Source of the DNA: Diacronema lutheri
Lineage: Eukaryota; Haptophyta; Pavlovophyceae; Pavlovales; Pavlovaceae
DNA: 64,000 nt
Assembly (NCBI GenBank): GCA_019448385.1
Contig: JAGTXO010000018.1
Coordinates: 248,001-312,000 of the forward strand
Direction: 5' to 3'
In this document: one piece after another, positions 1 to 64,000 of the stretch
How positions within the stretch are numbered: the first letter of the stretch is position 1
Layout: the number at the start of each line of letters is the position of its first letter
Notes under the pieces: generated by a model
Databases searched by the model: none
What the model was told of the DNA's origin: nothing
What the model saw: the letters and a program-made list of their open reading frames with translations, nothing else
Made by a program: the position numbers and the translations under genes

Positions 1-134
1 TTGTTGCGCGCGGCACTGCCGAGCTGGCCTCCGAGCCGCGCGCTCGAGCCGCCCATGGACTTGGGCATCTCCCGCGCAAAAAACACGAACGCGGGCCAAC
101 GCTAACGGCGGGCCAATACTAGCCGAACCCCCCA
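1..134. mobile_element. Right end of TIR element copy A (cut by window edge)
   Basis: The first 134 bases are nearly identical to 8746-8880, the right end of the complete element at 6813-8880, including the start of its internal minus-strand ORF. The copy ends in the terminal inverted repeat ...CTAGCCGAACCCCCCA at 134 and is followed by TA (135-136), the presumed target duplication. Everything left of base 1 is outside the window, so its completeness is unknown. Confidence 0.8.
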
Positions 135-136
135 TA

Positions 137-3100
137 CATTCTTCTGGTGCCATAGGTATTTGGCATTGCGACGGCCCGCTGTTTTTTTGGGGCGGGGAGA
201 CGAGCCGTCAAGATGATTGTGCACAACGCGCTCTCGTCGCGCAAGACACGCCGACCGCGGACCCTGCGCACGGCACAACACGGTGCCGACATTGGAGATC
301 CGTTCGTAAGCCTTTTGAATCCGTACGGTTGTTGGCTGCGTGCGGAGGAGGGCGGTGGGCGCATGGTTGCGGGTGCATGGATGGCGGCCGGCCGGCCGGC
401 GGCTCGCGACCTTACGCGCATATTACTTTGCGACGCGCGTCGCCAGCAACTCGCTCCGGCGTGGTTTAACTTCGTCTTTTCCTCCGTGCGGCTGCTGGCG
501 CTTCGCAAATGCACGCCCAGGTTGGATGGGCGCGAGGGCGCTCTTCCGGTCGGGATCGGCTGCGCGCTGCGACGGGCGGTTCCAAGGCGGTAGTTTCGTG
601 CGCGTCACACAAGGCGCTGGCGGCGGGCGACTTCGCGCCGCAGCAGCTGGGCGTCGCAGTTTCGTCGGGCGGCGTCACGCTCGTTTTCTCTCTGCGCGAG
701 CTCGTCGACGCAGAGCTCCTCGTCTTCTCTCTGCGCGCTCCGACTCGCGCGGCCGCTCAGGCGTCGCTCGAGCGCGTCATGCGCCGCCAGCTCGCTGCGT
801 GCGTCGTGCGCGGGCACACGCAGCTGCCGCTCGCGCGCGCACGGTTAGTGCGCACGCGCTTGGGCGGCGCCGCGGCATGCAGCCGAGGAGGCGGCGCAGG
901 CGGGCGCGGACGCGTGCGGTGGTCTGGACGGGAGGTGTCCGCTGTCGTCAGCGCCGTCAGAATTGTTTTGATCGTCGGTGGGCTTGGGCGCGAAAGGGCG
1001 CGCGGGCGCGGCTGCACGGGCGGCGGCGGTGGTGTGACGTGCTCGGACAACTTTTGGTTTAGCGACGGCTGCCTCCGTCGCGCTCTGGCGACCGCGCTCC
1101 GCACGCTCCGCCGCCCCTGCCCATCGACTGCGCCGGCACGACGAAACACACACTTTTGGCCGCTGTCGGTGAGTTTGGGAGCGAAGGAGCGCGCGGGCGG
1201 GGCGGCACGGGCGGTGGCGGCATGGCGTGCTCGGGATGGTGCCGCGCTCCGCCGGTGTGGTTGGGCGCTCTCGGTGGCGTGGCACCCGGCGGCGGCGGGC
1301 TGGACGGCGGCGACGGGCCGCACGGTGGCATGGCGGGCGGCGGCGCGCTGGCCGCGAGCGGCGACGCGCTCTGCGGCGACGGCAGGCTGCACAGTGGCGT
1401 GGCGGATGACGGCTTGCTGGCGGTGCGCGGCGTTGCACTCGACGGCGGCGACTCGCTGGGTTGGGATGCGGGGTGTGTGGGTGGTGAGTGCGGGCAGGGT
1501 TGGTGCGGGGATGGGGTTGGGGTTGGGGTCGGGATTTCGGTGTCGTGTGGGGCTGCGGCTCACTGAGGGTGGGCGGCGACGCGCTCCACGGCGACGGCGG
1601 GCTGCACGACGGCGTGGGGGGCCGGCGGCGCGCTGGGGGCGGGCGGGCGGCGGGCTTTGCGGCGGCGGCGAGTGGCTCGGCGGCGTGGCTGACGGTGGCT
1701 CAGTTACGGCGGTAGTTGTCATCGGCCTCTGAGCCTCTGCGTGCGCGTGCGCGGCTGCTGGTGACGACCTTTGCCACGGAAGCAGGGGCGCGCGGGCGGC
1801 GATGCGCGGCGGCTAGGCGCGGGCGGGCCTTTAAGCCTGCGCGGCCACGCCGCTCGCTCGCTGGTGCCCTGGATGCGCGAAGATCGACGACGTTGGTGGC
1901 GGCTTGATCCTGCGCAGTGACGCGCTGACCCCGCTGTCCTGACTCCTGACATAAGCGCTATTCGTCTTCGGAGACGCTCACGGCCGCGACCGTCTCCGCC
2001 GCCGCCAAGCTGCGCGTCGACTGCGACCACGTGTGCCACATGGTCGCGGGCGCGCACCTTGAGGCCGTCAAGCCGCACGACGAGGACGAGCCGGCGCGCG
2101 ACTTGACGCCGTTTTTGACGCCATGTACATTGCTGCCGCTGGGCTGCTCCTCCGCCGCCGTTGGACGCCGCAACAGTCATTCCGGACGCCATCGCGTGGC
2201 GCGGCCAGCCGTCGCGCCTAAAACGCCCGAAACGGGCAAGGCAGCGATATTCTGCGCACGGGGTATGCTCTCGACTGGCACCCAGCATCGCATGCGCCAG
2301 CTGGTGCCGCCATCGGCGCTGCCGTTGCCGGTGGCGGGGCTGGCACGGGCGCCAGTATTTGACGGCGTGCCGCGCGCAAGCGGGCGGGAGTGCGAAGTCC
2401 AACTCGGGCACATTGACATTTGCCACACGCACAATCATGACGCGATGAAGCCGAGTGAGCAGCGATCTGTCTTCTCAGACTCTTCTGCGCTGGTCAGGAG
2501 CAAACCGTGTCAAACAAGCGCATCGGCAGCTCGTTGCGCAGGGCGAGCTGGCCGTCGCCAGCGCCGTGCGACCCCCAAGCAAGAGATGCCAGCCAAGCGA
2601 GTGTGCGGGTAGGCTCGTGCGCGCGCAGCGGGCGCAGGCGGCAGCCAATGGCGAAGCGCAGCGACGCGCACGCCTGCTCGGCGTCTGGCAGAGGCAGGTG
2701 CCTCGCTGCGCCGTGCAGCTCGTCGATGTGTGCAGCAAGCAGTGCAGTGTACGACGATCACTGTGCTGAGTGCAAAGCGCGCCTCAGCCCCACAGTTTCA
2801 GCGTGAACGGCTGCGCCAGCTTGCGCTTGCGCTCCTCCTCGTCAAGTGCCATCTTGCGCTCCTCGAGAGCCAACTTGCGCTCCTCGAGATCCAGCTTGCG
2901 CTGGCGCTCCTCCTCGTCGAAAGCCCGCATGCGCTTGCGCTCGTCCCCGTTGAGCTTGATGGTGACGAAAACACACGCGGCGCACGTGATCGTGAACCAT
3001 GTGCCTGTCAAGAGCACCGCGTCGCTTAGCCGTTTGCCTGTTAAGAGCACCGCGTCGGCGAGCGCGCGGGGTGCCATCCTGATCGACCATTGGCCAAACC

Positions 3101-3403
3101 AGTTTGCAATCGCAAGCACAATGTCCGCGAAAAGCCGCGACGGTGTGCTGAAGAGCATGCGCGGCCGCGCGCGCGCGGCGTGCAGAGGCAGCCGCGCGCG
3201 CGCGGCGTGCAGAGGCAGCGGCGTGTGGCCGACGACGCTGGTCTGGGAGAGGCCGCAATGAGGCGCTGTGCCAGCGAAGCCACGGACGTGGCACCGAATG
3301 GCGCCGAGCGGCACGAAGGCCGCACTGCCGCCAACGATGAGCGCGACAAGCAGCAACCTCATGGCGGCACCACCATCCGCTCACCCTGTTCAACAGAGCT
3401 ATA
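137..3403. repeat. Tandem unit, copy 1 (~3.3 kb)
   Basis: This segment is repeated in the same orientation, at high identity, in 3404-6812, with small indels between copies (for example a segment near 2190-2255 is missing from copy 2). The unit ends at the sequence caacagagctata. The only ORF kept in frame in both copies with protein-like composition is the minus-strand coiled-coil gene (2784-3362). The rest (137-2783) carries long GC-rich open frames on both strands, but these are Arg/Pro/Ala-rich and shift frame between copies, so I call no other gene with confidence. Confidence 0.85.
2784..3362 (-). CDS. Putatively organelle-targeted coiled-coil protein, tandem copy 1
   Basis: A 192-residue single-exon ORF. 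It opens with a hydrophobic stretch (MRLLLVALIVGGSAA) followed by FVPLGAIR, which resembles the ASAFAP signal-plus-transit-peptide cleavage motif of red-lineage complex plastids. A short hydrophobic segment lies near residues 120-140. The C-terminus is a charged helix built from ~12-residue repeats of the type EEERKRKLA, ending AQPFTLKLWG. Function is unknown. It is paralogous to 6016-6771, and all length differences between the two are multiples of three, which suggests selection on the protein. Coiled-coil and targeting calls are by eye. Confidence 0.6.
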   Translation of the reverse strand: MRLLLVALIVGGSAAFVPLGAIRCHVRGFAGTAPHCGLSQTSVVGHTPLPLHAARARLPLHAARARPRMLFSTPSRLFADIVLAIANWFGQWSIRMAPRALADAVLLTGKRLSDAVLLTGTWFTITCAACVFVTIKLNGDERKRMRAFDEEERQRKLDLEERKLALEERKMALDEEERKRKLAQPFTLKLWG

Positions 3404-3875
3404 CATTATTCCTGTAGTTCTGGTGCCATAGGTATTTGGCATTGCGACGGCCCGCTGTTTTTGGGGGCGGGGAGACGAGCCGTCAAGATGTGCACAACGC
3501 GCTCTCGTCGCGCAAGACACGCCGACCGCGGACCCTGCGCACGGCACAACACGGTGCCGACATTGGAGATCCGTTCGTAAGCCTTTTGAATCCGTACGGT
3601 TGTTGGCTGCGTGCGGAGGAGGGCGGTGGGCGCATGGTTGCGGGTGCATGGATGGCGGCCGGCCGGCCGGCGGCTCGCGACCTTACGCGCATATTACTTT
3701 GCGACGCGCGTCGCCAGCAACTCGCTCCGGCGTGGTTTAACTTCGTCTTTTCCTCCGTGCGGCTGCTGGCGCTTCGCAAATGCACGCCCAGGTTGGATGG
3801 GCGCGAGGGCGCTCTTCCGGTCGGGATCGGCTGCGCGCTGCGACGGGCGGTTCCAAGGCGGTAGTTTCGCGCGCG

Positions 3876-5048
3876 TCACACAAGGCGCTGGCGGCGGGCG
3901 ACTTCGCGCCGCAGCAGCTGGGCGTCGCAGTTTCGTCGGGCGGCGTCACGCTCGTTTTCTCTCTGCGCGAGCTCGTCGACGCAGAGCTCCTCGTCTTCTC
4001 TCTGCGCGCTCTGACTCGCGCGGCCGCTCAGGCATCGCTCGGGCGCGTCATGCGCCGCCAGCTCGCTGCGTGCGTCGTGCGCGGGCACACGCAGCTGCCG
4101 CTCGCGCGCGCACGGTTGGTGCGCACGCGCTTGGGCGGCGCCGCGGCATGCGGCCGAGGAGGCGGCGCAGGCGGGCGCGGACGCGTGCGGTGGTCTGGAC
4201 GGGAGATGTCCGCTGTCGTCAGCGCCGTCAGGATTGTTTTGATCGTCGGTGGGCTCGGGCGCGAAAGGGCGCGCGGGCGCGGGTGCACGGGCGGCGGCGT
4301 CGGTGTGACGTGCTCGGACAACTTTTTGTGGAGCGACGGCTGCCTCCGTCGCGCTCTGGCGACCGCGCTCCGCACGCTCCGCCGCCCCTGCCCATCGACT
4401 GCGCCGGCACGACGAAACACACACTTTTGGCCGCCGTCGGTGAGTTTGGGAGCGAAGGAGCGCGCGGGCGGGGCGGCACGGGCGGTGGCGGCATGGCGTG
4501 CTCGGGATGGTGCCGCGCTCCGCCGGTGTGGTTGGGCGCTCTCGGTGGCGTGGCACCCGACGGCGGCGGGCTGGACGGCGGCGACGGGCCGCACGGTGGC
4601 GTGGCGGGCGGCGGCGCGCTGGCCGCGAGCGGCGACGCGCTCTGCGGCGACGGCAGGCTGCACAGTGGCGTGGCGGGTGACGGCTTGCTGGCGGTGCGCG
4701 GCGATGCACTCGACGGCGGCGACTCGCTGGGTTGAGGTTGCGGGGTGTGTGGGTGGTGAGTGCGGGCAGGGTTGGTGCGGGGATGGGGTTGGGGTTGGGG
4801 TTGGGGTCGGGATTTCGGTGTCGTGGGGGGCTGTGGCTCACTGAGGGTGGGCTTCGACGCGCTCCACGGCGACGGCGGGCTGCACGACGGCGTGGGGGGC
4901 CGGCGGCTCGCTGGGGGCGGGCGGGCGGCGGGCTTTGCGGCGGCGGCGAGTGGCTCGGCGGCGTGGCTGACGGTGGCTCAGTGGCGGCGGTGGTTGTCGT
5001 CGGCCTCTGAGCCTCTGCGTGCGCGTGCGCGGCTGCTGGTGACGACAC
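3876..5048 (-). CDS. Weak candidate ORF, Pro/Arg-rich
   Basis: A 390-codon open frame rich in Pro, Arg and Ser. Its last ~70 codons look more protein-like (EDEELCVDELAQREN) and are conserved in copy 1 at 605-817. Upstream, however, copy 1 changes frame relative to copy 2, as expected of non-coding GC-rich DNA or a decayed gene. No domain is recognised. It may be a chance ORF; at 70% GC long open frames arise easily on both strands. Confidence 0.2.
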   Translation of the reverse strand: MSSPAAAHAHAEAQRPTTTTAATEPPSATPPSHSPPPQSPPPARPQRAAGPPRRRAARRRRGARRSPPSVSHSPPRHRNPDPNPNPNPIPAPTLPALTTHTPRNLNPASRRRRVHRRAPPASRHPPRHCAACRRRRARRRSRPARRRPPRHRAARRRRPARRRRVPRHRERPTTPAERGTIPSTPCRHRPCRPARALLRSQTHRRRPKVCVSSCRRSRWAGAAERAERGRQSATEAAVAPQKVVRARHTDAAARAPAPARPFAPEPTDDQNNPDGADDSGHLPSRPPHASAPACAASSAACRGAAQARAHQPCARERQLRVPAHDARSELAAHDAPERCLSGRASQSAQREDEELCVDELAQRENERDAARRNCDAQLLRREVARRQRLV

Positions 5049-6015
5049 CTGCCACGGAAGCAGGGGCGCGCGGGCGGCGATGCGCGGCTGCCAGGCGCGG
5101 GCGGGCCTTTAAGCCTGCGCGGCCACGCCGCTCGCTCGCTGGTGCCCTGGAGGCGCGGGGATCGATGACGTTGGTGGCGGCTTGATCCTGCGCAGTGACG
5201 CGCTGATCCCGCTGTCTGACTCCTGACATAAGCGCTGTTCGTCTTCGGAGACGCTCACGGCTGCGACCGTCTCCGTCGCCGCCAAGCTGCGCGTCGACTG
5301 CGACCACGTGTGCCACATGGTCGCGGGAGCGCACCTTGAGGCCGTCAAGCCGCACGACGAGGACGAGCCGACGCGCAACTTGACGCCGTTTTTGACGCCA
5401 TGTACATCGCTGCCGCTGGGTTGCTCCTCCGCCGCCGTTGGACGCCGCAACAGCCATGCCGGACGCTCTAAATTTCTGCGCACGGGGTACCCATATGCTC
5501 TCGACTTGCACCCAGCATCGCATGCGCCAGCTGGTGCCGCCATCGGCGCTGCCGTTGCCGGTGGCGAGGCTCGCACGGGCGCCAGTATTTGACGGCGTGC
5601 CGCGCGCAAGCGGGCGGGAGTGCGAAGTCCAACTCGGGCACATTGACATTTGCCACACGCACAATCGTGACGCGATGAAGCCGAGTGAGCAGCGATCTGT
5701 CTTCTCAGACTCTTCTGCGCTGGTCAGGAGCAAACCGTGTCAAACAAGCGCAACGGCAGCTCGTTGCGCAGGGCGAGCTGGCCGTCGCCAGCGCCGTGCG
5801 ACCCCCAAGCAAGAGATGCCAGCCAAGCGAGTGTGCGGGTAGGTTCCCGTGCGCGCGCAGCGGGCGCAGGCGGCAGCCAATGGCAAAGCGCAGCGACGCG
5901 CACGCCTGCTCGGCGTCTGGCAGAGGCAGGTGCCTCGCTGCGCCGTGCAGCTCGTCGATGTGTGCAGCAAGCAGTGCAGTGTACGACGATCACTGTGCTG
6001 AGTGCAAAGCGCGCC

Positions 6016-6771
6016 TCAGCCCCACAGTTTCAGCGAGAACGGCTGCGCCAGCTTGCGCTCGCGCTCCTCCTCGTCAAGTGCCATCTTGCGCTCCTCGAAA
6101 GCCAACTTGCGCTTCTCGAGGTCCAGCTTGCGCTGGCGCTCCTCCTCGTCAAATGCAAACTTGCGCTCCTCGAGATCGAGCTTGCGCTCGCGCTCCTCCT
6201 CGGCAAACGCCAGCTTGCGCTGGCGCTCCTCCTCGTAGAACGCCAGCTTGCGCTTGCGCTCCTCCTCGTCGAACGCCAGCTTGCGCTTGCGCTCCTCCTC
6301 GTCGAACGCCATCTTGCGCTCGTCGAGAGCCAATCTGCGCTCCTCGAGAGCCCGAATGCGCTTGCGCTCGTCCCCGTTGAGCATGGTGGTGAAGGAGACA
6401 CACGCGACGCACGTTATCGTGAGCCATTTGCCTGTCAAGAGCACCGCGTCGGCGAGCGCACGAGGTGCCATGTGGATCGACCACTGGCCGAACCAGTTTG
6501 CAATCGCAAGCACAATGTCCGCGAAAAGCCGCGACGGTGTGCTGAAGAGCATGCGCGGCCGCGCGCGCGCGGCGCGATGCGACAGCCGCACGCGCGCGGC
6601 GTGCAGAGGCAGCGGCGTGTGGCCGACGACGGTGGCCTGGGAGGGGCCGTAATGAGGCGCTGCGCCAGCGAAGCCACGGCCGCGCCACCGAATGGCGCCG
6701 AGCGGCACGAAGGGGGGTGGGGGCGGTGCCGCACTGCCGCCAACGATGAGCGCGACAAGCAGCAACCTCAT
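6016..6771 (-). CDS. Putatively organelle-targeted coiled-coil protein, tandem copy 2
   Basis: A 251-residue paralogue of 2784-3362. The N-terminus is the same hydrophobic leader with a five-proline insertion before FVPLGAIR. The middle is nearly identical, with a hydrophobic stretch near residues 115-135. The C-terminal charged helix is much longer: about nine repeats of a ~12-residue EEERKRKLAF-type unit against about four in copy 1. Ends AQPFSLKLWG. The expansion is strictly in frame. No known family is recognised. A continuous highly charged helix on a membrane anchor suggests a scaffold or tether, which is inference only. Confidence 0.6.
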   Translation of the reverse strand: MRLLLVALIVGGSAAPPPPPFVPLGAIRWRGRGFAGAAPHYGPSQATVVGHTPLPLHAARVRLSHRAARARPRMLFSTPSRLFADIVLAIANWFGQWSIHMAPRALADAVLLTGKWLTITCVACVSFTTMLNGDERKRIRALEERRLALDERKMAFDEEERKRKLAFDEEERKRKLAFYEEERQRKLAFAEEERERKLDLEERKFAFDEEERQRKLDLEKRKLAFEERKMALDEEERERKLAQPFSLKLWG

Positions 6772-6812
6772 GGCGGCACCACCATCCGCTCACCCTGTTC
6801 AACAGAGCTATA

Positions 6813-8880
6813 TGGGGGGTTCGGCTAGTATTGGCCCACGATAACCGCCAAAACCAGTCGCAACGCCAGCATGGCTTACGCCCGTCCGGCTGGGCGTGAG
6901 ACCTCGCGCTTTCGGCAACGGCTTGGGCACGTCCGTCTCGCTAACTTTGCCGCTGGCGAACTCGGCCACCAAGCTCACCTCGCGCCGCGACAGCGCGCCC
7001 AAACTGACCCAAAAAATCTCCTCTGGGCCAACACTGACCGGGCGCGCGCATTGCGCGCGCTGAGCGCGCTCCTCTTCCCAGCTTCATGCAGAGCGCTCAA
7101 GGGCGGCGAATCGACCACCGATGAACCGCTCAGAGGCCACGCAAGATGCGCCTGCCACGCGCAGCCGCGCGCGCACCGTCGTGATGGTGGTCGAGCGTGG
7201 ACACTGTCACGCGGCGCACGTGAAGTCGTGAACGCGCTGCTTGCGCGTGGCTCCTCGCCGAGTCCACACAGAGCGAACATAGAGTGCTCAAGGACCACGA
7301 CTCGACCACCAATGAGCCGCTAGTATGCCGCGCAACCGCTCATGCGCAGCCGGCCGGCACTCAGCGGCAGGCGGCTGGCGGCAGGTGCCCGTGGCCGCGG
7401 GCGCGGTCGCGGCCGCATGCTGATGCAGCCAGAATCAGATTTCAGGCGCGGACTCATCGCCGCTGAGGGCCCCTCCGCACTCGTCGCACCAGATGTGGCC
7501 ATTCTCGTCGGGCGCAGGCAGATCCGCGACAAGCATCATGTCGCACGACGGGCAGCAGCGCGCGACGACAGAGCTGCCGATTCCGGCGAGCGCGGGCGAC
7601 ACCACCTCGGGCATGATTGTCGTGTCGCTCGCGCCCAGAGCCGCAATCACCTCGGCGGGCAACTCGCCCTCGTTCTTGACCTTGGCCTTGGAGATGCGCC
7701 CGGTGCGCGAGGTGACGAGCGCCTTTAGCGCAGCGTTGGTCAGCTTGGTCAGGTCGCCGCCGGCTGCCTCGAGATCGGCCTCGGCCGCCAGCACGGCCTC
7801 GCGGTGCTTGGCCCAGACCTTGGCCGCGGTGGCCGCCTTCTTGGCGGTGTTGCTGATCGCAGCGCCCGCCACCGTCGCCCTCGCGTCCGTGAACTCGTCG
7901 GAGCCGACGATGCAGCGGTACATAGTTGGCGCGCACGGCCTTGGTGCGGACGATGGCCTCCGTCGGCCGCGGCACCGCTGGCTGCTGCACGTCGTTGAGC
8001 ACACGGTTGAGCGCGAAGATCTTATCCACGTCGCGCCTGGCCTCTTCGATAGCAAGCTGGGTCGCACGCTGCTCATCGTGCACCGCGCCCCGTCCGTCAA
8101 AGTGCGAGAGGACAGGCGCGGGGCCAGGCACGCGCGGGGCGGCGTCAGCTGCGGAGGCCGAGGCTGGCGGCGCCGGCGCGGCGCTAGGCGCGGCGAGTGC
8201 GAGCGCAACGGGTTCAGCCGCAGCGGGGTCAGTCGCCAGCGCACTTGCGGGCGCGGCTGCCTGCGTGCACGCGGCCGAGCTGCTCGTGGCGGCCACGTCC
8301 GCCGCGCCCGGCGGTGTCGGGAGCAGGCGAGTGAGGTCCCGCTGCAGGTAGTCCTCGGCGTCCTTGAAGTAGCCCACGTCGGCGTTGAGCTTCTCCACCT
8401 TGTGCGGCTTGAACAGCCGTGGCTTGCGCGGCTGCAGAGCCCTCCCTGCCCGCGCGTGTGGCCGGCCGGCGCGGCCGACAGCGCTCTCCGCAAGCGCGCC
8501 GAGCGCGCCGCCTCCGCCGCCTTGAGCACGTCGAGCTCTGCCTTGACGCGGGCGAGCTCTGCCTCGAGCGCCGCCGCCTGCTGCCCGTCAGCGATCGCCC
8601 GCTGCATGAAGGCGAACGCGTCCGACGGTGTTAGCGCCGGGCCCGCCGCCGCCCGCGTCGACTCCGCCGACCCCGCCGAGCCCGTCGAGAGACGCCCTCG
8701 CGGTGCTTGGACGACATCGACCCGCACGGCCTTGCTGGCGGCTGCCTTGTTGCGCGCGGCACTGCCGAGCTGGCCTCCGAGCCGCCCGCTCGAGCCGCCC
8801 ATGGACTTGGGCATCTCCCGCGCATAAAACACGAACGCGGGCCAACGCTAACGGCGGGCCAATACTAGCCGAACCCCCCA
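6813..8880. mobile_element. Complete TIR DNA element copy B, TA target duplication
   Basis: The element begins TGGGGGGTTCGGCTAG at 6813 and ends with the reverse complement at 8880; the perfect inverted repeat is 25 bp and continues imperfectly. TA flanks it on both sides (6811-6812, 8881-8882). The empty site is preserved at 3402-3403 in the tandem unit, proving insertion into a TA. Near the left end two related blocks (~7090-7150 and ~7282-7345) share TCGACCACCRATGARCCGCT. A TA duplication is typical of Tc1/mariner-like elements, but no transposase is recognisable, so it may be non-autonomous or of an undescribed family. Confidence 0.8.
7435..8814 (-). pseudogene. Internal ORF of TIR element B, zinc-ribbon protein, frame-broken
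   Basis: Protein-like sequence runs from MPKSMGGSSG (8814) to the stop at 7435 but changes frame about twice (near 8440 and 7925). These are frameshifts or unrecognised introns. The N-terminal part predicts a coiled coil (residues ~65-110), the middle contains the helical segment EKLNADVGYFKDAEDYLQRD, and the C-terminus has a CxxC-x~17-CxxC pair (CPSC...CDEC), a zinc-ribbon arrangement. The start of the same ORF lies in element A (1-60). No DDE motif or known transposase is visible. It could be an accessory DNA-binding protein or a captured host gene. Confidence 0.5.
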
Positions 8881-8934
8881 TAAGCGTCGTTAGTATTCAA
8901 AAAGCCCCGTTTTCTCAAAACGGCTCTCGACGTC

Positions 8935-11600
8935 ATGTTCAGGCGCTTCTGGCGGAAAGGCGGCGCGATCCTGCCGACGAGCGCGTTGCGCAGCGACGTG
9001 GTGCCCGCGCGCCCGGCGAACGAGACGCACGGTGTGCTCCAGCCGCCCAAGCCGCGCAAGCCCATGCTGTTCATCGGCGCCATCATCGCGTCATTTTTCG
9101 TCATCCCGCCGTGTGCGCTCACGCTCGTCGTCGGCTACGCCGCCGCGGTGGCCGGGCTGGCGATCGCGCTCCCGCTCGCGGCCGTCGTCCTGGCCGTCGT
9201 TGCGTCGGTCCTGGTGTACGGCCAGCTTACTTTGCCTGAGGGCTCCACGTACCTGGGCGTGCTGCTCCTGATGTTCAGGCTGGTTTACTTCACGCCAAGC
9301 GAGCGCACGGCGCGAGCGTCGATGAAGCCTTTTTTGCTGGGTTCTAAGAAGCGGCTGCGGCTCAACCAGCTCGAGTTTGCGCTCAACCTTTCCGTCCCGT
9401 CCTACGCCGACGAGGAATTCATGCCCGCCGGCTCGGCGGATGGGCTCGCCGCGCGCCTCGCGGACGTGGTGGAGCGTAATGCGCGGTACCTCCCGTCGTC
9501 CTCGACGATGACGCGCTTTCAGCCGGGCGAGGACCCGGTCGCGTACATGATGAGCCAGATCAGCGACATTTACCCCGTCGTCACCGACGCGTGGCCCGAC
9601 AAGCAGTCCGACGTGGCGCTCGCGCGGCTGTGCGTGAGCGGGCTCGGCGCGCACCGCCTCGAGAGGCACGCGCCATCGGGCGGGTACGTCGTGCGGTGCA
9701 ACGCGCTGGCCGAGCTGAGCGTCAAGCCGGGCCTGAGCAGCTACGGCGGCGATTGCATCCTCGACAAGGGCTTCCGCGTGCTCGGCATTGAGAAGCGAGG
9801 CGGTTTGAGCGGGAATGATGGGAAGCCCGGCGAAGTGACCATGTGCAGCGCGCACCCCGCAGGCGTCGGCCTGCGCTCGCGAACGTGCCGCGCGTTGCGG
9901 CGCCGTCGCGCTCCGCTCCACGCGCGCTTGAGCGCCTCACCCTGCCCGTGCCGCCGCCACCACCGCCCTTCCTCCGCGCCATGCGCGGCCCGCGCCCGCT
10001 TCCCTCTCGGTGCCCGCGCGGTCGTCAGGTACACGCCCGCATCCGCCGAATGGGAGTATGTCAAGTTCGTCTTCCGCAGCTCGCTCTTCACGCTCGTCAC
10101 GCTCGTCGATCACCTGTACGGCATGCACCTGCTCGAGGCGAATTCGGCGGTGCTCGCCGTGCGGCGCTCGCTCTCAACCGCCCACCCGCTCCGTCGATTC
10201 CTCAGCCCGTTCATGTGTGTGCAGGGCGGCGTTCGCGCCTGGCGCGCCTGGCACGCCCGGCGCGCGCTGCGCGCCCGCGGCCGCCTGTCGCGGCTCACCC
10301 AGCCTCACGCGACGGCCATCTCGCGACCGCCATCGTGACCGCCATCGTGGGCAGCTACCAGACTGTGACTGTGAATGACAACGCGTGCAACAACCTCGTC
10401 GCGAAGAACTCGATGGGCCCGCGCAACTTTGCGCTCGACGAGTCGGGGCTGATGCTCGCGTGGGCGAGCGCGCCGTCGCTCATCAAGCTGCCCGGGCTCG
10501 AGGGCCGCGTGCACCTTGATTATGAAAAGCTGTACCAGACGCGCCTCCGGCCGGCCGGCCTCGACACAAAGTACCACCGCTCGCGCCTCCGGCTGTGGAG
10601 GGCGCTGCGCGCGTTCGCCGACGAGTACCTCCGCGCATATTACCCGTCCGAGGCCGCGCTCCGCGCCGACGCGGAGGTTGCCGACTTTGTCTCCGCTTAC
10701 GTCGTGCTGGTCGCGCACGGGCTGCTTGCAACGAGCGACCGGCTTTCCGAAGTGCATGGTGCGAAGGACGATGCGAGCTACTGGCACCATGTCGTCTCGG
10801 TGCGCGCCGGCCGCACGGCGGCCGTGTGATGGCAGCCGTTGCGCGCGCGCGGAGCGGCCGCGCGGCCACGCAGCGCGCCTGCGCGGCCTGACGAAGCCGG
10901 ACGCCTGCCTCCGGCGCGCTGTCCTACCCTTGCATCATGCCCGCGTGCCCTGCCCTGACCGCAGGTGATCACCCACATCATGATCGCCGTGACCGCCGAC
11001 CACGAGCAGGTGGGCAGCGTGCAGGTTTACGCGCAGGACGTGTCGTGGACCGCCTTCTCGTGGCCCGAGGGCGAGGCGTGCGGCACCAAGGAGCTGTCGC
11101 TGCTGCAGGGAGGCCTGATGTGCTTCACGTCGACGCCGATGCCGGCGCTTATGAAGCGCGCGGGCCGGCAGGACGACGACTGGAGCTTCCTGTTCCCCGT
11201 GCGCGCAGGCGAGGCGCATTCGGGCGTGGATTATAACTCGGGCCCCTCAAATCCGCGCCAGCCCGCGCCGCGTTTCCACCACGCGCGCGCGACCCGCCCC
11301 ACCCGTTGCTCGCAGCGGGCGGGAGCTCGCGCCCCATGGCTGAGCCATGACCCAAGCCCGAATGCATTGACCGCCTGCGCCTCGCCTCTGCGCCCTCGCC
11401 CGCTCCAGGACACAGGGAAGGATGCAAAGGCGCACGCGGCCGCCGCGTATGAGCGCCTCCAGGCCAACCTTCGCCAAATCTCGGCCGACGCCGACGCGGA
11501 CGAGGCGAGCTTCTTGGCCGACCCGGCCGGCCGCGCGCCGGGCGAGTGGCCCATCGTCGCGCACAACCCGCGGTACATGGAGACATCGGTCTCGGTCTGA
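8935..11600 (+). CDS. Lipoxygenase-like protein with N-terminal membrane segments
   Basis: Five exons close in phase: 8935-9842, 10029-10214, 10355-10799, 10965-11198, 11409-11600 (654 residues). Residues ~45-100 are two hydrophobic segments. The iron-binding helix resembles lipoxygenase: HLYGMH (H-x4-H) near residue 330, then HPLRRFLSPF, as in the LOX motif preceding the active-site loop. The third ligand helix is TADHEQVGSVQVY near residue 525. The C-terminus ends NPRYMETSVSV, where classical LOX ends in Ile. The position four after the third His is Gly rather than the usual Asn/His/Ser. The PLAT domain is not obvious. Likely an oxylipin-forming or LOX-related enzyme; the altered ligands make activity uncertain. 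The TIR element ends 54 bp upstream of the start codon. Confidence 0.75.
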
Positions 11601-11733
11601 ACACAACGCCGCAACGCCAGCACTCGGGGCCCCTTTCTTTTTCGGCGAGAGGCGCGAGGCTGAAAGCCGCGCTCAAAAAGCTCATCCACGCCTGCCCGGT
11701 GCCAACTTACGCGAGCCGCTCCATCCTTCTCGC

Positions 11734-12168
11734 CTACTCCTCGGTGGGCTCGAGGACGAGCTTGCCCGCTTTCTTGAGCCGCGCCTGCTTTTTGGTGAGC
11801 GGCATGCCCGTCTCCTTGTCCCAGATGAAGTAGCTCCCGCCCGCGTTGCCCTTGTAATCCTCCTCGTCGTTGCGCTTGCGCGGGTCGGCCTTCTTCATCG
11901 TGTCCGCGGCGCCGTAAAAGTTGGACTTGCGCTTGCCGTAGAAGGAAGCGCCGTTCCCCAGTTTCCGGTCGAGCGCGTCGTCGACAATGTCGTCAAAGCC
12001 CTGCGCCAGCCGCGCGAAGAAGCCCGGCTTCCGCTCGCCGCCGTCGGCGCCGTCCATTCGCGTCGCACAGGCTGGCTGGCGCGCCAACCGCGCACCGGTG
12101 AGGCGGTGCGCGTCCCCAACGTGCGCCGCGATCAGGACCCATGCGCAGACTCTCAACGCGGTGTGCAT
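11734..12168 (-). CDS. Small conserved-looking protein with signal peptide
   Basis: A 144-residue single-exon ORF starting MHTALRVCAWVLIAAHVGDA, a typical signal peptide, followed by an Arg/Ala-rich stretch (HRLTGARLARQPACATRM) compatible with a plastid transit peptide. The mature part contains LGNGASFYGKRKSNFYG, then MKKADP, EEDYKGNAGGSYF and a Lys-rich tail ending EPTEE. I recall similar YGKRKSNFYG proteins of unknown function in algae but cannot name a family. Convergent with the lipoxygenase-like gene (133 bp apart). The same frame continues open upstream into the ABC gene, but this is chance: the ABC protein leaves that frame at an intron. Confidence 0.65.
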   Translation of the reverse strand: MHTALRVCAWVLIAAHVGDAHRLTGARLARQPACATRMDGADGGERKPGFFARLAQGFDDIVDDALDRKLGNGASFYGKRKSNFYGAADTMKKADPRKRNDEEDYKGNAGGSYFIWDKETGMPLTKKQARLKKAGKLVLEPTEE

Positions 12169-12425
12169 CTTGCGCCCGGCTTCAATTTTTGAGTGCGCCA
12201 GAAGCCTCGCGCGGCAAAACGCAAATCCATGGCGACCGTCTCCACAACGTGTGTGGTACGCCCTGATTTCGGCCTGATGTTGCGTGCGCCCTTTCGCTCG
12301 CTCCGTTTGTCCAGCCTCGGCCCCGTGCGCGCCCCTCCTGCTGACCCGCCTGTAAGCGTCGTTAGTATTAAAGACGAGAGCAACGTGCGCGACGCGCACA
12401 GCCCCGGCCCGGCGGGCCTCCTCCT

Positions 12426-13686
12426 TCACGGCGGCAGCGCGGGGCTCGCCATCTGGTTGAGCGGCACGCTCGCGGGGAGCGCGTTGAGGTCGAGCCACGT
12501 CCAGCCGCCGCGGCCATCGAGGTTGAGCTGAAAGTCGTGGAACCGGCGCATCAGCTCGAGCTTGTGTGAGACGGTGAAGAGCGAGATGCCGAGCGCGCGG
12601 CACGCCAGGTAGATCCGCGCCTCGACCTCGCCCGACACGGCGGACGTGCACTCGTCGAGCACCGCGTAGCGCGGCGTGTGGTAGAACAGGCGCGCCATGC
12701 CGACGCGCTGCTTCTGCCCGCCCGAGAGCGTCCCCGCCCAGTCGCGCACCTGCCGCGCGGCGGTTGGGCGGCGAGGGCTTGAGTCGGCGCGCGCGGTGCG
12801 CGCTAGCTGGGCGCGGCGGGCGGAGGAGGCGCGCGCAGCGCTGGCGCGGGCGCAACACCTCGTCGAGCCCAAACTGCGAGAGCAGAGAGCCGGCTGGGTC
12901 GACGACGCCGAGCAGCCGGCACAGCAGCACGTCGAGCGCCTCTGCGGGCTCGAGCGCGGTTGGGTCATGCGCCGCGCCGCGCGCGTCGGCGCGCTCGCGC
13001 AAGCGCTCGGCCCGCTGGCCGGCGCCGTTGGCGATGTACTCACCGCCGGCCGCGAGCAGCTCGCGCTCGAGCACCGCCTCGCGCACGAGCACCGCCGCGG
13101 CCGCGGCCGCGTGCCTGCGGACCGCCTCGTCGCGCGAGCGCGGGTAGATGAGCTGGTCGCGCAGCGTCCCAAGGACGAGATACGGCCGTTGCGGCACGAA
13201 GAGCATGTGTGCGGCCGGTGGCTTTGTCACGCTGCCCGCGGCGATCGGCCACAGGTCGCCGAGCACGCGCACGAGCGACGACTTGCCCGAGCCGTTGGGC
13301 CCGGTCACGAGCACGTTGCGGCCCGCCGGCACGACAAAGGAGAGCGCGCGCGCCAGGACTTGGCCGTCGGGCGAGGCGATCGAGACGCCGTCGAAGCGGA
13401 TCGAACAGCCGAGCTCCGCTGGCGTCCAACCGTCGCCCGCCGATGCGGCGATGCGCTGCGACGACGTCACGCGCCTCATCTGCCCGCCCTCGACGGTCGA
13501 GACGACTTGCGTCACGTGCTGCGGCCGGTGGAGTGGTGCGTGCACGCCACCGCCGCCGCCCGTCGACCCGCCATCGTGCTGCAGGCTGTCGAGGAGACCA
13601 GCGCTCGACGTGCGCGTCCACCCAACGCTCTGCGACTCGACGCGCTCGACGCCGAGTTCCTCGTCGAGCGCGCCGTCGCCGTCGCC

Positions 13687-13717
<31 letters not shown>

Positions 13718-15360
13718 TTGTCGTCGTCGTCGTCGTCGTCGTCATCTGCGGCGGCGGTGCCCAAGTTGGCATCGCAGCCGGCCGCGCCGCCGGCCGCGCT
13801 TGCGCCGCCGCGCCGCTCAACGTCGGCGCCGACAGTGCCCGCCGCCTCCTCCTCGTCGCCATCGTCGACGGCGTCCGGCGCGGCGAAGCGGCGTCCTCGC
13901 GCGCCGCCTCCGCCTCCGCCTCCGCCTCCGCCTCCGCCTCCGCCTCCGCCTCCGCCGGCGGCGCGCGCGCGCGCGGCGCGCTTCGCGGCCGCGCGCCCCC
14001 TCTCCGCGAGACGCAGCGCGTTCCGCCATTCGGCGAGGAGAACGAGGCCGAGCGGGTGGTGATGCGCGTGCACGCCGCACCGCTCGCCTTCCTGCGCCGG
14101 CGCGCCGCGCGCGCCCCCTGCCTCGTCGCCGCTGCGCGTGCGCGCCGGCCATCGTGCGCACCCGTCGGCATCCGCGTCGGCATCCGCGTCGGCGGACGCG
14201 TCGGCAGACGCGCGTGAGCGCACGCCGTGCAGCTCGCGCACGAACGGCGCGTTGCCCGCCTCCTCCAGCCGCGCGACCGCCTCGAGCACCTCCGAGACGC
14301 GCGTCGTGATGCCGGCGAGCGAGGCCACCTTTGTCGACGCCTGCACGAGGTGGCCGACAGCGGAGCCGAGGTCGGCGAGCTGCGCGCCCGTGCGCACGAA
14401 GCCGGAGACGATCTCGCCGAGTGGGCGCTCGCCGAGCTCGCCGTGCCTGCGCGCCTGTAGCGCCCACGCGAGGCACGGCGAGAACGACTTGATCAAGTAG
14501 TGATCGATCACGCCGAGTAGTAACTGCCTTCGCGAGAGCTGCACGGACGCTCGGAAGAGGCGCGCCATGAGCGCGTCGAGCAGCGCGCGCTCGCGCCGGC
14601 CGCCATGGAAGAGCGCGATCTCCTCCGCCGCCGCGATCAGCCGCGCGTGCGCGTTGCGGTACTGGCCGGCGGTTTCGGACTCGAGCTGCGCAAGCCGTTT
14701 CACGTCGGGCAGCAGCCGCAGCTTGAGCTGCGAGAGAAGGAGTGACGCTCCGATCACGACGGCGGGCGCGTGCACGCCGAGCTGCCGGCCCAGCCGCGTC
14801 GTGAGCAGGATGACGTCGAGCAACGGCTTGGAGACCGTCGTGAGGAGGGCGGACGCCGACTCGGCAAAGCGCTCGACGTCAGTCGTGACGCGCTGGTCGA
14901 CGTTGTCGATTCGGCACTGCGGCAGGTTGGAGGCCTTGAAAAAATTGGCGCCGCGGATGTACTTTGAATTCACCTCGTGCGAGAGCCGGCGCTGGAAGAG
15001 CAGCGCCTGCATGCGCGTGAAGTACTTGAGGCCGGCGTGCACGACGGACGCCGGGAGGCCGAGCGACGCGTAAACGGTCGTCTGCTTGGCGAACGCGCGC
15101 CAGTGGCCCTCGATGAGCGCGCGCGCGACGCGGCCGGAGCAGTCGGCCGTCGCCATTGAGAGCAGCGTGCGTGCGAAGGTGCACGAGATCAGCGCGCTCA
15201 GGCAGCCGACCTCGCGCGAGCGCAGCCGCGGGCCAAAGCAGAGGCGGAGGAGCGACAGCAGCTTGTCGCCAACGCGGAGCGAGCGCGTCATGCCGCGCAG
15301 CCAGATGGAGAAGAAGAGGACGAGCACGAGTGCCGAGCCGCGCGTCCGCCCGCCCGCCAT
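12426..15360 (-). CDS. ABC transporter subfamily D half-transporter (peroxisomal type)
   Basis: Two exons, 15360-12859 and 12749-12426 (941 residues), intron GT..AG in phase 0. Residues ~1-385 are the ABC_membrane_2 transmembrane domain, with [10 protein letters not shown] matching the subfamily-D motif after the EAA-like helix. The nucleotide-binding domain (~650-941) has Walker [10 protein letters not shown], the typical [15 protein letters not shown] segment, signature [17 protein letters not shown] and Walker [10 protein letters not shown], all characteristic of ABCD proteins that import acyl-CoAs into peroxisomes. Between the domains lies a ~260-residue low-complexity linker with long Asp and Gly runs, absent from ordinary ABCD proteins. 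Divergent from RACK1 (131 bp). Confidence 0.9.
13675..13990 (-). repeat. Trinucleotide tracts coding poly-Asp and poly-Gly in the ABCD linker
   Basis: GTC runs (13690-13745) read as Asp on the minus strand, and CCGCCT-type runs (13910-13965) read as Gly. They remain in frame with the flanking ABC domains, so they are part of the protein unless spliced out; no convincing splice pair that removes them was seen. Confidence 0.7.
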
Positions 15361-15491
15361 CGCCGCACGCGTCCCGCCGCGGTGCTACGATTGCCCCCCG
15401 TCCAGCGTGCGCTCGCCCGCCATCGTTGCGCGCGCTTCTTTTCAAACTGGTGGAGAGGGAGCCACGCGCCTGTGTCGCACGCTGTGCCGCC
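15361..15491. promoter_or_regulatory. Shared divergent spacer, ABCD / RACK1
   Basis: Only 131 bp separate the start codons of the ABCD gene (minus) and RACK1 (plus), so both promoters and leaders must lie here or overlap the genes. No TATA-like box was seen. Confidence 0.5.
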
Positions 15492-16752
15492 ATGACGACC
15501 GAGACGCTCACGTTCCGCGGCGTGCTCAAGGGGCACAGCGACTGGGTGACGTGCATCGCGAGCACGATGGAGGAGACGGGCATGCTTCTCTCCGGCTCGC
15601 GTGACAAGTCGGTCATCGTGTGGTCGCTCGACCGCGAGAACGATGACGAGGGCCTGTGCGGCCGCGCGAAGCGCTCGCTGCGCGGGCACTCGCACTTCGT
15701 GCAGGACATCACGATCTCGTCGGACGGCCAGTTTGCGCTCTCGGGCAGCTGGGATGCCACGCTCCGCCTCTGGGACATCAACTCGGGCCTCACGACCCGC
15801 CGCTTCGTCTCGCATGAGAAGGACGTGCTCGCGGTCGCCTTCTCGGCCGACAACCGCCAGATTGTCTCGGGCGCGCGCGACAAGAGCATCAAGCTGTGGA
15901 ACACGCTGGGCGAGTGCAAGTATACCATCCAGGAGGACGGCCACACCGAGTGGGTCTCTTGCGTGCGCTTCTCCCCCTCCGCGAGCAACCCGCTCATTGT
16001 CTCGTGCGGCTGGGACAAGATCGTCAAGGTGCGCACGCCGGGCCGCTCCGCTGACCCGTCGCCGCGCCGAGTCGCCGCGCGGCGGCGCGACGCAAGGCGC
16101 GCGGCGCTCGCGCCGCGTATGTTGCCTCTCTTACCTGCGCGCGCCCCCCCGTGCGCGCCCGCGCGCCGCCCGCAGGTCTGGAATCTGAGCAACTGCAAGC
16201 TGCGCACAAACCTCGTTGGGCACACGGGCTACCTCAACACGGTCACCGTCTCGCCCGACGGCTCGCTCTGCGCGTCGGGCGGCAAGGACGGCACGGCGAT
16301 GCTCTGGGATCTCGTGCGCGCGCAGCCGCCGGCGCGTGCATTTGCCGCGCACGCGCGCCGCCGCACCCACGCCCGCCTTTGCCCACGCTCACCGCCATCG
16401 CCCTTTCCACCGGCCCCCCCCCCCCCCCCCCCCCCCCCGCCCCGCGCCCGCGCCCGCGCCCGCGCAGAACGAGGGCAAGCACCTCTACTCCCTCGAGGCG
16501 GGCTCGGTCATCTCGTCGCTCGTCTTCTCGCCCAACCGGTACTGGCTGTGCGCTGCGACCGAGCAGAACATTAAAATCTGGGACCTCGAGTCGAAGTCGA
16601 TCGTTGGCGAGCTCAAGCCCGATTTCCCGCCGCTCGGCAAGAAGGCGATGGAGCCGTACTGTATTTCGCTCTGCTGGTCGCCCGACGGCTCGACGCTCTA
16701 CTCGGGCTACACCGACGGCATCATCCGCGTGTGGCAGGTCGGCCTCGCCTAG
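15492..16752 (+). CDS. RACK1: RACK1-type WD40 ribosomal scaffold
   Basis: Three exons: 15492-16028, 16176-16313, 16468-16752 (319 residues; RACK1 is usually ~315). The protein opens with [17 protein letters not shown] sequence and has seven WD40 blades, with hallmarks [69 protein letters not shown]-type and [16 protein letters not shown]1 binds the 40S subunit near the mRNA exit and scaffolds kinase signalling. Introns are GTGCGC..CGCAG and intron 2 contains a C26 tract (16413-16438). Single-copy orthology is inferred from length and blade order. Confidence 0.95.
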
Positions 16753-16923
16753 AGCGCGCGGCCTTTGGCGATGCCCGGCGCGGCCTGAGACGCCGCCCGC
16801 AGCCAGCCACTGCCAGCGGCCCAACTCGGTGCGTGCCCTGTCAGACGCGAGAAGGAGGATCATGAGCCGCCAAAATCAGAATGCACTGGTGCCGAGTTCG
16901 TTCCACAGCCACCCCAAACCCCC

Positions 16924-16955
<32 letters not shown>

Positions 16956-17192
16956 TGGCGGCCACCGCCACACGTCTGGGAGATGCCCAACGCCGCGACG
17001 CGCGCTCGTCTCCGGCTCCCATCGCGCGGCGCTCCTCCACGCGCCGGCGCGCGCCAAAGGCGGCCAGAGCCCCTGCCGCCACGCCGCAGCAGTCCGGCCG
17101 AGCCGCGAAACCACACGGCCGCGCGACCATCCGAGGTCAGCGACTGAAAGAGGCAGTCAGCACTGGGCGAGGGTTCGGGGCTCTGAATCGGG
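16753..17192. other. Convergent intergenic region with C32 homopolymer
   Basis: Lies between the 3' ends of RACK1 and the GHITM gene. Contains a run of 32 C (16925-16956). No credible ORF, RNA gene or repeat was seen otherwise. Confidence 0.7.
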
Positions 17193-18308
17193 TCAGTCAC
17201 CGTTGCGCATGCCAAAGATAATGAGGAGTCGAGTGAAGATCGCCTGGAAGTTGATGAAGAGGTTGATCGCGTGACGCAAGTGGTCGTCCTCGCCCATCTC
17301 GTATTCTGCGATCATCGTCTGCGTGTCGTAGGCAATGTACAGAGTGAAGAGGCCCAGGCCGCCGTAGAGCATCACGTTATGGAGCAATGGCGCAAAGGGC
17401 GACGTGACGGGCACAAATATGCCACCGAGGCTGAGGACGAGGAGGACGATCATGCCGGCGCCGAGGGGGACGCCAAACTTTAGCATCGCGCCGCGCGGCG
17501 CCATCATCGCGAGCAGCGTCATCACGCCAAAGAGGCCGGCGGTCGCGCCGAGCGCGAGCGGGATCGCGGTCGGGTTGATCCCAAGGAAGAGTTTGAGCAG
17601 CGGCGCGATCGCGAGGCCAGAGAGCGCGGTGAACGCGACGAAGAGGCCGGTGCGGAACTCGGAGGAGTGGGTCTGCGCGCGACGCGACGGGCAGCGCGCA
17701 CGCGCGGCGCATGACGCCACGTGAGGCGTGCGATGCGCGCGCGGTCAGGCGGCCGAGCGCTCGGCGGGCCGCACAGCGCGCACGAATTTGTTGGTGTAGC
17801 TGAGGAGATAGACCATGGGCGCGAGCGCGAGGATGCCGGGGACAAACGCTGGGATCATCGCGGCGAGCCCCGTCGCCATCGACACCATCGAGGCGCCGGC
17901 CGCGACGCCGATGCCGGCACAGAGCGTCGCGTACACCTTCTGCAGGTGCGCGGAGACGCCCGCGGTGACCGAATCGAACTGCGAGCCGGGCGCGGTGCCG
18001 CGCGCGCGCTGGTCATCGTAGTAAGGCTGCTGATCGCTCGACGGCCGCTGCAGCTGCGACGCCGGCTGCTCCGCCTGCCACCACTCCTTGGCCGGCGCGT
18101 CGGCCTCCTTCACGTCGACCTTCCCCTTCCGGCCGACACCCTCGCGCGGCTTGAAGGCGAGGCCACGCTGCGGCGCGGCGACGCGCTGGGAGAAGAGGTG
18201 GGATAACGTCGGACGCGGCGCCGAGCCGAACGTGCGTGCGCCCTGCGAGCGCTGCACGAGCCGCGCGCGCAGGCCGCCGCCGATGCCGCGTGCGCAGAGC
18301 GCCATCAT
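17193..18308 (-). CDS. GHITM / Bax-inhibitor-1 family inner-membrane protein
   Basis: Two exons, 18308-17784 and 17672-17193 (334 residues; GHITM ~345). The start at MMALCARGIGGGLRARLVQR gives an Arg-rich mitochondrial presequence; upstream Met codons are possible but add disordered sequence. Seven or so hydrophobic segments follow, including the BI-1 family features YLLSYTNKF, FRTGLFVAFTALSGL and the C-terminal IAYDTQTMIAEYEMGEDDHL...INLFINFQAIFTRLL. GHITM/MICS1 acts in mitochondrial cristae organisation and cation exchange. The assignment to GHITM rather than a TMBIM paralogue rests on the presequence and length. Confidence 0.85.
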
Positions 18309-18527
18309 AATGGCGGACGTGGGTTTGGGCTCTGGAAACAATTCCAAAAAGGGCGGCGCGACTGGAGGCGACGCGCAGACGGGCGACGGGTCCGACGGCT
18401 CACGGCTCTCCCCTCGTGTTGCGAGGCCGAGCGACGTGATGGTCCGTGCGAATCGAGAGGAGCCGGCCTTGGGTCCCGGCGCAGCCTCACAGACGCACGC
18501 ACCACCGTCCACCGCACCTGCACCGCG

Positions 18528-19136
18528 ATGAAAGCGAAAGTGACAGAAACTTTCGCGACGGTGCCATTTCGGTCAATGGAGGAAGAGCTCTTCGAGGTGA
18601 CGGTGCCACTTGGAGTGAAGGCTGGTGACCTCATGACGGTGGGGCTGCCGAGCGGCAAGGTTCACACCATCACCGTTCCGCCTGGGCTGAGCGCCGGCAT
18701 GCGCTTCCCTATCGCAGCGCCCAAGCAGAGGAGCGCCCTCGACAAGGCGGCTGAAAGCGCGCGCCGTGCGGTCGCCGCGGTCGAGAAAAAGGCGAAGGAC
18801 GAGCAGTGGGCCGCCAAAGCCAAGGGCGCGACTTTGTCGGTCGTCAGCGCAGGTTCCAACTTTGTCGCCGGTTTCAAGAAGGGCCTGGCGGGCGAAACAC
18901 CGCCGCCACCGCCGCCGCCGTATGCGGCACGCGCGGAGCCGGAAGCCGGAGGCATGGTCGTCGCAATCATCCCGGAGGGTCTCTCGCCGGGAAGCGTCAT
19001 GCTCGTCGCGACGCCTGCTGGTCAGATGCAGGTCACTGTGCCGTCAGGCGCTCGGCCGGGCAACGAATTGCACGTGCTTTACGGTCGGACCGAGGAGGGT
19101 TGGGGCGTTGACGGGCCTCCGCGCATCGCGCGGTGA
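18528..19136 (+). CDS. Two-lobed protein with VPPG-type beta repeats
   Basis: Single exon, 202 residues. Two similar modules, at ~17-62 and ~142-187, each contain pairs of the motif V-T-V-P-x-G-x-x-x-G (VTVPLGVKAGDLMTV, ITVPPGLSAGMRF; IIPEGLSPGSVMLV, VTVPSGARPGNELHV). Such motifs occur in algal proteins and resemble the substrate-binding strands of DnaJ C-terminal domains. A charged helix and a six-proline stretch separate the modules. The family is not firmly identified. Divergent from GHITM with 219 bp between starts. Confidence 0.65.
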   Translation: MKAKVTETFATVPFRSMEEELFEVTVPLGVKAGDLMTVGLPSGKVHTITVPPGLSAGMRFPIAAPKQRSALDKAAESARRAVAAVEKKAKDEQWAAKAKGATLSVVSAGSNFVAGFKKGLAGETPPPPPPPYAARAEPEAGGMVVAIIPEGLSPGSVMLVATPAGQMQVTVPSGARPGNELHVLYGRTEEGWGVDGPPRIAR

Positions 19137-19199
19137 CATCCGCTTGCGTCGTGAGCCACTTTCACCGGGTCGTTCCGACGTTCGATCACGACGCAGTCA

Positions 19200-20006
19200 T
19201 CAACGGTTCGCGACACGTACGGACCTGCCTCCCGCGACTCCTCCCGGCTTGCTTGGCGGTGCCGTAACCCCCTGCTGCGCCTGCGCCTCCGCGTGCGCTA
19301 CGCGCAGCGCACGGAACGCGCCCGCCGAGCCGTAGCGCTTTGCAGTCAGCGGATCTCGGAAAATCGCGACGGCGCCCGAGAGCTCGCACCGGCCATACTT
19401 TGCGAGGAGGGATGGCGGCGCGCGGCGCGGCGCGCGCAGGTGCGCCATCTGGCTCTCGCCCGCCACGGCCTCGTGTTCCGACGCAAAGATGCCCGCGACG
19501 GCCAGATGGTAGGTCGTGCGCGGGCCGGCGGTCGCGCACGCCCCGCCGGAAGTTTTAGAGCCGGCGCCGTCGGTAGCATCCGCGCCGTCCTTGTCCGCGC
19601 CGGCGGTGGACGCTTCGGCGCTGCCGCGCTTCCGCTTGCCCTGCTTCCCTGGCGCGGGAAGCACCTGCGTGAGCTTGCCGAGCTTGACGCGGATCGAGCG
19701 GAATTCGCACGATTCCTCCTCGTCCTCGGAGTCGGGGACTTGGGCGGGCGCGACGGCGTCGGCGGGTGCAGAGGCGGGGTCGTCCTCAAAGCGCCACTCG
19801 TCGTCCTGATTCACCCACTCCTGCTCCGTGTATGAGTGCCCGTCGAACCAGACGCGCATGCCGAGCGCGCCGCTCAGCCGCGTGACGGTCCCGTGGTACT
19901 TGACCTCGCCGTCCTCCTGCTCGTACCAGACGACGACGCGGCAGCCGAGGGTGATCTCGCGCCCGCGCAGCTTGATGAGCTCCACGTCCTCCGCCGCCGG
20001 TGCCAT
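19200..20006 (-). CDS. YL1-C domain protein with Tudor-like N-terminus
   Basis: Single exon, 268 residues from MAPAAEDVELIKLRG; an upstream in-frame Met exists but would overlap the divergent PRP5 start. Residues ~18-70 (LGCRVVVWYEQEDGEVKYHG, then VWFDGHSYTEQEW) look like a Tudor/agenet-type barrel. The C-terminus (~205-245) matches the YL1-C domain: LLAKYGRCELSGAVAIFRDP followed by RYGSAGAFRALR. YL1-C is found in VPS72/YL1 (SWR1) and INO80C/Ies6, chromatin remodeller subunits handling H2A.Z. Which complex this belongs to is unclear. 112 bp from the PRP5 start. Confidence 0.65.
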   Translation of the reverse strand: MAPAAEDVELIKLRGREITLGCRVVVWYEQEDGEVKYHGTVTRLSGALGMRVWFDGHSYTEQEWVNQDDEWRFEDDPASAPADAVAPAQVPDSEDEEESCEFRSIRVKLGKLTQVLPAPGKQGKRKRGSAEASTAGADKDGADATDGAGSKTSGGACATAGPRTTYHLAVAGIFASEHEAVAGESQMAHLRAPRRAPPSLLAKYGRCELSGAVAIFRDPLTAKRYGSAGAFRALRVAHAEAQAQQGVTAPPSKPGGVAGGRSVRVANR

Positions 20007-20118
20007 CGCGCGGCCGCGCGGGGCTGCTCGCACTCCGCCGGCGCGCGAACGCGCCCTGCTGCTCGCGAGCGAGGGACGATGGCGCCCGGCGCTCTCTTTG
20101 AAAAACGCTGGGGCCGCC

Positions 20119-23100
20119 ATGAAGCGCGCTCTCGACGACACGCCGGGCGGGCCGGCGCTGTCGCAGGAGGAGCTGAAGCGGCAGCAGCGCGCAGAGCGGC
20201 TGCGGCAGTGGCAGGCGGCCAAAAAGGCCCAGCCCGCCGGCGCCGAGCCGCTCGCGCGGGCCACGACGCCCGCCGACGAGCAGGCGGCCGGCGCGGCCGG
20301 CGCGAGCGCTCACCGGCCGCCGTCAGCCGCGGTGCGCGTCGCGCCGCTCGGCCGCCTCGGCGGCGGCGCGCGCGGCCGCGCGCCGCTTGGGAGCGCCGGT
20401 GGCTTTGGCGGCGCGTTTGGCGGCGGCGGCGCCGAGGGCGGCGCGCCCGACCGGCCGCGCATCCAGATGCACGCGCTGCACGACAACGGCGACGACGACG
20501 GCGGCGCGGACGGCGGCGCAGGCGGCGACGTGGGCGGCGCTCGGGCGATGGCCACCGCGACGCGCAATGGCAAGCGCGCGCAGCCGGGCGCAGCGGCCGA
20601 CGTCGACGCGGACGACGAGGACGAGGGCGACGGCGACGATGCGCGCGCGCGGCCGCGCGACCCCGGCCGCGCCGAGCGCGACGCGCGGAACGGCGGTGGC
20701 GGCGGTGGCGGCGGCGGCGATGGCGTTGGCGGCGCGGATGACGTCGATCCACTCGACGCGTACATGAGCGCGATCGCGCCCGTCGACGCCGGTCGCGCCG
20801 TGCGCACGCTTGACGACGCGCGGCGTGAGGCGGCTGGCGACGCTTCATCGCAAGCCATCTCGCTTGACGAAATCTTCGCCGGCGCGGCGGGGCACGGCTC
20901 GTTCGTCGCGAACGGCGGCGGGCCGCGCGGACTCGGATTCGACGACGTGATGACAGACAGCGCGCCCACCGACCACTCGGGCGACGAGGCCGCGGAGGCG
21001 CGCGCGGGCGCGCGCGCGCCCGCCCGACGGCGCACCGACGTCGCACTCGCGCGCAAAGCCATGGCCGCTGCGACCGCGGCGGCCGCCGCGGACGCGGCGG
21101 ACGAGCCGGCGCTTGGCGATGACGATTTCCACGCGGCGTTCGTCGCGGCGATGCGCGCCGGCGCGAATGGTGACGCCGGCGCGCGCGGCGGCGGCGAGGC
21201 GAGCGTCGACGCCGACGGCGGCGGGCGCGCGGGCGCGCGGGCGGCGGGTGGCGAGCGCGCGGGCGGCAGGCGCGCGGGCCCGGAGCGCTTCTTCGCGGAC
21301 GATGACGACGCGAGCGACGACGACCTTGGGCTCGGTGGCGCGGACGGCGGCCTGGTCGACGCGGACGACGACGGGCGGCGCGGCGGCGCGGGCGGCGCGG
21401 GCGGCTCGGACGACGACGCCGCCGCCGCCGACGCGGCGCTCGGCGCCAAGCGGCGCAAGGAGCTGCCGCCCGTGGACCACTCGACAATCTCGTACGCGCC
21501 CTTCCGCAAGGCGCTCTTCACTGAGTCGGCCGGCGCGCGCGCGCTCAGCGACGAGCAGGTCGCGGAGCTGCGCACTCGCCTCGAGTTGCGCGTGCACGGC
21601 CGCAAGTGTCCGCGACCCGTCACGCGCTGGACCGAGGCGGGCCTATCGGACCCGGTGCTCAAGGCGCTCGAGAGGCACGGGTACGCCGCGCCGTTCGCCA
21701 TCCAGGCGCAGGCGCTGCCCGCGCTCATGAGCGGGCGCGACGTGATCGGCATTGCAAAGACGGGCTCTGGGAAAACGGTTGCGTACGTGCTCCCGATGTT
21801 ACGTCACGCGCTCGACCAGCCGCCGTTACAGCCGGGAGACGGCCCGATCGGTCTCGTCATGGTGCCGACGCGAGAGCTCGCCGCGCAGGTGCGCGCACCT
21901 ACGCTCCCACTCCACGGGGGGACGCGTTCGCGCGACGCGCGACGCGCGCGCGGCGCCGCCGCGCCGCCGCGAGCGGCGGCGCGGCGCACACGGCGTGGGG
22001 CGTGGGCAGGTGGCCCAACCGCCGCGCGCGCACGCCCGAATCGCCGCCGGCTTGCGCACGCGGCGCACGCGGCGTGCGCGTGGCGGCGGTTGGGCCCGGG
22101 CGGCGGTTGGGCCCGGGCGGCGGTTGGGCCCGGGCGGCGGTTGGGCCCGGGCGGCGTGGGGCGCGCGCCCGCGTGCGGCACCTGCCGCGCGCGAGCAGGG
22201 CAGGCAGCGGCACGCCGCGTAGGCTGCCGGGCCCCGGACTTCGTGTGTACCGGCCCCGGACTTCGTGTGTGCCCTCTTGCACCGGACTGCGTCCTCGTCG
22301 AGGGCACGAGGGCACGAGGCCGCGCCGAGGGCACACACGAAGTCCGGGTCCGGTACAACCTGGGCGCCCCGCCTTCCCCGCCGAGGGGCCCCCCGGCGCG
22401 TCCTCGTGCCCCGCGCGCTCGCGCTCGCGCGCGCATCGCCCGCGATCCGGACTCACCCGCCGCCGCCCGGACCCTCGCGCCCTTTCTGTCTCCCCGCGCG
22501 CGCGGCAGGTGTACCGCGAGGCGCTGCGCTTCGCGAAAGCGAGCGGCGCGGCCGTCGCGTGCATCTACGGCGGCGCGGGCGTCAAGCAACAGATCTGCGC
22601 GCTCAAGCGCGGCGCCGAGATTGTTGTGTGCACGCCAGGTCGAATGATCGACATGCTGACCGCAAATGGCGGGCGCGTGACCAACTTGCGCCGCGTCACG
22701 TTCGTCGTGCTCGACGAGGCGGACCGGATGTTCGACCTCGGCTTCGAGCCGCAGATCTCGCGCGTCCTCGCAAATGTCCGGCCCGACCGGCAGGTCGCGC
22801 TCTTCTCCGCGACCTTCCCGCGCGCGGTCGACGCGCTCGCGCGCGCGATGCTCGTCAAGCCGCTGCAGCTCATCGTCGGCGGCGTCTCCGTCGTCTCGTC
22901 CACGATCGAGCAGCACGTCGAGGTGCGCGCGCGCGGCTGTGGGCCCGGCGGCCGCGCCTTGCCTCGCTCTGCGCGCCGCCCGTGCCGCCGCGCGTCTCGA
23001 GCGGCGGGAAGGGAGGGAAGGGACAAGGGGAAGGGGAGGGAAGGGACAAGGGGGAAGGGAGGGAAGGGACAAGGGGGAAGGGAGGGAAGGGACAAGGGGG

Positions 23101-24224
23101 AGGGGAGGGAAGGGACAGGGAAGGGGAGGGAAGGGACAAGGGGGAGGGGAGGGAAGGGACAAGGGGGAGGGGAGGGAAGGGACAGGGAAGGGGAGGGAAG
23201 GGACAAGGGGGAAGGGAGGGAAGGGACAAGGGGGAGGGGAGGGAAGGGACAGGGGGAGGGGAGGGAAGGGACAAGGGGGAGGGAGGGAAGGGACAAGGGG
23301 GAGGGGAGGGAAGGGACAGGGGAAGGGAGGGAAGGGACAAGGGGGAGGGAGGGAAGGGACAAGGGGGAAGGGAGGGAAGGGACAAGGGGGAGGGGAGGGA
23401 AGAGAAGGGACAAGGGGAAGGGACGTTGCAAAGGAGAGCCTTGTTTCGTCTCGAGCAGCGCGTCGGCGCGCGCGCGCCGCGCGCCGCCGTGCGCGGTGCG
23501 CCCGACGTGGCGCTCGAGACGGACACAGCTCCGCCCGGACAGCTCCGCCCGGACAGCTCCGCCCGGACAGCTTCGCCCGGGCGCGCCCTCGCGCACGCAC
23601 GCACGCACGCGCTACGCACCGCGTGGCGCGCTATGCGCGCCCCGCGCCGGCCGCGCGCCGTGCGCCCAATGACCTGGCGCGTGCCCGCCGTCCGCCGTCC
23701 GCCGCATCCGCCGCCGTCCGCCGCCGTCCGCCGCCGTCCGCCGCCGGCGTGTGCGCGTGCGCCCGTCAGGTGCTCGGCGCGGACGGCAAGTATGAGCGAC
23801 TATGCGAGTTGCTTGACGATTTCCTCAAGCGCGGGCAAGTGCTCGTCTTCGTCGCGACGCACGAGGCGTCCGATCGCCTCTTCCGACAACTCGCCCACTC
23901 ACGCTACCCCGCCATCGCGATCCATGGCCGCATGGACCAAGCCGACCGTGACGGCGCCATCGCCGATTTTAAATCGGGCGCCGCGCCGCTTATGGTCGCA
24001 ACGTCCGTCGCGGCGCGCGGCCTCGACGTGCGCGAGCTTCTCGCCGTCGTCAACTACGACGTGCCCTCGCACTACGAGGACTATGTCCACCGCGTCGGCC
24101 GCGTCGGCCGCGCGGGCCGCAAAGGCTGGGCGTTCACCTTTCTCGCACCGGACGAGGAGAAGTTTGCACCGGACCTCGTTCGCGCCCTCGAGCTGGCGCA
24201 CCACGAGGTGTGTATGATTGCGCG

Positions 24225-24259
<35 letters not shown>

Positions 24260-24265
24260 CGCGCG

Positions 24266-24297
<32 letters not shown>

Positions 24298-26637
24298 GCG
24301 GCGCAGCGCGGCGCAGCGCATGGCGGATGAAGGGATGGGGGGTACAGGGATGGGGGGTACAGGGATGGGGGGGGGGGGGGTGCCTTTACGCGGCTTTTCT
24401 TGGCGCGTCACGCCCGCAGCGCCTGCCAGCGCGCACTGAGCCCTCCCCCCCCAACCCCACCCCCACCCCTCCTAAACAGGTGCCCGACGACCTGGCCGTC
24501 CTCGCCAACACCTTTGAGGACAAGCGAAAGGCGGGCATTACCGGCCAGGCGGGCAAGAAGACGGGCTTTCGCAAGTCGGGTCACAAGGGTCTCGCCCTCG
24601 ACCAGGCCTCTCTCGACGCGCAGACCGCAAAGGACAGAAAGGCGTGCGCAGAGCATCGCGTGCACCGCGCAGCGCGCTTCTCACCTCACAGCCACACAGC
24701 CACACACCTCACAGCCACACAGCCTTACACCTCACAGCCACACAGCCACACATTCTCACATTCCACACCTCGCGTGCACCGCGCAGCGCGCTTCTCACCT
24801 CACAGCCACACAGCCTTACACCTCACAGCCACACAGCCTCACATTCTCACACCCCACACCTCGCGTGCACCGCGCAGCGCGCTTCTCACCTCACAGCCAC
24901 ACAGCCTTACACCTCACAGCCACACAGCCACACATTCTCACACCCCACACCTCACACCCTCACAGCCTCACAGCCTCACACCTCACACCCTCACAGCCTC
25001 ACACCAGCGCGCCGTACGGCGCAGCGCACGGCGGACGGCCAAAGGGGCGGTGCCTGCCAGTGCACCGGCAGCCCACTGGCAGCCAACAGGCGGTGCCTGC
25101 GGGCGGAGGGCGGACGGGACCAAAGTGGCGGTGCCTGCCAATGCACCGGCAGCCCACTGGCAGCCAACAGGCGGTGCCTGCGGGCGGAGGGCGGACGGGG
25201 CCAAAGTGGCGGTGCCTGCCAATGCACCGGCAGCCCACTGGCAGCCAACAGGCGGTGCCTGCGGGCGGAGGGCGGACGGGGCCAAAGTGGCGGTGCCTGC
25301 CAGTGCACCGGCAGCCCACTGGCAGCCAACAGGCGGTGCCTGCGGGCGGAGGGCGGACGGGGCCAAAGTGGCGGTGCCTGCCAGTGCACCGGCAGCCCAC
25401 TGGCAGCCAACAGGCGGTGCCTGCGGGCGGAGGGCGGACGGGGCCAAACCCCCGTGGCGGTGCCTGCCAGCGCAGCCGCGGGCGGTGGCCAGCGCGCGCG
25501 CCGCGTGCACGCTCCTCACGCCGCTGCCGCCCCCACACCCCCCCCCCCCCCCCCTTCCCCCGCGTGCACGCTCCTCACGTCGCTGCCGCCCCCCCCCCCC
25601 ACCCCCCCCCCCCCCTTCCCCCCTTCCCCCGCGCGCGCTCGCCCCCGCCCGCACGCCGAGCGCAGGCGCGCCGAATGAAATTGCGAGCGGAGGGCTTTGA
25701 GGTGAGCGCGAGTGACGACAGCGATGGCGGCGTCGGTCTCGATTCGGACGACGACGGCCGGCAGCGCGCCGCGCGCGCGCCCGCGCCGCGCGTAGGCGCG
25801 GGTCTTCCCGTCGCGCCGCCGCCGCCCGGCGCAGTCGCAGCGCTCGCGCCGAACGCGGCCGGCGGCGCGCTCGGCGCGCCGCCGCCGGTGCAGTCGACGC
25901 AGCCGCTGCCGAGCGACGCGGCCGCGTCGATCGCCGCCGCCGCGTCGCACGCGGCACTCGCCGTCGCGGCGCGCCTCGGCCTCGACCCCGTCCTCAGCGC
26001 GCGCCACGCGGCCGAGCGCGCGGCGCAGGCGCTCGCCGCCGGCGCGCCGGGCGGCCTGCAGCCCGCGCGCGCGGCCGGCGGCGCGCTCGGCTCGCACGCG
26101 GAGCAGCTCGCGGCAGCGCAGCAGCGTGCCCACCTCGCCGCCGCGCACGTCGCGACCATGCTCGGCCACGGCGCGGGCGCGGGCGCGGGCGCGCTGCAGC
26201 CGCTGCCGATGCCGACGGGCGGCGCGCCGTCCGGTGGATTCTCTCTGCCCGCTCCGCCGCCGCCGCCGCCAGGCATGGTCGTGCCCGCGAGCGGCGCGGG
26301 CGGCGCGTCGGCGGGCGCGAGCCGCGCCGGCGCCAAGAAGTGGCTCTCCGCCGAGATTGAAATCAACGACTACCCGAAGACGGCGCGGTGGAAGGTGACG
26401 CACCGCGAGGCCTTGTTGGCCATCACCGAGTGGACCCGAGCGGCGATTACGACCAAGGGCGTGTACACGCCGCCCGGGCAGAAGCCGCCGGCGGGCGAGC
26501 GCAAGCTCTTCCTCCTCATCGAGGCGGAGGACGCCGCGCAGCTCAAGGAGGCGAAGCAGGAGGTGAAGAGGATACTCGAGGAGACATCGGCGTACGCCGC
26601 GCCGGACGAGCGGCCACAGGGCAGGTACACGGTGTAG
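20119..26637 (+). CDS. PRP5: PRP5/DDX46 DEAD-box pre-mRNA splicing helicase
   Basis: Five exons: 20119-21888, 22509-22922, 23770-24207, 24480-24641, 25666-26637 (~1251 residues). Residues 1-450 are Gly/Ala/Asp-rich disorder. The conserved PRP5 lead-in [16 protein letters not shown] is followed by the Q-motif region, motif [38 protein letters not shown], and [13 protein letters not shown]. The C-terminal KH-like module ([29 protein letters not shown]) is diagnostic of DDX46/PRP5, the ATPase that proofreads U2 snRNP branch-site pairing. Introns 2-4 are filled with minisatellites and homopolymers. Intron 4 seems to use a GC donor (AAG|GCGTGC), since no GT gives an open frame. Confidence 0.9.
22088..22156. 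repeat. GGGCCCGGGCGGCGGTT tandem repeat
   Basis: Four near-perfect ~17-bp copies in PRP5 intron 1, just upstream of the hairpin. Confidence 0.85.
22246..22357. repeat. 31-bp inverted repeat (hairpin) in PRP5 intron 1
   Basis: Arms 22246-22276 and 22327-22357 match as inverted repeats at 30 of 31 positions, with a 50-bp loop. Part of the left arm (GGCCCCGGACTTCGTGTGTA type) is also directly duplicated just upstream (22229-22250). Could be a fold-back MITE remnant or a structured intronic RNA. Confidence 0.8.
23010..23430. repeat. G-rich minisatellite in PRP5 intron 2
   Basis: About twenty copies of a ~20-bp unit of the form GGGAGGGAAGGGACAAGGGG, with GGGG/GGGA and CAAG/CAG variants. The RNA-sense strand is the G-rich one, so the transcript could form many G-quadruplexes. 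Confidence 0.9.
24229..24298. repeat. Two poly-G tracts in PRP5 intron 3
   Basis: Two G runs of about 30 each separated by CGCGCGGGA-like sequence, followed by three GGGATGGGGGGTACA repeats (24332-24380). Length of such tracts is likely unreliable in any assembly. Confidence 0.8.
24658..25019. repeat. CACAGCC-based repeat blocks in PRP5 intron 4
   Basis: Three blocks of about 95-115 bp, each starting CGTGCACCGCGCAGCGCGCT, contain short CTCACAGCCACACAGCC-type repeats, followed by further CTCACACC repeats. Confidence 0.8.
25040..25450. repeat. 81-bp tandem repeat in PRP5 intron 4
   Basis: About five near-identical 81-bp units (for example starting at 25125, 25206, 25287) containing GCGGTGCCTGCCARTGCACC and GGCGGTGCCTGCGGGCGGAG. 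Because 81 is a multiple of three, frames stay open through the array, but it lies between splice sites and is not conserved coding sequence. Confidence 0.85.
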
Positions 26638-27019
26638 ATTGTGACGGGGGGTGACGGGCAGTTTTTATTTTTTTCTCTTTTTTTTTTTTTTTTTTGAGTG
26701 TGACGGCGGGTTATGGTCCATTTGTCCCTCTGTCCGTCTCACGCACTCTGATCCCAAGATCTGACTGTCCCTCTGATCCCAACTGTCCCTCTGTCAGTCT
26801 CACTGTCTCACTGTCCCACTGTCCCACTGTCCCACTGTCCAACTGTCCCACAAAACTGTCCCACTGTCTCATTGTCCCACTGTCCCACTGTCCCATCGCC
26901 CTCTGATGCCGAGCGCGCGCTCCGCGGGAAACGCTGGCCGCGCCGCTGCGCGCGCGCGGCGGGCTGCGCACCGTTGGTGGGCGCGCGCCGCGCGCGGAAG
27001 CGACGGCAAGCCTCGCGAT
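26638..27019. other. Convergent intergenic region with CTGTCCCA repeats
   Basis: Between the ends of PRP5 and the GARP gene. Holds a T-rich stretch (26661-26697) and an irregular array of CTGTCCCA/CTGTCTCA octamers (26764-26895). No ORF is convincing. Confidence 0.75.
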
Positions 27020-29275
27020 TCAGTTGCATTGCGCGTACTTGCTCGGGCACAAATACTTGGCGCGCCGGCGCTTCGCCGAGTGATCGGCCGCACGCTCTTC
27101 GTCAGCCGCGCGCCACACGCAGTGCGGCTCGGTCGACGCGAGCGTGTGCTGCGGCGCGCACAGCGGCGGCGCGGCGGCCGACCGGCCGATCGAAAGCGGC
27201 GCGTAACGGCCGCCGCCGAAGCGGGCGCGCTCGTCGGGTGGCGCCAGCGGCATGTCGTCGGCGGCGGCGCCGCCCTCCACGGAGGAGCTTGACGAACTCG
27301 CGCGCACACGCTCGACGGGCGCGCCAGTCGGTGCGGCGGACGCGAGGCCGGCGCGGCCGGCGGCCTCCGCCGCCTCGCGGATCGTCGCCGACAGCGCGCA
27401 CGTGCAGCCGCCGGCGACGCGCCCGTCGGCGACAAGCACGCCCTGCGCCTGCGCGCCGCCGCACAGTGCGCAGCCTGGCGCGGGCGGCGGCGGCGGCGCG
27501 CGACGCACGTCGTCGTCGTCGTCGTCGTCGTGGTCTTCATCGTCCTCACCCTCGCCCTCGCCCTCGCCCTCACCCTCGCTCGTCGAGCGCTCGTGCGCGC
27601 GCGCGCCGTGCGGCATTGCGTCCTCGCGCGCCTCGCCGCGCGATTGCGACATCACGGTGCGCAGATGGGCCAGGCGGGTCGCCGTGAGTTGCCACGAGTC
27701 GAGCTGCGAGTGCACCGATGCGGCGAGCACGTCGACGCGCTGCTGTGCGTATGCTTCTCGCCCGAGCGCATGCGCGCAGCCTCCGCCCGGGTTGAGCACG
27801 AGCACGACGAGTTCCTCGACGCTCGCGAGGAGCTGGCCGACGTGCGCGCTGGCGGTCATCGCGCGCTGCTCGAGGGCGTCGAGGAGCGCCAAGGCCGGCG
27901 CGGCCGGCGCGGCCGGCGCGGCCGGCGCGGCCGGCGCGGCGGACGGGGCCGGCGCGGCGGGGGCGGCGGGGGCGGCGGGGGCGGCAGGGGCGGCAGGGGC
28001 GTAGTGGCAGGCGCACGCTGCGGATGCACAGCACGCCGCGCCCGCCCCGCCAGCGCACGCGCCGTGCCAGCCGCCGAGCGCGTCCGCGCCCAGCTGTGCA
28101 CCCCCGAACCCATGGGACGTGGGTTGTGCGCCCCCGAACCCATGGAACGTGGGTTCATTCACGTGCTCCGGCTGCAGATGCGGCGGCGGCACTTGCTGCA
28201 ACGTTGGCATCCAAGACGAGGGCGGCGTGCACGCGTGCGCGTGCGCGACAGCCCGGGCGTCGGCCGGAAGCGGCGGCTGCGCCGGCTGCGTGTGCGGCTG
28301 CTGCCGCCAGTAGGTGGGCGGCGGGCTCGGCTGCGGCTGCTGCCAATAGAGCTGCGCTTGACTGAGCTGCGCTTGACTGAGCTGAGCTGGCTGGCAGTAC
28401 ATGTGCGCCTGGCTCGATGGCGCCAGCTGGCAGTAGAGAGGTGATTGGCTCGCGGGCAGCATGTCCGCCGCGCCGTACGATGAAGGGGCGTGCATCGGTG
28501 GCGCGGTGTGGTACGAAGGAGCGTGAAGCGGTGGCGCGGTGTGGTACGAAGGAGCGTGCAGCGGTGGCGCGGTGTGGTACGCGTGCGGCGGCGCGTGCGG
28601 CGCGCGCGCGTCGATGTGCTGGTAGACGGGCGCATGCAGCGGCGGCGCGAAGTAGCAGCCGGCCGACGTCGGCGCGTACGGCATATGCTGCGGCGCGAAC
28701 GGCGCGGCACCGGCGTCCGCGTGCTCACACGCGTACGCCGTGTGCGCGCGCTGTGCCGGCACTTGCGCGCGCGACGCGTCGCCGGGCATGTGCGCGTACT
28801 CATTGTACGCGTCTGGTGGCGTCACACACGGCGCAGCCGCCGCGTGCGCGTGCGCGCGCGCGCTCGTGCCGCACGCGTCGCTGCGCGGTGGCGCGACGCC
28901 TGCGTGCGCGCAGTCCTCGTCGTCATCGCTCGTCGCGCCGCTGCTGCCCATCCGGCCGCGGGAGGGCGCGGGCGCGGACGCGCCTTTGGTGCGCGCGTTG
29001 CGCATCGTCCGATACTTTTGCAAGTGCGATTTGACGTTCGCCTTGGTGAGCACCGGCGTCTGCATCAGCTCGAGGATGGCCGATGGCTTTGCGTTCTCGT
29101 AGCCGATCGCGTCGACCGCGGCCTCGAAGCGGTGGTGGAGCTCGGGCGTCCAGAGGAATCGCTTGCGTATGCAGCTCACGCCGCACGCTGCGTCCTCGCC
29201 GTCGTATCGCGCGAGCCCGGCGCAGCCGAGCGCGAGCGCGCCGTCCTCGCGCGCCGGCTGGGCGAAGCTCTGCAT
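27020..29275 (-). CDS. GARP (G2-like) Myb-type transcription factor
   Basis: Single exon, 751 residues from MQSFAQPAREDG (an in-frame Met lies 6 codons upstream). Residues ~38-92 form a GARP B-motif: KRFLWTPELHHRFEAAVDAI, then ALTKANV-like VLTKANVKSHLQKYR, the SHLQKYR helix diagnostic of plant and algal GARP regulators. The rest is disordered, rich in Ala, Pro, His and Tyr, with repeats such as SYHTAPPLHAP and long AAP runs, an acidic EGEGEGEDDEDHDDD segment and a C-terminal CALCGG...CTCAL cysteine cluster. Some GARP proteins control nutrient or circadian responses; targets here are unknown. Confidence 0.85.
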   Translation of the reverse strand: MQSFAQPAREDGALALGCAGLARYDGEDAACGVSCIRKRFLWTPELHHRFEAAVDAIGYENAKPSAILELMQTPVLTKANVKSHLQKYRTMRNARTKGASAPAPSRGRMGSSGATSDDDEDCAHAGVAPPRSDACGTSARAHAHAAAAPCVTPPDAYNEYAHMPGDASRAQVPAQRAHTAYACEHADAGAAPFAPQHMPYAPTSAGCYFAPPLHAPVYQHIDARAPHAPPHAYHTAPPLHAPSYHTAPPLHAPSYHTAPPMHAPSSYGAADMLPASQSPLYCQLAPSSQAHMYCQPAQLSQAQLSQAQLYWQQPQPSPPPTYWRQQPHTQPAQPPLPADARAVAHAHACTPPSSWMPTLQQVPPPHLQPEHVNEPTFHGFGGAQPTSHGFGGAQLGADALGGWHGACAGGAGAACCASAACACHYAPAAPAAPAAPAAPAAPAPSAAPAAPAAPAAPAAPALALLDALEQRAMTASAHVGQLLASVEELVVLVLNPGGGCAHALGREAYAQQRVDVLAASVHSQLDSWQLTATRLAHLRTVMSQSRGEAREDAMPHGARAHERSTSEGEGEGEGEGEDDEDHDDDDDDDVRRAPPPPPAPGCALCGGAQAQGVLVADGRVAGGCTCALSATIREAAEAAGRAGLASAAPTGAPVERVRASSSSSSVEGGAAADDMPLAPPDERARFGGGRYAPLSIGRSAAAPPLCAPQHTLASTEPHCVWRAADEERAADHSAKRRRAKYLCPSKYAQCN

Positions 29276-29558
29276 CCTTGCGAATCTAATCAATCCACCT
29301 TTGCCGCCATTGGCCAGTCACCTTCAGGGAATCAAACCCACTGGAATTTGGAATCGGCCTTGGACAGACTCGACAATCATTCCACACAGTCGATTCCCCC
29401 TGCGCGTGCAACTGCCTGAGTGCCTGTCACGCATGCCTTTGGCGAGCCAACAGCGCTGGGCCCCCGCATCGACCGCGCGGAGCATCATCACCCCTCACGC
29501 CCTCTGACCCCCTATCTCTCTCCTCCCCCCCCCCTTCCCCCCCCACGGCCGCACGGCG

Positions 29559-31133
29559 CTATTCGCCAAAGAAGCCGCCAAAGAGCCCGCCTATGCCGCG
29601 CGTCACCTCTTCGAACGTGCCCGCCGACTCGCTTGCGAGCGCGCCCGCGCCGTCGAGAAGCAGCCCCGCACCACCCGCCGCCGCGCCGAGCACATCGGGC
29701 GCGAGCGCGAGGACGAGATACCCCGCGGCGCCCGCCATGAGCAGGTCGCCAAGCCCGTTGCCGAACGGGCGGCGCTTCGCCTTGTGCCGCACGCGGAACT
29801 GCCGGCCAAGCATCCGATTCGTATTCGGGTGCACGTTGTCGAAGCGAAACGGCCGCGATGTGTCAAAGGCTTGCGTCGCGCACAACTGCGGTCTCTGCGC
29901 AAAGCCACCGCGCCGCATCGCGACGTCGAGCTCGCGCATGAAGTGCGGGTAGGAGGCGTACCGGCCCTCGCGCACGACGCGCACGAACGCCGTCGTCATC
30001 GCGCCGCCCGGCGCGCCGTACCTCGGGCGCGCGTCCGCGGAGAAGTCACCGTCCTCGCAGCCCGAGAAGAAGACCACGTCGCCCTCAACATGGTGCGGGT
30101 TGTCATCAACCTCCCAACGGTCGGCGCGCAGCGTGAAGGGCAGGTCGAGGCCGGTGCCCGAGTGGCAGCAGTCCATCACCGCCGTCAGCCGCGCGCCCGA
30201 CGGGAGCGGCGCGACGAGGAGCGCGTGGAGCTGGTTGTCGGTGATCTGCCCAGCGCGGTCGACGTCGACGGGCACGATCGTCTCGTCCATCCCGTCCTCC
30301 TCGACGAACTCGGGGTCGAGCTGCTGCGCGCCATGGCCCGAGAAGTGGAAGAAGAGCACGTCGCCCGGCGCCGCGCCCGCGGTCAGCCAGCGGCACGCCT
30401 CGAGGATGTTCGCCTTGGTCGGGCGCGCGCGCGCGTCGCGCGTGTCGTCCGTCAGCACGCGCATGTGCTCGGCGGAGGCGGGGAAGCCGTGGTCGACGAG
30501 GAGCTGGCGCATCGCGCGCACGTCGTTAATGCACCCCTTCAACTCCGCCGCGGTCCCGTAGTAGTTGATCCCTATGAGCAGCGCGCGACGCCGGCCGGTG
30601 AGCGGCGGCGGAGCCTCGCCAACGACCGGCGCGGCGACCCAGCTGACGGCGTGTGGCGCGCCGTTGGGCGGGCCACCGAGAGGCATCGGCGTCGCGACCG
30701 CAACCGGCAACCGGCCCACTGCCGGCTTGCCCGCCGCCGCGCCCGCCGGCGTCGCGACGGCGATGGCGACCGGCGGGCGTTGCGCGAGGCGCGCGCCGTC
30801 GCCGCCGCCGCGCGCGAGCAGCGCGTTGATCGCGAGCTGCTTGTCGCCGTGAGCGCGGAGGAGCTCGGCACGCACGTCTGCGGCTGGCACGCGGGGTAGG
30901 ATCGCCAACAGCTCCGCCGTGTCCCGCTCAAGCGCCGGGTTGGCCGGCGGCGCGCTCGCGTACGCGGGCAGCGCATCGTCGCGCCGGCGCGGGTCGTCGC
31001 GCGGGTCTTCCCATGTGGTGAGTTGGCGTGCATGGTCCACGTAGTACGGCTTGCCCGAGCCCGGATCGACGCGCTCCTCCCAGCCCGGTGGCAGCGGCCG
31101 CGACTCGCCGGAGCCGTACGACCAGCGGTTCAT
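29559..31133 (-). CDS. Type I-like metacaspase with WW and CUE-like N-terminal domains
   Basis: Single exon, 524 residues from MNRWSYGSGESRPLPPGW. Residues 14-44 are a WW domain (LPPGWEE...YYVDHARQLTTWEDP). Residues ~68-108 (ERDTAELLAILPRV...KQLAINALLARG) look like a CUE/UBA ubiquitin-binding helix bundle. The p20 protease domain starts ~182 (RRALLIGINYYG) and carries catalytic His267 in HFSGHG and Cys323 in DCCHSGTG. Metacaspases are Ca-dependent Arg/Lys-specific proteases. After the catalytic domain a hydrophobic stretch (~460-520) ends GGLFGGFFGE. The WW-CUE arrangement is unusual; plant and fungal type I enzymes have prolines or LSD1 zinc fingers instead. Confidence 0.9.
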   Translation of the reverse strand: MNRWSYGSGESRPLPPGWEERVDPGSGKPYYVDHARQLTTWEDPRDDPRRRDDALPAYASAPPANPALERDTAELLAILPRVPAADVRAELLRAHGDKQLAINALLARGGGDGARLAQRPPVAIAVATPAGAAAGKPAVGRLPVAVATPMPLGGPPNGAPHAVSWVAAPVVGEAPPPLTGRRRALLIGINYYGTAAELKGCINDVRAMRQLLVDHGFPASAEHMRVLTDDTRDARARPTKANILEACRWLTAGAAPGDVLFFHFSGHGAQQLDPEFVEEDGMDETIVPVDVDRAGQITDNQLHALLVAPLPSGARLTAVMDCCHSGTGLDLPFTLRADRWEVDDNPHHVEGDVVFFSGCEDGDFSADARPRYGAPGGAMTTAFVRVVREGRYASYPHFMRELDVAMRRGGFAQRPQLCATQAFDTSRPFRFDNVHPNTNRMLGRQFRVRHKAKRRPFGNGLGDLLMAGAAGYLVLALAPDVLGAAAGGAGLLLDGAGALASESAGTFEEVTRGIGGLFGGFFGE

Positions 31134-31437
31134 GTGAAGTCGAGACGGACGTGCGGGTCCCGGTCCCGAGCGCCGGGATGTGCTCGGGATCTGCCCCGGC
31201 GAGTCAAGTGACTGGGCCATTGACACCCGGCTCCAGTGTCTGAAGAGACCCATGATGCGAATCAACAACAGTCGTCACTTCACTGCTCGCAAGGGTGTGC
31301 ACTGTGCACGTGTCGCTCGTCGGTGGCACGATGGGCTTGGGAGTAAAACGGGAAAAAGGGGGGCTTCGTGTTCTGTACACGCGCGGTGCGTGCCGCAGCG
31401 CCCATTGCGCACGTGCGCGCGGCGCGGCGCACGCGCG
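31134..31437. other. Intergenic, nothing identified
   Basis: Sequence upstream of the metacaspase and downstream of the patatin-like gene. Only short overlapping open frames are present; no repeat or RNA gene was noticed. Confidence 0.5.
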
Positions 31438-33657
31438 CTACTTGGGGCCTGGCTTGCCGCACGCGCCCAAGCGCCGCAGCCAGTCGCCGGGCTCGTCGGG
31501 CGCGCGCGCGGGGGGGCCGAGCATCCGCCGGAAGACGGCCTCGTGCTGCAGCACGTACGACGTGGCGAGCTGCGAGGCGAGGTGCGCCTGGCGCACCGTC
31601 AGGTGCATGTCGAGGCCGCCATGCCCTTCGTTCTGCCCGGAAACCGAGTAGTTCGGAAAGTTGCGGAACTCGCCCGTGCCCGCCGCGCAGTCGCGCTCGA
31701 CATCGGCGCGCAGCGCGTCCGGCAGCCGCGCCTCCCAGCGCGGCACGCGCTGCAGCACCACCCAGCACACGCGCACCTTGAAGCCCCCCTTGATGCCCCA
31801 GAACGGGTTTGCCAGCACCTGCGCGGCAGGCGAGGCCGCGCGGCGAATGAGCGGGCGATGGCGGCGTGCACGCTGCGTGCCGTGTGGGTCGCGCGGCGGG
31901 CGGCGGCCGGCCGGCAACGCGCGCGCGTACGCACCGCGCGGCGTCCGCGTGGCGGATCGCAACGCGGAGCGCGTGGGCCGCGCGGCGGTGGCGTCGGCAG
32001 CGGCGGAGGCAGCGGCGCGCACGTTGTGCTCCATCTCAACGATCGGGTAGTCGCCGTCAACGAGCTTCTCGCGCACCGCGCGCATCAGCCGCCAAAAGTC
32101 GGCGGGCGCGAAGACCTGCACATGCTTGAGCGAGTGCATCATGTGCTCGCACGACGTCGCGCGCACGCCAAAGTAGGCCGGCAGCTGCCCGTCCAGATCG
32201 CCCTCCTTGCCCTTCCATTCGACGCCCGACGCGCCGCCGTCGAGCGGGAAGCCGGTCTGCACCTGCACGCCGAGCGAGAGGAACGCGACGACGCGCCGAA
32301 CAGAGCGCGCGAGCATCGGCAGGATCGCCGCGAGGTCGTGCCCGCCCGCGTCCGAGACGAAGACAGACGACGTCGGCGCCGGCGCGGCGCGCTCGGCGCG
32401 CGCGGCGGACGCGGCGGATGCGACGGCGGTTGGCGACCAGTAGGCGAGTCGCGAGTACGCGCCGCCAATGTCGAGGCCGGCGAGCTCCAGCAGCTGCTCG
32501 CGCGCGCCCGTGTTGTTCGTAATCCCGCAGTACGCGTTCGACGTGAGCTCGAGCATCTTTGTGAGCGAGAGGCCGCGCTGCGACGCGCCGGCGAGCTGCC
32601 TGCACACGACGCGCACGGGCGCCGTGCCGCCCTTGGCCGGCGCGCGCGGCAGGCCGTCGGCCGGCGCGAGCGTCCGACCGACGGCGAACGTTTCGACGAA
32701 GCCGCCCAACTCATACTTGCTCACCGCGTCCGGCTTGACCGTCGGGTCGCGCGTGCGAGCAAACGTGTCGTAAGTCGCGAACGAGTGGTCGCGCGCGAGC
32801 GGCGAGCCGCAGTAGAGGGGCGTCATGTCAAAGGGGGTGAAATCCTCGGTTTCCCACACCACGGCGCGCGCGCGCGCCGCCGGCGGACGCGTCGGCGGCG
32901 CGAGCGTCGCCGTGCAAATGTCGAAGGGTCGGCCCGGCCGGCGCGTGTAGATGGGCGCGCCCGCAAGCTTTGGGTTCCGCGCGCGAATGCGCTCGGCGTG
33001 CGCGTCGTCGGCGGCGACGAGCGCGTGCGGGTCGGCGAGGCCGTACGGCTCGAGGAAGCACTGCGCGAGCGCAAACTCCCATGCCTCGTCCGCCGCGGAG
33101 CCGTCCATGCACGACGGCGTGAGGAGCTCGGCCGCAAAGCGGCTGAGGATCGGGACGGCGAGCCGGTTGAGGAGCGAATGCTCGGGCACGCGCGAGAGCG
33201 CCTCGTGGTCGATCTTTTCGGCTGGGATGACCGGACCGAGCAGCTGAAAGTCGTTCGTCGGCCCCGCCGCGTAGTACTGGAACGGGATCAGCGCGTACGC
33301 GCCGCCCGAGCACGCAGAGATGAAGTCGACGTGCTCGATCAGCCCGAGCTCGAGAAGGCCGCGGAGAAAGCCGACGGCGGCGGCGGCGGCGCGCGAGCCA
33401 CCGCCAGAAAGGCAGATGCCTGTCGTCTCGCCCGGCGCGTTGCGCAGCAGCCCCGCCTCGGGCAGCGCGTGCTCGTGCATCACGCCGTCGGTGAGCCACA
33501 TGTCGAGCTCGAGCGGCGGCAGCGACGCGTCGGCCGCGGGAACGTCGGCCTTTTTCGCGGCGGCGCGGCTCGTCGTCGCGTTTAGCGCGAGGCCGAGCCG
33601 CACCCCGTGGTTCACCGCGCCGAGGCTGGGCACGTGCTTGCTTGCCTTGGTCGACAT
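31438..33657 (-). CDS. Patatin/cPLA2-like lipase
   Basis: Two exons, 33657-32023 and 31818-31438 (671 residues). The intron (32022-31819, GTGCGC..GCGCAG) is 204 bp with no in-frame stop, so an unspliced reading is possible, but its Arg/Pro-rich translation is unlike the flanks. Oxyanion-hole motif LSGGGSRAA lies at 84-91, the nucleophile elbow is ACSGGA with Ser117, and the catalytic Asp is probably in SDAGGHD (~410). This Ser-Asp dyad fold hydrolyses phospholipids or neutral lipids. The ~670-residue length and multiple insertions between the motifs resemble cPLA2-type proteins more than short patatins. No signal peptide. Confidence 0.8.
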   Translation of the reverse strand: MSTKASKHVPSLGAVNHGVRLGLALNATTSRAAAKKADVPAADASLPPLELDMWLTDGVMHEHALPEAGLLRNAPGETTGICLSGGGSRAAAAAVGFLRGLLELGLIEHVDFISACSGGAYALIPFQYYAAGPTNDFQLLGPVIPAEKIDHEALSRVPEHSLLNRLAVPILSRFAAELLTPSCMDGSAADEAWEFALAQCFLEPYGLADPHALVAADDAHAERIRARNPKLAGAPIYTRRPGRPFDICTATLAPPTRPPAARARAVVWETEDFTPFDMTPLYCGSPLARDHSFATYDTFARTRDPTVKPDAVSKYELGGFVETFAVGRTLAPADGLPRAPAKGGTAPVRVVCRQLAGASQRGLSLTKMLELTSNAYCGITNNTGAREQLLELAGLDIGGAYSRLAYWSPTAVASAASAARAERAAPAPTSSVFVSDAGGHDLAAILPMLARSVRRVVAFLSLGVQVQTGFPLDGGASGVEWKGKEGDLDGQLPAYFGVRATSCEHMMHSLKHVQVFAPADFWRLMRAVREKLVDGDYPIVEMEHNVRAAASAAADATAARPTRSALRSATRTPRGAYARALPAGRRPPRDPHGTQRARRHRPLIRRAASPAAQVLANPFWGIKGGFKVRVCWVVLQRVPRWEARLPDALRADVERDCAAGTGEFRNFPNYSVSGQNEGHGGLDMHLTVRQAHLASQLATSYVLQHEAVFRRMLGPPARAPDEPGDWLRRLGACGKPGPK

Positions 33658-33721
33658 GTGGAGCTCGCTTTTCGCGTGAGCGCTTGCCTTTCTGTTACAA
33701 AATAATTAAGTAAAGGCCCGT

Positions 33722-34310
33722 TCAAATGCCCCGTGTAGAAAGACAAAATATGTTATTGCGGGCATGGGCAAAAGTGTCCCTGTTGAGCACGCCGACGACT
33801 TCGCCGTTCGCGAGATCGGAGTCGCAGGCTGCGAGAACCTCGCCGCACCGCCTAACGGCTTGCTTTGCGACTTCGTGGCGTAGCGCACGCGAGGAGGTGG
33901 GGGTGCGTGGCTCGGATGCGGGACCAAGCTGGGCGGACGACGACGAGGCTGCTTGACAGGCAGCGCGCGCGCGTCCGGCGCGGGCGCGCCGGCGTCGATC
34001 AACTGCAACGCTGGGCATGCGGACGCTGCACCACACTTGTCATGAGCGAGTGCGCGCGCCCGATGCACGCGCTTCTTCCCGATCCTGCAAGCGAGCAAAC
34101 GTTGCGCATGCGGCGCCGCGCGCGCGCGCGAGGTCTTTTAGACCGGCAGGCGCGCGCGCGCGCGCGCGCTACGGCGCGTACCATTTCTTGCAGGAGGTAT
34201 CGGCCGTAGCAACGGTTTCCGATCGCGATCCCCGCTAAGCTCATGGCCGCAACGAACGCCGATCGCAACGTGCGCGTAAAGGTATTGTCCGCCAGGAGCC
34301 ACACCACCAT
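33722..34310 (-). CDS. Candidate small two-exon gene, unknown
   Basis: Exon 1 34310-34182 starts MVVWLLADNTFTRTLRSAFV and ends before a GTACGC donor. Exon 2 33928-33722 follows a CCGCCCAG acceptor and ends NNIFCLSTRGI. Both are phase 0, giving 111 residues with natural composition (ALRHEVAKQAVRRCGEV). The first exon has a hydrophobic segment and basic residues, compatible with a membrane or mitochondrial location. No family recognised. It would be divergent from the LYR gene by 72 bp. Competing frames exist, so this is a proposal. Confidence 0.4.
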
Positions 34311-34382
34311 CGTGCGAAAGTACCGCTTTGAGAGCTTCTCACCTGTCGCGAGAGGGCACGCTTTGGAGGCTTGGACGTCGGA

Positions 34383-34754
34383 ATGTCGGGCGGCGCGCAC
34401 CACCGGCAGGTGGTGCTCACGCTCTTCCGCGCGTCGCTTCGCTCGGCGCGTCAGTATGAGCGGCACTCGGCCCGCGCGCTCTCTGAACTCGAGCTTCACG
34501 AGGAGCTCGAGGACCTGCAGTGCGTCGGCCTGCGCGGCGATAAAACCGGGCAGCTCCCCTCACAGCTGATCAGCGCCGACTTCAGGCGCAACATGCGCGA
34601 GACGAGCGAGCCGGCGATCGACGATCTCCTCAGCCGAGGCTTTTGCGCGCTCCGCAAGATCGACGCTCTCAACCAGGGCGTCAAGCCCGTCGAGGCGCGA
34701 GCTCCGAGGCCGATGGCAAAGGGCGTGTACGCCAAGTTTGCGCGCGAGCACTGA
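34383..34754 (+). CDS. LYR-motif (Complex1_LYR-like) protein
   Basis: Single exon, 123 residues from MSGGAHHRQVV. The N-terminal helix VVLTLFRASLRSARQY carries L-F-R in the LYR position followed by the usual basic pattern, then further helices (ISADFRRNMRETSEPAID) and a Phe (DF/F-R) typical of the family. LYR proteins bind acyl-ACP and assist assembly of mitochondrial Fe-S proteins and respiratory complexes. Which client is involved cannot be told. Confidence 0.6.
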   Translation: MSGGAHHRQVVLTLFRASLRSARQYERHSARALSELELHEELEDLQCVGLRGDKTGQLPSQLISADFRRNMRETSEPAIDDLLSRGFCALRKIDALNQGVKPVEARAPRPMAKGVYAKFAREH

Positions 34755-34780
34755 GCGGATGTCAGGCCCGCCGGGCAGGA

Positions 34781-34782
34781 AA

Positions 34783-34817
<35 letters not shown>
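34781..34817. repeat. Poly-G tract (37 G)
   Basis: An uninterrupted run of G directly after the LYR gene's stop codon region. Confidence 0.9.
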
Positions 34818-34818
<1 letters not shown>

Positions 34819-34836
34819 GGGCTCTCGCCGGCCGCT

Positions 34837-35167
34837 ATGCGCCTGCTGCGCTGCGCGCTCATGCCCTTTTCTGGTGTGCATTGCGCTCCATCTCCATTCG
34901 GCGGACCTCACGCGCGATGAACGCGCGGCCGCCGGCCGACCGCGCGCTGCGCGGGGAGGCGCCTAGCGGCCACCTGCACGCGCAGCGCGGCACGCGAAGC
35001 CAAGGCAGAAGAAGATGGCGACCGGGCTCGTCATCTTTGCCACGCCGCCGCAGCGCGCCGGCGCGTACCGCACGAAGGACGCTGCGGAGGCCGAAAGCTT
35101 GAGGACGAGGGTGAGCCCCGAGCGCGTCCTCGAACGCTTTCGGCGCGCATGGGGAGCTGGGCCGTGA
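34837..35167 (+). CDS. Candidate small two-exon gene, unknown
   Basis: Exon 1 34837-34873 (MRLLRCALMPFS) ends before GTGTGC; exon 2 34986-35167 follows CGCGCAG. Phases agree and the product is 72 residues, including KKMATGLVIFATPPQRAGAY and ending FRRAWGAGP. A single-exon alternative is the 50-codon ORF from ATG 35015. No family recognised; supported only by frame consistency and composition. Confidence 0.3.
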
Positions 35168-35291
35168 TCGCACACAAATGTTGTCGCATGCACGTGCACG
35201 CCCACGCAGAAAGTTTGCCCGTCGTCCGTTTGCACGATGAAACACGAATTCTGATACTATTTTCGACTGAATGGTTTCGCCCCTGCGTGAT

Positions 35292-37654
35292 TTATGCCGC
35301 TGCCGCCGCCGCCGCCGCCGCCGCCGTAGCAGCAGCGCCGACGCCGCGCTCGCCGGCCGCGCCGACAGCGCCAAGCTCAAGCGGGCGCGTCGCGTCGAGG
35401 AGCCACTCGCGCGCAGCGCCGCTCACGCGCGGCAGCACGCGCTCGCGCACCTGCGCGTGGTACTCATCGAGCCACGCGACGTCGGCGGCCGAGAGCAGCT
35501 CGGGCGCGAGCAGTGAGCGCTGGATCGGCACGTGCGTGAGCCGCTCAAACCCCAGGAACTGCTTGCCGCCAAAGCGATGCGCTGTCGGCTTGGGCACGAC
35601 AATGAGAAGATTCTCGATACGCACGCCGAAACCGAGCTCGGCGTCGTAGAAGCCGGGCTCGTTGGACAGGACCATCCCCGCGCGTAGCGGCTCGGTGTTC
35701 GCAAACCGCGCCGAGATGGACTGCGGTCCCTCGTGCACGTTGAGCGCCGCACCGACGCCATGCCCCGTGCCGTGCTGGTAATCAAGGCCTGCCTGCCAGA
35801 GCGCGGTGCGCGCGAGCACGTCGACGACGAAACCGGGCGTGCCCTCGGGGAAGGTGCACGAGTCGAGCGCAATGTTGCCCTGCGCCCGGTGCGCGGCGCG
35901 CGAGCGCGGGCCGGTCGGCATGCGCCGCGCGCGCGGCGCGCGCGCGGCGCAGCGGACGCAGCCGCACCTTGAGCACGCGCGTGAAGCACTCACGCTGCAG
36001 CTGCGTCGGCGTGCCCAGATGGATGGTGCGTGTCACGTCGGTCGTGCCGCAGTCGTACTGCGCGCCCGAGTCTATGAGCACCATGCACCGCTCGGCCGTG
36101 CCGACGGGCGCGCACGCGCCGCACTCGGCGCGGTAGTGAATCACCGCGCCGTTACGACCGGCGCCGACAATGATCGGGAACGAGTCCGAAAGCCACCCGT
36201 CCTGCTGCCGGCGCCACTCGCCGAAGCGGACGCCGACCGCGTGCTCGTCGAGCGGCTCGCCGGCGGCGTGCGCGCCCTCGAGCCACGCGAACGCGCCACA
36301 GAGCGCAGCGGCGTCGCGCAGGTGGGCCTCGCGCATGCCGCAGAGCTCGGCGCTGTTCTTGATCGCCTTCGCCACCATCGGCGGCGACGGCACGTTGAGC
36401 TGCGTGCCGCCCGCCTCGACGAGCGCGAGCGCGGCCGCGCTGTTCGTCCGAACGGCGTCAACAAGCACCTTGGCGCGCGCGGCGCCGAGCGCGCGCAGCT
36501 CGTCGAACACGTCGGCGTACGCGCGGACGGCGACGCCCGCCTCGTCGAGCTGCGCGCGCGCGCCGCCGTCCAACTGGGCGCCGTCCGCGAAGAGCGTCGC
36601 GCCGTCGGGCGTGACGAGCGCGTACGCGTACGCGACGGGCGTCGTCGGTAGGTCGCTCCCTCGTAGGTTGTACAGCCACGCGATCTCGTCAAGGGCACAG
36701 ACGAGCATCGCGTCGGCACCGGCGAGCTGAGCGCGCATCCGCCCGAGCTTGTCCGTTACGCTCTCGCCCGCCCACCGCGCCGGGTGCGCGCGCACGGCGC
36801 CGGCGGGCATCGACGGGCGCGCGCCGCCCCACACGCCGTCAACGAGGTTCGCCGCACACGGCCGGAGCGAGAGCGCGCCGGGCGTGGGCGCGCCGGCGGC
36901 GTCGAGCGCGAATTTCAGTGCCTCCACCGCCCTGACCGAGTGCACCATCGGGTCGTACCCGATCGCAAAGCGCGCGCCCGGCGCGGCGGCGCGCGGCGGC
37001 GCGGCCGCGAGCCACATGCCGAGCTCGGGCACGCCCGGCTCGCCTTGCCGCATGAGCTGCCAGTCGGACGAGAGCTCCATCTCGGCCTGGAGGAAGTAGC
37101 GCGAATCAGTCCTGCGCCGTGCGCGCGCGCGCGTCGCGCGCCGGCTTAGCCACGCGCCGTTGCGCGGCTGCGCGGCGTGGCGCGGCGCGGCGCGGCGCGG
37201 CGCGGCGCGGCGCGGCGCGGCGCGGCGCGGCGCGGCGCGGCGCGGCGCGGCGCGGCGCGGCAGGGCGCGGCGCCGCGCGGCGCGGCGCCGCGCACCAGAG
37301 CAGCGCCTCGGTCGCCGTGACGACGGCGGTGCCTGCAGAGCCGGTGAAGCCGGAGATGAACTCGCGGCGGTTGAAGCACTCGGGCGGGTACTCGGACAGG
37401 TGCGGGTCGTCCGACGGCACGATGAGCGCGTCGAGGTCCGCCGCTGCCATCAGCGCGCGCAGGTGCGCGAGCCGCGCCGCGTGCTCAGCCAGCCGCGCGC
37501 CGCCGGGCTGCGCGCCGCCGCCCGAGAGCATGCGCCAGCGTGAAGCGCCACCGCGCGCGGCCGGCAGCGCGCGCGCCGCCGCCGCGCGCCCTGGCGCGCG
37601 GAAGCACAGCCCCGTCCGCACGAGCGCGAGCGTCGCGCACAGCCTGACCAGCAT
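35292..37654 (-). CDS. Xaa-Pro aminopeptidase (M24B), probably plastid-targeted
   Basis: Three exons: 37654-37296, 37111-35968, 35879-35292 (696 residues). The leader MLVRLCATLALVRTGLC|FRAPGR has a Phe at the predicted cleavage site, the red-lineage bipartite signal. Two creatinase-type N-terminal domains (ALIVPSDDPHLSEY...RREFISGFTGSAGTAVV; LPTTPVAYAYALV) precede the pita-bread domain. That domain has metal ligands in LIDSGAQYDCGTTDVTRT, HGTGHGVGAALNVHEGP, LSNEPGFY and GVRIENLL. It removes N-terminal residues before proline. The C-terminus is a poly-Ala run coded by a GCC repeat. Intron 1 carries a GCGGC pentamer array. Confidence 0.9.
37172..37262 (-). repeat. CCGCG pentamer array in the aminopeptidase intron 1
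   Basis: About 18 tandem pentamers, written GGCGC on the plus strand and CCGCG/GCGCC in the sense of the gene. The same pentamer in sense orientation recurs in DXS intron 3 (54906-54966). Confidence 0.9.
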
Positions 37655-37684
37655 CGCTCTCGCGTTTTCACTTTCCCCGCGCCC
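37655..37684. promoter_or_regulatory. 30-bp spacer between divergent start codons
   Basis: The aminopeptidase start (37654, minus) and the GNAT start (37685, plus) are only 30 bp apart, so leaders and promoter elements must overlap the neighbouring coding sequence, unless one true start lies further in. Confidence 0.45.
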
Positions 37685-39367
37685 ATGTCCCACGCGTGGC
37701 TGGCGGTGGCGGCGGCCGCGCTCGTGCTCGCGCTCTCGGCGCGGCGCGGAGAGTGCACGGCAGCGCACCGCGCCCTGCGCCGTCGCACGCCGCGCGCCAT
37801 TACGCCGCTCGTCGCGGCCGAGCCGGCCGCCGCGCCGCCTCCGCCCGTCGGGCAGCTGCCGACGCCGCCGCCGCTGACAGTGCGCGACGCACTGCCGTCC
37901 GAGGTGGACGCGGTGGCCGAGCTGCTCTCGACGGCCTTCTACCCCGAGCGGCGAGCGGCATGGCCGAGCGCCGTCTCGGTCGTCGGCCTCGCAGACACGC
38001 CCTTCGACCCGCGCGGCGTCCCGCGGTCAGCGCGCTGGCGGCTGCCGTCGCCGCTCGCCGCGCGGCTTGGCCGGGCGGCGGCCGAGGTGGGCAAGTTTTG
38101 GCTCAAGGCGTCGATCGCGCAGCGCCTCTCGGCCGAGGCCTTTGCGCAAGGCTTCGAGAATCGCCCGCCCGCCGGCAGCCTCACCGCGCTCGACAGCGAA
38201 CGCGCGCCCGAGCCCGCCATCGCGCGTGGGCGCCACGCTGGCGCGGCCGCGCGCGAGGCGGGCAAGGGGCGGACGGCGGGCGCGTGCACGTCGGCGTACG
38301 CGCTGCTCGTCGTCGAGGTCGAGCTGCCCGACCCGTCCGGCTCGGGCGCCGTCCGCCGCGAGCTCGCCGCCGCCGTCGAGGTCGGCATCGAGTTGGTCAC
38401 ACCGCTCCCGCCTCTGGCCGCGCCGCTTCAGTCGCCGCCGCCCGGCCGGCCCAGTGACGGTGGCGATGGTGACGGCGGTGACGCAAGCGGCGCGGGCGCG
38501 ATGCACGGCGCGTCGAGCGAGGCCGAGCGCCTTCGCCCCGCACCCGCGCTGCCGTCGTCGCCGCCGCATCGCACCGCCCGCGCCGCCGCACGGCGACACT
38601 CGGTACCGTACGTGACGTCGCTCGCCGTCGCGCCCGAGCACCGCAGGCGCGGCGCGGCGCGCCAGCTGCTCGCGCGCGCCGAGGCGCTCGCGCTCGCGTG
38701 GGGGTACGACGAGATCGTGCTCGACGCGCGCGCGCAGAACACGCCCGCCGTCGAGCTCTACGCCTCTGCTGGCTACGTGCTCGAAGGGAGGACGCCAGTC
38801 CTGGACTTACCCGTCGCCATGCTGCTGCGCGGCGACCGCGCGAGCGGCCGGTGGCGCAAGCAGCTGCGCGCGAATGGCGACGGCGAGGCGGAGGCGGAGG
38901 CGCGCGCGCGCCGCGCGGTCGTCGCCGCCGCGCTCCGCGCGCCACGCGCGCGCGCGCGCGCCAGCGGCGCGGACGGCGGCGACGGGGCGCGCGCGCGCGG
39001 CGGCGCGGCGGACAGGCAGGCGGGCAGCGACGCAGAGGGCGGCATGCGGATGCGCCTGGCCATGTGGGCCGAGGTGCTCGCCGCGCACGTCTGGCGCATG
39101 CGCTGGGCGGGCGCGCAGCTGCTCGTGCCGCTCATCGTGTCCGCCGTGCTCTCGCCGACGCATGGCGGCACGGGCGTTACGGGGAGCGTGACGCCTGTAA
39201 CGCCCGTATCGCCCAGGCTGGGCGCGGATGCGCCGCTCGCGCTGGTGCACGCGCGCGGCGCGCTCGCGCGCGGCCTCGCGTCCGGCCCGGCGGCAGCGGC
39301 GGCGGTCCGGGGATGGGAAGCGGAATCTTCTCCGCTTTTTCCGGATCGGAAGGATCCTGATTCCTGA
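37685..39367 (+). CDS. GNAT N-acetyltransferase with signal peptide
   Basis: Single exon, 560 residues. MSHAWLAVAAAALVLALSARRG is a signal peptide, and the following Arg-rich, Ala-rich stretch suits a plastid transit peptide. The GNAT fold is split: beta1-alpha1 LTVRDALPSEVDAVAELLST (residues ~62-85), long disordered insertions, then motif A VTSLAVAPEHRRRGAARQLL with the acetyl-CoA loop RRRGAA, and motif B NTPAVELYASAGYVLEG. Substrate unknown; plastid GNATs of this type acetylate protein N-termini or lysines. The last ~170 residues are low complexity with one hydrophobic segment (~460-500). Confidence 0.8.
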   Translation: MSHAWLAVAAAALVLALSARRGECTAAHRALRRRTPRAITPLVAAEPAAAPPPPVGQLPTPPPLTVRDALPSEVDAVAELLSTAFYPERRAAWPSAVSVVGLADTPFDPRGVPRSARWRLPSPLAARLGRAAAEVGKFWLKASIAQRLSAEAFAQGFENRPPAGSLTALDSERAPEPAIARGRHAGAAAREAGKGRTAGACTSAYALLVVEVELPDPSGSGAVRRELAAAVEVGIELVTPLPPLAAPLQSPPPGRPSDGGDGDGGDASGAGAMHGASSEAERLRPAPALPSSPPHRTARAAARRHSVPYVTSLAVAPEHRRRGAARQLLARAEALALAWGYDEIVLDARAQNTPAVELYASAGYVLEGRTPVLDLPVAMLLRGDRASGRWRKQLRANGDGEAEAEARARRAVVAAALRAPRARARASGADGGDGARARGGAADRQAGSDAEGGMRMRLAMWAEVLAAHVWRMRWAGAQLLVPLIVSAVLSPTHGGTGVTGSVTPVTPVSPRLGADAPLALVHARGALARGLASGPAAAAAVRGWEAESSPLFPDRKDPDS

Positions 39368-39670
39368 CTGGCTGCAACCGCCGCGGCCTGGAGCTCCGTG
39401 GCGATCTATCCCCCACCTCCCCGGACGCTGACTGACGTACACGCGCGGTAGGCGCGGCGGGTGGGAAGCGGGCGGAGGCGTCGCGGTCGTTCGGCCGTCG
39501 TCCAGGAGGAAGGCCCCCTGGGCGGCTGGGCCCTGCCACCCCTCCCCCGAAACGCCATCGCGCGGTCGCCATCGTAGAGTCCCTTTGTCGTGGGCTGCAC
39601 GCTCGGCCGCAGCCGGGGGGGCGGGTCCTGCAGCAGGCGAGAGGCGTCGGCCGAGGGCGCTTCTGCCGCC
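39368..39670. other. Intergenic, nothing identified
   Basis: Between the GNAT and AP-1 mu genes. Must contain the AP-1 mu promoter and leader. No repeat or ORF of note. Confidence 0.5.
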
Positions 39671-42206
39671 ATGGTGGGCGTTGCGCCGTGCGCGGGCCCG
39701 TGCGCCTCGCGTACAGCCCATGCCCTGCGCCAGCCGCCTCGCCAGCCCGAGCGACACTCGCATTGACGCGCGGCGATGCGCGCGGCGCGTGTCGCCATGG
39801 CGCCGCGCAGGCCGCGTCTGCGGTGTACATCCTCGACATGAAGGGGAAGGTGATCATCGCGCGCAACTACCGTGGCGACGTGCCAATGTCCGTCGTCGAT
39901 CACTTTGCGCGACACGTGCAGGTCCGCGCACGCGCCACGCGCCGCACCCTCGTGTGGTGCTCGCCGCCCGGCAACTTGGCGCGGCCGCGGCCGCGCCAGT
40001 GCGACTTCTCGGGCGGAGGCGGCCGGGGCTCGACTGGGCGCGCAACGTGGCTTCAAGCTCCCTCGCCGCACCGCAGCCGCCGTCGCTGACGCCCGGCGAG
40101 CTTCAACGGGCTGCGGCCGTGCGTTCGGCGCTGCCTGCGTCTCTGAGTCACCGCGCGCGCCATGACGATCTCGCGCCACGCAGGAGTCGGAGGAGGTGGA
40201 CATGAAGCCGATCGTCGTGATGGACGTGGCGACCTTCTTGTACATCAAGACGAACAACCTCTACAGTGCGCGCTCCGCCCTTCACTCTTCTTGGCAACGG
40301 CCGCGCTCCGCCTCTCGGGGCACCCCCCCCCCCCCCCTTCCCACCCCCCCCCCCTCTTTTTGTGCCCGCGGCCCGCGGCTCAGCTGCTCACGGCAGAGCG
40401 GGCGGTGGGCGGCACAGGGCCGCGCGCGACCTCAGCAGGGCGGCTGCGCGCAGCCGCGCGCTCGCCTGTCGCACGGCGCCTCCAAAGCCGGCGCGCGCGG
40501 GGCAGAGCGCGCGCAGCTCGGCGCACCTTGCGCGGTCGCAGCAGCGCTGGGGCCCCGCGCGCCGGCGGGCAGGGGTTGGAAGGGCGCGGCGCATGGGGCG
40601 AAGGCTGAGCGCGAGCCCTCGGTGGGTGGACCGTGCAGCGGCGTACCGCGCGCACGGGTGGGCAGGTCGTGCGCGCATGTGCGGCCGTTTCGGATATGCC
40701 GCGCGCCTCAGCTCCGCAACGCGCGCGCCGTCTCAGCCGCGCGAGAGGCGGGGCGCGGGGCGGTCGGCTGGCGCAGCTTGGCGCGCGTTGGACGTGCTGC
40801 GGCACACGAGCGCGGCACCGTCTTGGGCCCGCCACGCGCCGGCCATGGCCGCAGCGTCTGCGCGCTCCTCGTTCGCGCGTGCTGCCCCCCTCCCCCCCCC
40901 CCCCCCCCTCCCCCTCCCCCGCTCAGCCATCGTGGCCCGCCCGCTGCGCGACGTGCCCGCGCGCTGCCCGTCGCGCGGCGCTGCTCGCGCGCGCGGCGCT
41001 CGCGCAGTCATGGCGACGACGCAGCGCAATGCGAACGCGGCGGTCGTCCTGCTCTTCCTCTACCGCCTCGTCGACGTGCTCGCGTCCTACTTCAAGGAGG
41101 TGGAGGAGGAGTCGATCCGCGACAACTTCGTGATCACCTACGAGCTGATGGATGAGATGATGGACTTTGGCTACCCGCAGGCGCGCGCGCGGCGGCGGCC
41201 AATGGGCGCGCGCCCCGCGCCCCAGTCACACACGCGCGCGCGCGGCCGGGCGCTCGCGCGCTGCGGTGGCTTGGCTCTGGGCGTGCCGTGCCGTGCCGTG
41301 CCGTGGCGTGGCGTGGCGTGGCGTAGCGTAGCGTGCCGTGCCGTGCCGTGCCGTGCCGTGCCGTGCCGTGCCGTGCCGTGCCGTGCCGTGCCGTGGCGTA
41401 GCGTGGCGTGCCGTGCCGTGCCGTGCCGTGCCGTGGCGTGGCGTGTCTCCACGCACACGACGCGGTGAGGCATAGGGCGGACGTGCCAGCCGGCTCGACA
41501 GCCGGGGCGGAGATGCCTCGCAAGCTGAGCACGGCCGTGCGCACGCGCGCCGCGCCCGACACTGCGCGCGCCCGCCGGCGCCGGCCGCGCGCGACGACGC
41601 TGCGCAGATTTCCGAGGCGAAGATTCTGCGCGAGTACATCACGCAGGAGGCGCACAAGCTCGAGGCGCAGCGGCCTCCGATGGCCGTGACGAACGCCGTC
41701 TCGTGGCGGTCGGAGGGCATCAAGCACCGCAAGAACGAGATCTTCCTCGACGTCGTCGAGAAGCTCAACCTGCTCGTCTCGGCGAACGGGACGGTGCTGC
41801 GCTCGGAGATCCTCGGCTCGCTGCAGATGCGCTCCTACCTCTCCGGCATGCCCGAGCTCAAGCTTGGCCTCAACGACAAGCTGCTGATGGAGTCGAGCGG
41901 CCGCCGCACGGGTAAGGGGCGCGCGGTCGAGATGGAGGACATCAAGTTTCACCAGTGCGTCCGGCTCGCCCGCTTCGAGAACGACCGGACTATCTCCTTC
42001 ATCCCGCCGGACGGTGAATTCGAGCTGATGAGCTACCGCCTCAACACGCAGGTCAAGCCGCTCATCTGGATTGAGGTGCGCGCGCGCCGCTGAACGCCCC
42101 CACCGCCGCCGCCGCGCGAGTCGCGCAAGCCGCGCCGCCGCGCCTGCCGCCGCCGCGCGCACACGCGGCCTGGCCGCGTGGCGCGCTCACACCCACCCAT
42201 CCACCC

Positions 42207-42237
<31 letters not shown>

Positions 42238-42986
42238 TTCCCCCCCCTTCCACCGCGCGCGCGCGCGCAGGCGATGGTCGAGCCGCACTCGCACTCTCGC
42301 ATCGAGTATATGATTAAAGCCAAGTCGCAGTTTAAGCAGCGCTCAACTGCAAACAACGTGGAGATCACGATACCCGTCCCGCCCGACGCGGACACGCCCA
42401 CGTTCAAGGCGTCGGTCGGCACGGCCAAGTACGCGCCCGAGCGCGACGCGATCGTCTGGACGATCAAGCAGTTCCACGGCGGGAAGGAGTACCTCATGTG
42501 CGTCCGCGCCGATCGGCACCGCACGGCGCCGCAAGATGCCGCGCGACGCCGTGCGATGGCGAGGGCTGGCCACTCGCGGCCGCGCCGCGCCGAGCCGCCC
42601 GACACCCGGCTCGCGCCGCCATGCGATAGGGCTCCGACCGCGAGCGCCGAGCGCCGAGCGCCGAGCGTGCGCGAGCGCGGCGGCCCGGGAAGCATGGCTG
42701 ACACGCCCGCTAAGCCGCACGCGCGCTCGCGCGCTGCGTGCGCGCGCGCTCCGCTCGCGGCCGCAGGCGCGCGCACTTTGGGCTGCCGTCCATCACGCAC
42801 GGCGAAGATGGCGGCGCGGCGCGCGTCGAGAAGCCGCCGGTGAGCGTCAAATTCGAGATCCCGTATTTCACCGTCTCGGGAATCCAGGTGCGCTACCTCA
42901 AGATCATCGAGAAGTCGGGCTACCAGGCGCTGCCGTGGGTGCGCTACATCACGCAGAATGGCGACTACCAGCTGCGCATGTCGTGA
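39671..42986 (+). CDS. AP1M: AP-1 complex medium (mu) chain
   Basis: Seven exons: 39671-39673 (the ATG alone), 39811-39921, 40184-40265, 41008-41180, 41608-42075, 42271-42497, 42767-42986; all phases agree and give 427 residues (AP-1 mu ~423). The protein starts MAASAVYILDMKGKVIIARN, the longin-like domain, and continues with the MHD (VTNAVSWRSEGIKHRKNE, CVRLARFENDRTISFIPPDG, SGYQALPWVRYITQNGDYQL). It sorts YxxPhi cargo into clathrin vesicles at the trans-Golgi network. AP-1 rather than AP-2 is favoured by YRGDVPMS and EESIRDNFVITYELMDE. Intron 1 interrupts directly after the start codon. Intron 4 has a GC donor (CCGCAG|GCGCGC). Confidence 0.95.
41281..41450. repeat. CCGTG pentamer array in AP-1 mu intron 4
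   Basis: Around 30 pentamers of CCGTG with GCGTG and GCGTA variants. It is a C-to-T variant of the CCGCG arrays in the aminopeptidase and DXS introns. Confidence 0.9.
42209..42237. repeat. Poly-C tract in AP-1 mu intron 5
   Basis: A C29 run followed by TTCCCCCCCTTCCACCGCGCGC and the acceptor. Similar tracts lie in AP-1 mu intron 3 (40323-40350, 40886-40920). They sit where a polypyrimidine tract belongs. Confidence 0.85.
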
Positions 42987-43253
42987 GCGGCGGCACTCGG
43001 TGGCGTGCGTCCGGCTTTGGCGGCTCATCGGGGCGATGAGCACGTCGAGCTGGTGCGGACAAAGCGCACCAGCTTTGCGCGCTCGTCAGCTCGGTGCGCC
43101 GGGCCACGGGCGCAGGCTGATCTGCTCCGCTTCGCCGACAAGTGACGACCGGAAAAGTACTCTCCGAGCTGTGCAATCAGTTCCCGCCGAAATTTCGATG
43201 ATTGGATTGATCCCACCTTTTGCTTGGAAGATCGCGACGGCCAACTCCAGCCC

Positions 43254-45049
43254 ATGCGCGTCGTCACCAAGCTGCTGCCGCTGCTCGCGTGCGCGCTCTC
43301 GCCGCCGGCCACGGCGTACGACATTGGCTGCATCTACCCCGCGCAGATGCCGACGCCACTCCAGGCGTACTACAACATCTCGGCACTCTTGAGCGCGAAC
43401 GCCATCGTGCTCGGCATCGAGACGCCAATCGTGGTGCGTCGCACGGATGCTTGGTGACAGCGCGCCGTGGGCGGCGTCTCCGTGCGTGCGTGCACCGCTT
43501 TGTCCGCCATCAGGGAGTCCACCTCCCGCGCGCGCCCATCGCCGCGGGCTCTGCGCCGCAGGTGCACGGCGCGACGGCGGTGTCGCTGTGCGGTACCCTC
43601 TGCCAGTCGTACCACGATGCCGCGGCGCTCGATCCGCTCACCGAGAGCGCGCCGTCCTTCCGCGTGCCGCCGTTTGGCCACAACGCGTTCAGCCGCGTCA
43701 TGTGCACCGCGCAGTGCGTCGCGGCGCGCTCCGTGCAGACGCTGGGAATCCTCTTTGATGTGTGGAGCCTGGCTGTGACGGGCATCGAGCCCGACGTCGC
43801 ACGTGCCTTCTCGCTTGCGACTGAAGACGGCGGCGCGGCGCTCAATGCGCTGCTCGAGGAGCGCGACTTCAACCCGCTCGTCGTTGGCCAAGTTGCCGCG
43901 CTGCGCGTCGCCGTCGAGTTTGGCGGCGATGGCTGGAACGGCGACGGTGCGCTTGTCTACAGCGAGGAGCAGGATGAGGCGGTGCCGTGCACGGCCAACT
44001 GCCGACCGTACGCCGATACCATTGGTTACAAGCCGGCGCCGCAACCACAGGTGGAGTACGGCAACGCGAGCTCGTCCGTGGCCGAGAGCTGTGCGAGCCA
44101 GTGCAGCGAGTGCCCCGGGCTGTGCCGCCGCTGGCAGCCGCTCGTCGAGAGCGATCAGCGCGGCAACGCAGTCCGCCAAGTCCAAGTCACGCCGCACATT
44201 GGCATCAAGGCCAAGCTGTACGGCCAGAAGGAGCCTCCGCCGCCGTTGGCCGATCCTGGTTACGACTACCTGGAGGAGGCGCGGCTCGTGCTCGAGCGCA
44301 TGTCCGCGTCGGCGAGCAACGTGACGCGCCTCACGGCAATCCGCTTCTTCGACCAGAAGCTCTATATCCGCGGGCTCGTTGAGCTCGCTGCGCTCGAGCA
44401 GTTCCCAGACCAATCGTACGAGGAGCAGGTGATGTTCATCTTCGGCATCGGTGTCGCAGAGCAGGATGCGACCATCCTCGCGTGGCGCGAGAAGCTCGCC
44501 GCGGACCGCATCCGGCCGACGACGTACATCAAGCGCTGGGGCGAGACGATAGTGCGCACGGCGCAGCCGGGCAGCGCCGACGTTGTCGAGATCCGCGCCG
44601 CGGACTTTGAGGCGCTTGCGCGCGTCATGCCACACAGCGAGTTCCCAAGCGGCTCGGCGTGCATCTGCACGGCCTACGCCGACTTCACCGACCTCTTCAC
44701 GCTCGACCGCTTCGGCAGCAGGCTGCGCGACCTCACCCTCGGCCCCGACGAGGGCGCGGGCGGCGTCGGCCTCTTCTGCAACTCCACCTTCGTCCCGCCC
44801 GAGCAGCAGATCGGCTGCATTCCAGAGGAGCGGCTGCGGTTCGCCACCATGTCCGATTTGGCGCGCGAGTGCGGCCAGAGCCGGCTGTGGGCCGGCCTCC
44901 ACTTCACCGCGTCGGTCAGCGCAGCCGAGACGCAGTGCTCCGGGCTCGGCCGCCTCGCGAGCGACCTCACCAAGAAGGTGCGAAACGGGACGACGTGGGG
45001 CGCGACGTGGGCCGAGGGGCAGCCGCGCCCCATTTGCGGCGCGCTCTGA
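43254..45049 (+). CDS. Vanadium-haloperoxidase/PAP2-like secreted protein lacking the PSGH histidine
   Basis: Two exons, 43254-43433 and 43562-45049 (555 residues). The leader MRVVTKLLPLLACALSPPATA is a signal peptide. Three active-site motifs of the vanadate/acid-phosphatase fold appear in order and at family spacing. KLAADRIRP (~371-379) fits KxxxxxxRP; PSGSA (~422) stands in place of PSGHA; SRLWAGLHF (~500-508) fits SRxxxGxH. The missing histidine is the acid-base residue of haloperoxidases, so halide oxidation is doubtful while vanadate or phosphate binding may persist. A Cys-rich segment (CASQCSECPGLC, ~240) and many Cys pairs suggest disulfides in the secretory pathway. Confidence 0.75.
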
Positions 45050-45212
45050 GTCGCCAACCTCAACCGCGCCGTGCAGGCGCGGCACTCCACGTCGGCCGCG
45101 AGCGTGAGCGCACATGAGCATGACCCGAGTAGGAAAGGGAGAGAGCATCCCCGCGTCTCTCGTGCGGCCATCACGGACGGGGGCTGTTCGAAGTTTGCCG
45201 CGCTCAGGTCTG

Positions 45213-45241
45213 CCCCGCCCTCACCCCGTGGGTGAGGCGGG
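45213..45241 (+). promoter_or_regulatory. Hairpin in the presumed leader of the KNL2-like gene
   Basis: CCCGCCCTCACCC and GGGTGAGGCGGG pair with one bulge around a 3-4 base loop, ending ten bases before the start codon at 45251. A stem this GC-rich could restrict scanning if it is in the mRNA. The transcript start is unknown. Confidence 0.4.
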
Positions 45242-45250
45242 CGTGCAGCA

Positions 45251-48200
45251 ATGTCGCGGCACATTGGCGCCGCGCCCGACGTGATCAAGGCGGGCGCGCT
45301 ATTTGGGGTGAGCGACCTGAGGTCGATCAAGTCGCCCATGCCCCGACCGATGCTCTCGCGGCCCGCGCCGCACGTCGCATCGGCAAGCGCGTTTGCGATC
45401 GAGGCGCCGCGGCCGATCGCGTGCACGCCGCCGTCTGCGGCTGCGCTCGCGGTGCGCAGCGAGTTTGAGATGCACGCGCTGCGGAGTCCGATGCCCAGGG
45501 CTATGATCGACCGCCACCGCACGCCGCCTATGCCCTCGTCTGCCGCGGGCGCGGGCGCGGGCGCGAGCATGATGCCGCCACGCGCGCCCGCGACGCAGGC
45601 GCGCGTCGGCGCCGAGCCGCCGGCCGCAGGCGAGCGCGAGCCGCTGCCGAGCAGCGCCCCAAAGCGTGGCGCGGATATGGCCGCGCCGCTTGCGGACGCG
45701 CAGCTCACCGGCCTCGCCGACGGCGCCGACGCTCGTGCCGCACCGCCGCCCTCGACCGCCGCATCAGCCGGCACCCGCGCGGGCGCGACGCCGGCCTCTT
45801 CGCAGGTGACGCTCGTGCGTTGGTACCCGAAGCTGGTCGCGCCGACACAGCGCCTCCCGTCCGGCGCGTTGCCCGTCGCCGTCGAGGGCATCCGGCTCGA
45901 CCCGGCGTCGGGGCGCGCGCTCGAGCGCTGGCATTCGTCAGCCATAGCGACGCGCCGATCGGCGCTCGAAATTTTGACGTCGAGTGGCTCGGTCTACAGG
46001 CTGAAGGGCCGCCTCGACGCGGCGCTATGCAAGCAGTACGCGGGCGCGGACGCGCCCGACGCCGCGATGCTCGCCGCCTTTGCCGCGGGCTTCCCCGAGG
46101 ACTGGGCGGCGCAGGTGCAGCGCGCCGCCGAGCGCGCCGCCGAGCGCGCGGCGGCGCGCGCCGCCGGCGGCGCGCGCGGCGGCGCGGCGGCCGAAGCCAC
46201 CGGCGTGACGGCGGCAGGCGCGACCAAGCCGACCAGGCCGACGCCCTCGAGCAAGGCAGCCGACGCCGCGGGCGAGCGCTCGCCTCGCGACGCCAGGCCG
46301 GACGCACACAGCGGTACGGCAGCACGAGCTTTGAAAGCAATGGCCGCCGTGCCGGCCGCCGGCCGTGCCGGCCTCGGCGCCTCGGCCGAAGTGGCCGACG
46401 CACGCGCAGCGCGCGCTGTGGGCGGCGCGCGCGACGCGCCCCGGCCGCGCAAAGGGGCGGGCGCGCGCGACGCGGCCGGCGCGGACGCTTTGGCCAATGA
46501 GGGCGCGCGCGACGCGGCCGGCGCGGACGCTTTGGCCAATGAGGGCGCGCGCGACGCGGCCGGCGCGACAGACAACACAGGCCGCGCGGCCAAGCGGCGC
46601 GCGCCGAGCGTCGTGGCGGGGGCGCGCGCTCCACCCGCGGACGGGGCGGAGCGCAGCGGCAAGCGAGCACGCGCCGCGCCGGCGGGTGTCGCGTCCGGCG
46701 CGGCGAGCGCAAAAGGCCGCGCGCAGGACGACGATGGCGACGACGGCGACGAGGAGGAGGTGGTGGAGGAGGAGGCGATGGAGGAGGAAGAGGAGGAGAT
46801 GCGCGACGAGCGCGCCGCGACGGCCGCCGCGAACGGCCGTGGCCGCGGCCGCGGCCGTGGCCGTGGTCGCGGCAGCAGCCGGGGCCGTGGCTCCGGCCGC
46901 GGGAGCGCCGGAAACCGAGGCGCGCGGGCGGCCAGCGCGCGCGACATGGCTGGGTCCGTCTCCGCCTCAGAGGCGGAGGTGGAGGCTGGGCGGGAGGCGG
47001 CGGGCGGCGAGCGCGCGGCGGTGGTGGCAGCTGCGGCTGGGGTCGCGCAGGCTGCGGTGGCCGGCCGCGGCGGCGCGCGCGGCCGCGGACGCGGACGCGG
47101 ACGCGGGCGCGGGCGCGGGCGCGGGCGCGGAGCGGCGGGCGGAGGCGCGCGTGGGCGAGGCGCGTCGCCCGTCAACGGGAGCCGCGCGGTCGCGCCGCGC
47201 GACGACGCAGATGTCGGCAGCCCGGAGCGCAGCCCGGGCCTTCAGCCAAGCGGCATGCGACTGCCCGCCTCGTCGCCTGCGGACGGCGGCACCGCGGGCA
47301 GGAAAGGCGCGGCGGCGTGGGGAGATGTGCGCCGCGCCGCGCGCCTCGCGCCGCTGCCGCGCGCCGCGCGGCTGCGCGACGTGCGCCTCGCCGCGCGCTC
47401 GCGCCGCGCGCCGCGCAATGCCCCCTCCCCTTCATGTGCGCGCGCGCGCGCCGTGCGCCGGTCCGCGCGCGCCCCACGCGCAGGTGATGCGCGTCGACGA
47501 GGCGGCCGCCCTGTCAGACGCGGCCGATCGCTCGGCGCATGCAGGGGGCGGCGGCGGCGGCGCGCCCGCGGTGACGCGCAGTGGTCGGCTGTGCGTGCGG
47601 CCGCTTGCATTCTGGAGCGGGCAGGTGCGCCCCTCGCGCGCAGCGCGCCTGCCCGCTCGCTCGTTGGCCTGCCCGTGATGTCCGGTCCTGCTTTTTGTGC
47701 TACGCGGCCGCACAGCGCGCACGCGCGCGGCTGTTGCGCGCGCGGGGAACGCGCCGAGCGGCGCGCGCTGTCCTTGGCCGGTGCCCGGCGCGCACACTCA
47801 CCCAGCCTGCGCACACTCACCCAGCCTGTGCACACTCACCCAGCCTGCGCACACTCACCCAGCCTGCGCACACTCACCCAGCCTGCGCACACTCACCCAG
47901 CCTACGCACACTCACCCAGCCTGCGCACACTCACCCAGCCTGCGCACACTCACCTGCGCACACTCACCTGCGCACACTCACCCATCCTGCGCACACTCAC
48001 CCAGCCTGCGCACACTCACCCAGCCTGTGCACACTCACCCAGCCTGCGCACACTCACCCAGCCTGCGCACACTCACCTGCGCACACTCACCCAGCCTGCG
48101 CACACTCACCCAGCCTGCGCACACTCACCCAGCCTGCGCACACTCACCCAGCCTGCGCACACTCACCCAGCCTGCGCACACTCACCCAGCCTGCGCACAC

Positions 48201-50415
48201 TCACCCAGCCTACGCACACTCACCCAGCCTGCGCACACTCACCCAGCCTGCGCACACTCACCTGCGCACACTCACCTGCGCACACTCACCCATCCTGCGC
48301 ACACTCACCCAGCCTGCGCACACTCACCCAGCCTGTGCACACTCACCCAGCCTGCGCACACTCACCCAGCCTGCGCACACTCACCTGCGCACACTCACCC
48401 AGCCTGCGCACACTCACCCAGCCTGCGCACACTCACCCAGCCTGCGCACACTCACCCAGCCTGCGCACACTCACCCAGCCTGCGCACACTCACCCAGCCT
48501 GTGCACACTCACCCAGCCTGCGCACACTCACCCAGCCTGCGCACACTCACCTGCGCACACTCACCCAGCCTGCGCACACTCACCCAGCCTGCGACACTCA
48601 CCCAGCCTGCGCACACTCACCCAGCCTGCGCACACTCACCCAGCCTGCGCACACTCACCCAGCCTGTGCACACTCACCCAGCCTGCGCACACTCACCCAG
48701 CCTGCGCACACTCACCCAGCCTGCGCACACTCACCCAGCCTGCGCACACTCACCCAGCCTGCGCACACTCACCCAGCCTGCGCACACTCACCCAGCCTGC
48801 GCACACTCACCCAGCCTGCGCACACTCACCCAGCCTGCGCCTGCGCGCGCGCGCGCGCGCGCGCGCGCGCGCGCGCGCGCGCGTCGCGTCTGGGCGTGCA
48901 GATGCGTATGATCGGCGTTGGCGCAGACGCGCAGGCCATGATTACGATGGGCGGGCCCGACTTCACCGGCCGGAGGGTGCCCGAGCCGCCGCCCCTCCTC
49001 CTCATGCGCCCGTCGCCCGCGCCGCCACGCACGGCGCCGCGCGCTCCCGCCGCGCCCGCCGACGCGGCCGCCGAGGCGAGCGGCCGAGGTCGCGGCCGCG
49101 GCGGCGCGGCGCATGGCGCGCGCGGCCGCGGCCGCGGCCGCGGCGACGCCTCGGCGCGCGGCGCGACGCGCGACTCGGGCGCGGCGGACGGGGGCGACGA
49201 GGCCACGGCCGGCATAGATTCGGAGGGTGCCGACACGGCGGCGTATGAGGCCGGCGCGAACGGCCGGGCGCCACGCGCGCGCTCGGACGATGACGGCGGC
49301 GGCCGCGCGCGCATTGGCCCTCCGCCCAAGAAACGGAAAGCCGACGCGAGCGCGAGCGGCGCGCGCGCGGCCTTCGACGAGGGCGCGGCCGCAAGTTCGG
49401 CTGCAGCCGCGGGCAATGGCGCCGACGCCGCCGACGCGAATGGCAATGGAGGCGACGACGACGGCTCGCGCGCGTGGAGCGGCGCTGAGCTGCAGGCGCT
49501 GCGCCAGGCGCACGACCTGACAGGGCCGTCGGAGCCGGACTTTTGGGAGCAGGTGGCGCGCCGGCTGAGCGGCCGCTCGTCGCAGGCGTGCGCCGCGCGC
49601 TACTACGTCGAGTGGCCCACGCCCGCGCGCAACGCGGGCGCCGCCGGCAAGGGCGCACGCAGGATCGGCGGCGGGGGCGTGGGCTCTGCGCGCGCGCGCC
49701 TCGGCGACGGCACGCGCGCTGCCGAGGCGCAGCAGCCGCCAAGGGAGGACGGCGAGGGTGACGAGGCGGGAGAGGCGGAGGCGGTGGATGCGCTCGGCAA
49801 GGATCTTTCGCACTCGCGATCTGAAGCGTCCGGCGACGAGGCTGAGAGCCTCCTCAGGTACGCTCAGTGCCGTGCTGTGCGTAGCTGACCTCCCCCTGCG
49901 CCCCCCTGCGCTCCCCTGCGCGCTGCGTCCGGCGCCACCGGATCCCCCCCCCCCCCCCCCTCCCCCTGCGCGCTGCGCGTGGGGCGTGCGCCGCCTCCGA
50001 GCGTCGCACGCGGCTCACCGAGCGCATCGTCATTTGCCTCGTCCGACCCTAACCCTAACCCTAACCCTAACCCTAACCCGAGCGCATCGTCATTGCCTCG
50101 TCCGACCTCACACCCACGCAGGCCGCTCACCGCGCGCGACCGCAAGGCAGCGGCGGCCAAGGCGCGGAGCGCGCAGCAGCTGCAGCGCGCGCACGGCAAG
50201 CAGGCGCGTACGCAGGTGCGTGCGCGCACGCTCGGGCCGCGCGCGCGTGCGGCGCGCTGCGCTCGGTGGCGCGGCTTTGGCCGGTCGCGTCTGCGCGGCT
50301 GGCCGTCGGGCGGCGCAGCGCGGACTCGGGCGCACGCCGTCGCGCCAGCGCCTCACCTTCCGCTGCGCCACCGGCTGCTGCGCCCAGCGCCGGGCGCAAC
50401 TCACCCGCGCGCGCG

Positions 50416-50450
<35 letters not shown>

Positions 50451-50664
50451 TTCCCTTCCCCCCGCTGCCCTACCTCTCACCCGTCGGCAGCCCGCCCCGA
50501 GCCGACGGCAGCCGATCGGCGGCGAGGGCGGTGCCTCGAGCCGCAGCGGCAAGGGGCGCAAGCGGATCGTTGCGAGCAGCAGCAGCAGCGACGGCGATAG
50601 CGATGGCGGCGGCGGCGGCGGCAGCGGCGGCAGCGGAGAGGACGACGATGAGACCGACGAGTAG
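45251..50664 (+). CDS. KNL2/M18BP1-like CENP-A loading factor (SANTA + CENP-C-like + SANT)
   Basis: Five exons: 45251-47326, 47484-47624, 48902-49857, 50122-50215, 50491-50664, all in phase (1146 residues). Residues ~185-290 form a SANTA domain: VTLVRWYPKLV, GIRLDPASGRALERWHSSAI, SSGSVYRLKGRLD and the hallmark GFPEDW. Exon 2 (693-739) ends TRSGRLCVRPLAFWSGQ, which resembles the CENPC-k/CENP-C motif (RxSxR..PPLxFWxxQ). Residues ~932-980 are a SANT/Myb domain (WSGAELQALRQAH...FWEQVARRLSGRSSQACAARY). The remainder is disordered, with GRGRGR tracts and acidic tails, and ends in a basic/serine/acidic nuclear-type tail. KNL2/Mis18BP1 brings new CENP-A to centromeres. The intron after the CENP-C-like exon is a 1.3-kb minisatellite; intron 3 holds telomere repeats. 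Confidence 0.8.
47796..48838. repeat. 19-bp minisatellite with ~310-bp higher-order period, KNL2-like intron 2
   Basis: More than fifty copies of CACACTCACCCAGCCTGCG, with 14-bp variants (CACACTCACCTGCG) and point variants (TACGC, TGTGC, CCATCC). The variant string TACGC...CCTGCG x2...CCATCC...TGTGC recurs about 310 bp apart (for example 47901 and 48211), which shows higher-order duplication. Every unit contains CCCAG, an acceptor-like sequence. No spacer/repeat alternation, so not CRISPR. Confidence 0.95.
48846..48886. repeat. (GC)n tract
   Basis: About 20 GC dinucleotides between the minisatellite and the exon 3 acceptor; potential Z-DNA. Confidence 0.9.
50019..50105. repeat. Interstitial telomere-type repeat with flanking direct repeats
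   Basis: (CCCTAA)5 plus CCC at 50047-50079, the complement of TTAGGG, is flanked by a direct repeat: CGAGCGCATCGTCATTTGCC... (50019-50046) and the same sequence minus one T (50079-50105). The array lies in intron 3 of the KNL2-like gene. Confidence 0.9.
50416..50450. repeat. Poly-C tract in KNL2-like intron 4
   Basis: A C35 run shortly before the exon 5 acceptor, followed by TTCCCTTCCCCCCGC. Confidence 0.9.
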
Positions 50665-50740
50665 AACTTTGAAGGAGAACAGGGCAAGACAGGGCAGGAC
50701 GCGAGGGAGAGAATTGAGGGCCTTTTCATCGTGCGATGTG

Positions 50741-51842
50741 TCATTGGGGGGACGCATCACATCGCCTACCGAACGCCGCGTGGAACAGGCGGCGATTGCT
50801 CGCGGCGATCTTCTCCTTCGCCATGAGCAGCACGGCTGCGGAGAGCACGCCCTTCACGAGCTCGGGCCGGATGCCCTGGTAAAGCGCGAGCACGCCCTCC
50901 TCGCGCACCACCTGCCGCAGCACCTCGCGCACGCTGCCGCGCGCGTTCGCGCGCGCGCTCTCGGCCTCGCCGGCGGCGGCCGCGCCGGCGGCCGCGCTCG
51001 GGCTTGTGGTCGCGCGCGTCATGAGCAGCACCTTGGCGCGCACGCACGGGAAGACGAGCAGCGTGGCGACGGCTCGCGCGATTGCGCCGAGCGCGAACGC
51101 CTGCGCGGCCGACAGCTCGCGCGCGGCCACGCCAAGCGCGCGCGCCGAGCGCTCGAGCACGCGCTTGCGCAGGGCCTCGAAGATTGCGTTCTGAATGGCG
51201 GGCTTGAGTGCGAGGACGACGTACGCTGCAATCCCCGAATAGAACCCGCCCAGCCCGCCGCGCTCGTCGCGGATCTCGCGGAGCGCGCAGAGCGCGGCCG
51301 CGCCGGTCGTTTGCATTCGCACCGCCACCTGCTCGGCCGGCATTGTCACGAGCAGGTGGGACCAGTCGGCGAGGTAGCCGAGGAGCACGTTGGCCGGTAG
51401 GCCCACCGCACCCACCAGCCGCGTGTACGTCCGCTTGAGCGCGCTGTACGTGTCTGCGAGCGTGCACTCGCGCGGGCGAGCACGCCGGCGTGAGCGCGAC
51501 GGTGCACGCCGCAACTGCGCGCGCGCGCGAGCGCTGCGGCGCGCGGTCGAGACGCGCGGGGCATTGGCGCGCACAAAAGTAGATGAATTTTTCGAAGAAG
51601 GCCTGCACGGCGGCGACGTGGCACCCGCCGTACAGGCCGCCGATGACGCCGTCGCGCGCGACGAGATCGCGCGCGATCTCTGGCGCGGTGCGCGGCGGCC
51701 GGCCGCCGGGCGCTGTGCGCTTCTTCTGCGCCTGCAGGTTGGTCTTGATCACCTCGAGCGGGTACACTGTCGTCGTCGAGATGACGCCAGCGAGGCCGCC
51801 CGACGTCGCGTCGATGATCGCGTTGAGCATTGCCTCCCCCAT
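50741..51842 (-). CDS. Mitochondrial carrier family (SLC25) protein, possibly peroxisomal
   Basis: Two exons, 51842-51575 and 51453-50741, joined in phase 1 to give FIYFYTYSALK (326 residues). Three carrier repeats: first signature PLEVIKTNLQ, second altered as MPAEQVAVRMQTT, third PCVRAKVLLM, followed by GLYGG, GFYSG and ALYQGIRPELVKG. The KFIYFY..YSALK segment and diverged second signature resemble peroxisomal nucleotide/cofactor carriers (PMP34/PXN) more than ADP/ATP carriers; substrate is not determined. Ends 76 bp from the KNL2-like gene (convergent) and starts 63 bp from the vWA gene (divergent). Confidence 0.8.
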
Positions 51843-51905
51843 TGCTCGCTCGAACGGTCCGACGGGACCCGTCCGCCAACTGCTGGGCTTGAGACAGCCG
51901 CGCCC

Positions 51906-53164
51906 ATGGAGCCGCCGCCCCCCTACGCGCCGCCGTACGGCATCGGCACGCCCGGTGCCGCGCCTGCGGCGAGCCAAGCGCGCGCTTTCCTCGCCTCTCG
52001 CGGCTTCCCGCCGGGCTTGGCGGACGTGATGATCGGCAACGCGCGCGAGAGCGGCGCGCGACACATGCTGATCGACAACAGCGGGAGCATGTCCGCCCCG
52101 GATGGGCACGTGCTGCAGGGCGCGGCGGGGCGTGAGCGCCTTGTGAGCTGCAGCCGCTTTGCTGAGGTTGAGGACATGGTCCTTTTCCACGCGGAGCTCG
52201 CCGTCGCGCTCGGCGCGCCCGCGACGATGCGCTTCCTCAACCAACCGCGCTCGGGCCCGCAGGAGGTCGTCGTGCGCACGGCAGAAGACGTCGCGGCGCT
52301 GCGCAAGTCGTGCGCGTCGGGCCCGTCCGGCGGCACCCCAATCTGCGCGCACGTGCGTCAGATTGGCCAAGAAATTGCGCGCGACGAGGCGCAGCTGCGC
52401 GCGAGCGGCAAGGTGCGGCGCTTGCCCTCGCGCGCTCTCGCGGCGCGCGGCGCGCGGCTCCGCGCTGTGCGCTGCTCGCGTTGGACGGGCATGCGCGCGC
52501 GCGCGCGCGCCTCGCCCACCTCACGCGCCTGTGCGCGCACCCTGAACGCCGCCTGTCCCTCCTGCGTGCTCCCCCCCCCCCCCCCCCCCCACATCTCCCT
52601 ACCCCCTGCCTGCCCGTCCGGCCGCGCGCGCCTCAGCACGCGGTCCTGACGATCATCACGGACGGCCTCCCAACCGACGGCGACTTGGCGGAGGCGATGC
52701 GCCCGCTCAGCCGGCTGCCCGTGTGGGTCGTCGTCCGGCTGTGTACGGACGACGGCGAGGTTGTCCAGTTTTGGTCCGGACTCGACGCGGTCGTTGAGCT
52801 GGAGGTGGACGTGCTCGACGACCTCGCGGGCGAAGCGGCCGAGTGCGCGGCGTGCAACCGCTGGCTCACCTACGCGCCCGAGCTGCACAGGCTGCGCGAA
52901 TGGGGCGTTCATCTCAAGCTTCTCGATCTGCTTGACGAGCGTCGACTCGCGCCCGTCGAGGCGCGTGACCTGTGCGCGCTCATCCTGGGCGGCGGGCCGC
53001 TGCCGCATCCGGAGGCCGACGCCGCCGGCTTCTTCGCGGCCGTCGCAGAGCGGCAGCGCGGCCTGCGGCTGCCGTACAATCCGGTGCGCGGGCGCGCGCA
53101 CCCGTGGATTGACGAGCGCCGGCTGCGCGCATCCGTGTCGGGCCGTTTGTGCACGGTGCAGTGA
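51906..53164 (+). CDS. von Willebrand factor A-domain protein
   Basis: Two exons, 51906-52412 and 52637-53164 (344 residues). After a Pro-rich N-terminus the vWA fold shows the MIDAS motif DNSGSMS (~57), a Thr in GTPI (~147) and [10 protein letters not shown] (~175-184), so metal binding is intact. The second half has [12 protein letters not shown] and a helical C-terminus ending RLCTVQ. Similar cytoplasmic vWA proteins occur in algae and oomycetes with unknown roles. The intron contains a C20 tract (52570-52589). Confidence 0.75.
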
Positions 53165-53435
53165 ACCGTGGGCGTCACGCGTGCCGGCTGCTCGCGCGCG
53201 CGCGCCCCAGGACGTGCAGCGTGTCGGCCTCGCGGCTCGCGCTCGCCGGGGTCACAGGCGAGGCGTGACGGGTGTGATCGACCGTTACATCGTCACGTGT
53301 GACGCCACCACCAGCCAGGGAACAAACCACGCCGTTTTTGAAACGCGTTATTCTTCTGCAGAGTGTCGCTGTCATTTGCCTGGGCCCCCGCGTCCGGCCG
53401 AGGGGAGGCACTCGGAGGCGGGGCTGTGCGGCGCG
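53165..53435. other. Intergenic upstream of DXS
   Basis: 271 bp including the presumed DXS promoter. Slightly AT-richer (CGTTATTCTTCTGC near 53345). No ORF or repeat of note. Confidence 0.4.
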
Positions 53436-56109
53436 ATGCTGCTCGTGTGGTTGCCGCTGCTCTCGCTCGGCCTCGCGGCGCACCAGCCCGTCGCCAGACG
53501 GCTTGCGCCCCGCGCGCGCGCCGCCGCGCCCCGCGCGCGCGCGTCGGCCGACGCGTCGCACGCCGACGTGGTCGGCGCGCTGCCGGTGGTGTACCGCGGG
53601 CCGAACGGCACGCCTCTGCTCGACATGATCGCGTCGCCGGCAGACATCAAGCGCCTCGCGCCCACGCAGCTGCGGCAGCTCGCGATGGAGCTCCGCCACG
53701 AGACGCTGTGCGCGGTGTCGCAAACGGGCGGGCACCTCGGCTCATCGCTGGGCGTTGTCGAACTGACGGTCGCGCTGCACTACGTGTTCAACGCGCCGGA
53801 GGATCCAATTTGCTGGGACGTGTCGCACCAGGTGTACCCGCACAAGATCCTCACAGGCCGCCGCGCGCGCATGAGCACGCTTCGGCAGAAGGGCGGCCTG
53901 TCGGGCTTTGCGAAGCGGTCGGAGTCGCCTTACGATCCGTTCGGCGCCGGCCACTCGTCCACGTCGATCTCCGCCGCGCTCGGTGCGCGTGCCTGCCCCT
54001 GACGCATCGCGTCGCGTGCGCCACCTCCGCGCACGCGCGCCGCCCGACCCCGCCTCACCGCGCCGCGCGCGAACTCGGCGCGCATGCGCGCAGGCATGGC
54101 GGTCGGGCACAAGCTCAACGGGATCTCAGCGCAGCGCAACTCGATCGCCGTGATAGGCGACGGCGCGATCACGGGCGGTGCGCGCGCCGCCGCTGCGCGC
54201 GCGCGTGCGCGCCGCCGCCGCGCTCATCGCAGCAGCGCCGCGCGCGGCCGCCGCGCAGGCATGGCGTACGAGGCGATGAACAACGCGGCATACCTGAACA
54301 CCAAGGTGGTGGTCGTGCTCAACGACAACGGGCAGGTCTCGCTGCCGACGGGCACGCAATCGGCGGGCGGCGTCGGCCCTGCCGGCGCTCTCTCGGCATA
54401 CACATCGCGGCTGCTCACATCGAAGCCCTTCCTCGATTTCCGCTCCTTCGCAAAGTCCTTCTCGTCGCTGCTGCCCGAGGAGATCCAGGCGGTGAACAAG
54501 CGGATCGACGCGTTCACGCGCGGCGCGCTGCAGGGCGGCACCCTCTTCGAGGAGCTCGGCTTCTACTACGTCGGGCCCGTCGACGGCCACGACCTAGCCA
54601 ACCTCGTGCCAATCCTCGAGAATATCCGCGACCGGCGCGACGACAAGCCCGTGCTGCTGCACATCAAGACGGAGAAGGGGTACGGCTACCCGCCCGCGGT
54701 GGGCGCGCCCGACAAGTACCACGGCGTGCCCAAGTTTGACGTGCCCACCGGCTACCAATACGCGGGCCCCAAGAGTCGGCCATCGTACACCTCCATCTTT
54801 GCGGCCGCGCTCATCGAGCACGCGCAGGACGACATCAACGTGCGCGGCGCGCGGCGCGCGGGTGGGGCGGGGCGCGCGAGGCTCGCAGCGCTGACGGCGA
54901 TCCACCGCGCCGCGCCGCGCCGCGCCGCGCCGCGCCGCGCCGCGCCGCGCCGCGCCGCGCCGCGCAGGTGGTGGCGATCACGGCGGCGATGCCGGGCGGC
55001 ACGGGGATCGACAAGTTCGGGAAGCGCTTCCCCAAGCGCACCTTCGACGTAGGGATCGCTGAGCAGCACGCGGTCACGTTCGCGGCGGGGCTAGCGATTG
55101 AGGGCCTCAAGCCCTTCGTCGCGATCTATTCGACGTTCCTGCAGCGCGGGTACGACCAGGTCGTGCACGACGTCGTCACGCAGAAGCTGCCCGTCCGCTT
55201 CATCCTTGACAGAGCCGGCCTCGTCGGCAACGACGGGCCGACGCACCACGGATCCTTTGACCTCGCCTACCTCGGCTGCCTGCCCGACCTGGTGATCATG
55301 GCGCCGTCCGACGAGCTCGAGCTGCTCCATATGATCGCCACCGCGTACGAGCTCGAAAGCCTGCCGTCGGCAATTCGCTTCCCGCGCGGCAACGCGCTCG
55401 GCCTCGAGGCCATGCGCGAGCAGCTGGGCTACGACATCAGCGCGATGCCCGCCAAGGGGGTGCGCGCGCCGCGCACGGGCAGAGGCGCCGCGCGACGCGA
55501 GCGCCGCCGCCTCCCGCCCTGCCGCCCGCTCGCCCCGCCTGTCGGCCGGTGCGCGCGCACGTGCGCCGCGCTCACGCGCGCCGCGCTGCCGCCACCGCGC
55601 CGCTGCCGCCGCCGCTGCCACCGCCGCTGCCGGCGGCGCAGACCGCGCTGCCGATCGGCCGCGGGCGATACGTCAAGCGAGCCGACGCATCGCGATCGAA
55701 GCGCGTCGCACTGCTCTCGCTCGGCACGCGGCTCGCGCCGGCGATGCAGGCGGCGCGCGCGCTCGAGGAGGACGCCGACTTTGGCGGCACGCTCGGCGTG
55801 ACGGTCGCGGACGCGCGCTTCATGAAGCCGCTCGACATGCAGCTGCTGCGCGAGCTGGCGGCGCAGCACGACGTGCTCATCACGATCGAGGAGGGGTCCG
55901 TCGGCGGCTTTGGCGACCACGTGCTGCACGTGCTCGCACTCGACGGCGCGCTCGACGAGGGCAAGCTGCGCGTGCGGCCGATGGTCCTGCCCGACCACTT
56001 CATCGAAGCGGGCACGCAGCCCGAGCAGTATGACGAGGCCGGACTCTCCGCGCCCTTCATTGTTGCCACGGTGCGCAAGCTGCTCGGCAAGAGCCGCGTG
56101 CTCGTTTGA
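53436..56109 (+). CDS. DXS: 1-deoxy-D-xylulose-5-phosphate synthase (DXS), plastid
   Basis: Five exons: 53436-53982, 54094-54177, 54259-54839, 54968-55459, 55642-56109, all in phase (723 residues). [17 protein letters not shown] is a signal peptide followed by an Arg/Ala transit-like region, as needed for a complex plastid. The enzyme condenses pyruvate and glyceraldehyde 3-phosphate with TPP, the first step of the MEP pathway. Visible: GGHLGSSLG with the catalytic His, [16 protein letters not shown] (TPP/Mg motif, split by intron 2), the [10 protein letters not shown] glutamate, [16 protein letters not shown] and the transketolase C-terminal domain. The 54-kb intron holds a CCGCG array. CHLP lies just downstream. 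Confidence 0.95.
54906..54966 (+). repeat. CCGCG pentamer array in DXS intron 3
   Basis: About 12 pentamers running up to the acceptor (…CGCGCAG|GTGG), in the same sense orientation as the array in the aminopeptidase gene. Confidence 0.9.
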
Positions 56110-56284
56110 CGCGCACGGCCGCGCCGCGCCGGGGGGCTGCTCGCGAGCAGCGGGCGGCCGGAGGGCGCGCGCGCCGCCGCCGCGGCGGCAGATCGCCGCG
56201 GCGCCCGGCAAGCGCGCACCGCAGCCGGTGGGCCGGCAGTGCGCTGTGCGCCATGCTGCAGCATGACTGGCATGCAACATGACA

Positions 56285-56356
<72 letters not shown>

Positions 56357-56750
56357 CATAGCGCGGACGCGGAATGAGGCTGTGCTCGACCTGCACAGCG
56401 CGGCCGCCCGCGCGTGGAGCGCGAGGGCCTCCGTCGCTGGGCGGCGCGCGCGTTTCTCTCCGCAGCGAGCGGGTTCGACACGCGCACGCTCGGCGCATCC
56501 GTGGCCAGCATCAACGGCTGCGGGCTGGCCACGGATGCATCCGTCGCCCGGATGCATCGTCGACCGGTCGACGATTCAGCAAGAGAGTCAAGAGACGGCA
56601 GGCTCCAGAAGCACCTCGACAATGCCTGATGGCACTCCGGACTGCCGGCCGGACTGAAAATGAGAAGGAGAATGTAATTTGCGCAAATTGCTTTTTTTGC
56701 GGAGGAGCACGGGGAAGCGCAGTGCGGAGGGTCCGACGCACACCACAACG
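56110..56750. other. Intergenic region with (CA)34 microsatellite
   Basis: 641 bp between DXS and CHLP. A CA dinucleotide run occupies 56286-56353. Around 56500-56570 are short inverted repeats of GCATCCGTGGCC / GGCCACGGATGC and CGTCGACCGGTCGACG. No gene-like ORF was found. Confidence 0.75.
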
Positions 56751-58282
56751 ATGTTGGCTCTCACGGCACTGCTCGCGCTTGAGGGCTACGCGCACGGCGG
56801 CGTGCGCGCGTCGCGCGTCGCGCGGCCGGCGAGTGCGCCGCGCGCGGACATCGCGGCAAAGATCCGCGTCGCGGTCGTCGGCGGCGGCCCTTCGGGCTCG
56901 TGCGCGGCCGAGATCCTGGCGCAGGAGCCCAACGTCGAGACGTACTTGATCGAGCGCAAGATGGACAACGCAAAGCCGTGCGGCGGCGCCATCCCGCTGT
57001 GCATGGTGGACGAGTTCCAGCTGCCCCCCGAGATCATCGACCGCAAGGTGCGCCGCGCCATCCGGCTCCTCTCGTCGCGCGTTCGCACGACCGCGCGCGA
57101 TGTGCGTGCGCGCCCGGCAGCGCGCGGCACGCGCTCACCCGCTCGCACGAGTCCGCCTTTCGCGCCGCGTCGCGCAACGGGCCGGCATCGCAGGTGCGCA
57201 AGATGAAGATGATCTCCCCCTCCAACCGCGAGGTCGACATTGGCCAGACGCTCGAGCCGAACGAGTACATTGGCATGTGCCGGCGTGAGATCATGGATGG
57301 CTACCTGCGCGAGCGCGCGCAGAAGAAGGGCGCGATCACGATCAACGGTCTTGTGACCAAGGTGGAGGTGCCCGAGGACGCGACACCGACTGGCGGCCGG
57401 TACAAGCTCCACTACGCCGAGTACGCTGGTGAGGGCGCGGCGGGCAAGCCCGGCTTCATCGAGGTCGACGTCGTGATCGGCGCGGACGGCGCGAACTCGC
57501 GCGTCGCCAAGGCGATCGATGCGGGCGAGTACAACTACGCGATCGCGTTCCAGGAGCGCATCAAGATCTCGGACGAGAAGATGGCCTTCTACGAGGACCT
57601 CGCCGAGATGTACGTCGGCGACGACGTCTCGCCCGATTTTTACGGTTGGGTCTTCCCCAAGTACGACCACGTCGGCGTCGGCACTGGCACCGTGACCAAC
57701 CGGCCGGCGATCAAGGAGTACCAGGACGCGATGCGCACGCGCGCGGGCGACAAGATCGCCGGCGGCAAGATCATCAAGGTCGAGGCGCACCCGATCCCCG
57801 AGCACCCGCGCCCTCGCCGCGTCGTCGGCCGCGCGCTGCTCGTTGGCGACGCCGCCGGCTACGTGACCAAGTGCTCGGGCGAGGGGATCTACTTTGCGGC
57901 AAAGTCGGGCCGGATGGCGGGCGAGGCGCTCGTCCGGCTGATGCAGGGCGGCAGCCGCATCCCATCCGAGAGCGAGATCATCGCCGAGTACATCCGGCCG
58001 TACGACAAGGCGTACGGGCCGACCTACCTCGTGCTCGACCTGCTCCAAAAGGTCTTCTACAACTCGAACGGCGCGCGCGAGGCCTTCGTCGAGATGTGCG
58101 AGTCGGAGTACGTGCAGCGCGTCACCTTCAACTCGTACCTGTACAAGAAGGTCCAGGGCAACAACCCGATCGAGGACGTCAAGCTCCTCTTCAACACGAT
58201 CGGCTCGCTCGTGCGTGGCAGCGCTGTCGCCGCGCCGGACAAGACCTTCTCCAACCCGGTCGAGTCGCTCAAGCGGCTCTAG
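56751..58282 (+). CDS. CHLP: Geranylgeranyl diphosphate/chlorophyll reductase, plastid
   Basis: Two exons, 56751-57047 and 57194-58282 (461 residues; CHLP is ~460). MLALTALLALEGYAHGG is a signal-like leader, then an Arg/Ala stretch. FAD-binding: RVAVVGGGPSGSCAAE, the CGGAIP segment, the second motif VVIGADGANSRVAKAI and RALLVGDAAGYVTKCSGEGIYFA. It reduces geranylgeranyl chains to phytyl for chlorophyll, tocopherol and phylloquinone, using the MEP-pathway products that begin with the neighbouring DXS. The intron starts GTGCGC and the next exon starts GTGCGC too. Confidence 0.95.
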
Positions 58283-58413
58283 AGCGCGCGTGGGGTAGGG
58301 GTTGAAGGGGAGGGGGGGGGGGGGGGGGATTCTGAGGGCCCGACTGTACTGCCTGCGCGTGGCATGCAGCAGGCGCGGAGGTGCGCAAATTGCGACTCCC
58401 GCAGCTTGCAGTA

Positions 58414-59337
58414 TTAACAACTTGATCGTGATTCTTGCCTAGTTCCTGCGTCCCACCTGCGGTGAAACCACAAGTACTGCTCAGGCCATCGCGCGATGAA
58501 CTCGCCGAGCACCTGCGCGTACCGATCCACGACCGACCGCGCGGCGCGCGCTCGAACCTCGCCAGCGTCGTTGTCGACGCCGGCGGCGCGCACGCGCGCA
58601 CCCGCTTCGTCGGGCGCGTCCTCGCGCGAGAGCTCGACAAAGTGCGGCACGAGCCGCCGATGCTCTCCACAGCCGTCGCAGACGATGGCTACGAACCACA
58701 CGGGCGCGCCGGTCAGCGCGTGCAGCCGGCCGACTCCATCGTCGAACGGCGTCTCGCGCCCGAGGAACGTCGTTGAGTGCGGGCGCTGGCGCGGCCGCTG
58801 GTCGCCCACGATGCCGACGATGCCGCCGGCGTGCAGCGCGGCCACGAGTCGCGGCCACGAGCCTCGCGCGGGCACGAGCGCGATGCCGCAGCGCGACCGC
58901 CGCCGGAGGACCAGCCGGTCGACCGCGCGCATGTGCAGCGGCTGGTAGACGATCGCGCTGTGAGCGCGCGCGCCCGGGCTGAGCGCGGGCGTGAGTGCGT
59001 GCGGCACGAGCTCCCACAGGCCGAGGTGGGCCGAGCAGAAGATAACCGCGCCCCGCTCGAGCTGCTCGAGCAGCCGGCGCGGTAGCGGCGGCGGCGTCAA
59101 GCCCGGCACGCGCGAGAGGAACGCGGGCAGGCGCAGCAGCGACGCGACGACGAGTGCGACGTGCGCGTACGAGCGGCGCGCGAGCGCGCCGACGCCACCT
59201 TCGCCCGCCGCGCGGGCGAGGAAGCGCGTGTGCGACACAAGGTTTGCCTCGACCACTGCGCGACGCCACCGGCTCGTGTACAGGCACCAGCCGAGCACCG
59301 ACGCCGCGAGAGAGAACCCGCGCGGGACGGCCGCCAT
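58414..59337 (-). CDS. Bacterial-type LpxL/HtrB lysophospholipid/lipid A acyltransferase-like
   Basis: Single exon, 307 residues from MAAVPRGFSLAASVLGWCLY. The N-terminal hydrophobic helix, RRAVVEANLVSHTRFLA-type segment, catalytic H-x4-E in SAHLGLWELVPHAL (~110) and GDQRPRQRPHSTTFLGRETPFDDG (~200) follow the plan of LpxL/LpxM (LABLAT) acyltransferases. The C-terminal RWPEQYLWFHRRW is the typical family ending. In bacteria these add the secondary acyl chains of lipid A. A nuclear algal copy suggests transfer from bacteria or the plastid ancestor; the acceptor here is unknown. Convergent with CHLP, 131 bp containing a G17 run. Confidence 0.8.
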   Translation of the reverse strand: MAAVPRGFSLAASVLGWCLYTSRWRRAVVEANLVSHTRFLARAAGEGGVGALARRSYAHVALVVASLLRLPAFLSRVPGLTPPPLPRRLLEQLERGAVIFCSAHLGLWELVPHALTPALSPGARAHSAIVYQPLHMRAVDRLVLRRRSRCGIALVPARGSWPRLVAALHAGGIVGIVGDQRPRQRPHSTTFLGRETPFDDGVGRLHALTGAPVWFVAIVCDGCGEHRRLVPHFVELSREDAPDEAGARVRAAGVDNDAGEVRARAARSVVDRYAQVLGEFIARWPEQYLWFHRRWDAGTRQESRSSC

Positions 59338-59361
59338 CGCATCCAACGCGGCAGCAGCTGG

Positions 59362-61353
59362 ATGGCCTCCGCCTCGGACGACGAGTATCCCGACGTGGAC
59401 GTGGACGCGCTGCTCGCGTCCACGGGCGTGGCCGCGCTCATCGCGCAGCACGCGGAGCCACTCGACTTGTCTGCCTTGCGGCGCGCCGCCTCGTTTGGCG
59501 ACGACGAGCTGCTTGAAGCCGAGCTGACGGCGGACGACCTGCACGACGAAAGCCTCCTCTCCGACCTATCGGCGCTCGGTTGGGAGGACGACGAGCCGCG
59601 CGCGCCGCTGCCCCGCCCGTCCGCCCGCGAGGTGCCCGCGTCGGCGCCACTTGCGCCGCGCGCGCCCGCCGGTGGCGCAACCCCCTCTGACAATGCCACG
59701 CTCGAGGCGGAGATCCACGCGCTCGACGACGGCGATGGACCGCGCGGCCCGGTGAACGCGCGCGCGCGGCGGCTGTCCAACGAGGAGGATACGTTGGCCG
59801 CGCAGCCGGCGGGCACACCGTTCAACGCCGTGCCAGTCGGCGAGGTGGACGAGCGGGTGACGGAATGCATCGCGCAGGCGCTCCGCGCAAAGCAGGCGGG
59901 GGACACTGCGACGGCGCTCGCGTGGCTCGGGAGCAAAAAGGCCCTCGTTGCCGCGCGCGGCAAGGCGGAGGTCGGGATGCTCGACCGGCGCGAGCTTCCG
60001 CCCCGACCAGTGGCCGCTAATGCTGCCGAGGGCGCCGGCAGCGCGCCGAGCGGTGCGCCTGCCGCACGCGCGCGAGGCGCTGCGGGCGCAGGGGCGCCGC
60101 GCCAGGCGGCGCTCGTTGGCGCGGCCGCCGCGCGCGCGCCGCCGTCACAACCGCCGCACGCGCATGTGAGGCCCGTCACGCAGCCGCGCGCAGCGCCCGC
60201 GCCGACGCCCCGCGCGCCACTCGTCGCGCCCGCCGCCGCTGCGGCCGGCGTGCCGCTCGCTGCGCACGAGCTCGAGGTCGTGCTCGTGGGCGCGCAGCTC
60301 AACCCAGCAAGGCTGCCCGTGCGCGCGCCGAACACGTACGCCGCGTTCAAGCTGAGCCTGCCGAACGCGGAGGCGCTCGAGGGCCGCTCTGAGCTCGTGA
60401 AGGCGAGCGCGAGCCCGGCGTACGGCCACCGCACGCTGCTCGCAATTGACCGGCGCAGCCGCTTAACCGAAAGAGCGTTTGCGCACCGCCGGCTGAGCGT
60501 CGAGGTGTGGGTGGTGCCGCACACGGGGCTTTTGCGCTTCGTCTCGTCCGGTCCTTCGCTCCTCGCAAAGGCGGACGTCAAACTCGCGCCACTCCTCCAC
60601 GCGCGCGAGCTCGCGGCGACGCTCGTGCTGCGCGCTGTCGAAGGCGCGGACTCGCCCGGAACGATCAGCGTGCTTCTCCGCCTCGCCGCGCCAATTGCGC
60701 TGCCTCCGCCCGCCGCGCCGCAGCCACCGCCCGCCCGGCAGCGGGCCGAGCCGGCCGCGCCGCGCGATCCGACCGCCGCCGCGGCTGCGCTCGCGCGCGC
60801 GCCCGCCGCGCCCGCCGCGTGCGGCGCCGCCGCGGGCGCGGCGTGCGCGGCGCGCAGCACGGCGGCGCGCGCGTCCGGCGAGCGCCAGATCGGTGGCAGC
60901 ACGGAGACGGATGGTGACGGCGACGGCGACGGCGACGACGCCGAGGATGACTTTGGCTACGCGCAGCGGATCGTCAGCTTTGACGTGCTCACGTGGGAGC
61001 TCGAGCAGCTCAGCGCGCGCGCGGGCATATACGCGCACGCGCCCGCCGAGGCCGCAAGGTTGCGGCATGAAGCGCTCGTGTTTCGCAAGCAGCTGATTGA
61101 GCTGTCCGTCGACACGGGCCAGCTCAGCATGGAGGACTACCTCGCGCAGCTCCGGCAGGCGATCGCGCTCGAGCAGAAGCTCGCTATGGCGCACAAGGCG
61201 GCGGGCAGCGTGGCGGGGAAGCAGCGGGCGGTGCACGCGCTCAAGCGCGTCAAGGTCATGCGCGTCGAGCTGCTCGGAGCCGAGGCGGCCGAGGCGGCGA
61301 GCGGCGGTGAGGGCGAGTTTGCGCCGGCCGGCGTGCGAGCAGAAACAGCCTAA
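59362..61353 (+). CDS. CC2D1-like (DM14 and C2 domain) ESCRT-III regulator
   Basis: Single exon, 663 residues from MASASDDEYPDVDVDALL. Residues ~170-205 (VTECIAQALRAKQAGDTATALAWLGSKKAL) resemble a DM14 helix. Residues ~310-445 are a C2-like beta sandwich (ELEVVLVGAQLNPARLP...TYAAFKLSLP, ASPAYGH, LSVEVWVV). The C-terminal portion contains SFDVLTWELEQLS and YLAQLRQAIALEQKLAMAHK, as in the C-terminal region of CC2D1/Lgd. Those proteins bind CHMP4/Shrub and regulate ESCRT-III. Only one DM14-like motif is evident where animals have four. Starts 24 bp from the acyltransferase start. Confidence 0.7.
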   Translation: MASASDDEYPDVDVDALLASTGVAALIAQHAEPLDLSALRRAASFGDDELLEAELTADDLHDESLLSDLSALGWEDDEPRAPLPRPSAREVPASAPLAPRAPAGGATPSDNATLEAEIHALDDGDGPRGPVNARARRLSNEEDTLAAQPAGTPFNAVPVGEVDERVTECIAQALRAKQAGDTATALAWLGSKKALVAARGKAEVGMLDRRELPPRPVAANAAEGAGSAPSGAPAARARGAAGAGAPRQAALVGAAAARAPPSQPPHAHVRPVTQPRAAPAPTPRAPLVAPAAAAAGVPLAAHELEVVLVGAQLNPARLPVRAPNTYAAFKLSLPNAEALEGRSELVKASASPAYGHRTLLAIDRRSRLTERAFAHRRLSVEVWVVPHTGLLRFVSSGPSLLAKADVKLAPLLHARELAATLVLRAVEGADSPGTISVLLRLAAPIALPPPAAPQPPPARQRAEPAAPRDPTAAAAALARAPAAPAACGAAAGAACAARSTAARASGERQIGGSTETDGDGDGDGDDAEDDFGYAQRIVSFDVLTWELEQLSARAGIYAHAPAEAARLRHEALVFRKQLIELSVDTGQLSMEDYLAQLRQAIALEQKLAMAHKAAGSVAGKQRAVHALKRVKVMRVELLGAEAAEAASGGEGEFAPAGVRAETA

Positions 61354-61416
61354 TCACCAATCTTGCTGATGAATGCGAGTGGGAAACATTGAACACTCAG
61401 AAAAAGGTGCCACGGG

Positions 61417-63928
61417 CTACTGCTGCTCTTGCTGCGGCTCCTCGCCTCGGTCGGCAGGCATCGCCGCCTCGTTTCTGGACGACACGCCTGACAACGCGCC
61501 CGGCAGCGCGATCGCGACGGCCGCGTCGGTCTCGTAGGCGCCGTCGCCCGCGGGTGCGGCGATTGGGTTGGTCAGCGGCTGCCACGGCGGCGCCTGCATC
61601 AGCGGTGGCGGGTACGCAGCGCGCGCCGGCTCGTTCGCGCGCTTGCCGCCACCGCCGCTGCCGGTGGCTCCGCGCATGAGCTTCGCAAGGAGGGCGGCCT
61701 CCATGCTGGCGAATGGCTTCTCGACGAGCAGAAACGACGCAAGGGAGAGCACGTACGACGCGAGCAGCACCGCGACGTAGTTGACCGTCACGTCGACGCG
61801 CGAGAAGGTCTTGTAGTCGAGTGCGGAGAAGTACAGCCCGAGGATGATGACCAGGTGCCACAGGCTGCGGGGCGCGCGGTCGAAGGGCGAGACGCGCGGC
61901 GCGCGGGGCGGCCGCGCAGGCGGCGTGAGGCGCGCGCGCGACGCGCCAGGCGCGCGGCGGCGGCGGTGCGCGCGCGTACTATGCGCCGTAGGAGAGCTTG
62001 GCGAGGACCTGCCAGAGCGGAGCCGAGAGGAGCGCGCGCACTGGCCCGCCGCGCCCAGAGAGCAGCCAGTGCGAGAGGCCACACAGGCCGAGCGCCCACA
62101 GCTGGCGCTGCGTGCCATTGTACACGTCCTTGGCCGGCGGCGTCCACCGCTGCGCGCTCTTGTCGAAGAGCCCGCCCGCGCTGAAGTTGGTCCACGGCAG
62201 GAGGAAGACGGCGAGCAGCACGCCGACGCTCGCCGCCCAGCCGGCCGCGTGCGCCCACGTCGCGCGCTCGCGGCGCGCGACGAGCGGCGCGCGCTCGCCC
62301 CCGGCGTCGGATGGGAGCCGCGCGCCGAACCGCGCCGCGCGCGCGCGCTCATGCAGGAAAATGCCGAAGAGCACGCCGACCGCGTACGTGCCGCAGCGCG
62401 TGTGCGGCTCGGCGTAGAGGTACTTGCCGTTCGCCACGTCGAGCGTCGTGATGTCCGCGGCGTAGGCGTGCGAGAGCGCGGCGGACGCGCCGACGGAGAG
62501 CGCGAGCGCGCCCACGAAGAAGCCGACGACGAGGCGAGGCGCCGCCGGGTAGAAAGGCAGCGCGAAGGCAGCCGCTGCGAAGAACTGCATGTCGTTCGCC
62601 AGGTACCACGACCACCCCATGCAGCCCGCTGTGCCGTTCTGCCCGTCCTCGCCGAGCACGTTGTTCACGTAGAGCAGGTTGGTCCACCACGTGCGCGTGC
62701 ACACCTCACCCGAGCGCTGCGCCTGCGCCCACAGAGGGCCCGAGCCGACGAGCGGGAGGACGTGCGTGTACGCGAAGAGCACGTAGGCGTAGACAGGGGT
62801 GAGCCGCGCCAGCCGGTGCAGCAGCGCGGTTGCGGCCTGCGCGAGGGCGCGGCGGACGCCGACGGGCGCGCGCTGCTCGCCGTCGCCCCGCGCGTCCGCG
62901 CGCCGAAGCAGCGCGAGCGCGGCGAGCAGTCCGCTCATCCAGAAGAAGGTGTCGACGCTCGAGAAGGCGCCCAGAATGGCCGTCACCTCGAAGGAGCGAA
63001 GGTAGTCCGAGACGGCGGGCACGACATTCTTGGAGGAGAAGGCGGCGATGAGGAACTGGTGGCCGAGCTCGACGTACCCCGTCGAGAGCACGCGCAGGCC
63101 GTCGAGGAAATCGAGCTCGCCCGCCGGGCGCGTCGCGACGAGCCGGCGCGCGTTGCCGACCGCGTCGAAGTGGCGCGCCCACGCGAAGCGCGGCGCGCCG
63201 CCTGGCAGCGCGCCGTGGCGCGCGTGCCACGCGGGGCGGAGGAGGTGCGCAACCAGCGTGCTGCCAACCACCGCCGCGCCGAGCGTCGCCGTGACCACCG
63301 CCATCGCGAGCGCGCCCGGCGTGAGGTCGTACGAAACGTCCTCGGCGCAAAAGGAGCGCGACCGCACGGCGAGGTACTCGAGCGCCTTGGAGAGCGCCTG
63401 GAGAGCGACGGTGGCGTTGCGCAGGACGGGCACGAGCGCCGCCGTCGCATTCGCTGAGTCGAAAATCAGTAGCTCCTCGCACCGGTATCGCCGCAGGTAG
63501 TCGTGCACCGAGCAGCCGCGCGGCAGGCACAGGCCGAGCGACGGCCCGCCAAACGCCTGCACGGTGCAGTGGTGCGAGGCGGCGTCGGCGACGCAGAGGT
63601 CGTAGCTGCCCATGTCCTTGAACGTGCCCCACGCTGCGAGTGTCTGCTCGTTCCCAACGCCGAGCACCTCGAAGATGCGGTAGAACGGGAGCGGCCGCAA
63701 CAGCGGCGAGCCCGCCGACGCGATCTGTTGCATGGACGTCTGGTTGCACCGGCCGCTGAAGAAGAGCTCCGCGCACTCGGCGAGCGTTGGCGGCGGCTCA
63801 TCTGCCCGCTCCGGCAGGCCGCCACCGCCGGGCCACGGTGACTGCCCCGCGGCGAGCGGAATGAACGCGAGGACGTGTAGGACGGCGCGCATCGGCCGCC
63901 GCATTCGACTGGATGCCGTCGCCGACAA
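61417..63928 (-). CDS. NRF-6-type acyltransferase 3 membrane protein
   Basis: Two exons, 63928-61980 and 61864-61417, joined in phase to SYGAYLWHLVII (up to 798 residues; starts at 63904 or 63892 are also possible). MRRPMRAVLHVLAFIPLAAGQS is a signal peptide. A Cys-rich lumenal NRF domain follows (CAELFFSGRCNQ, CVADAASHHC, CLPRGCSV), then ~10-12 membrane segments of the acyltransferase 3 family: DFLDGLRVLSTGYVELGHQF, FSSVDTFFWMSGLLAA, GWSWYLANDMQFF. The LDGLR..H start of helix 1 is intact. The family includes C. elegans NRF-6, involved in lipid uptake or transport. The cytosolic tail is disordered and ends QQEQQ. Confidence 0.85.
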
Positions 63929-64000
63929 GAATAGGCCGCGCGGGCTTTTTATTAGTTTTTACTCATCCTTTTTAAAAACGTTTGAATGTCAACGCAAATG
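63929..64000. other. AT-rich leader/promoter of the NRF-6-type gene
   Basis: A conspicuously AT-rich 50 bp (TTTTTATTAGTTTTTACTC, then TTTTTAAAAACG) in an otherwise ~70% GC window, just upstream of the minus-strand start. Confidence 0.4.

Follow-up and report, generated by a model that had tools for sequence, protein, structure and literature searches.

A predicted KNL2/M18BP1-like protein of the haptophyte Diacronema lutheri with SANTA, CENP-C-like and SANT modules

We describe a gene of the haptophyte Diacronema lutheri whose predicted product carries, in this order, a SANTA domain, a CENP-C-like (CENPC-k) motif and a SANT/Myb domain; the genome also encodes a Mis18 candidate and a CENP-A-like histone. 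An initial annotation had called the gene KNL2/M18BP1-like with these three modules, and profile, PDB and reciprocal searches support that identity. We consider it very likely that the gene encodes the haptophyte's single KNL2/M18BP1 orthologue, licensing centromeres for the loading of new CENP-A. The binding and loading steps that we propose for it are modelled on work in vertebrates and plants.

Results

Gene model and exon structure

The gene lies in a 64,000-nt stretch of DNA (the window) that spans positions 248,001-312,000 of contig JAGTXO010000018.1 (assembly GCA_019448385.1) and has a GC content of 66-79% in 2-kb steps. Genome-wide searches covered the whole assembly, 43,492,796 bases in 103 contigs. 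The exon set is the one that reproduces the 1146 residues initially annotated, and the coordinates of exon 2 were taken from that annotation. The five exons do join as had been claimed, to 3441 nt encoding 1146 amino acids and a stop, with GT...AG at all four introns. The features of the gene, in window positions (a slash marks the splice site), are as follows.

45251..47326, + strand: exon 1, residues 1-692; N-terminus with S/T-P sites, SANTA domain, acidic and RG-rich linkers; donor GAT/GTGCGC
45872..46108, + strand: SANTA domain (Pfam PF09133), residues 208-286, with GFPEDW at its end
47484..47624, + strand: exon 2, residues 693-739; 47 codons, phase 0 at both ends; carries the CENP-C-like core
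47574..47624, + strand: CENP-C-like (CENPC-k) motif TRSGRLCVRPLAFWSGQ, residues 723-739, in exon 2
47790..48840, + strand: 19-bp minisatellite, 57 copies, inside intron 2
48902..49857, + strand: exon 3, residues 740-1058; RG-rich linker, PPKKRK basic stretch, SANT/Myb domain
49472..49606, + strand: SANT/Myb domain (Pfam PF00249), residues 930-974
50018..50107, + strand: interstitial CCCTAA array of intron 3 with its flanking copies, the short array itself at about 50046-50082
50122..50215, + strand: exon 4, residues 1058-1089; basic
50491..50664, + strand: exon 5, residues 1090-1146 and stop; Ser/Gly/acidic C-terminus

The four donors (GTGCGC, GTGCGC, GTACGC and GTGCGT) resemble those of histone genes in the same genome. 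Among genes whose splice site is dictated by the protein, two H3 genes (L004, L005) have CAG/GTGCGC...CAG and the CENP-A-like histone gene has TTG/GTACGC...GCAG; an equally clear pattern was absent from a third H3 locus (L003). The least certain splice site is the exon 1 donor, for which at least two in-frame alternatives, among them 47380 and 47452, also give a single terminal stop; these two leave every domain intact. The linkers between the modules are very rich in Ala, Gly and Arg (24% Ala), with RG runs, and the N-terminal 185 residues hold two SPMPR sites and three further S/T-P sites. Two of the introns contain repeats. A two-unit, 34-base probe for the intron 2 minisatellite had 32 exact matches in the genome, all 32 of them inside the intron 2 array, and the CCCTAA array of intron 3 is flanked by two near-identical copies of about 30 bp (50018-50048 and 50078-50107).

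The SANTA and SANT domains best match those of M18BP1

A SANTA domain with the GFPEDW hallmark had been placed by eye within residues 185-290, and a Pfam search of the full protein located it at residues 208-286 (40.8 bits where the cut-off is 21; E 3.2e-10, and E 4.7e-12 for the domain). In a whole-genome profile search the same domain (46.5 bits) was the sole match in 43.5 Mb. In the PDB it matched a single entry at E up to 10, namely 9r6h, a construct of Mis18-binding protein 1 (E 1.1e-4). An AlphaFold model of the domain, made without relatives, was too poor for a structure search (mean pLDDT 47.4). SANTA is reported in every KNL2/M18BP1 member identified (PMC13294675).

The SANT/Myb domain, likewise first called by eye, passes the Pfam cut-off of 24.4 bits only as an isolated domain (27.8 bits; 21.9 bits in the full-length scan), and its assignment is carried by the PDB and by a reciprocal search. 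Its best PDB match was 1wgx (E 4.3e-5), an entry of human cDNA origin named KIAA1903, to which 9f5w, a chain of Mis18-binding protein 1, is identical in sequence within the SANT alignment. When the human M18BP1 SANT was used as genome query, exon 3 ranked first of three matches, with 24.6 bits against 18.3 and 17.6. The generic Myb model, in contrast, ranks the domain 83rd of its 86 matches in the genome, and we therefore rejected the possibility that this is a generic Myb protein. AlphaFold gave a fair three-helix model (mean pLDDT 63.5). A Foldseek search with this model returned no match at E up to 0.001; its first nine rows were SANT/Myb-type domains, with 1wgx at rank 2 (E 0.065).

A CENP-C-like motif of the KNL2 subtype

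The block encoded by exon 2 had also been described as CENP-C-like, and this description holds on the strength of PDB matches and a position score. At E up to 10 the block matched 7y7i_K (E 0.021), titled "Myb-like domain-containing protein", which we take to be chicken KNL2, and the CENP-C chains 4x23_V (E 0.28) and 7bxt_K (E 0.95). The modest E-values reflect the shortness of the query; a Pfam scan of the exon 2 stretch returned no family. An alignment of the motif with 7y7i_K and the two CENP-C chains has six invariant residues (R, R, P, L, W and G), giving the core RxxRxxxxPLx[FY]WxG. The motif scored 49.0 by position score. In a scan of 227,205 bases (overlapping loci included, L001 and L038 excluded) the next independent site scored 34.7, and when the locus was simulated 300 times with a first-order Markov model the best score was 33.3, none of the simulations (0/300) reaching 49. 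The score was built on three PDB rows that are matches of the same query, which makes the test partly circular. Among the top five rows of the scan, four were this site again, in L055-L058. From this partly circular comparison we judge a chance origin of the motif to be unlikely.

The degenerate core pattern was matched 11 times genome-wide, once in the KNL2/M18BP1 gene, and a reversed control also gave 11 matches. When all 11 were read in frame, an Arg three residues before the anchor Arg was found only in the motif itself and at locus L040, whose match sits in a 30-codon frame. Three of the 11, at L032, L034 and L041, are on the minus strand. A 22-residue KNL2 motif from the PDB, used as genome query, gave zero matches and missed the motif's own site too.

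The haptophyte motif reads T-R-S-G-R-L, with S725 and the anchor R727, followed by F735-W736. This RSGR...FW subtype is shared with 7y7i_K, whereas the CENP-C chains have RSNR and RTKR...YW instead. For plant CENPC-k, PMC9210943 gives the consensus KRSRSGRV/LLVSPLEFW, and states that Arg and Trp are required for targeting, the Arg being the seventh residue. The plant targeting Arg aligns with R727.

Centromere partners in the same genome

A single Mis18-family place was found in the genome. It lies at C6:219102-219377, with a 191-residue ORF that exceeds the cut-off for Yippee-Mis18 (PF03226, E 1.5e-10) and matches Mis18-alpha in the PDB (E 0.0032), followed by two chains of kinetochore protein mis18 (E 0.21 and 0.37). 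The C-terminal tail of this candidate looks helical by eye.

All 18 histone-family matches were read, and two of them, on contig C29, are parts of one split gene, the only divergent H3 that we recognised among the 18. Its product has a five-residue insertion in loop 1, a change from F to W in the loop, a replaced N-tail and a seven-residue C-terminal extension. These four features are hallmarks of CENP-A. The best PDB match was centromeric Cnp1, at 140.1 bits against 140.0 for ordinary H3, so that the PDB search alone gives no separation between the two.

The CENP-C cupin (PF11699) was absent among the families returned for the 1146-residue product at E up to 10. A genome search with PF11699 gave 0 candidates; such a search is weak for a spliced, divergent gene, and below-cut-off signal appeared in 8 of 14 prokaryote controls. 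Reading the other 10 core-pattern matches in frame revealed no CENP-C, in a genome where the KNL2-motif positive control missed its own site. Three of the loci (L034, L035 and L036, on C29) are near-copies of one repeat, R[SAV]ARRPFPFWQG, with no upstream Arg and seven codons past a stop. L033, which lacks the upstream Arg, L040, with its short frame, and L042, which has Ser in place of Arg, did not look like CENP-C. The Scm3 family had no match in the genome and none in the control genomes either, the search being weak for a spliced, divergent gene.

Is exon 2 part of the main transcript?

The unspliced reading frame is free of stops from 45236 to 49888 and contains both SANTA and SANT; exon 2 lies in a different frame, so that inclusion of the CENP-C motif depends on the splicing of introns 1 and 2 that the model assumes. 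The main mRNA might thus lack exon 2 and encode a mammal-like SANTA and SANT product, leaving the CENP-C-like block as a relic or a rare isoform. The frame is kept when exon 2 is skipped (1099 residues), and also to the normal stop when introns 1 and 2 are both retained (1624 residues), and the presence of a 1-kb minisatellite in intron 2 could also speak for this reading. We nevertheless regard this as quite unlikely. A relic would hardly have kept R, R, P, L, W and G, the acceptor and donor of exon 2 resemble the sites of histone genes, and retention of intron 2 alone breaks the frame. Codon-position GC is also exon-like in exon 2 (0.809/0.681/0.830, compared with 0.795/0.711/0.855 in exon 1 and close values in exon 3); it carries little weight for exon 2 as coding, because the profile of intron 3 is similar (0.68/0.66/0.82). 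The dip at position 2 is found in exons 1-4, and exon 5 is without it (0.69/0.69/0.88).

The gap between exons 2 and 3 is 1.3 kb long and bears the minisatellite of about 1 kb, and in-frame ATG codons open exon 3 (ATGCGTATG). Both features could be expected if two adjacent genes were present, one with SANTA and the CENP-C motif and a separate SANT gene starting in or after intron 2. This is highly improbable in our view, since no other place in the genome matches the SANT of human M18BP1 as well as this domain does, and the reverse holds in the PDB; the genome has 86 Myb-type matches in 43.5 Mb, this one being 83rd in the generic model, and such a SANT is unlikely to adjoin the only SANTA match by chance. 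A single gene with exon 2 in its main transcript remains our preferred model. Since exon 2 is in phase 0 at both ends, an isoform without the motif is possible, and one may speculate, as an unlikely extension of the model, that alternative splicing of this cassette does the job of the two plant paralogues. Inclusion of exon 2 would then yield a KNL2 that binds CENP-A nucleosomes and skipping a motif-less KNL2 of the beta-KNL2 or mammalian kind, and the RSGR serine switch of Xenopus would be an old feature of full-length KNL2, common to haptophytes, plants and vertebrates.

Discussion

A model for the function of the haptophyte KNL2

Several contacts can be proposed for the modules of this protein. 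The N-terminus would recruit Mis18, which in turn would bring the chaperone carrying new CENP-A, and the SPMPR and other S/T-P sites of this region could place Mis18 binding under cell-cycle control. In human M18BP1, the binding of Mis18 is controlled through the cell cycle by way of such sites. SANTA may provide a second contact, either with an inner-kinetochore partner or with another KNL2 molecule, and SANT together with the basic RG-rich linkers may contribute chromatin or DNA binding. The CENP-C-like motif would read existing CENP-A nucleosomes directly, with R727, the last Arg of RSGR, anchored on the acidic patch of H2A/H2B and F735-W736 on the C-terminal tail of CENP-A. According to PMC13021935, M18BP1/KNL2 of Xenopus and chicken uses its CENP-C motif to bind CENP-A nucleosomes, with contacts to the acidic patch, to loop 1 and to the tail of CENP-A. 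In metaphase, Xenopus M18BP1-L is phosphorylated at S760, which blocks this nucleosome binding, an effect mimicked by S760D (PMC13021935). The primer given there for S760A decodes to S-R-[S to A]-G-R-L, and S760 is therefore the serine of RSGR. The haptophyte motif retains this phospho-switch position of Xenopus as S725, whose phosphorylation may turn off nucleosome reading in mitosis.

Comparison with vertebrate, plant and mammalian proteins

The closest counterparts of the D. lutheri protein appear to be M18BP1/KNL2 of non-mammalian vertebrates. The haptophyte protein differs from those of Xenopus and chicken in its host, in its Ala-rich linkers with RG runs and in the single Mis18-family place found alongside it. 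Vertebrates have both Mis18 alpha and Mis18 beta. In Xenopus and chicken the modules follow one another in the order SANTA, CENPC, SANT. The Xenopus and chicken proteins likewise unite SANTA, a CENP-C-like motif and SANT in one protein (PMC13294675), and their motif shares RSGR...FW with the haptophyte motif, regulatory serine included. Plant alpha- and gamma-KNL2 have the same SANTA and a CENPC-k of the RSGR...PLxFW type (PMC9210943). According to PMC11879092 and PMC13294675, SANT is undetectable in plant KNL2 and plants have no identified Mis18; the D. lutheri genome has both. Mammalian M18BP1 shares SANTA and SANT, the best PDB match of each of these D. lutheri domains being M18BP1, and a Mis18 partner is encoded in D. 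lutheri as well; mammals, however, are without the CENP-C motif (PMC4830207), which the D. lutheri gene model contains. The module sets initially stated for plants, mammals and other vertebrates agree with PMC4830207, PMC9210943 and PMC13294675. CENP-C itself has the same RxxRxxxxPLx[FY]WxG core, yet the D. lutheri protein is without a cupin match and has SANTA and SANT.

Ancestry of the three-module set

That the full three-module set is ancestral is a reasonable inference from parsimony. The idea is less new than the initial annotation implied, because CENPC-k has already been described for the KNL2 proteins of plants, non-mammalian vertebrates, many invertebrates, cryptomonads and chytrid fungi (PMC9210943). 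Among the openly licensed PMC papers listed in literature searches, none was seen to describe a haptophyte KNL2. The D. lutheri gene is a further KNL2/M18BP1 with modules known from non-mammalian vertebrates. Alternatively, haptophytes and vertebrates could each have acquired the set on their own, by gaining the CENP-C motif or SANT, in which case the gene would not record the ancestor. Short motifs can be gained, and the modules vary among KNL2 lineages and paralogues (PMC9210943 and PMC13294675). We find separate gain unlikely, however, since the haptophyte motif has the RSGR...FW form of KNL2, as in 7y7i_K and plant CENPC-k, rather than the subtype of the CENP-C chains. In addition, the SANT domain is specifically M18BP1-like, and the modules follow the order of the Xenopus and chicken proteins.

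Haptophytes are distant from animals and plants alike, and a haptophyte KNL2 is useful because of this position in the tree. A full-length KNL2 in such an organism, together with Mis18 and a CENP-A-like histone, would be easier to reconcile with losses from a full ancestor than with independent gains; if the set is ancestral, mammals would have lost the CENP-C motif and plants SANT. The RSGR...FW subtype and the serine held in common may allow one to test whether mitotic control of nucleosome reading predates animals. With one KNL2 and one Mis18 match, D. lutheri offers a compact, unicellular system.

Neighbours and intron repeats of the KNL2/M18BP1-like gene

The five-exon KNL2/M18BP1-like gene lies between two protein-coding neighbours and carries a repeat array in each of two introns (window coordinates):

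43211-45046, +, upstream neighbour, second helical-bundle domain of VCPO (PF22778, E 4.1e-11)
47790-48840, 19-bp minisatellite, 57 copies, in intron 2
50018-50107, interstitial telomere-type CCCTAA array with flanking copies, in intron 3
50744-51748, -, downstream neighbour, mitochondrial carrier protein (PF00153, E 1.7e-21)

We take VCPO to be vanadium-dependent chloroperoxidase. The mitochondrial carrier gene is on the strand opposite to the KNL2/M18BP1-like gene. Within the minisatellite, blocks at 47939 and 48247 recur at a spacing of 308 bp, and all 32 exact genomic matches to a two-unit probe fall inside this array. The CCCTAA array is short (five full units and a half) and is flanked by two near-identical copies of a sequence of about 30 bp, as if telomere repeats had been added while a break was being repaired. 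Among the matches listed (the first rows of 203), the same repeat stands at the start of contigs C15 and C30 and at the end of C29, and also elsewhere, e.g. at C17:22634 and C17:304500.

Probable centromere partners and related sequences elsewhere in the genome

Further loci were found in the D. lutheri assembly (G000):

C6:219102-219377 (L002), single Mis18-type protein, 191 aa, one open frame
C29:505710-506203 (L006, L016), probable CENP-A/CenH3 gene
C29:544251, 733891 and 737100 (L034-L036), CENP-C-core look-alike repeat, three near-copies
C30:289459-292782 and 307037-310360 (L004, L005), near-identical histone H3 gene pair

The look-alike repeat reads R[SAV]ARRPFPFWQG in frame, a partial likeness to the CENP-C core that lacks the upstream Arg. 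The two H3 genes on C30, 17.6 kb apart, both have an intron after APRKQ, and an H2B-like match adjoins each on the opposite strand. The two matches on C29 (L006 and L016) together probably represent the CENP-A/CenH3 gene of D. lutheri, which contains at least one intron and probably two.
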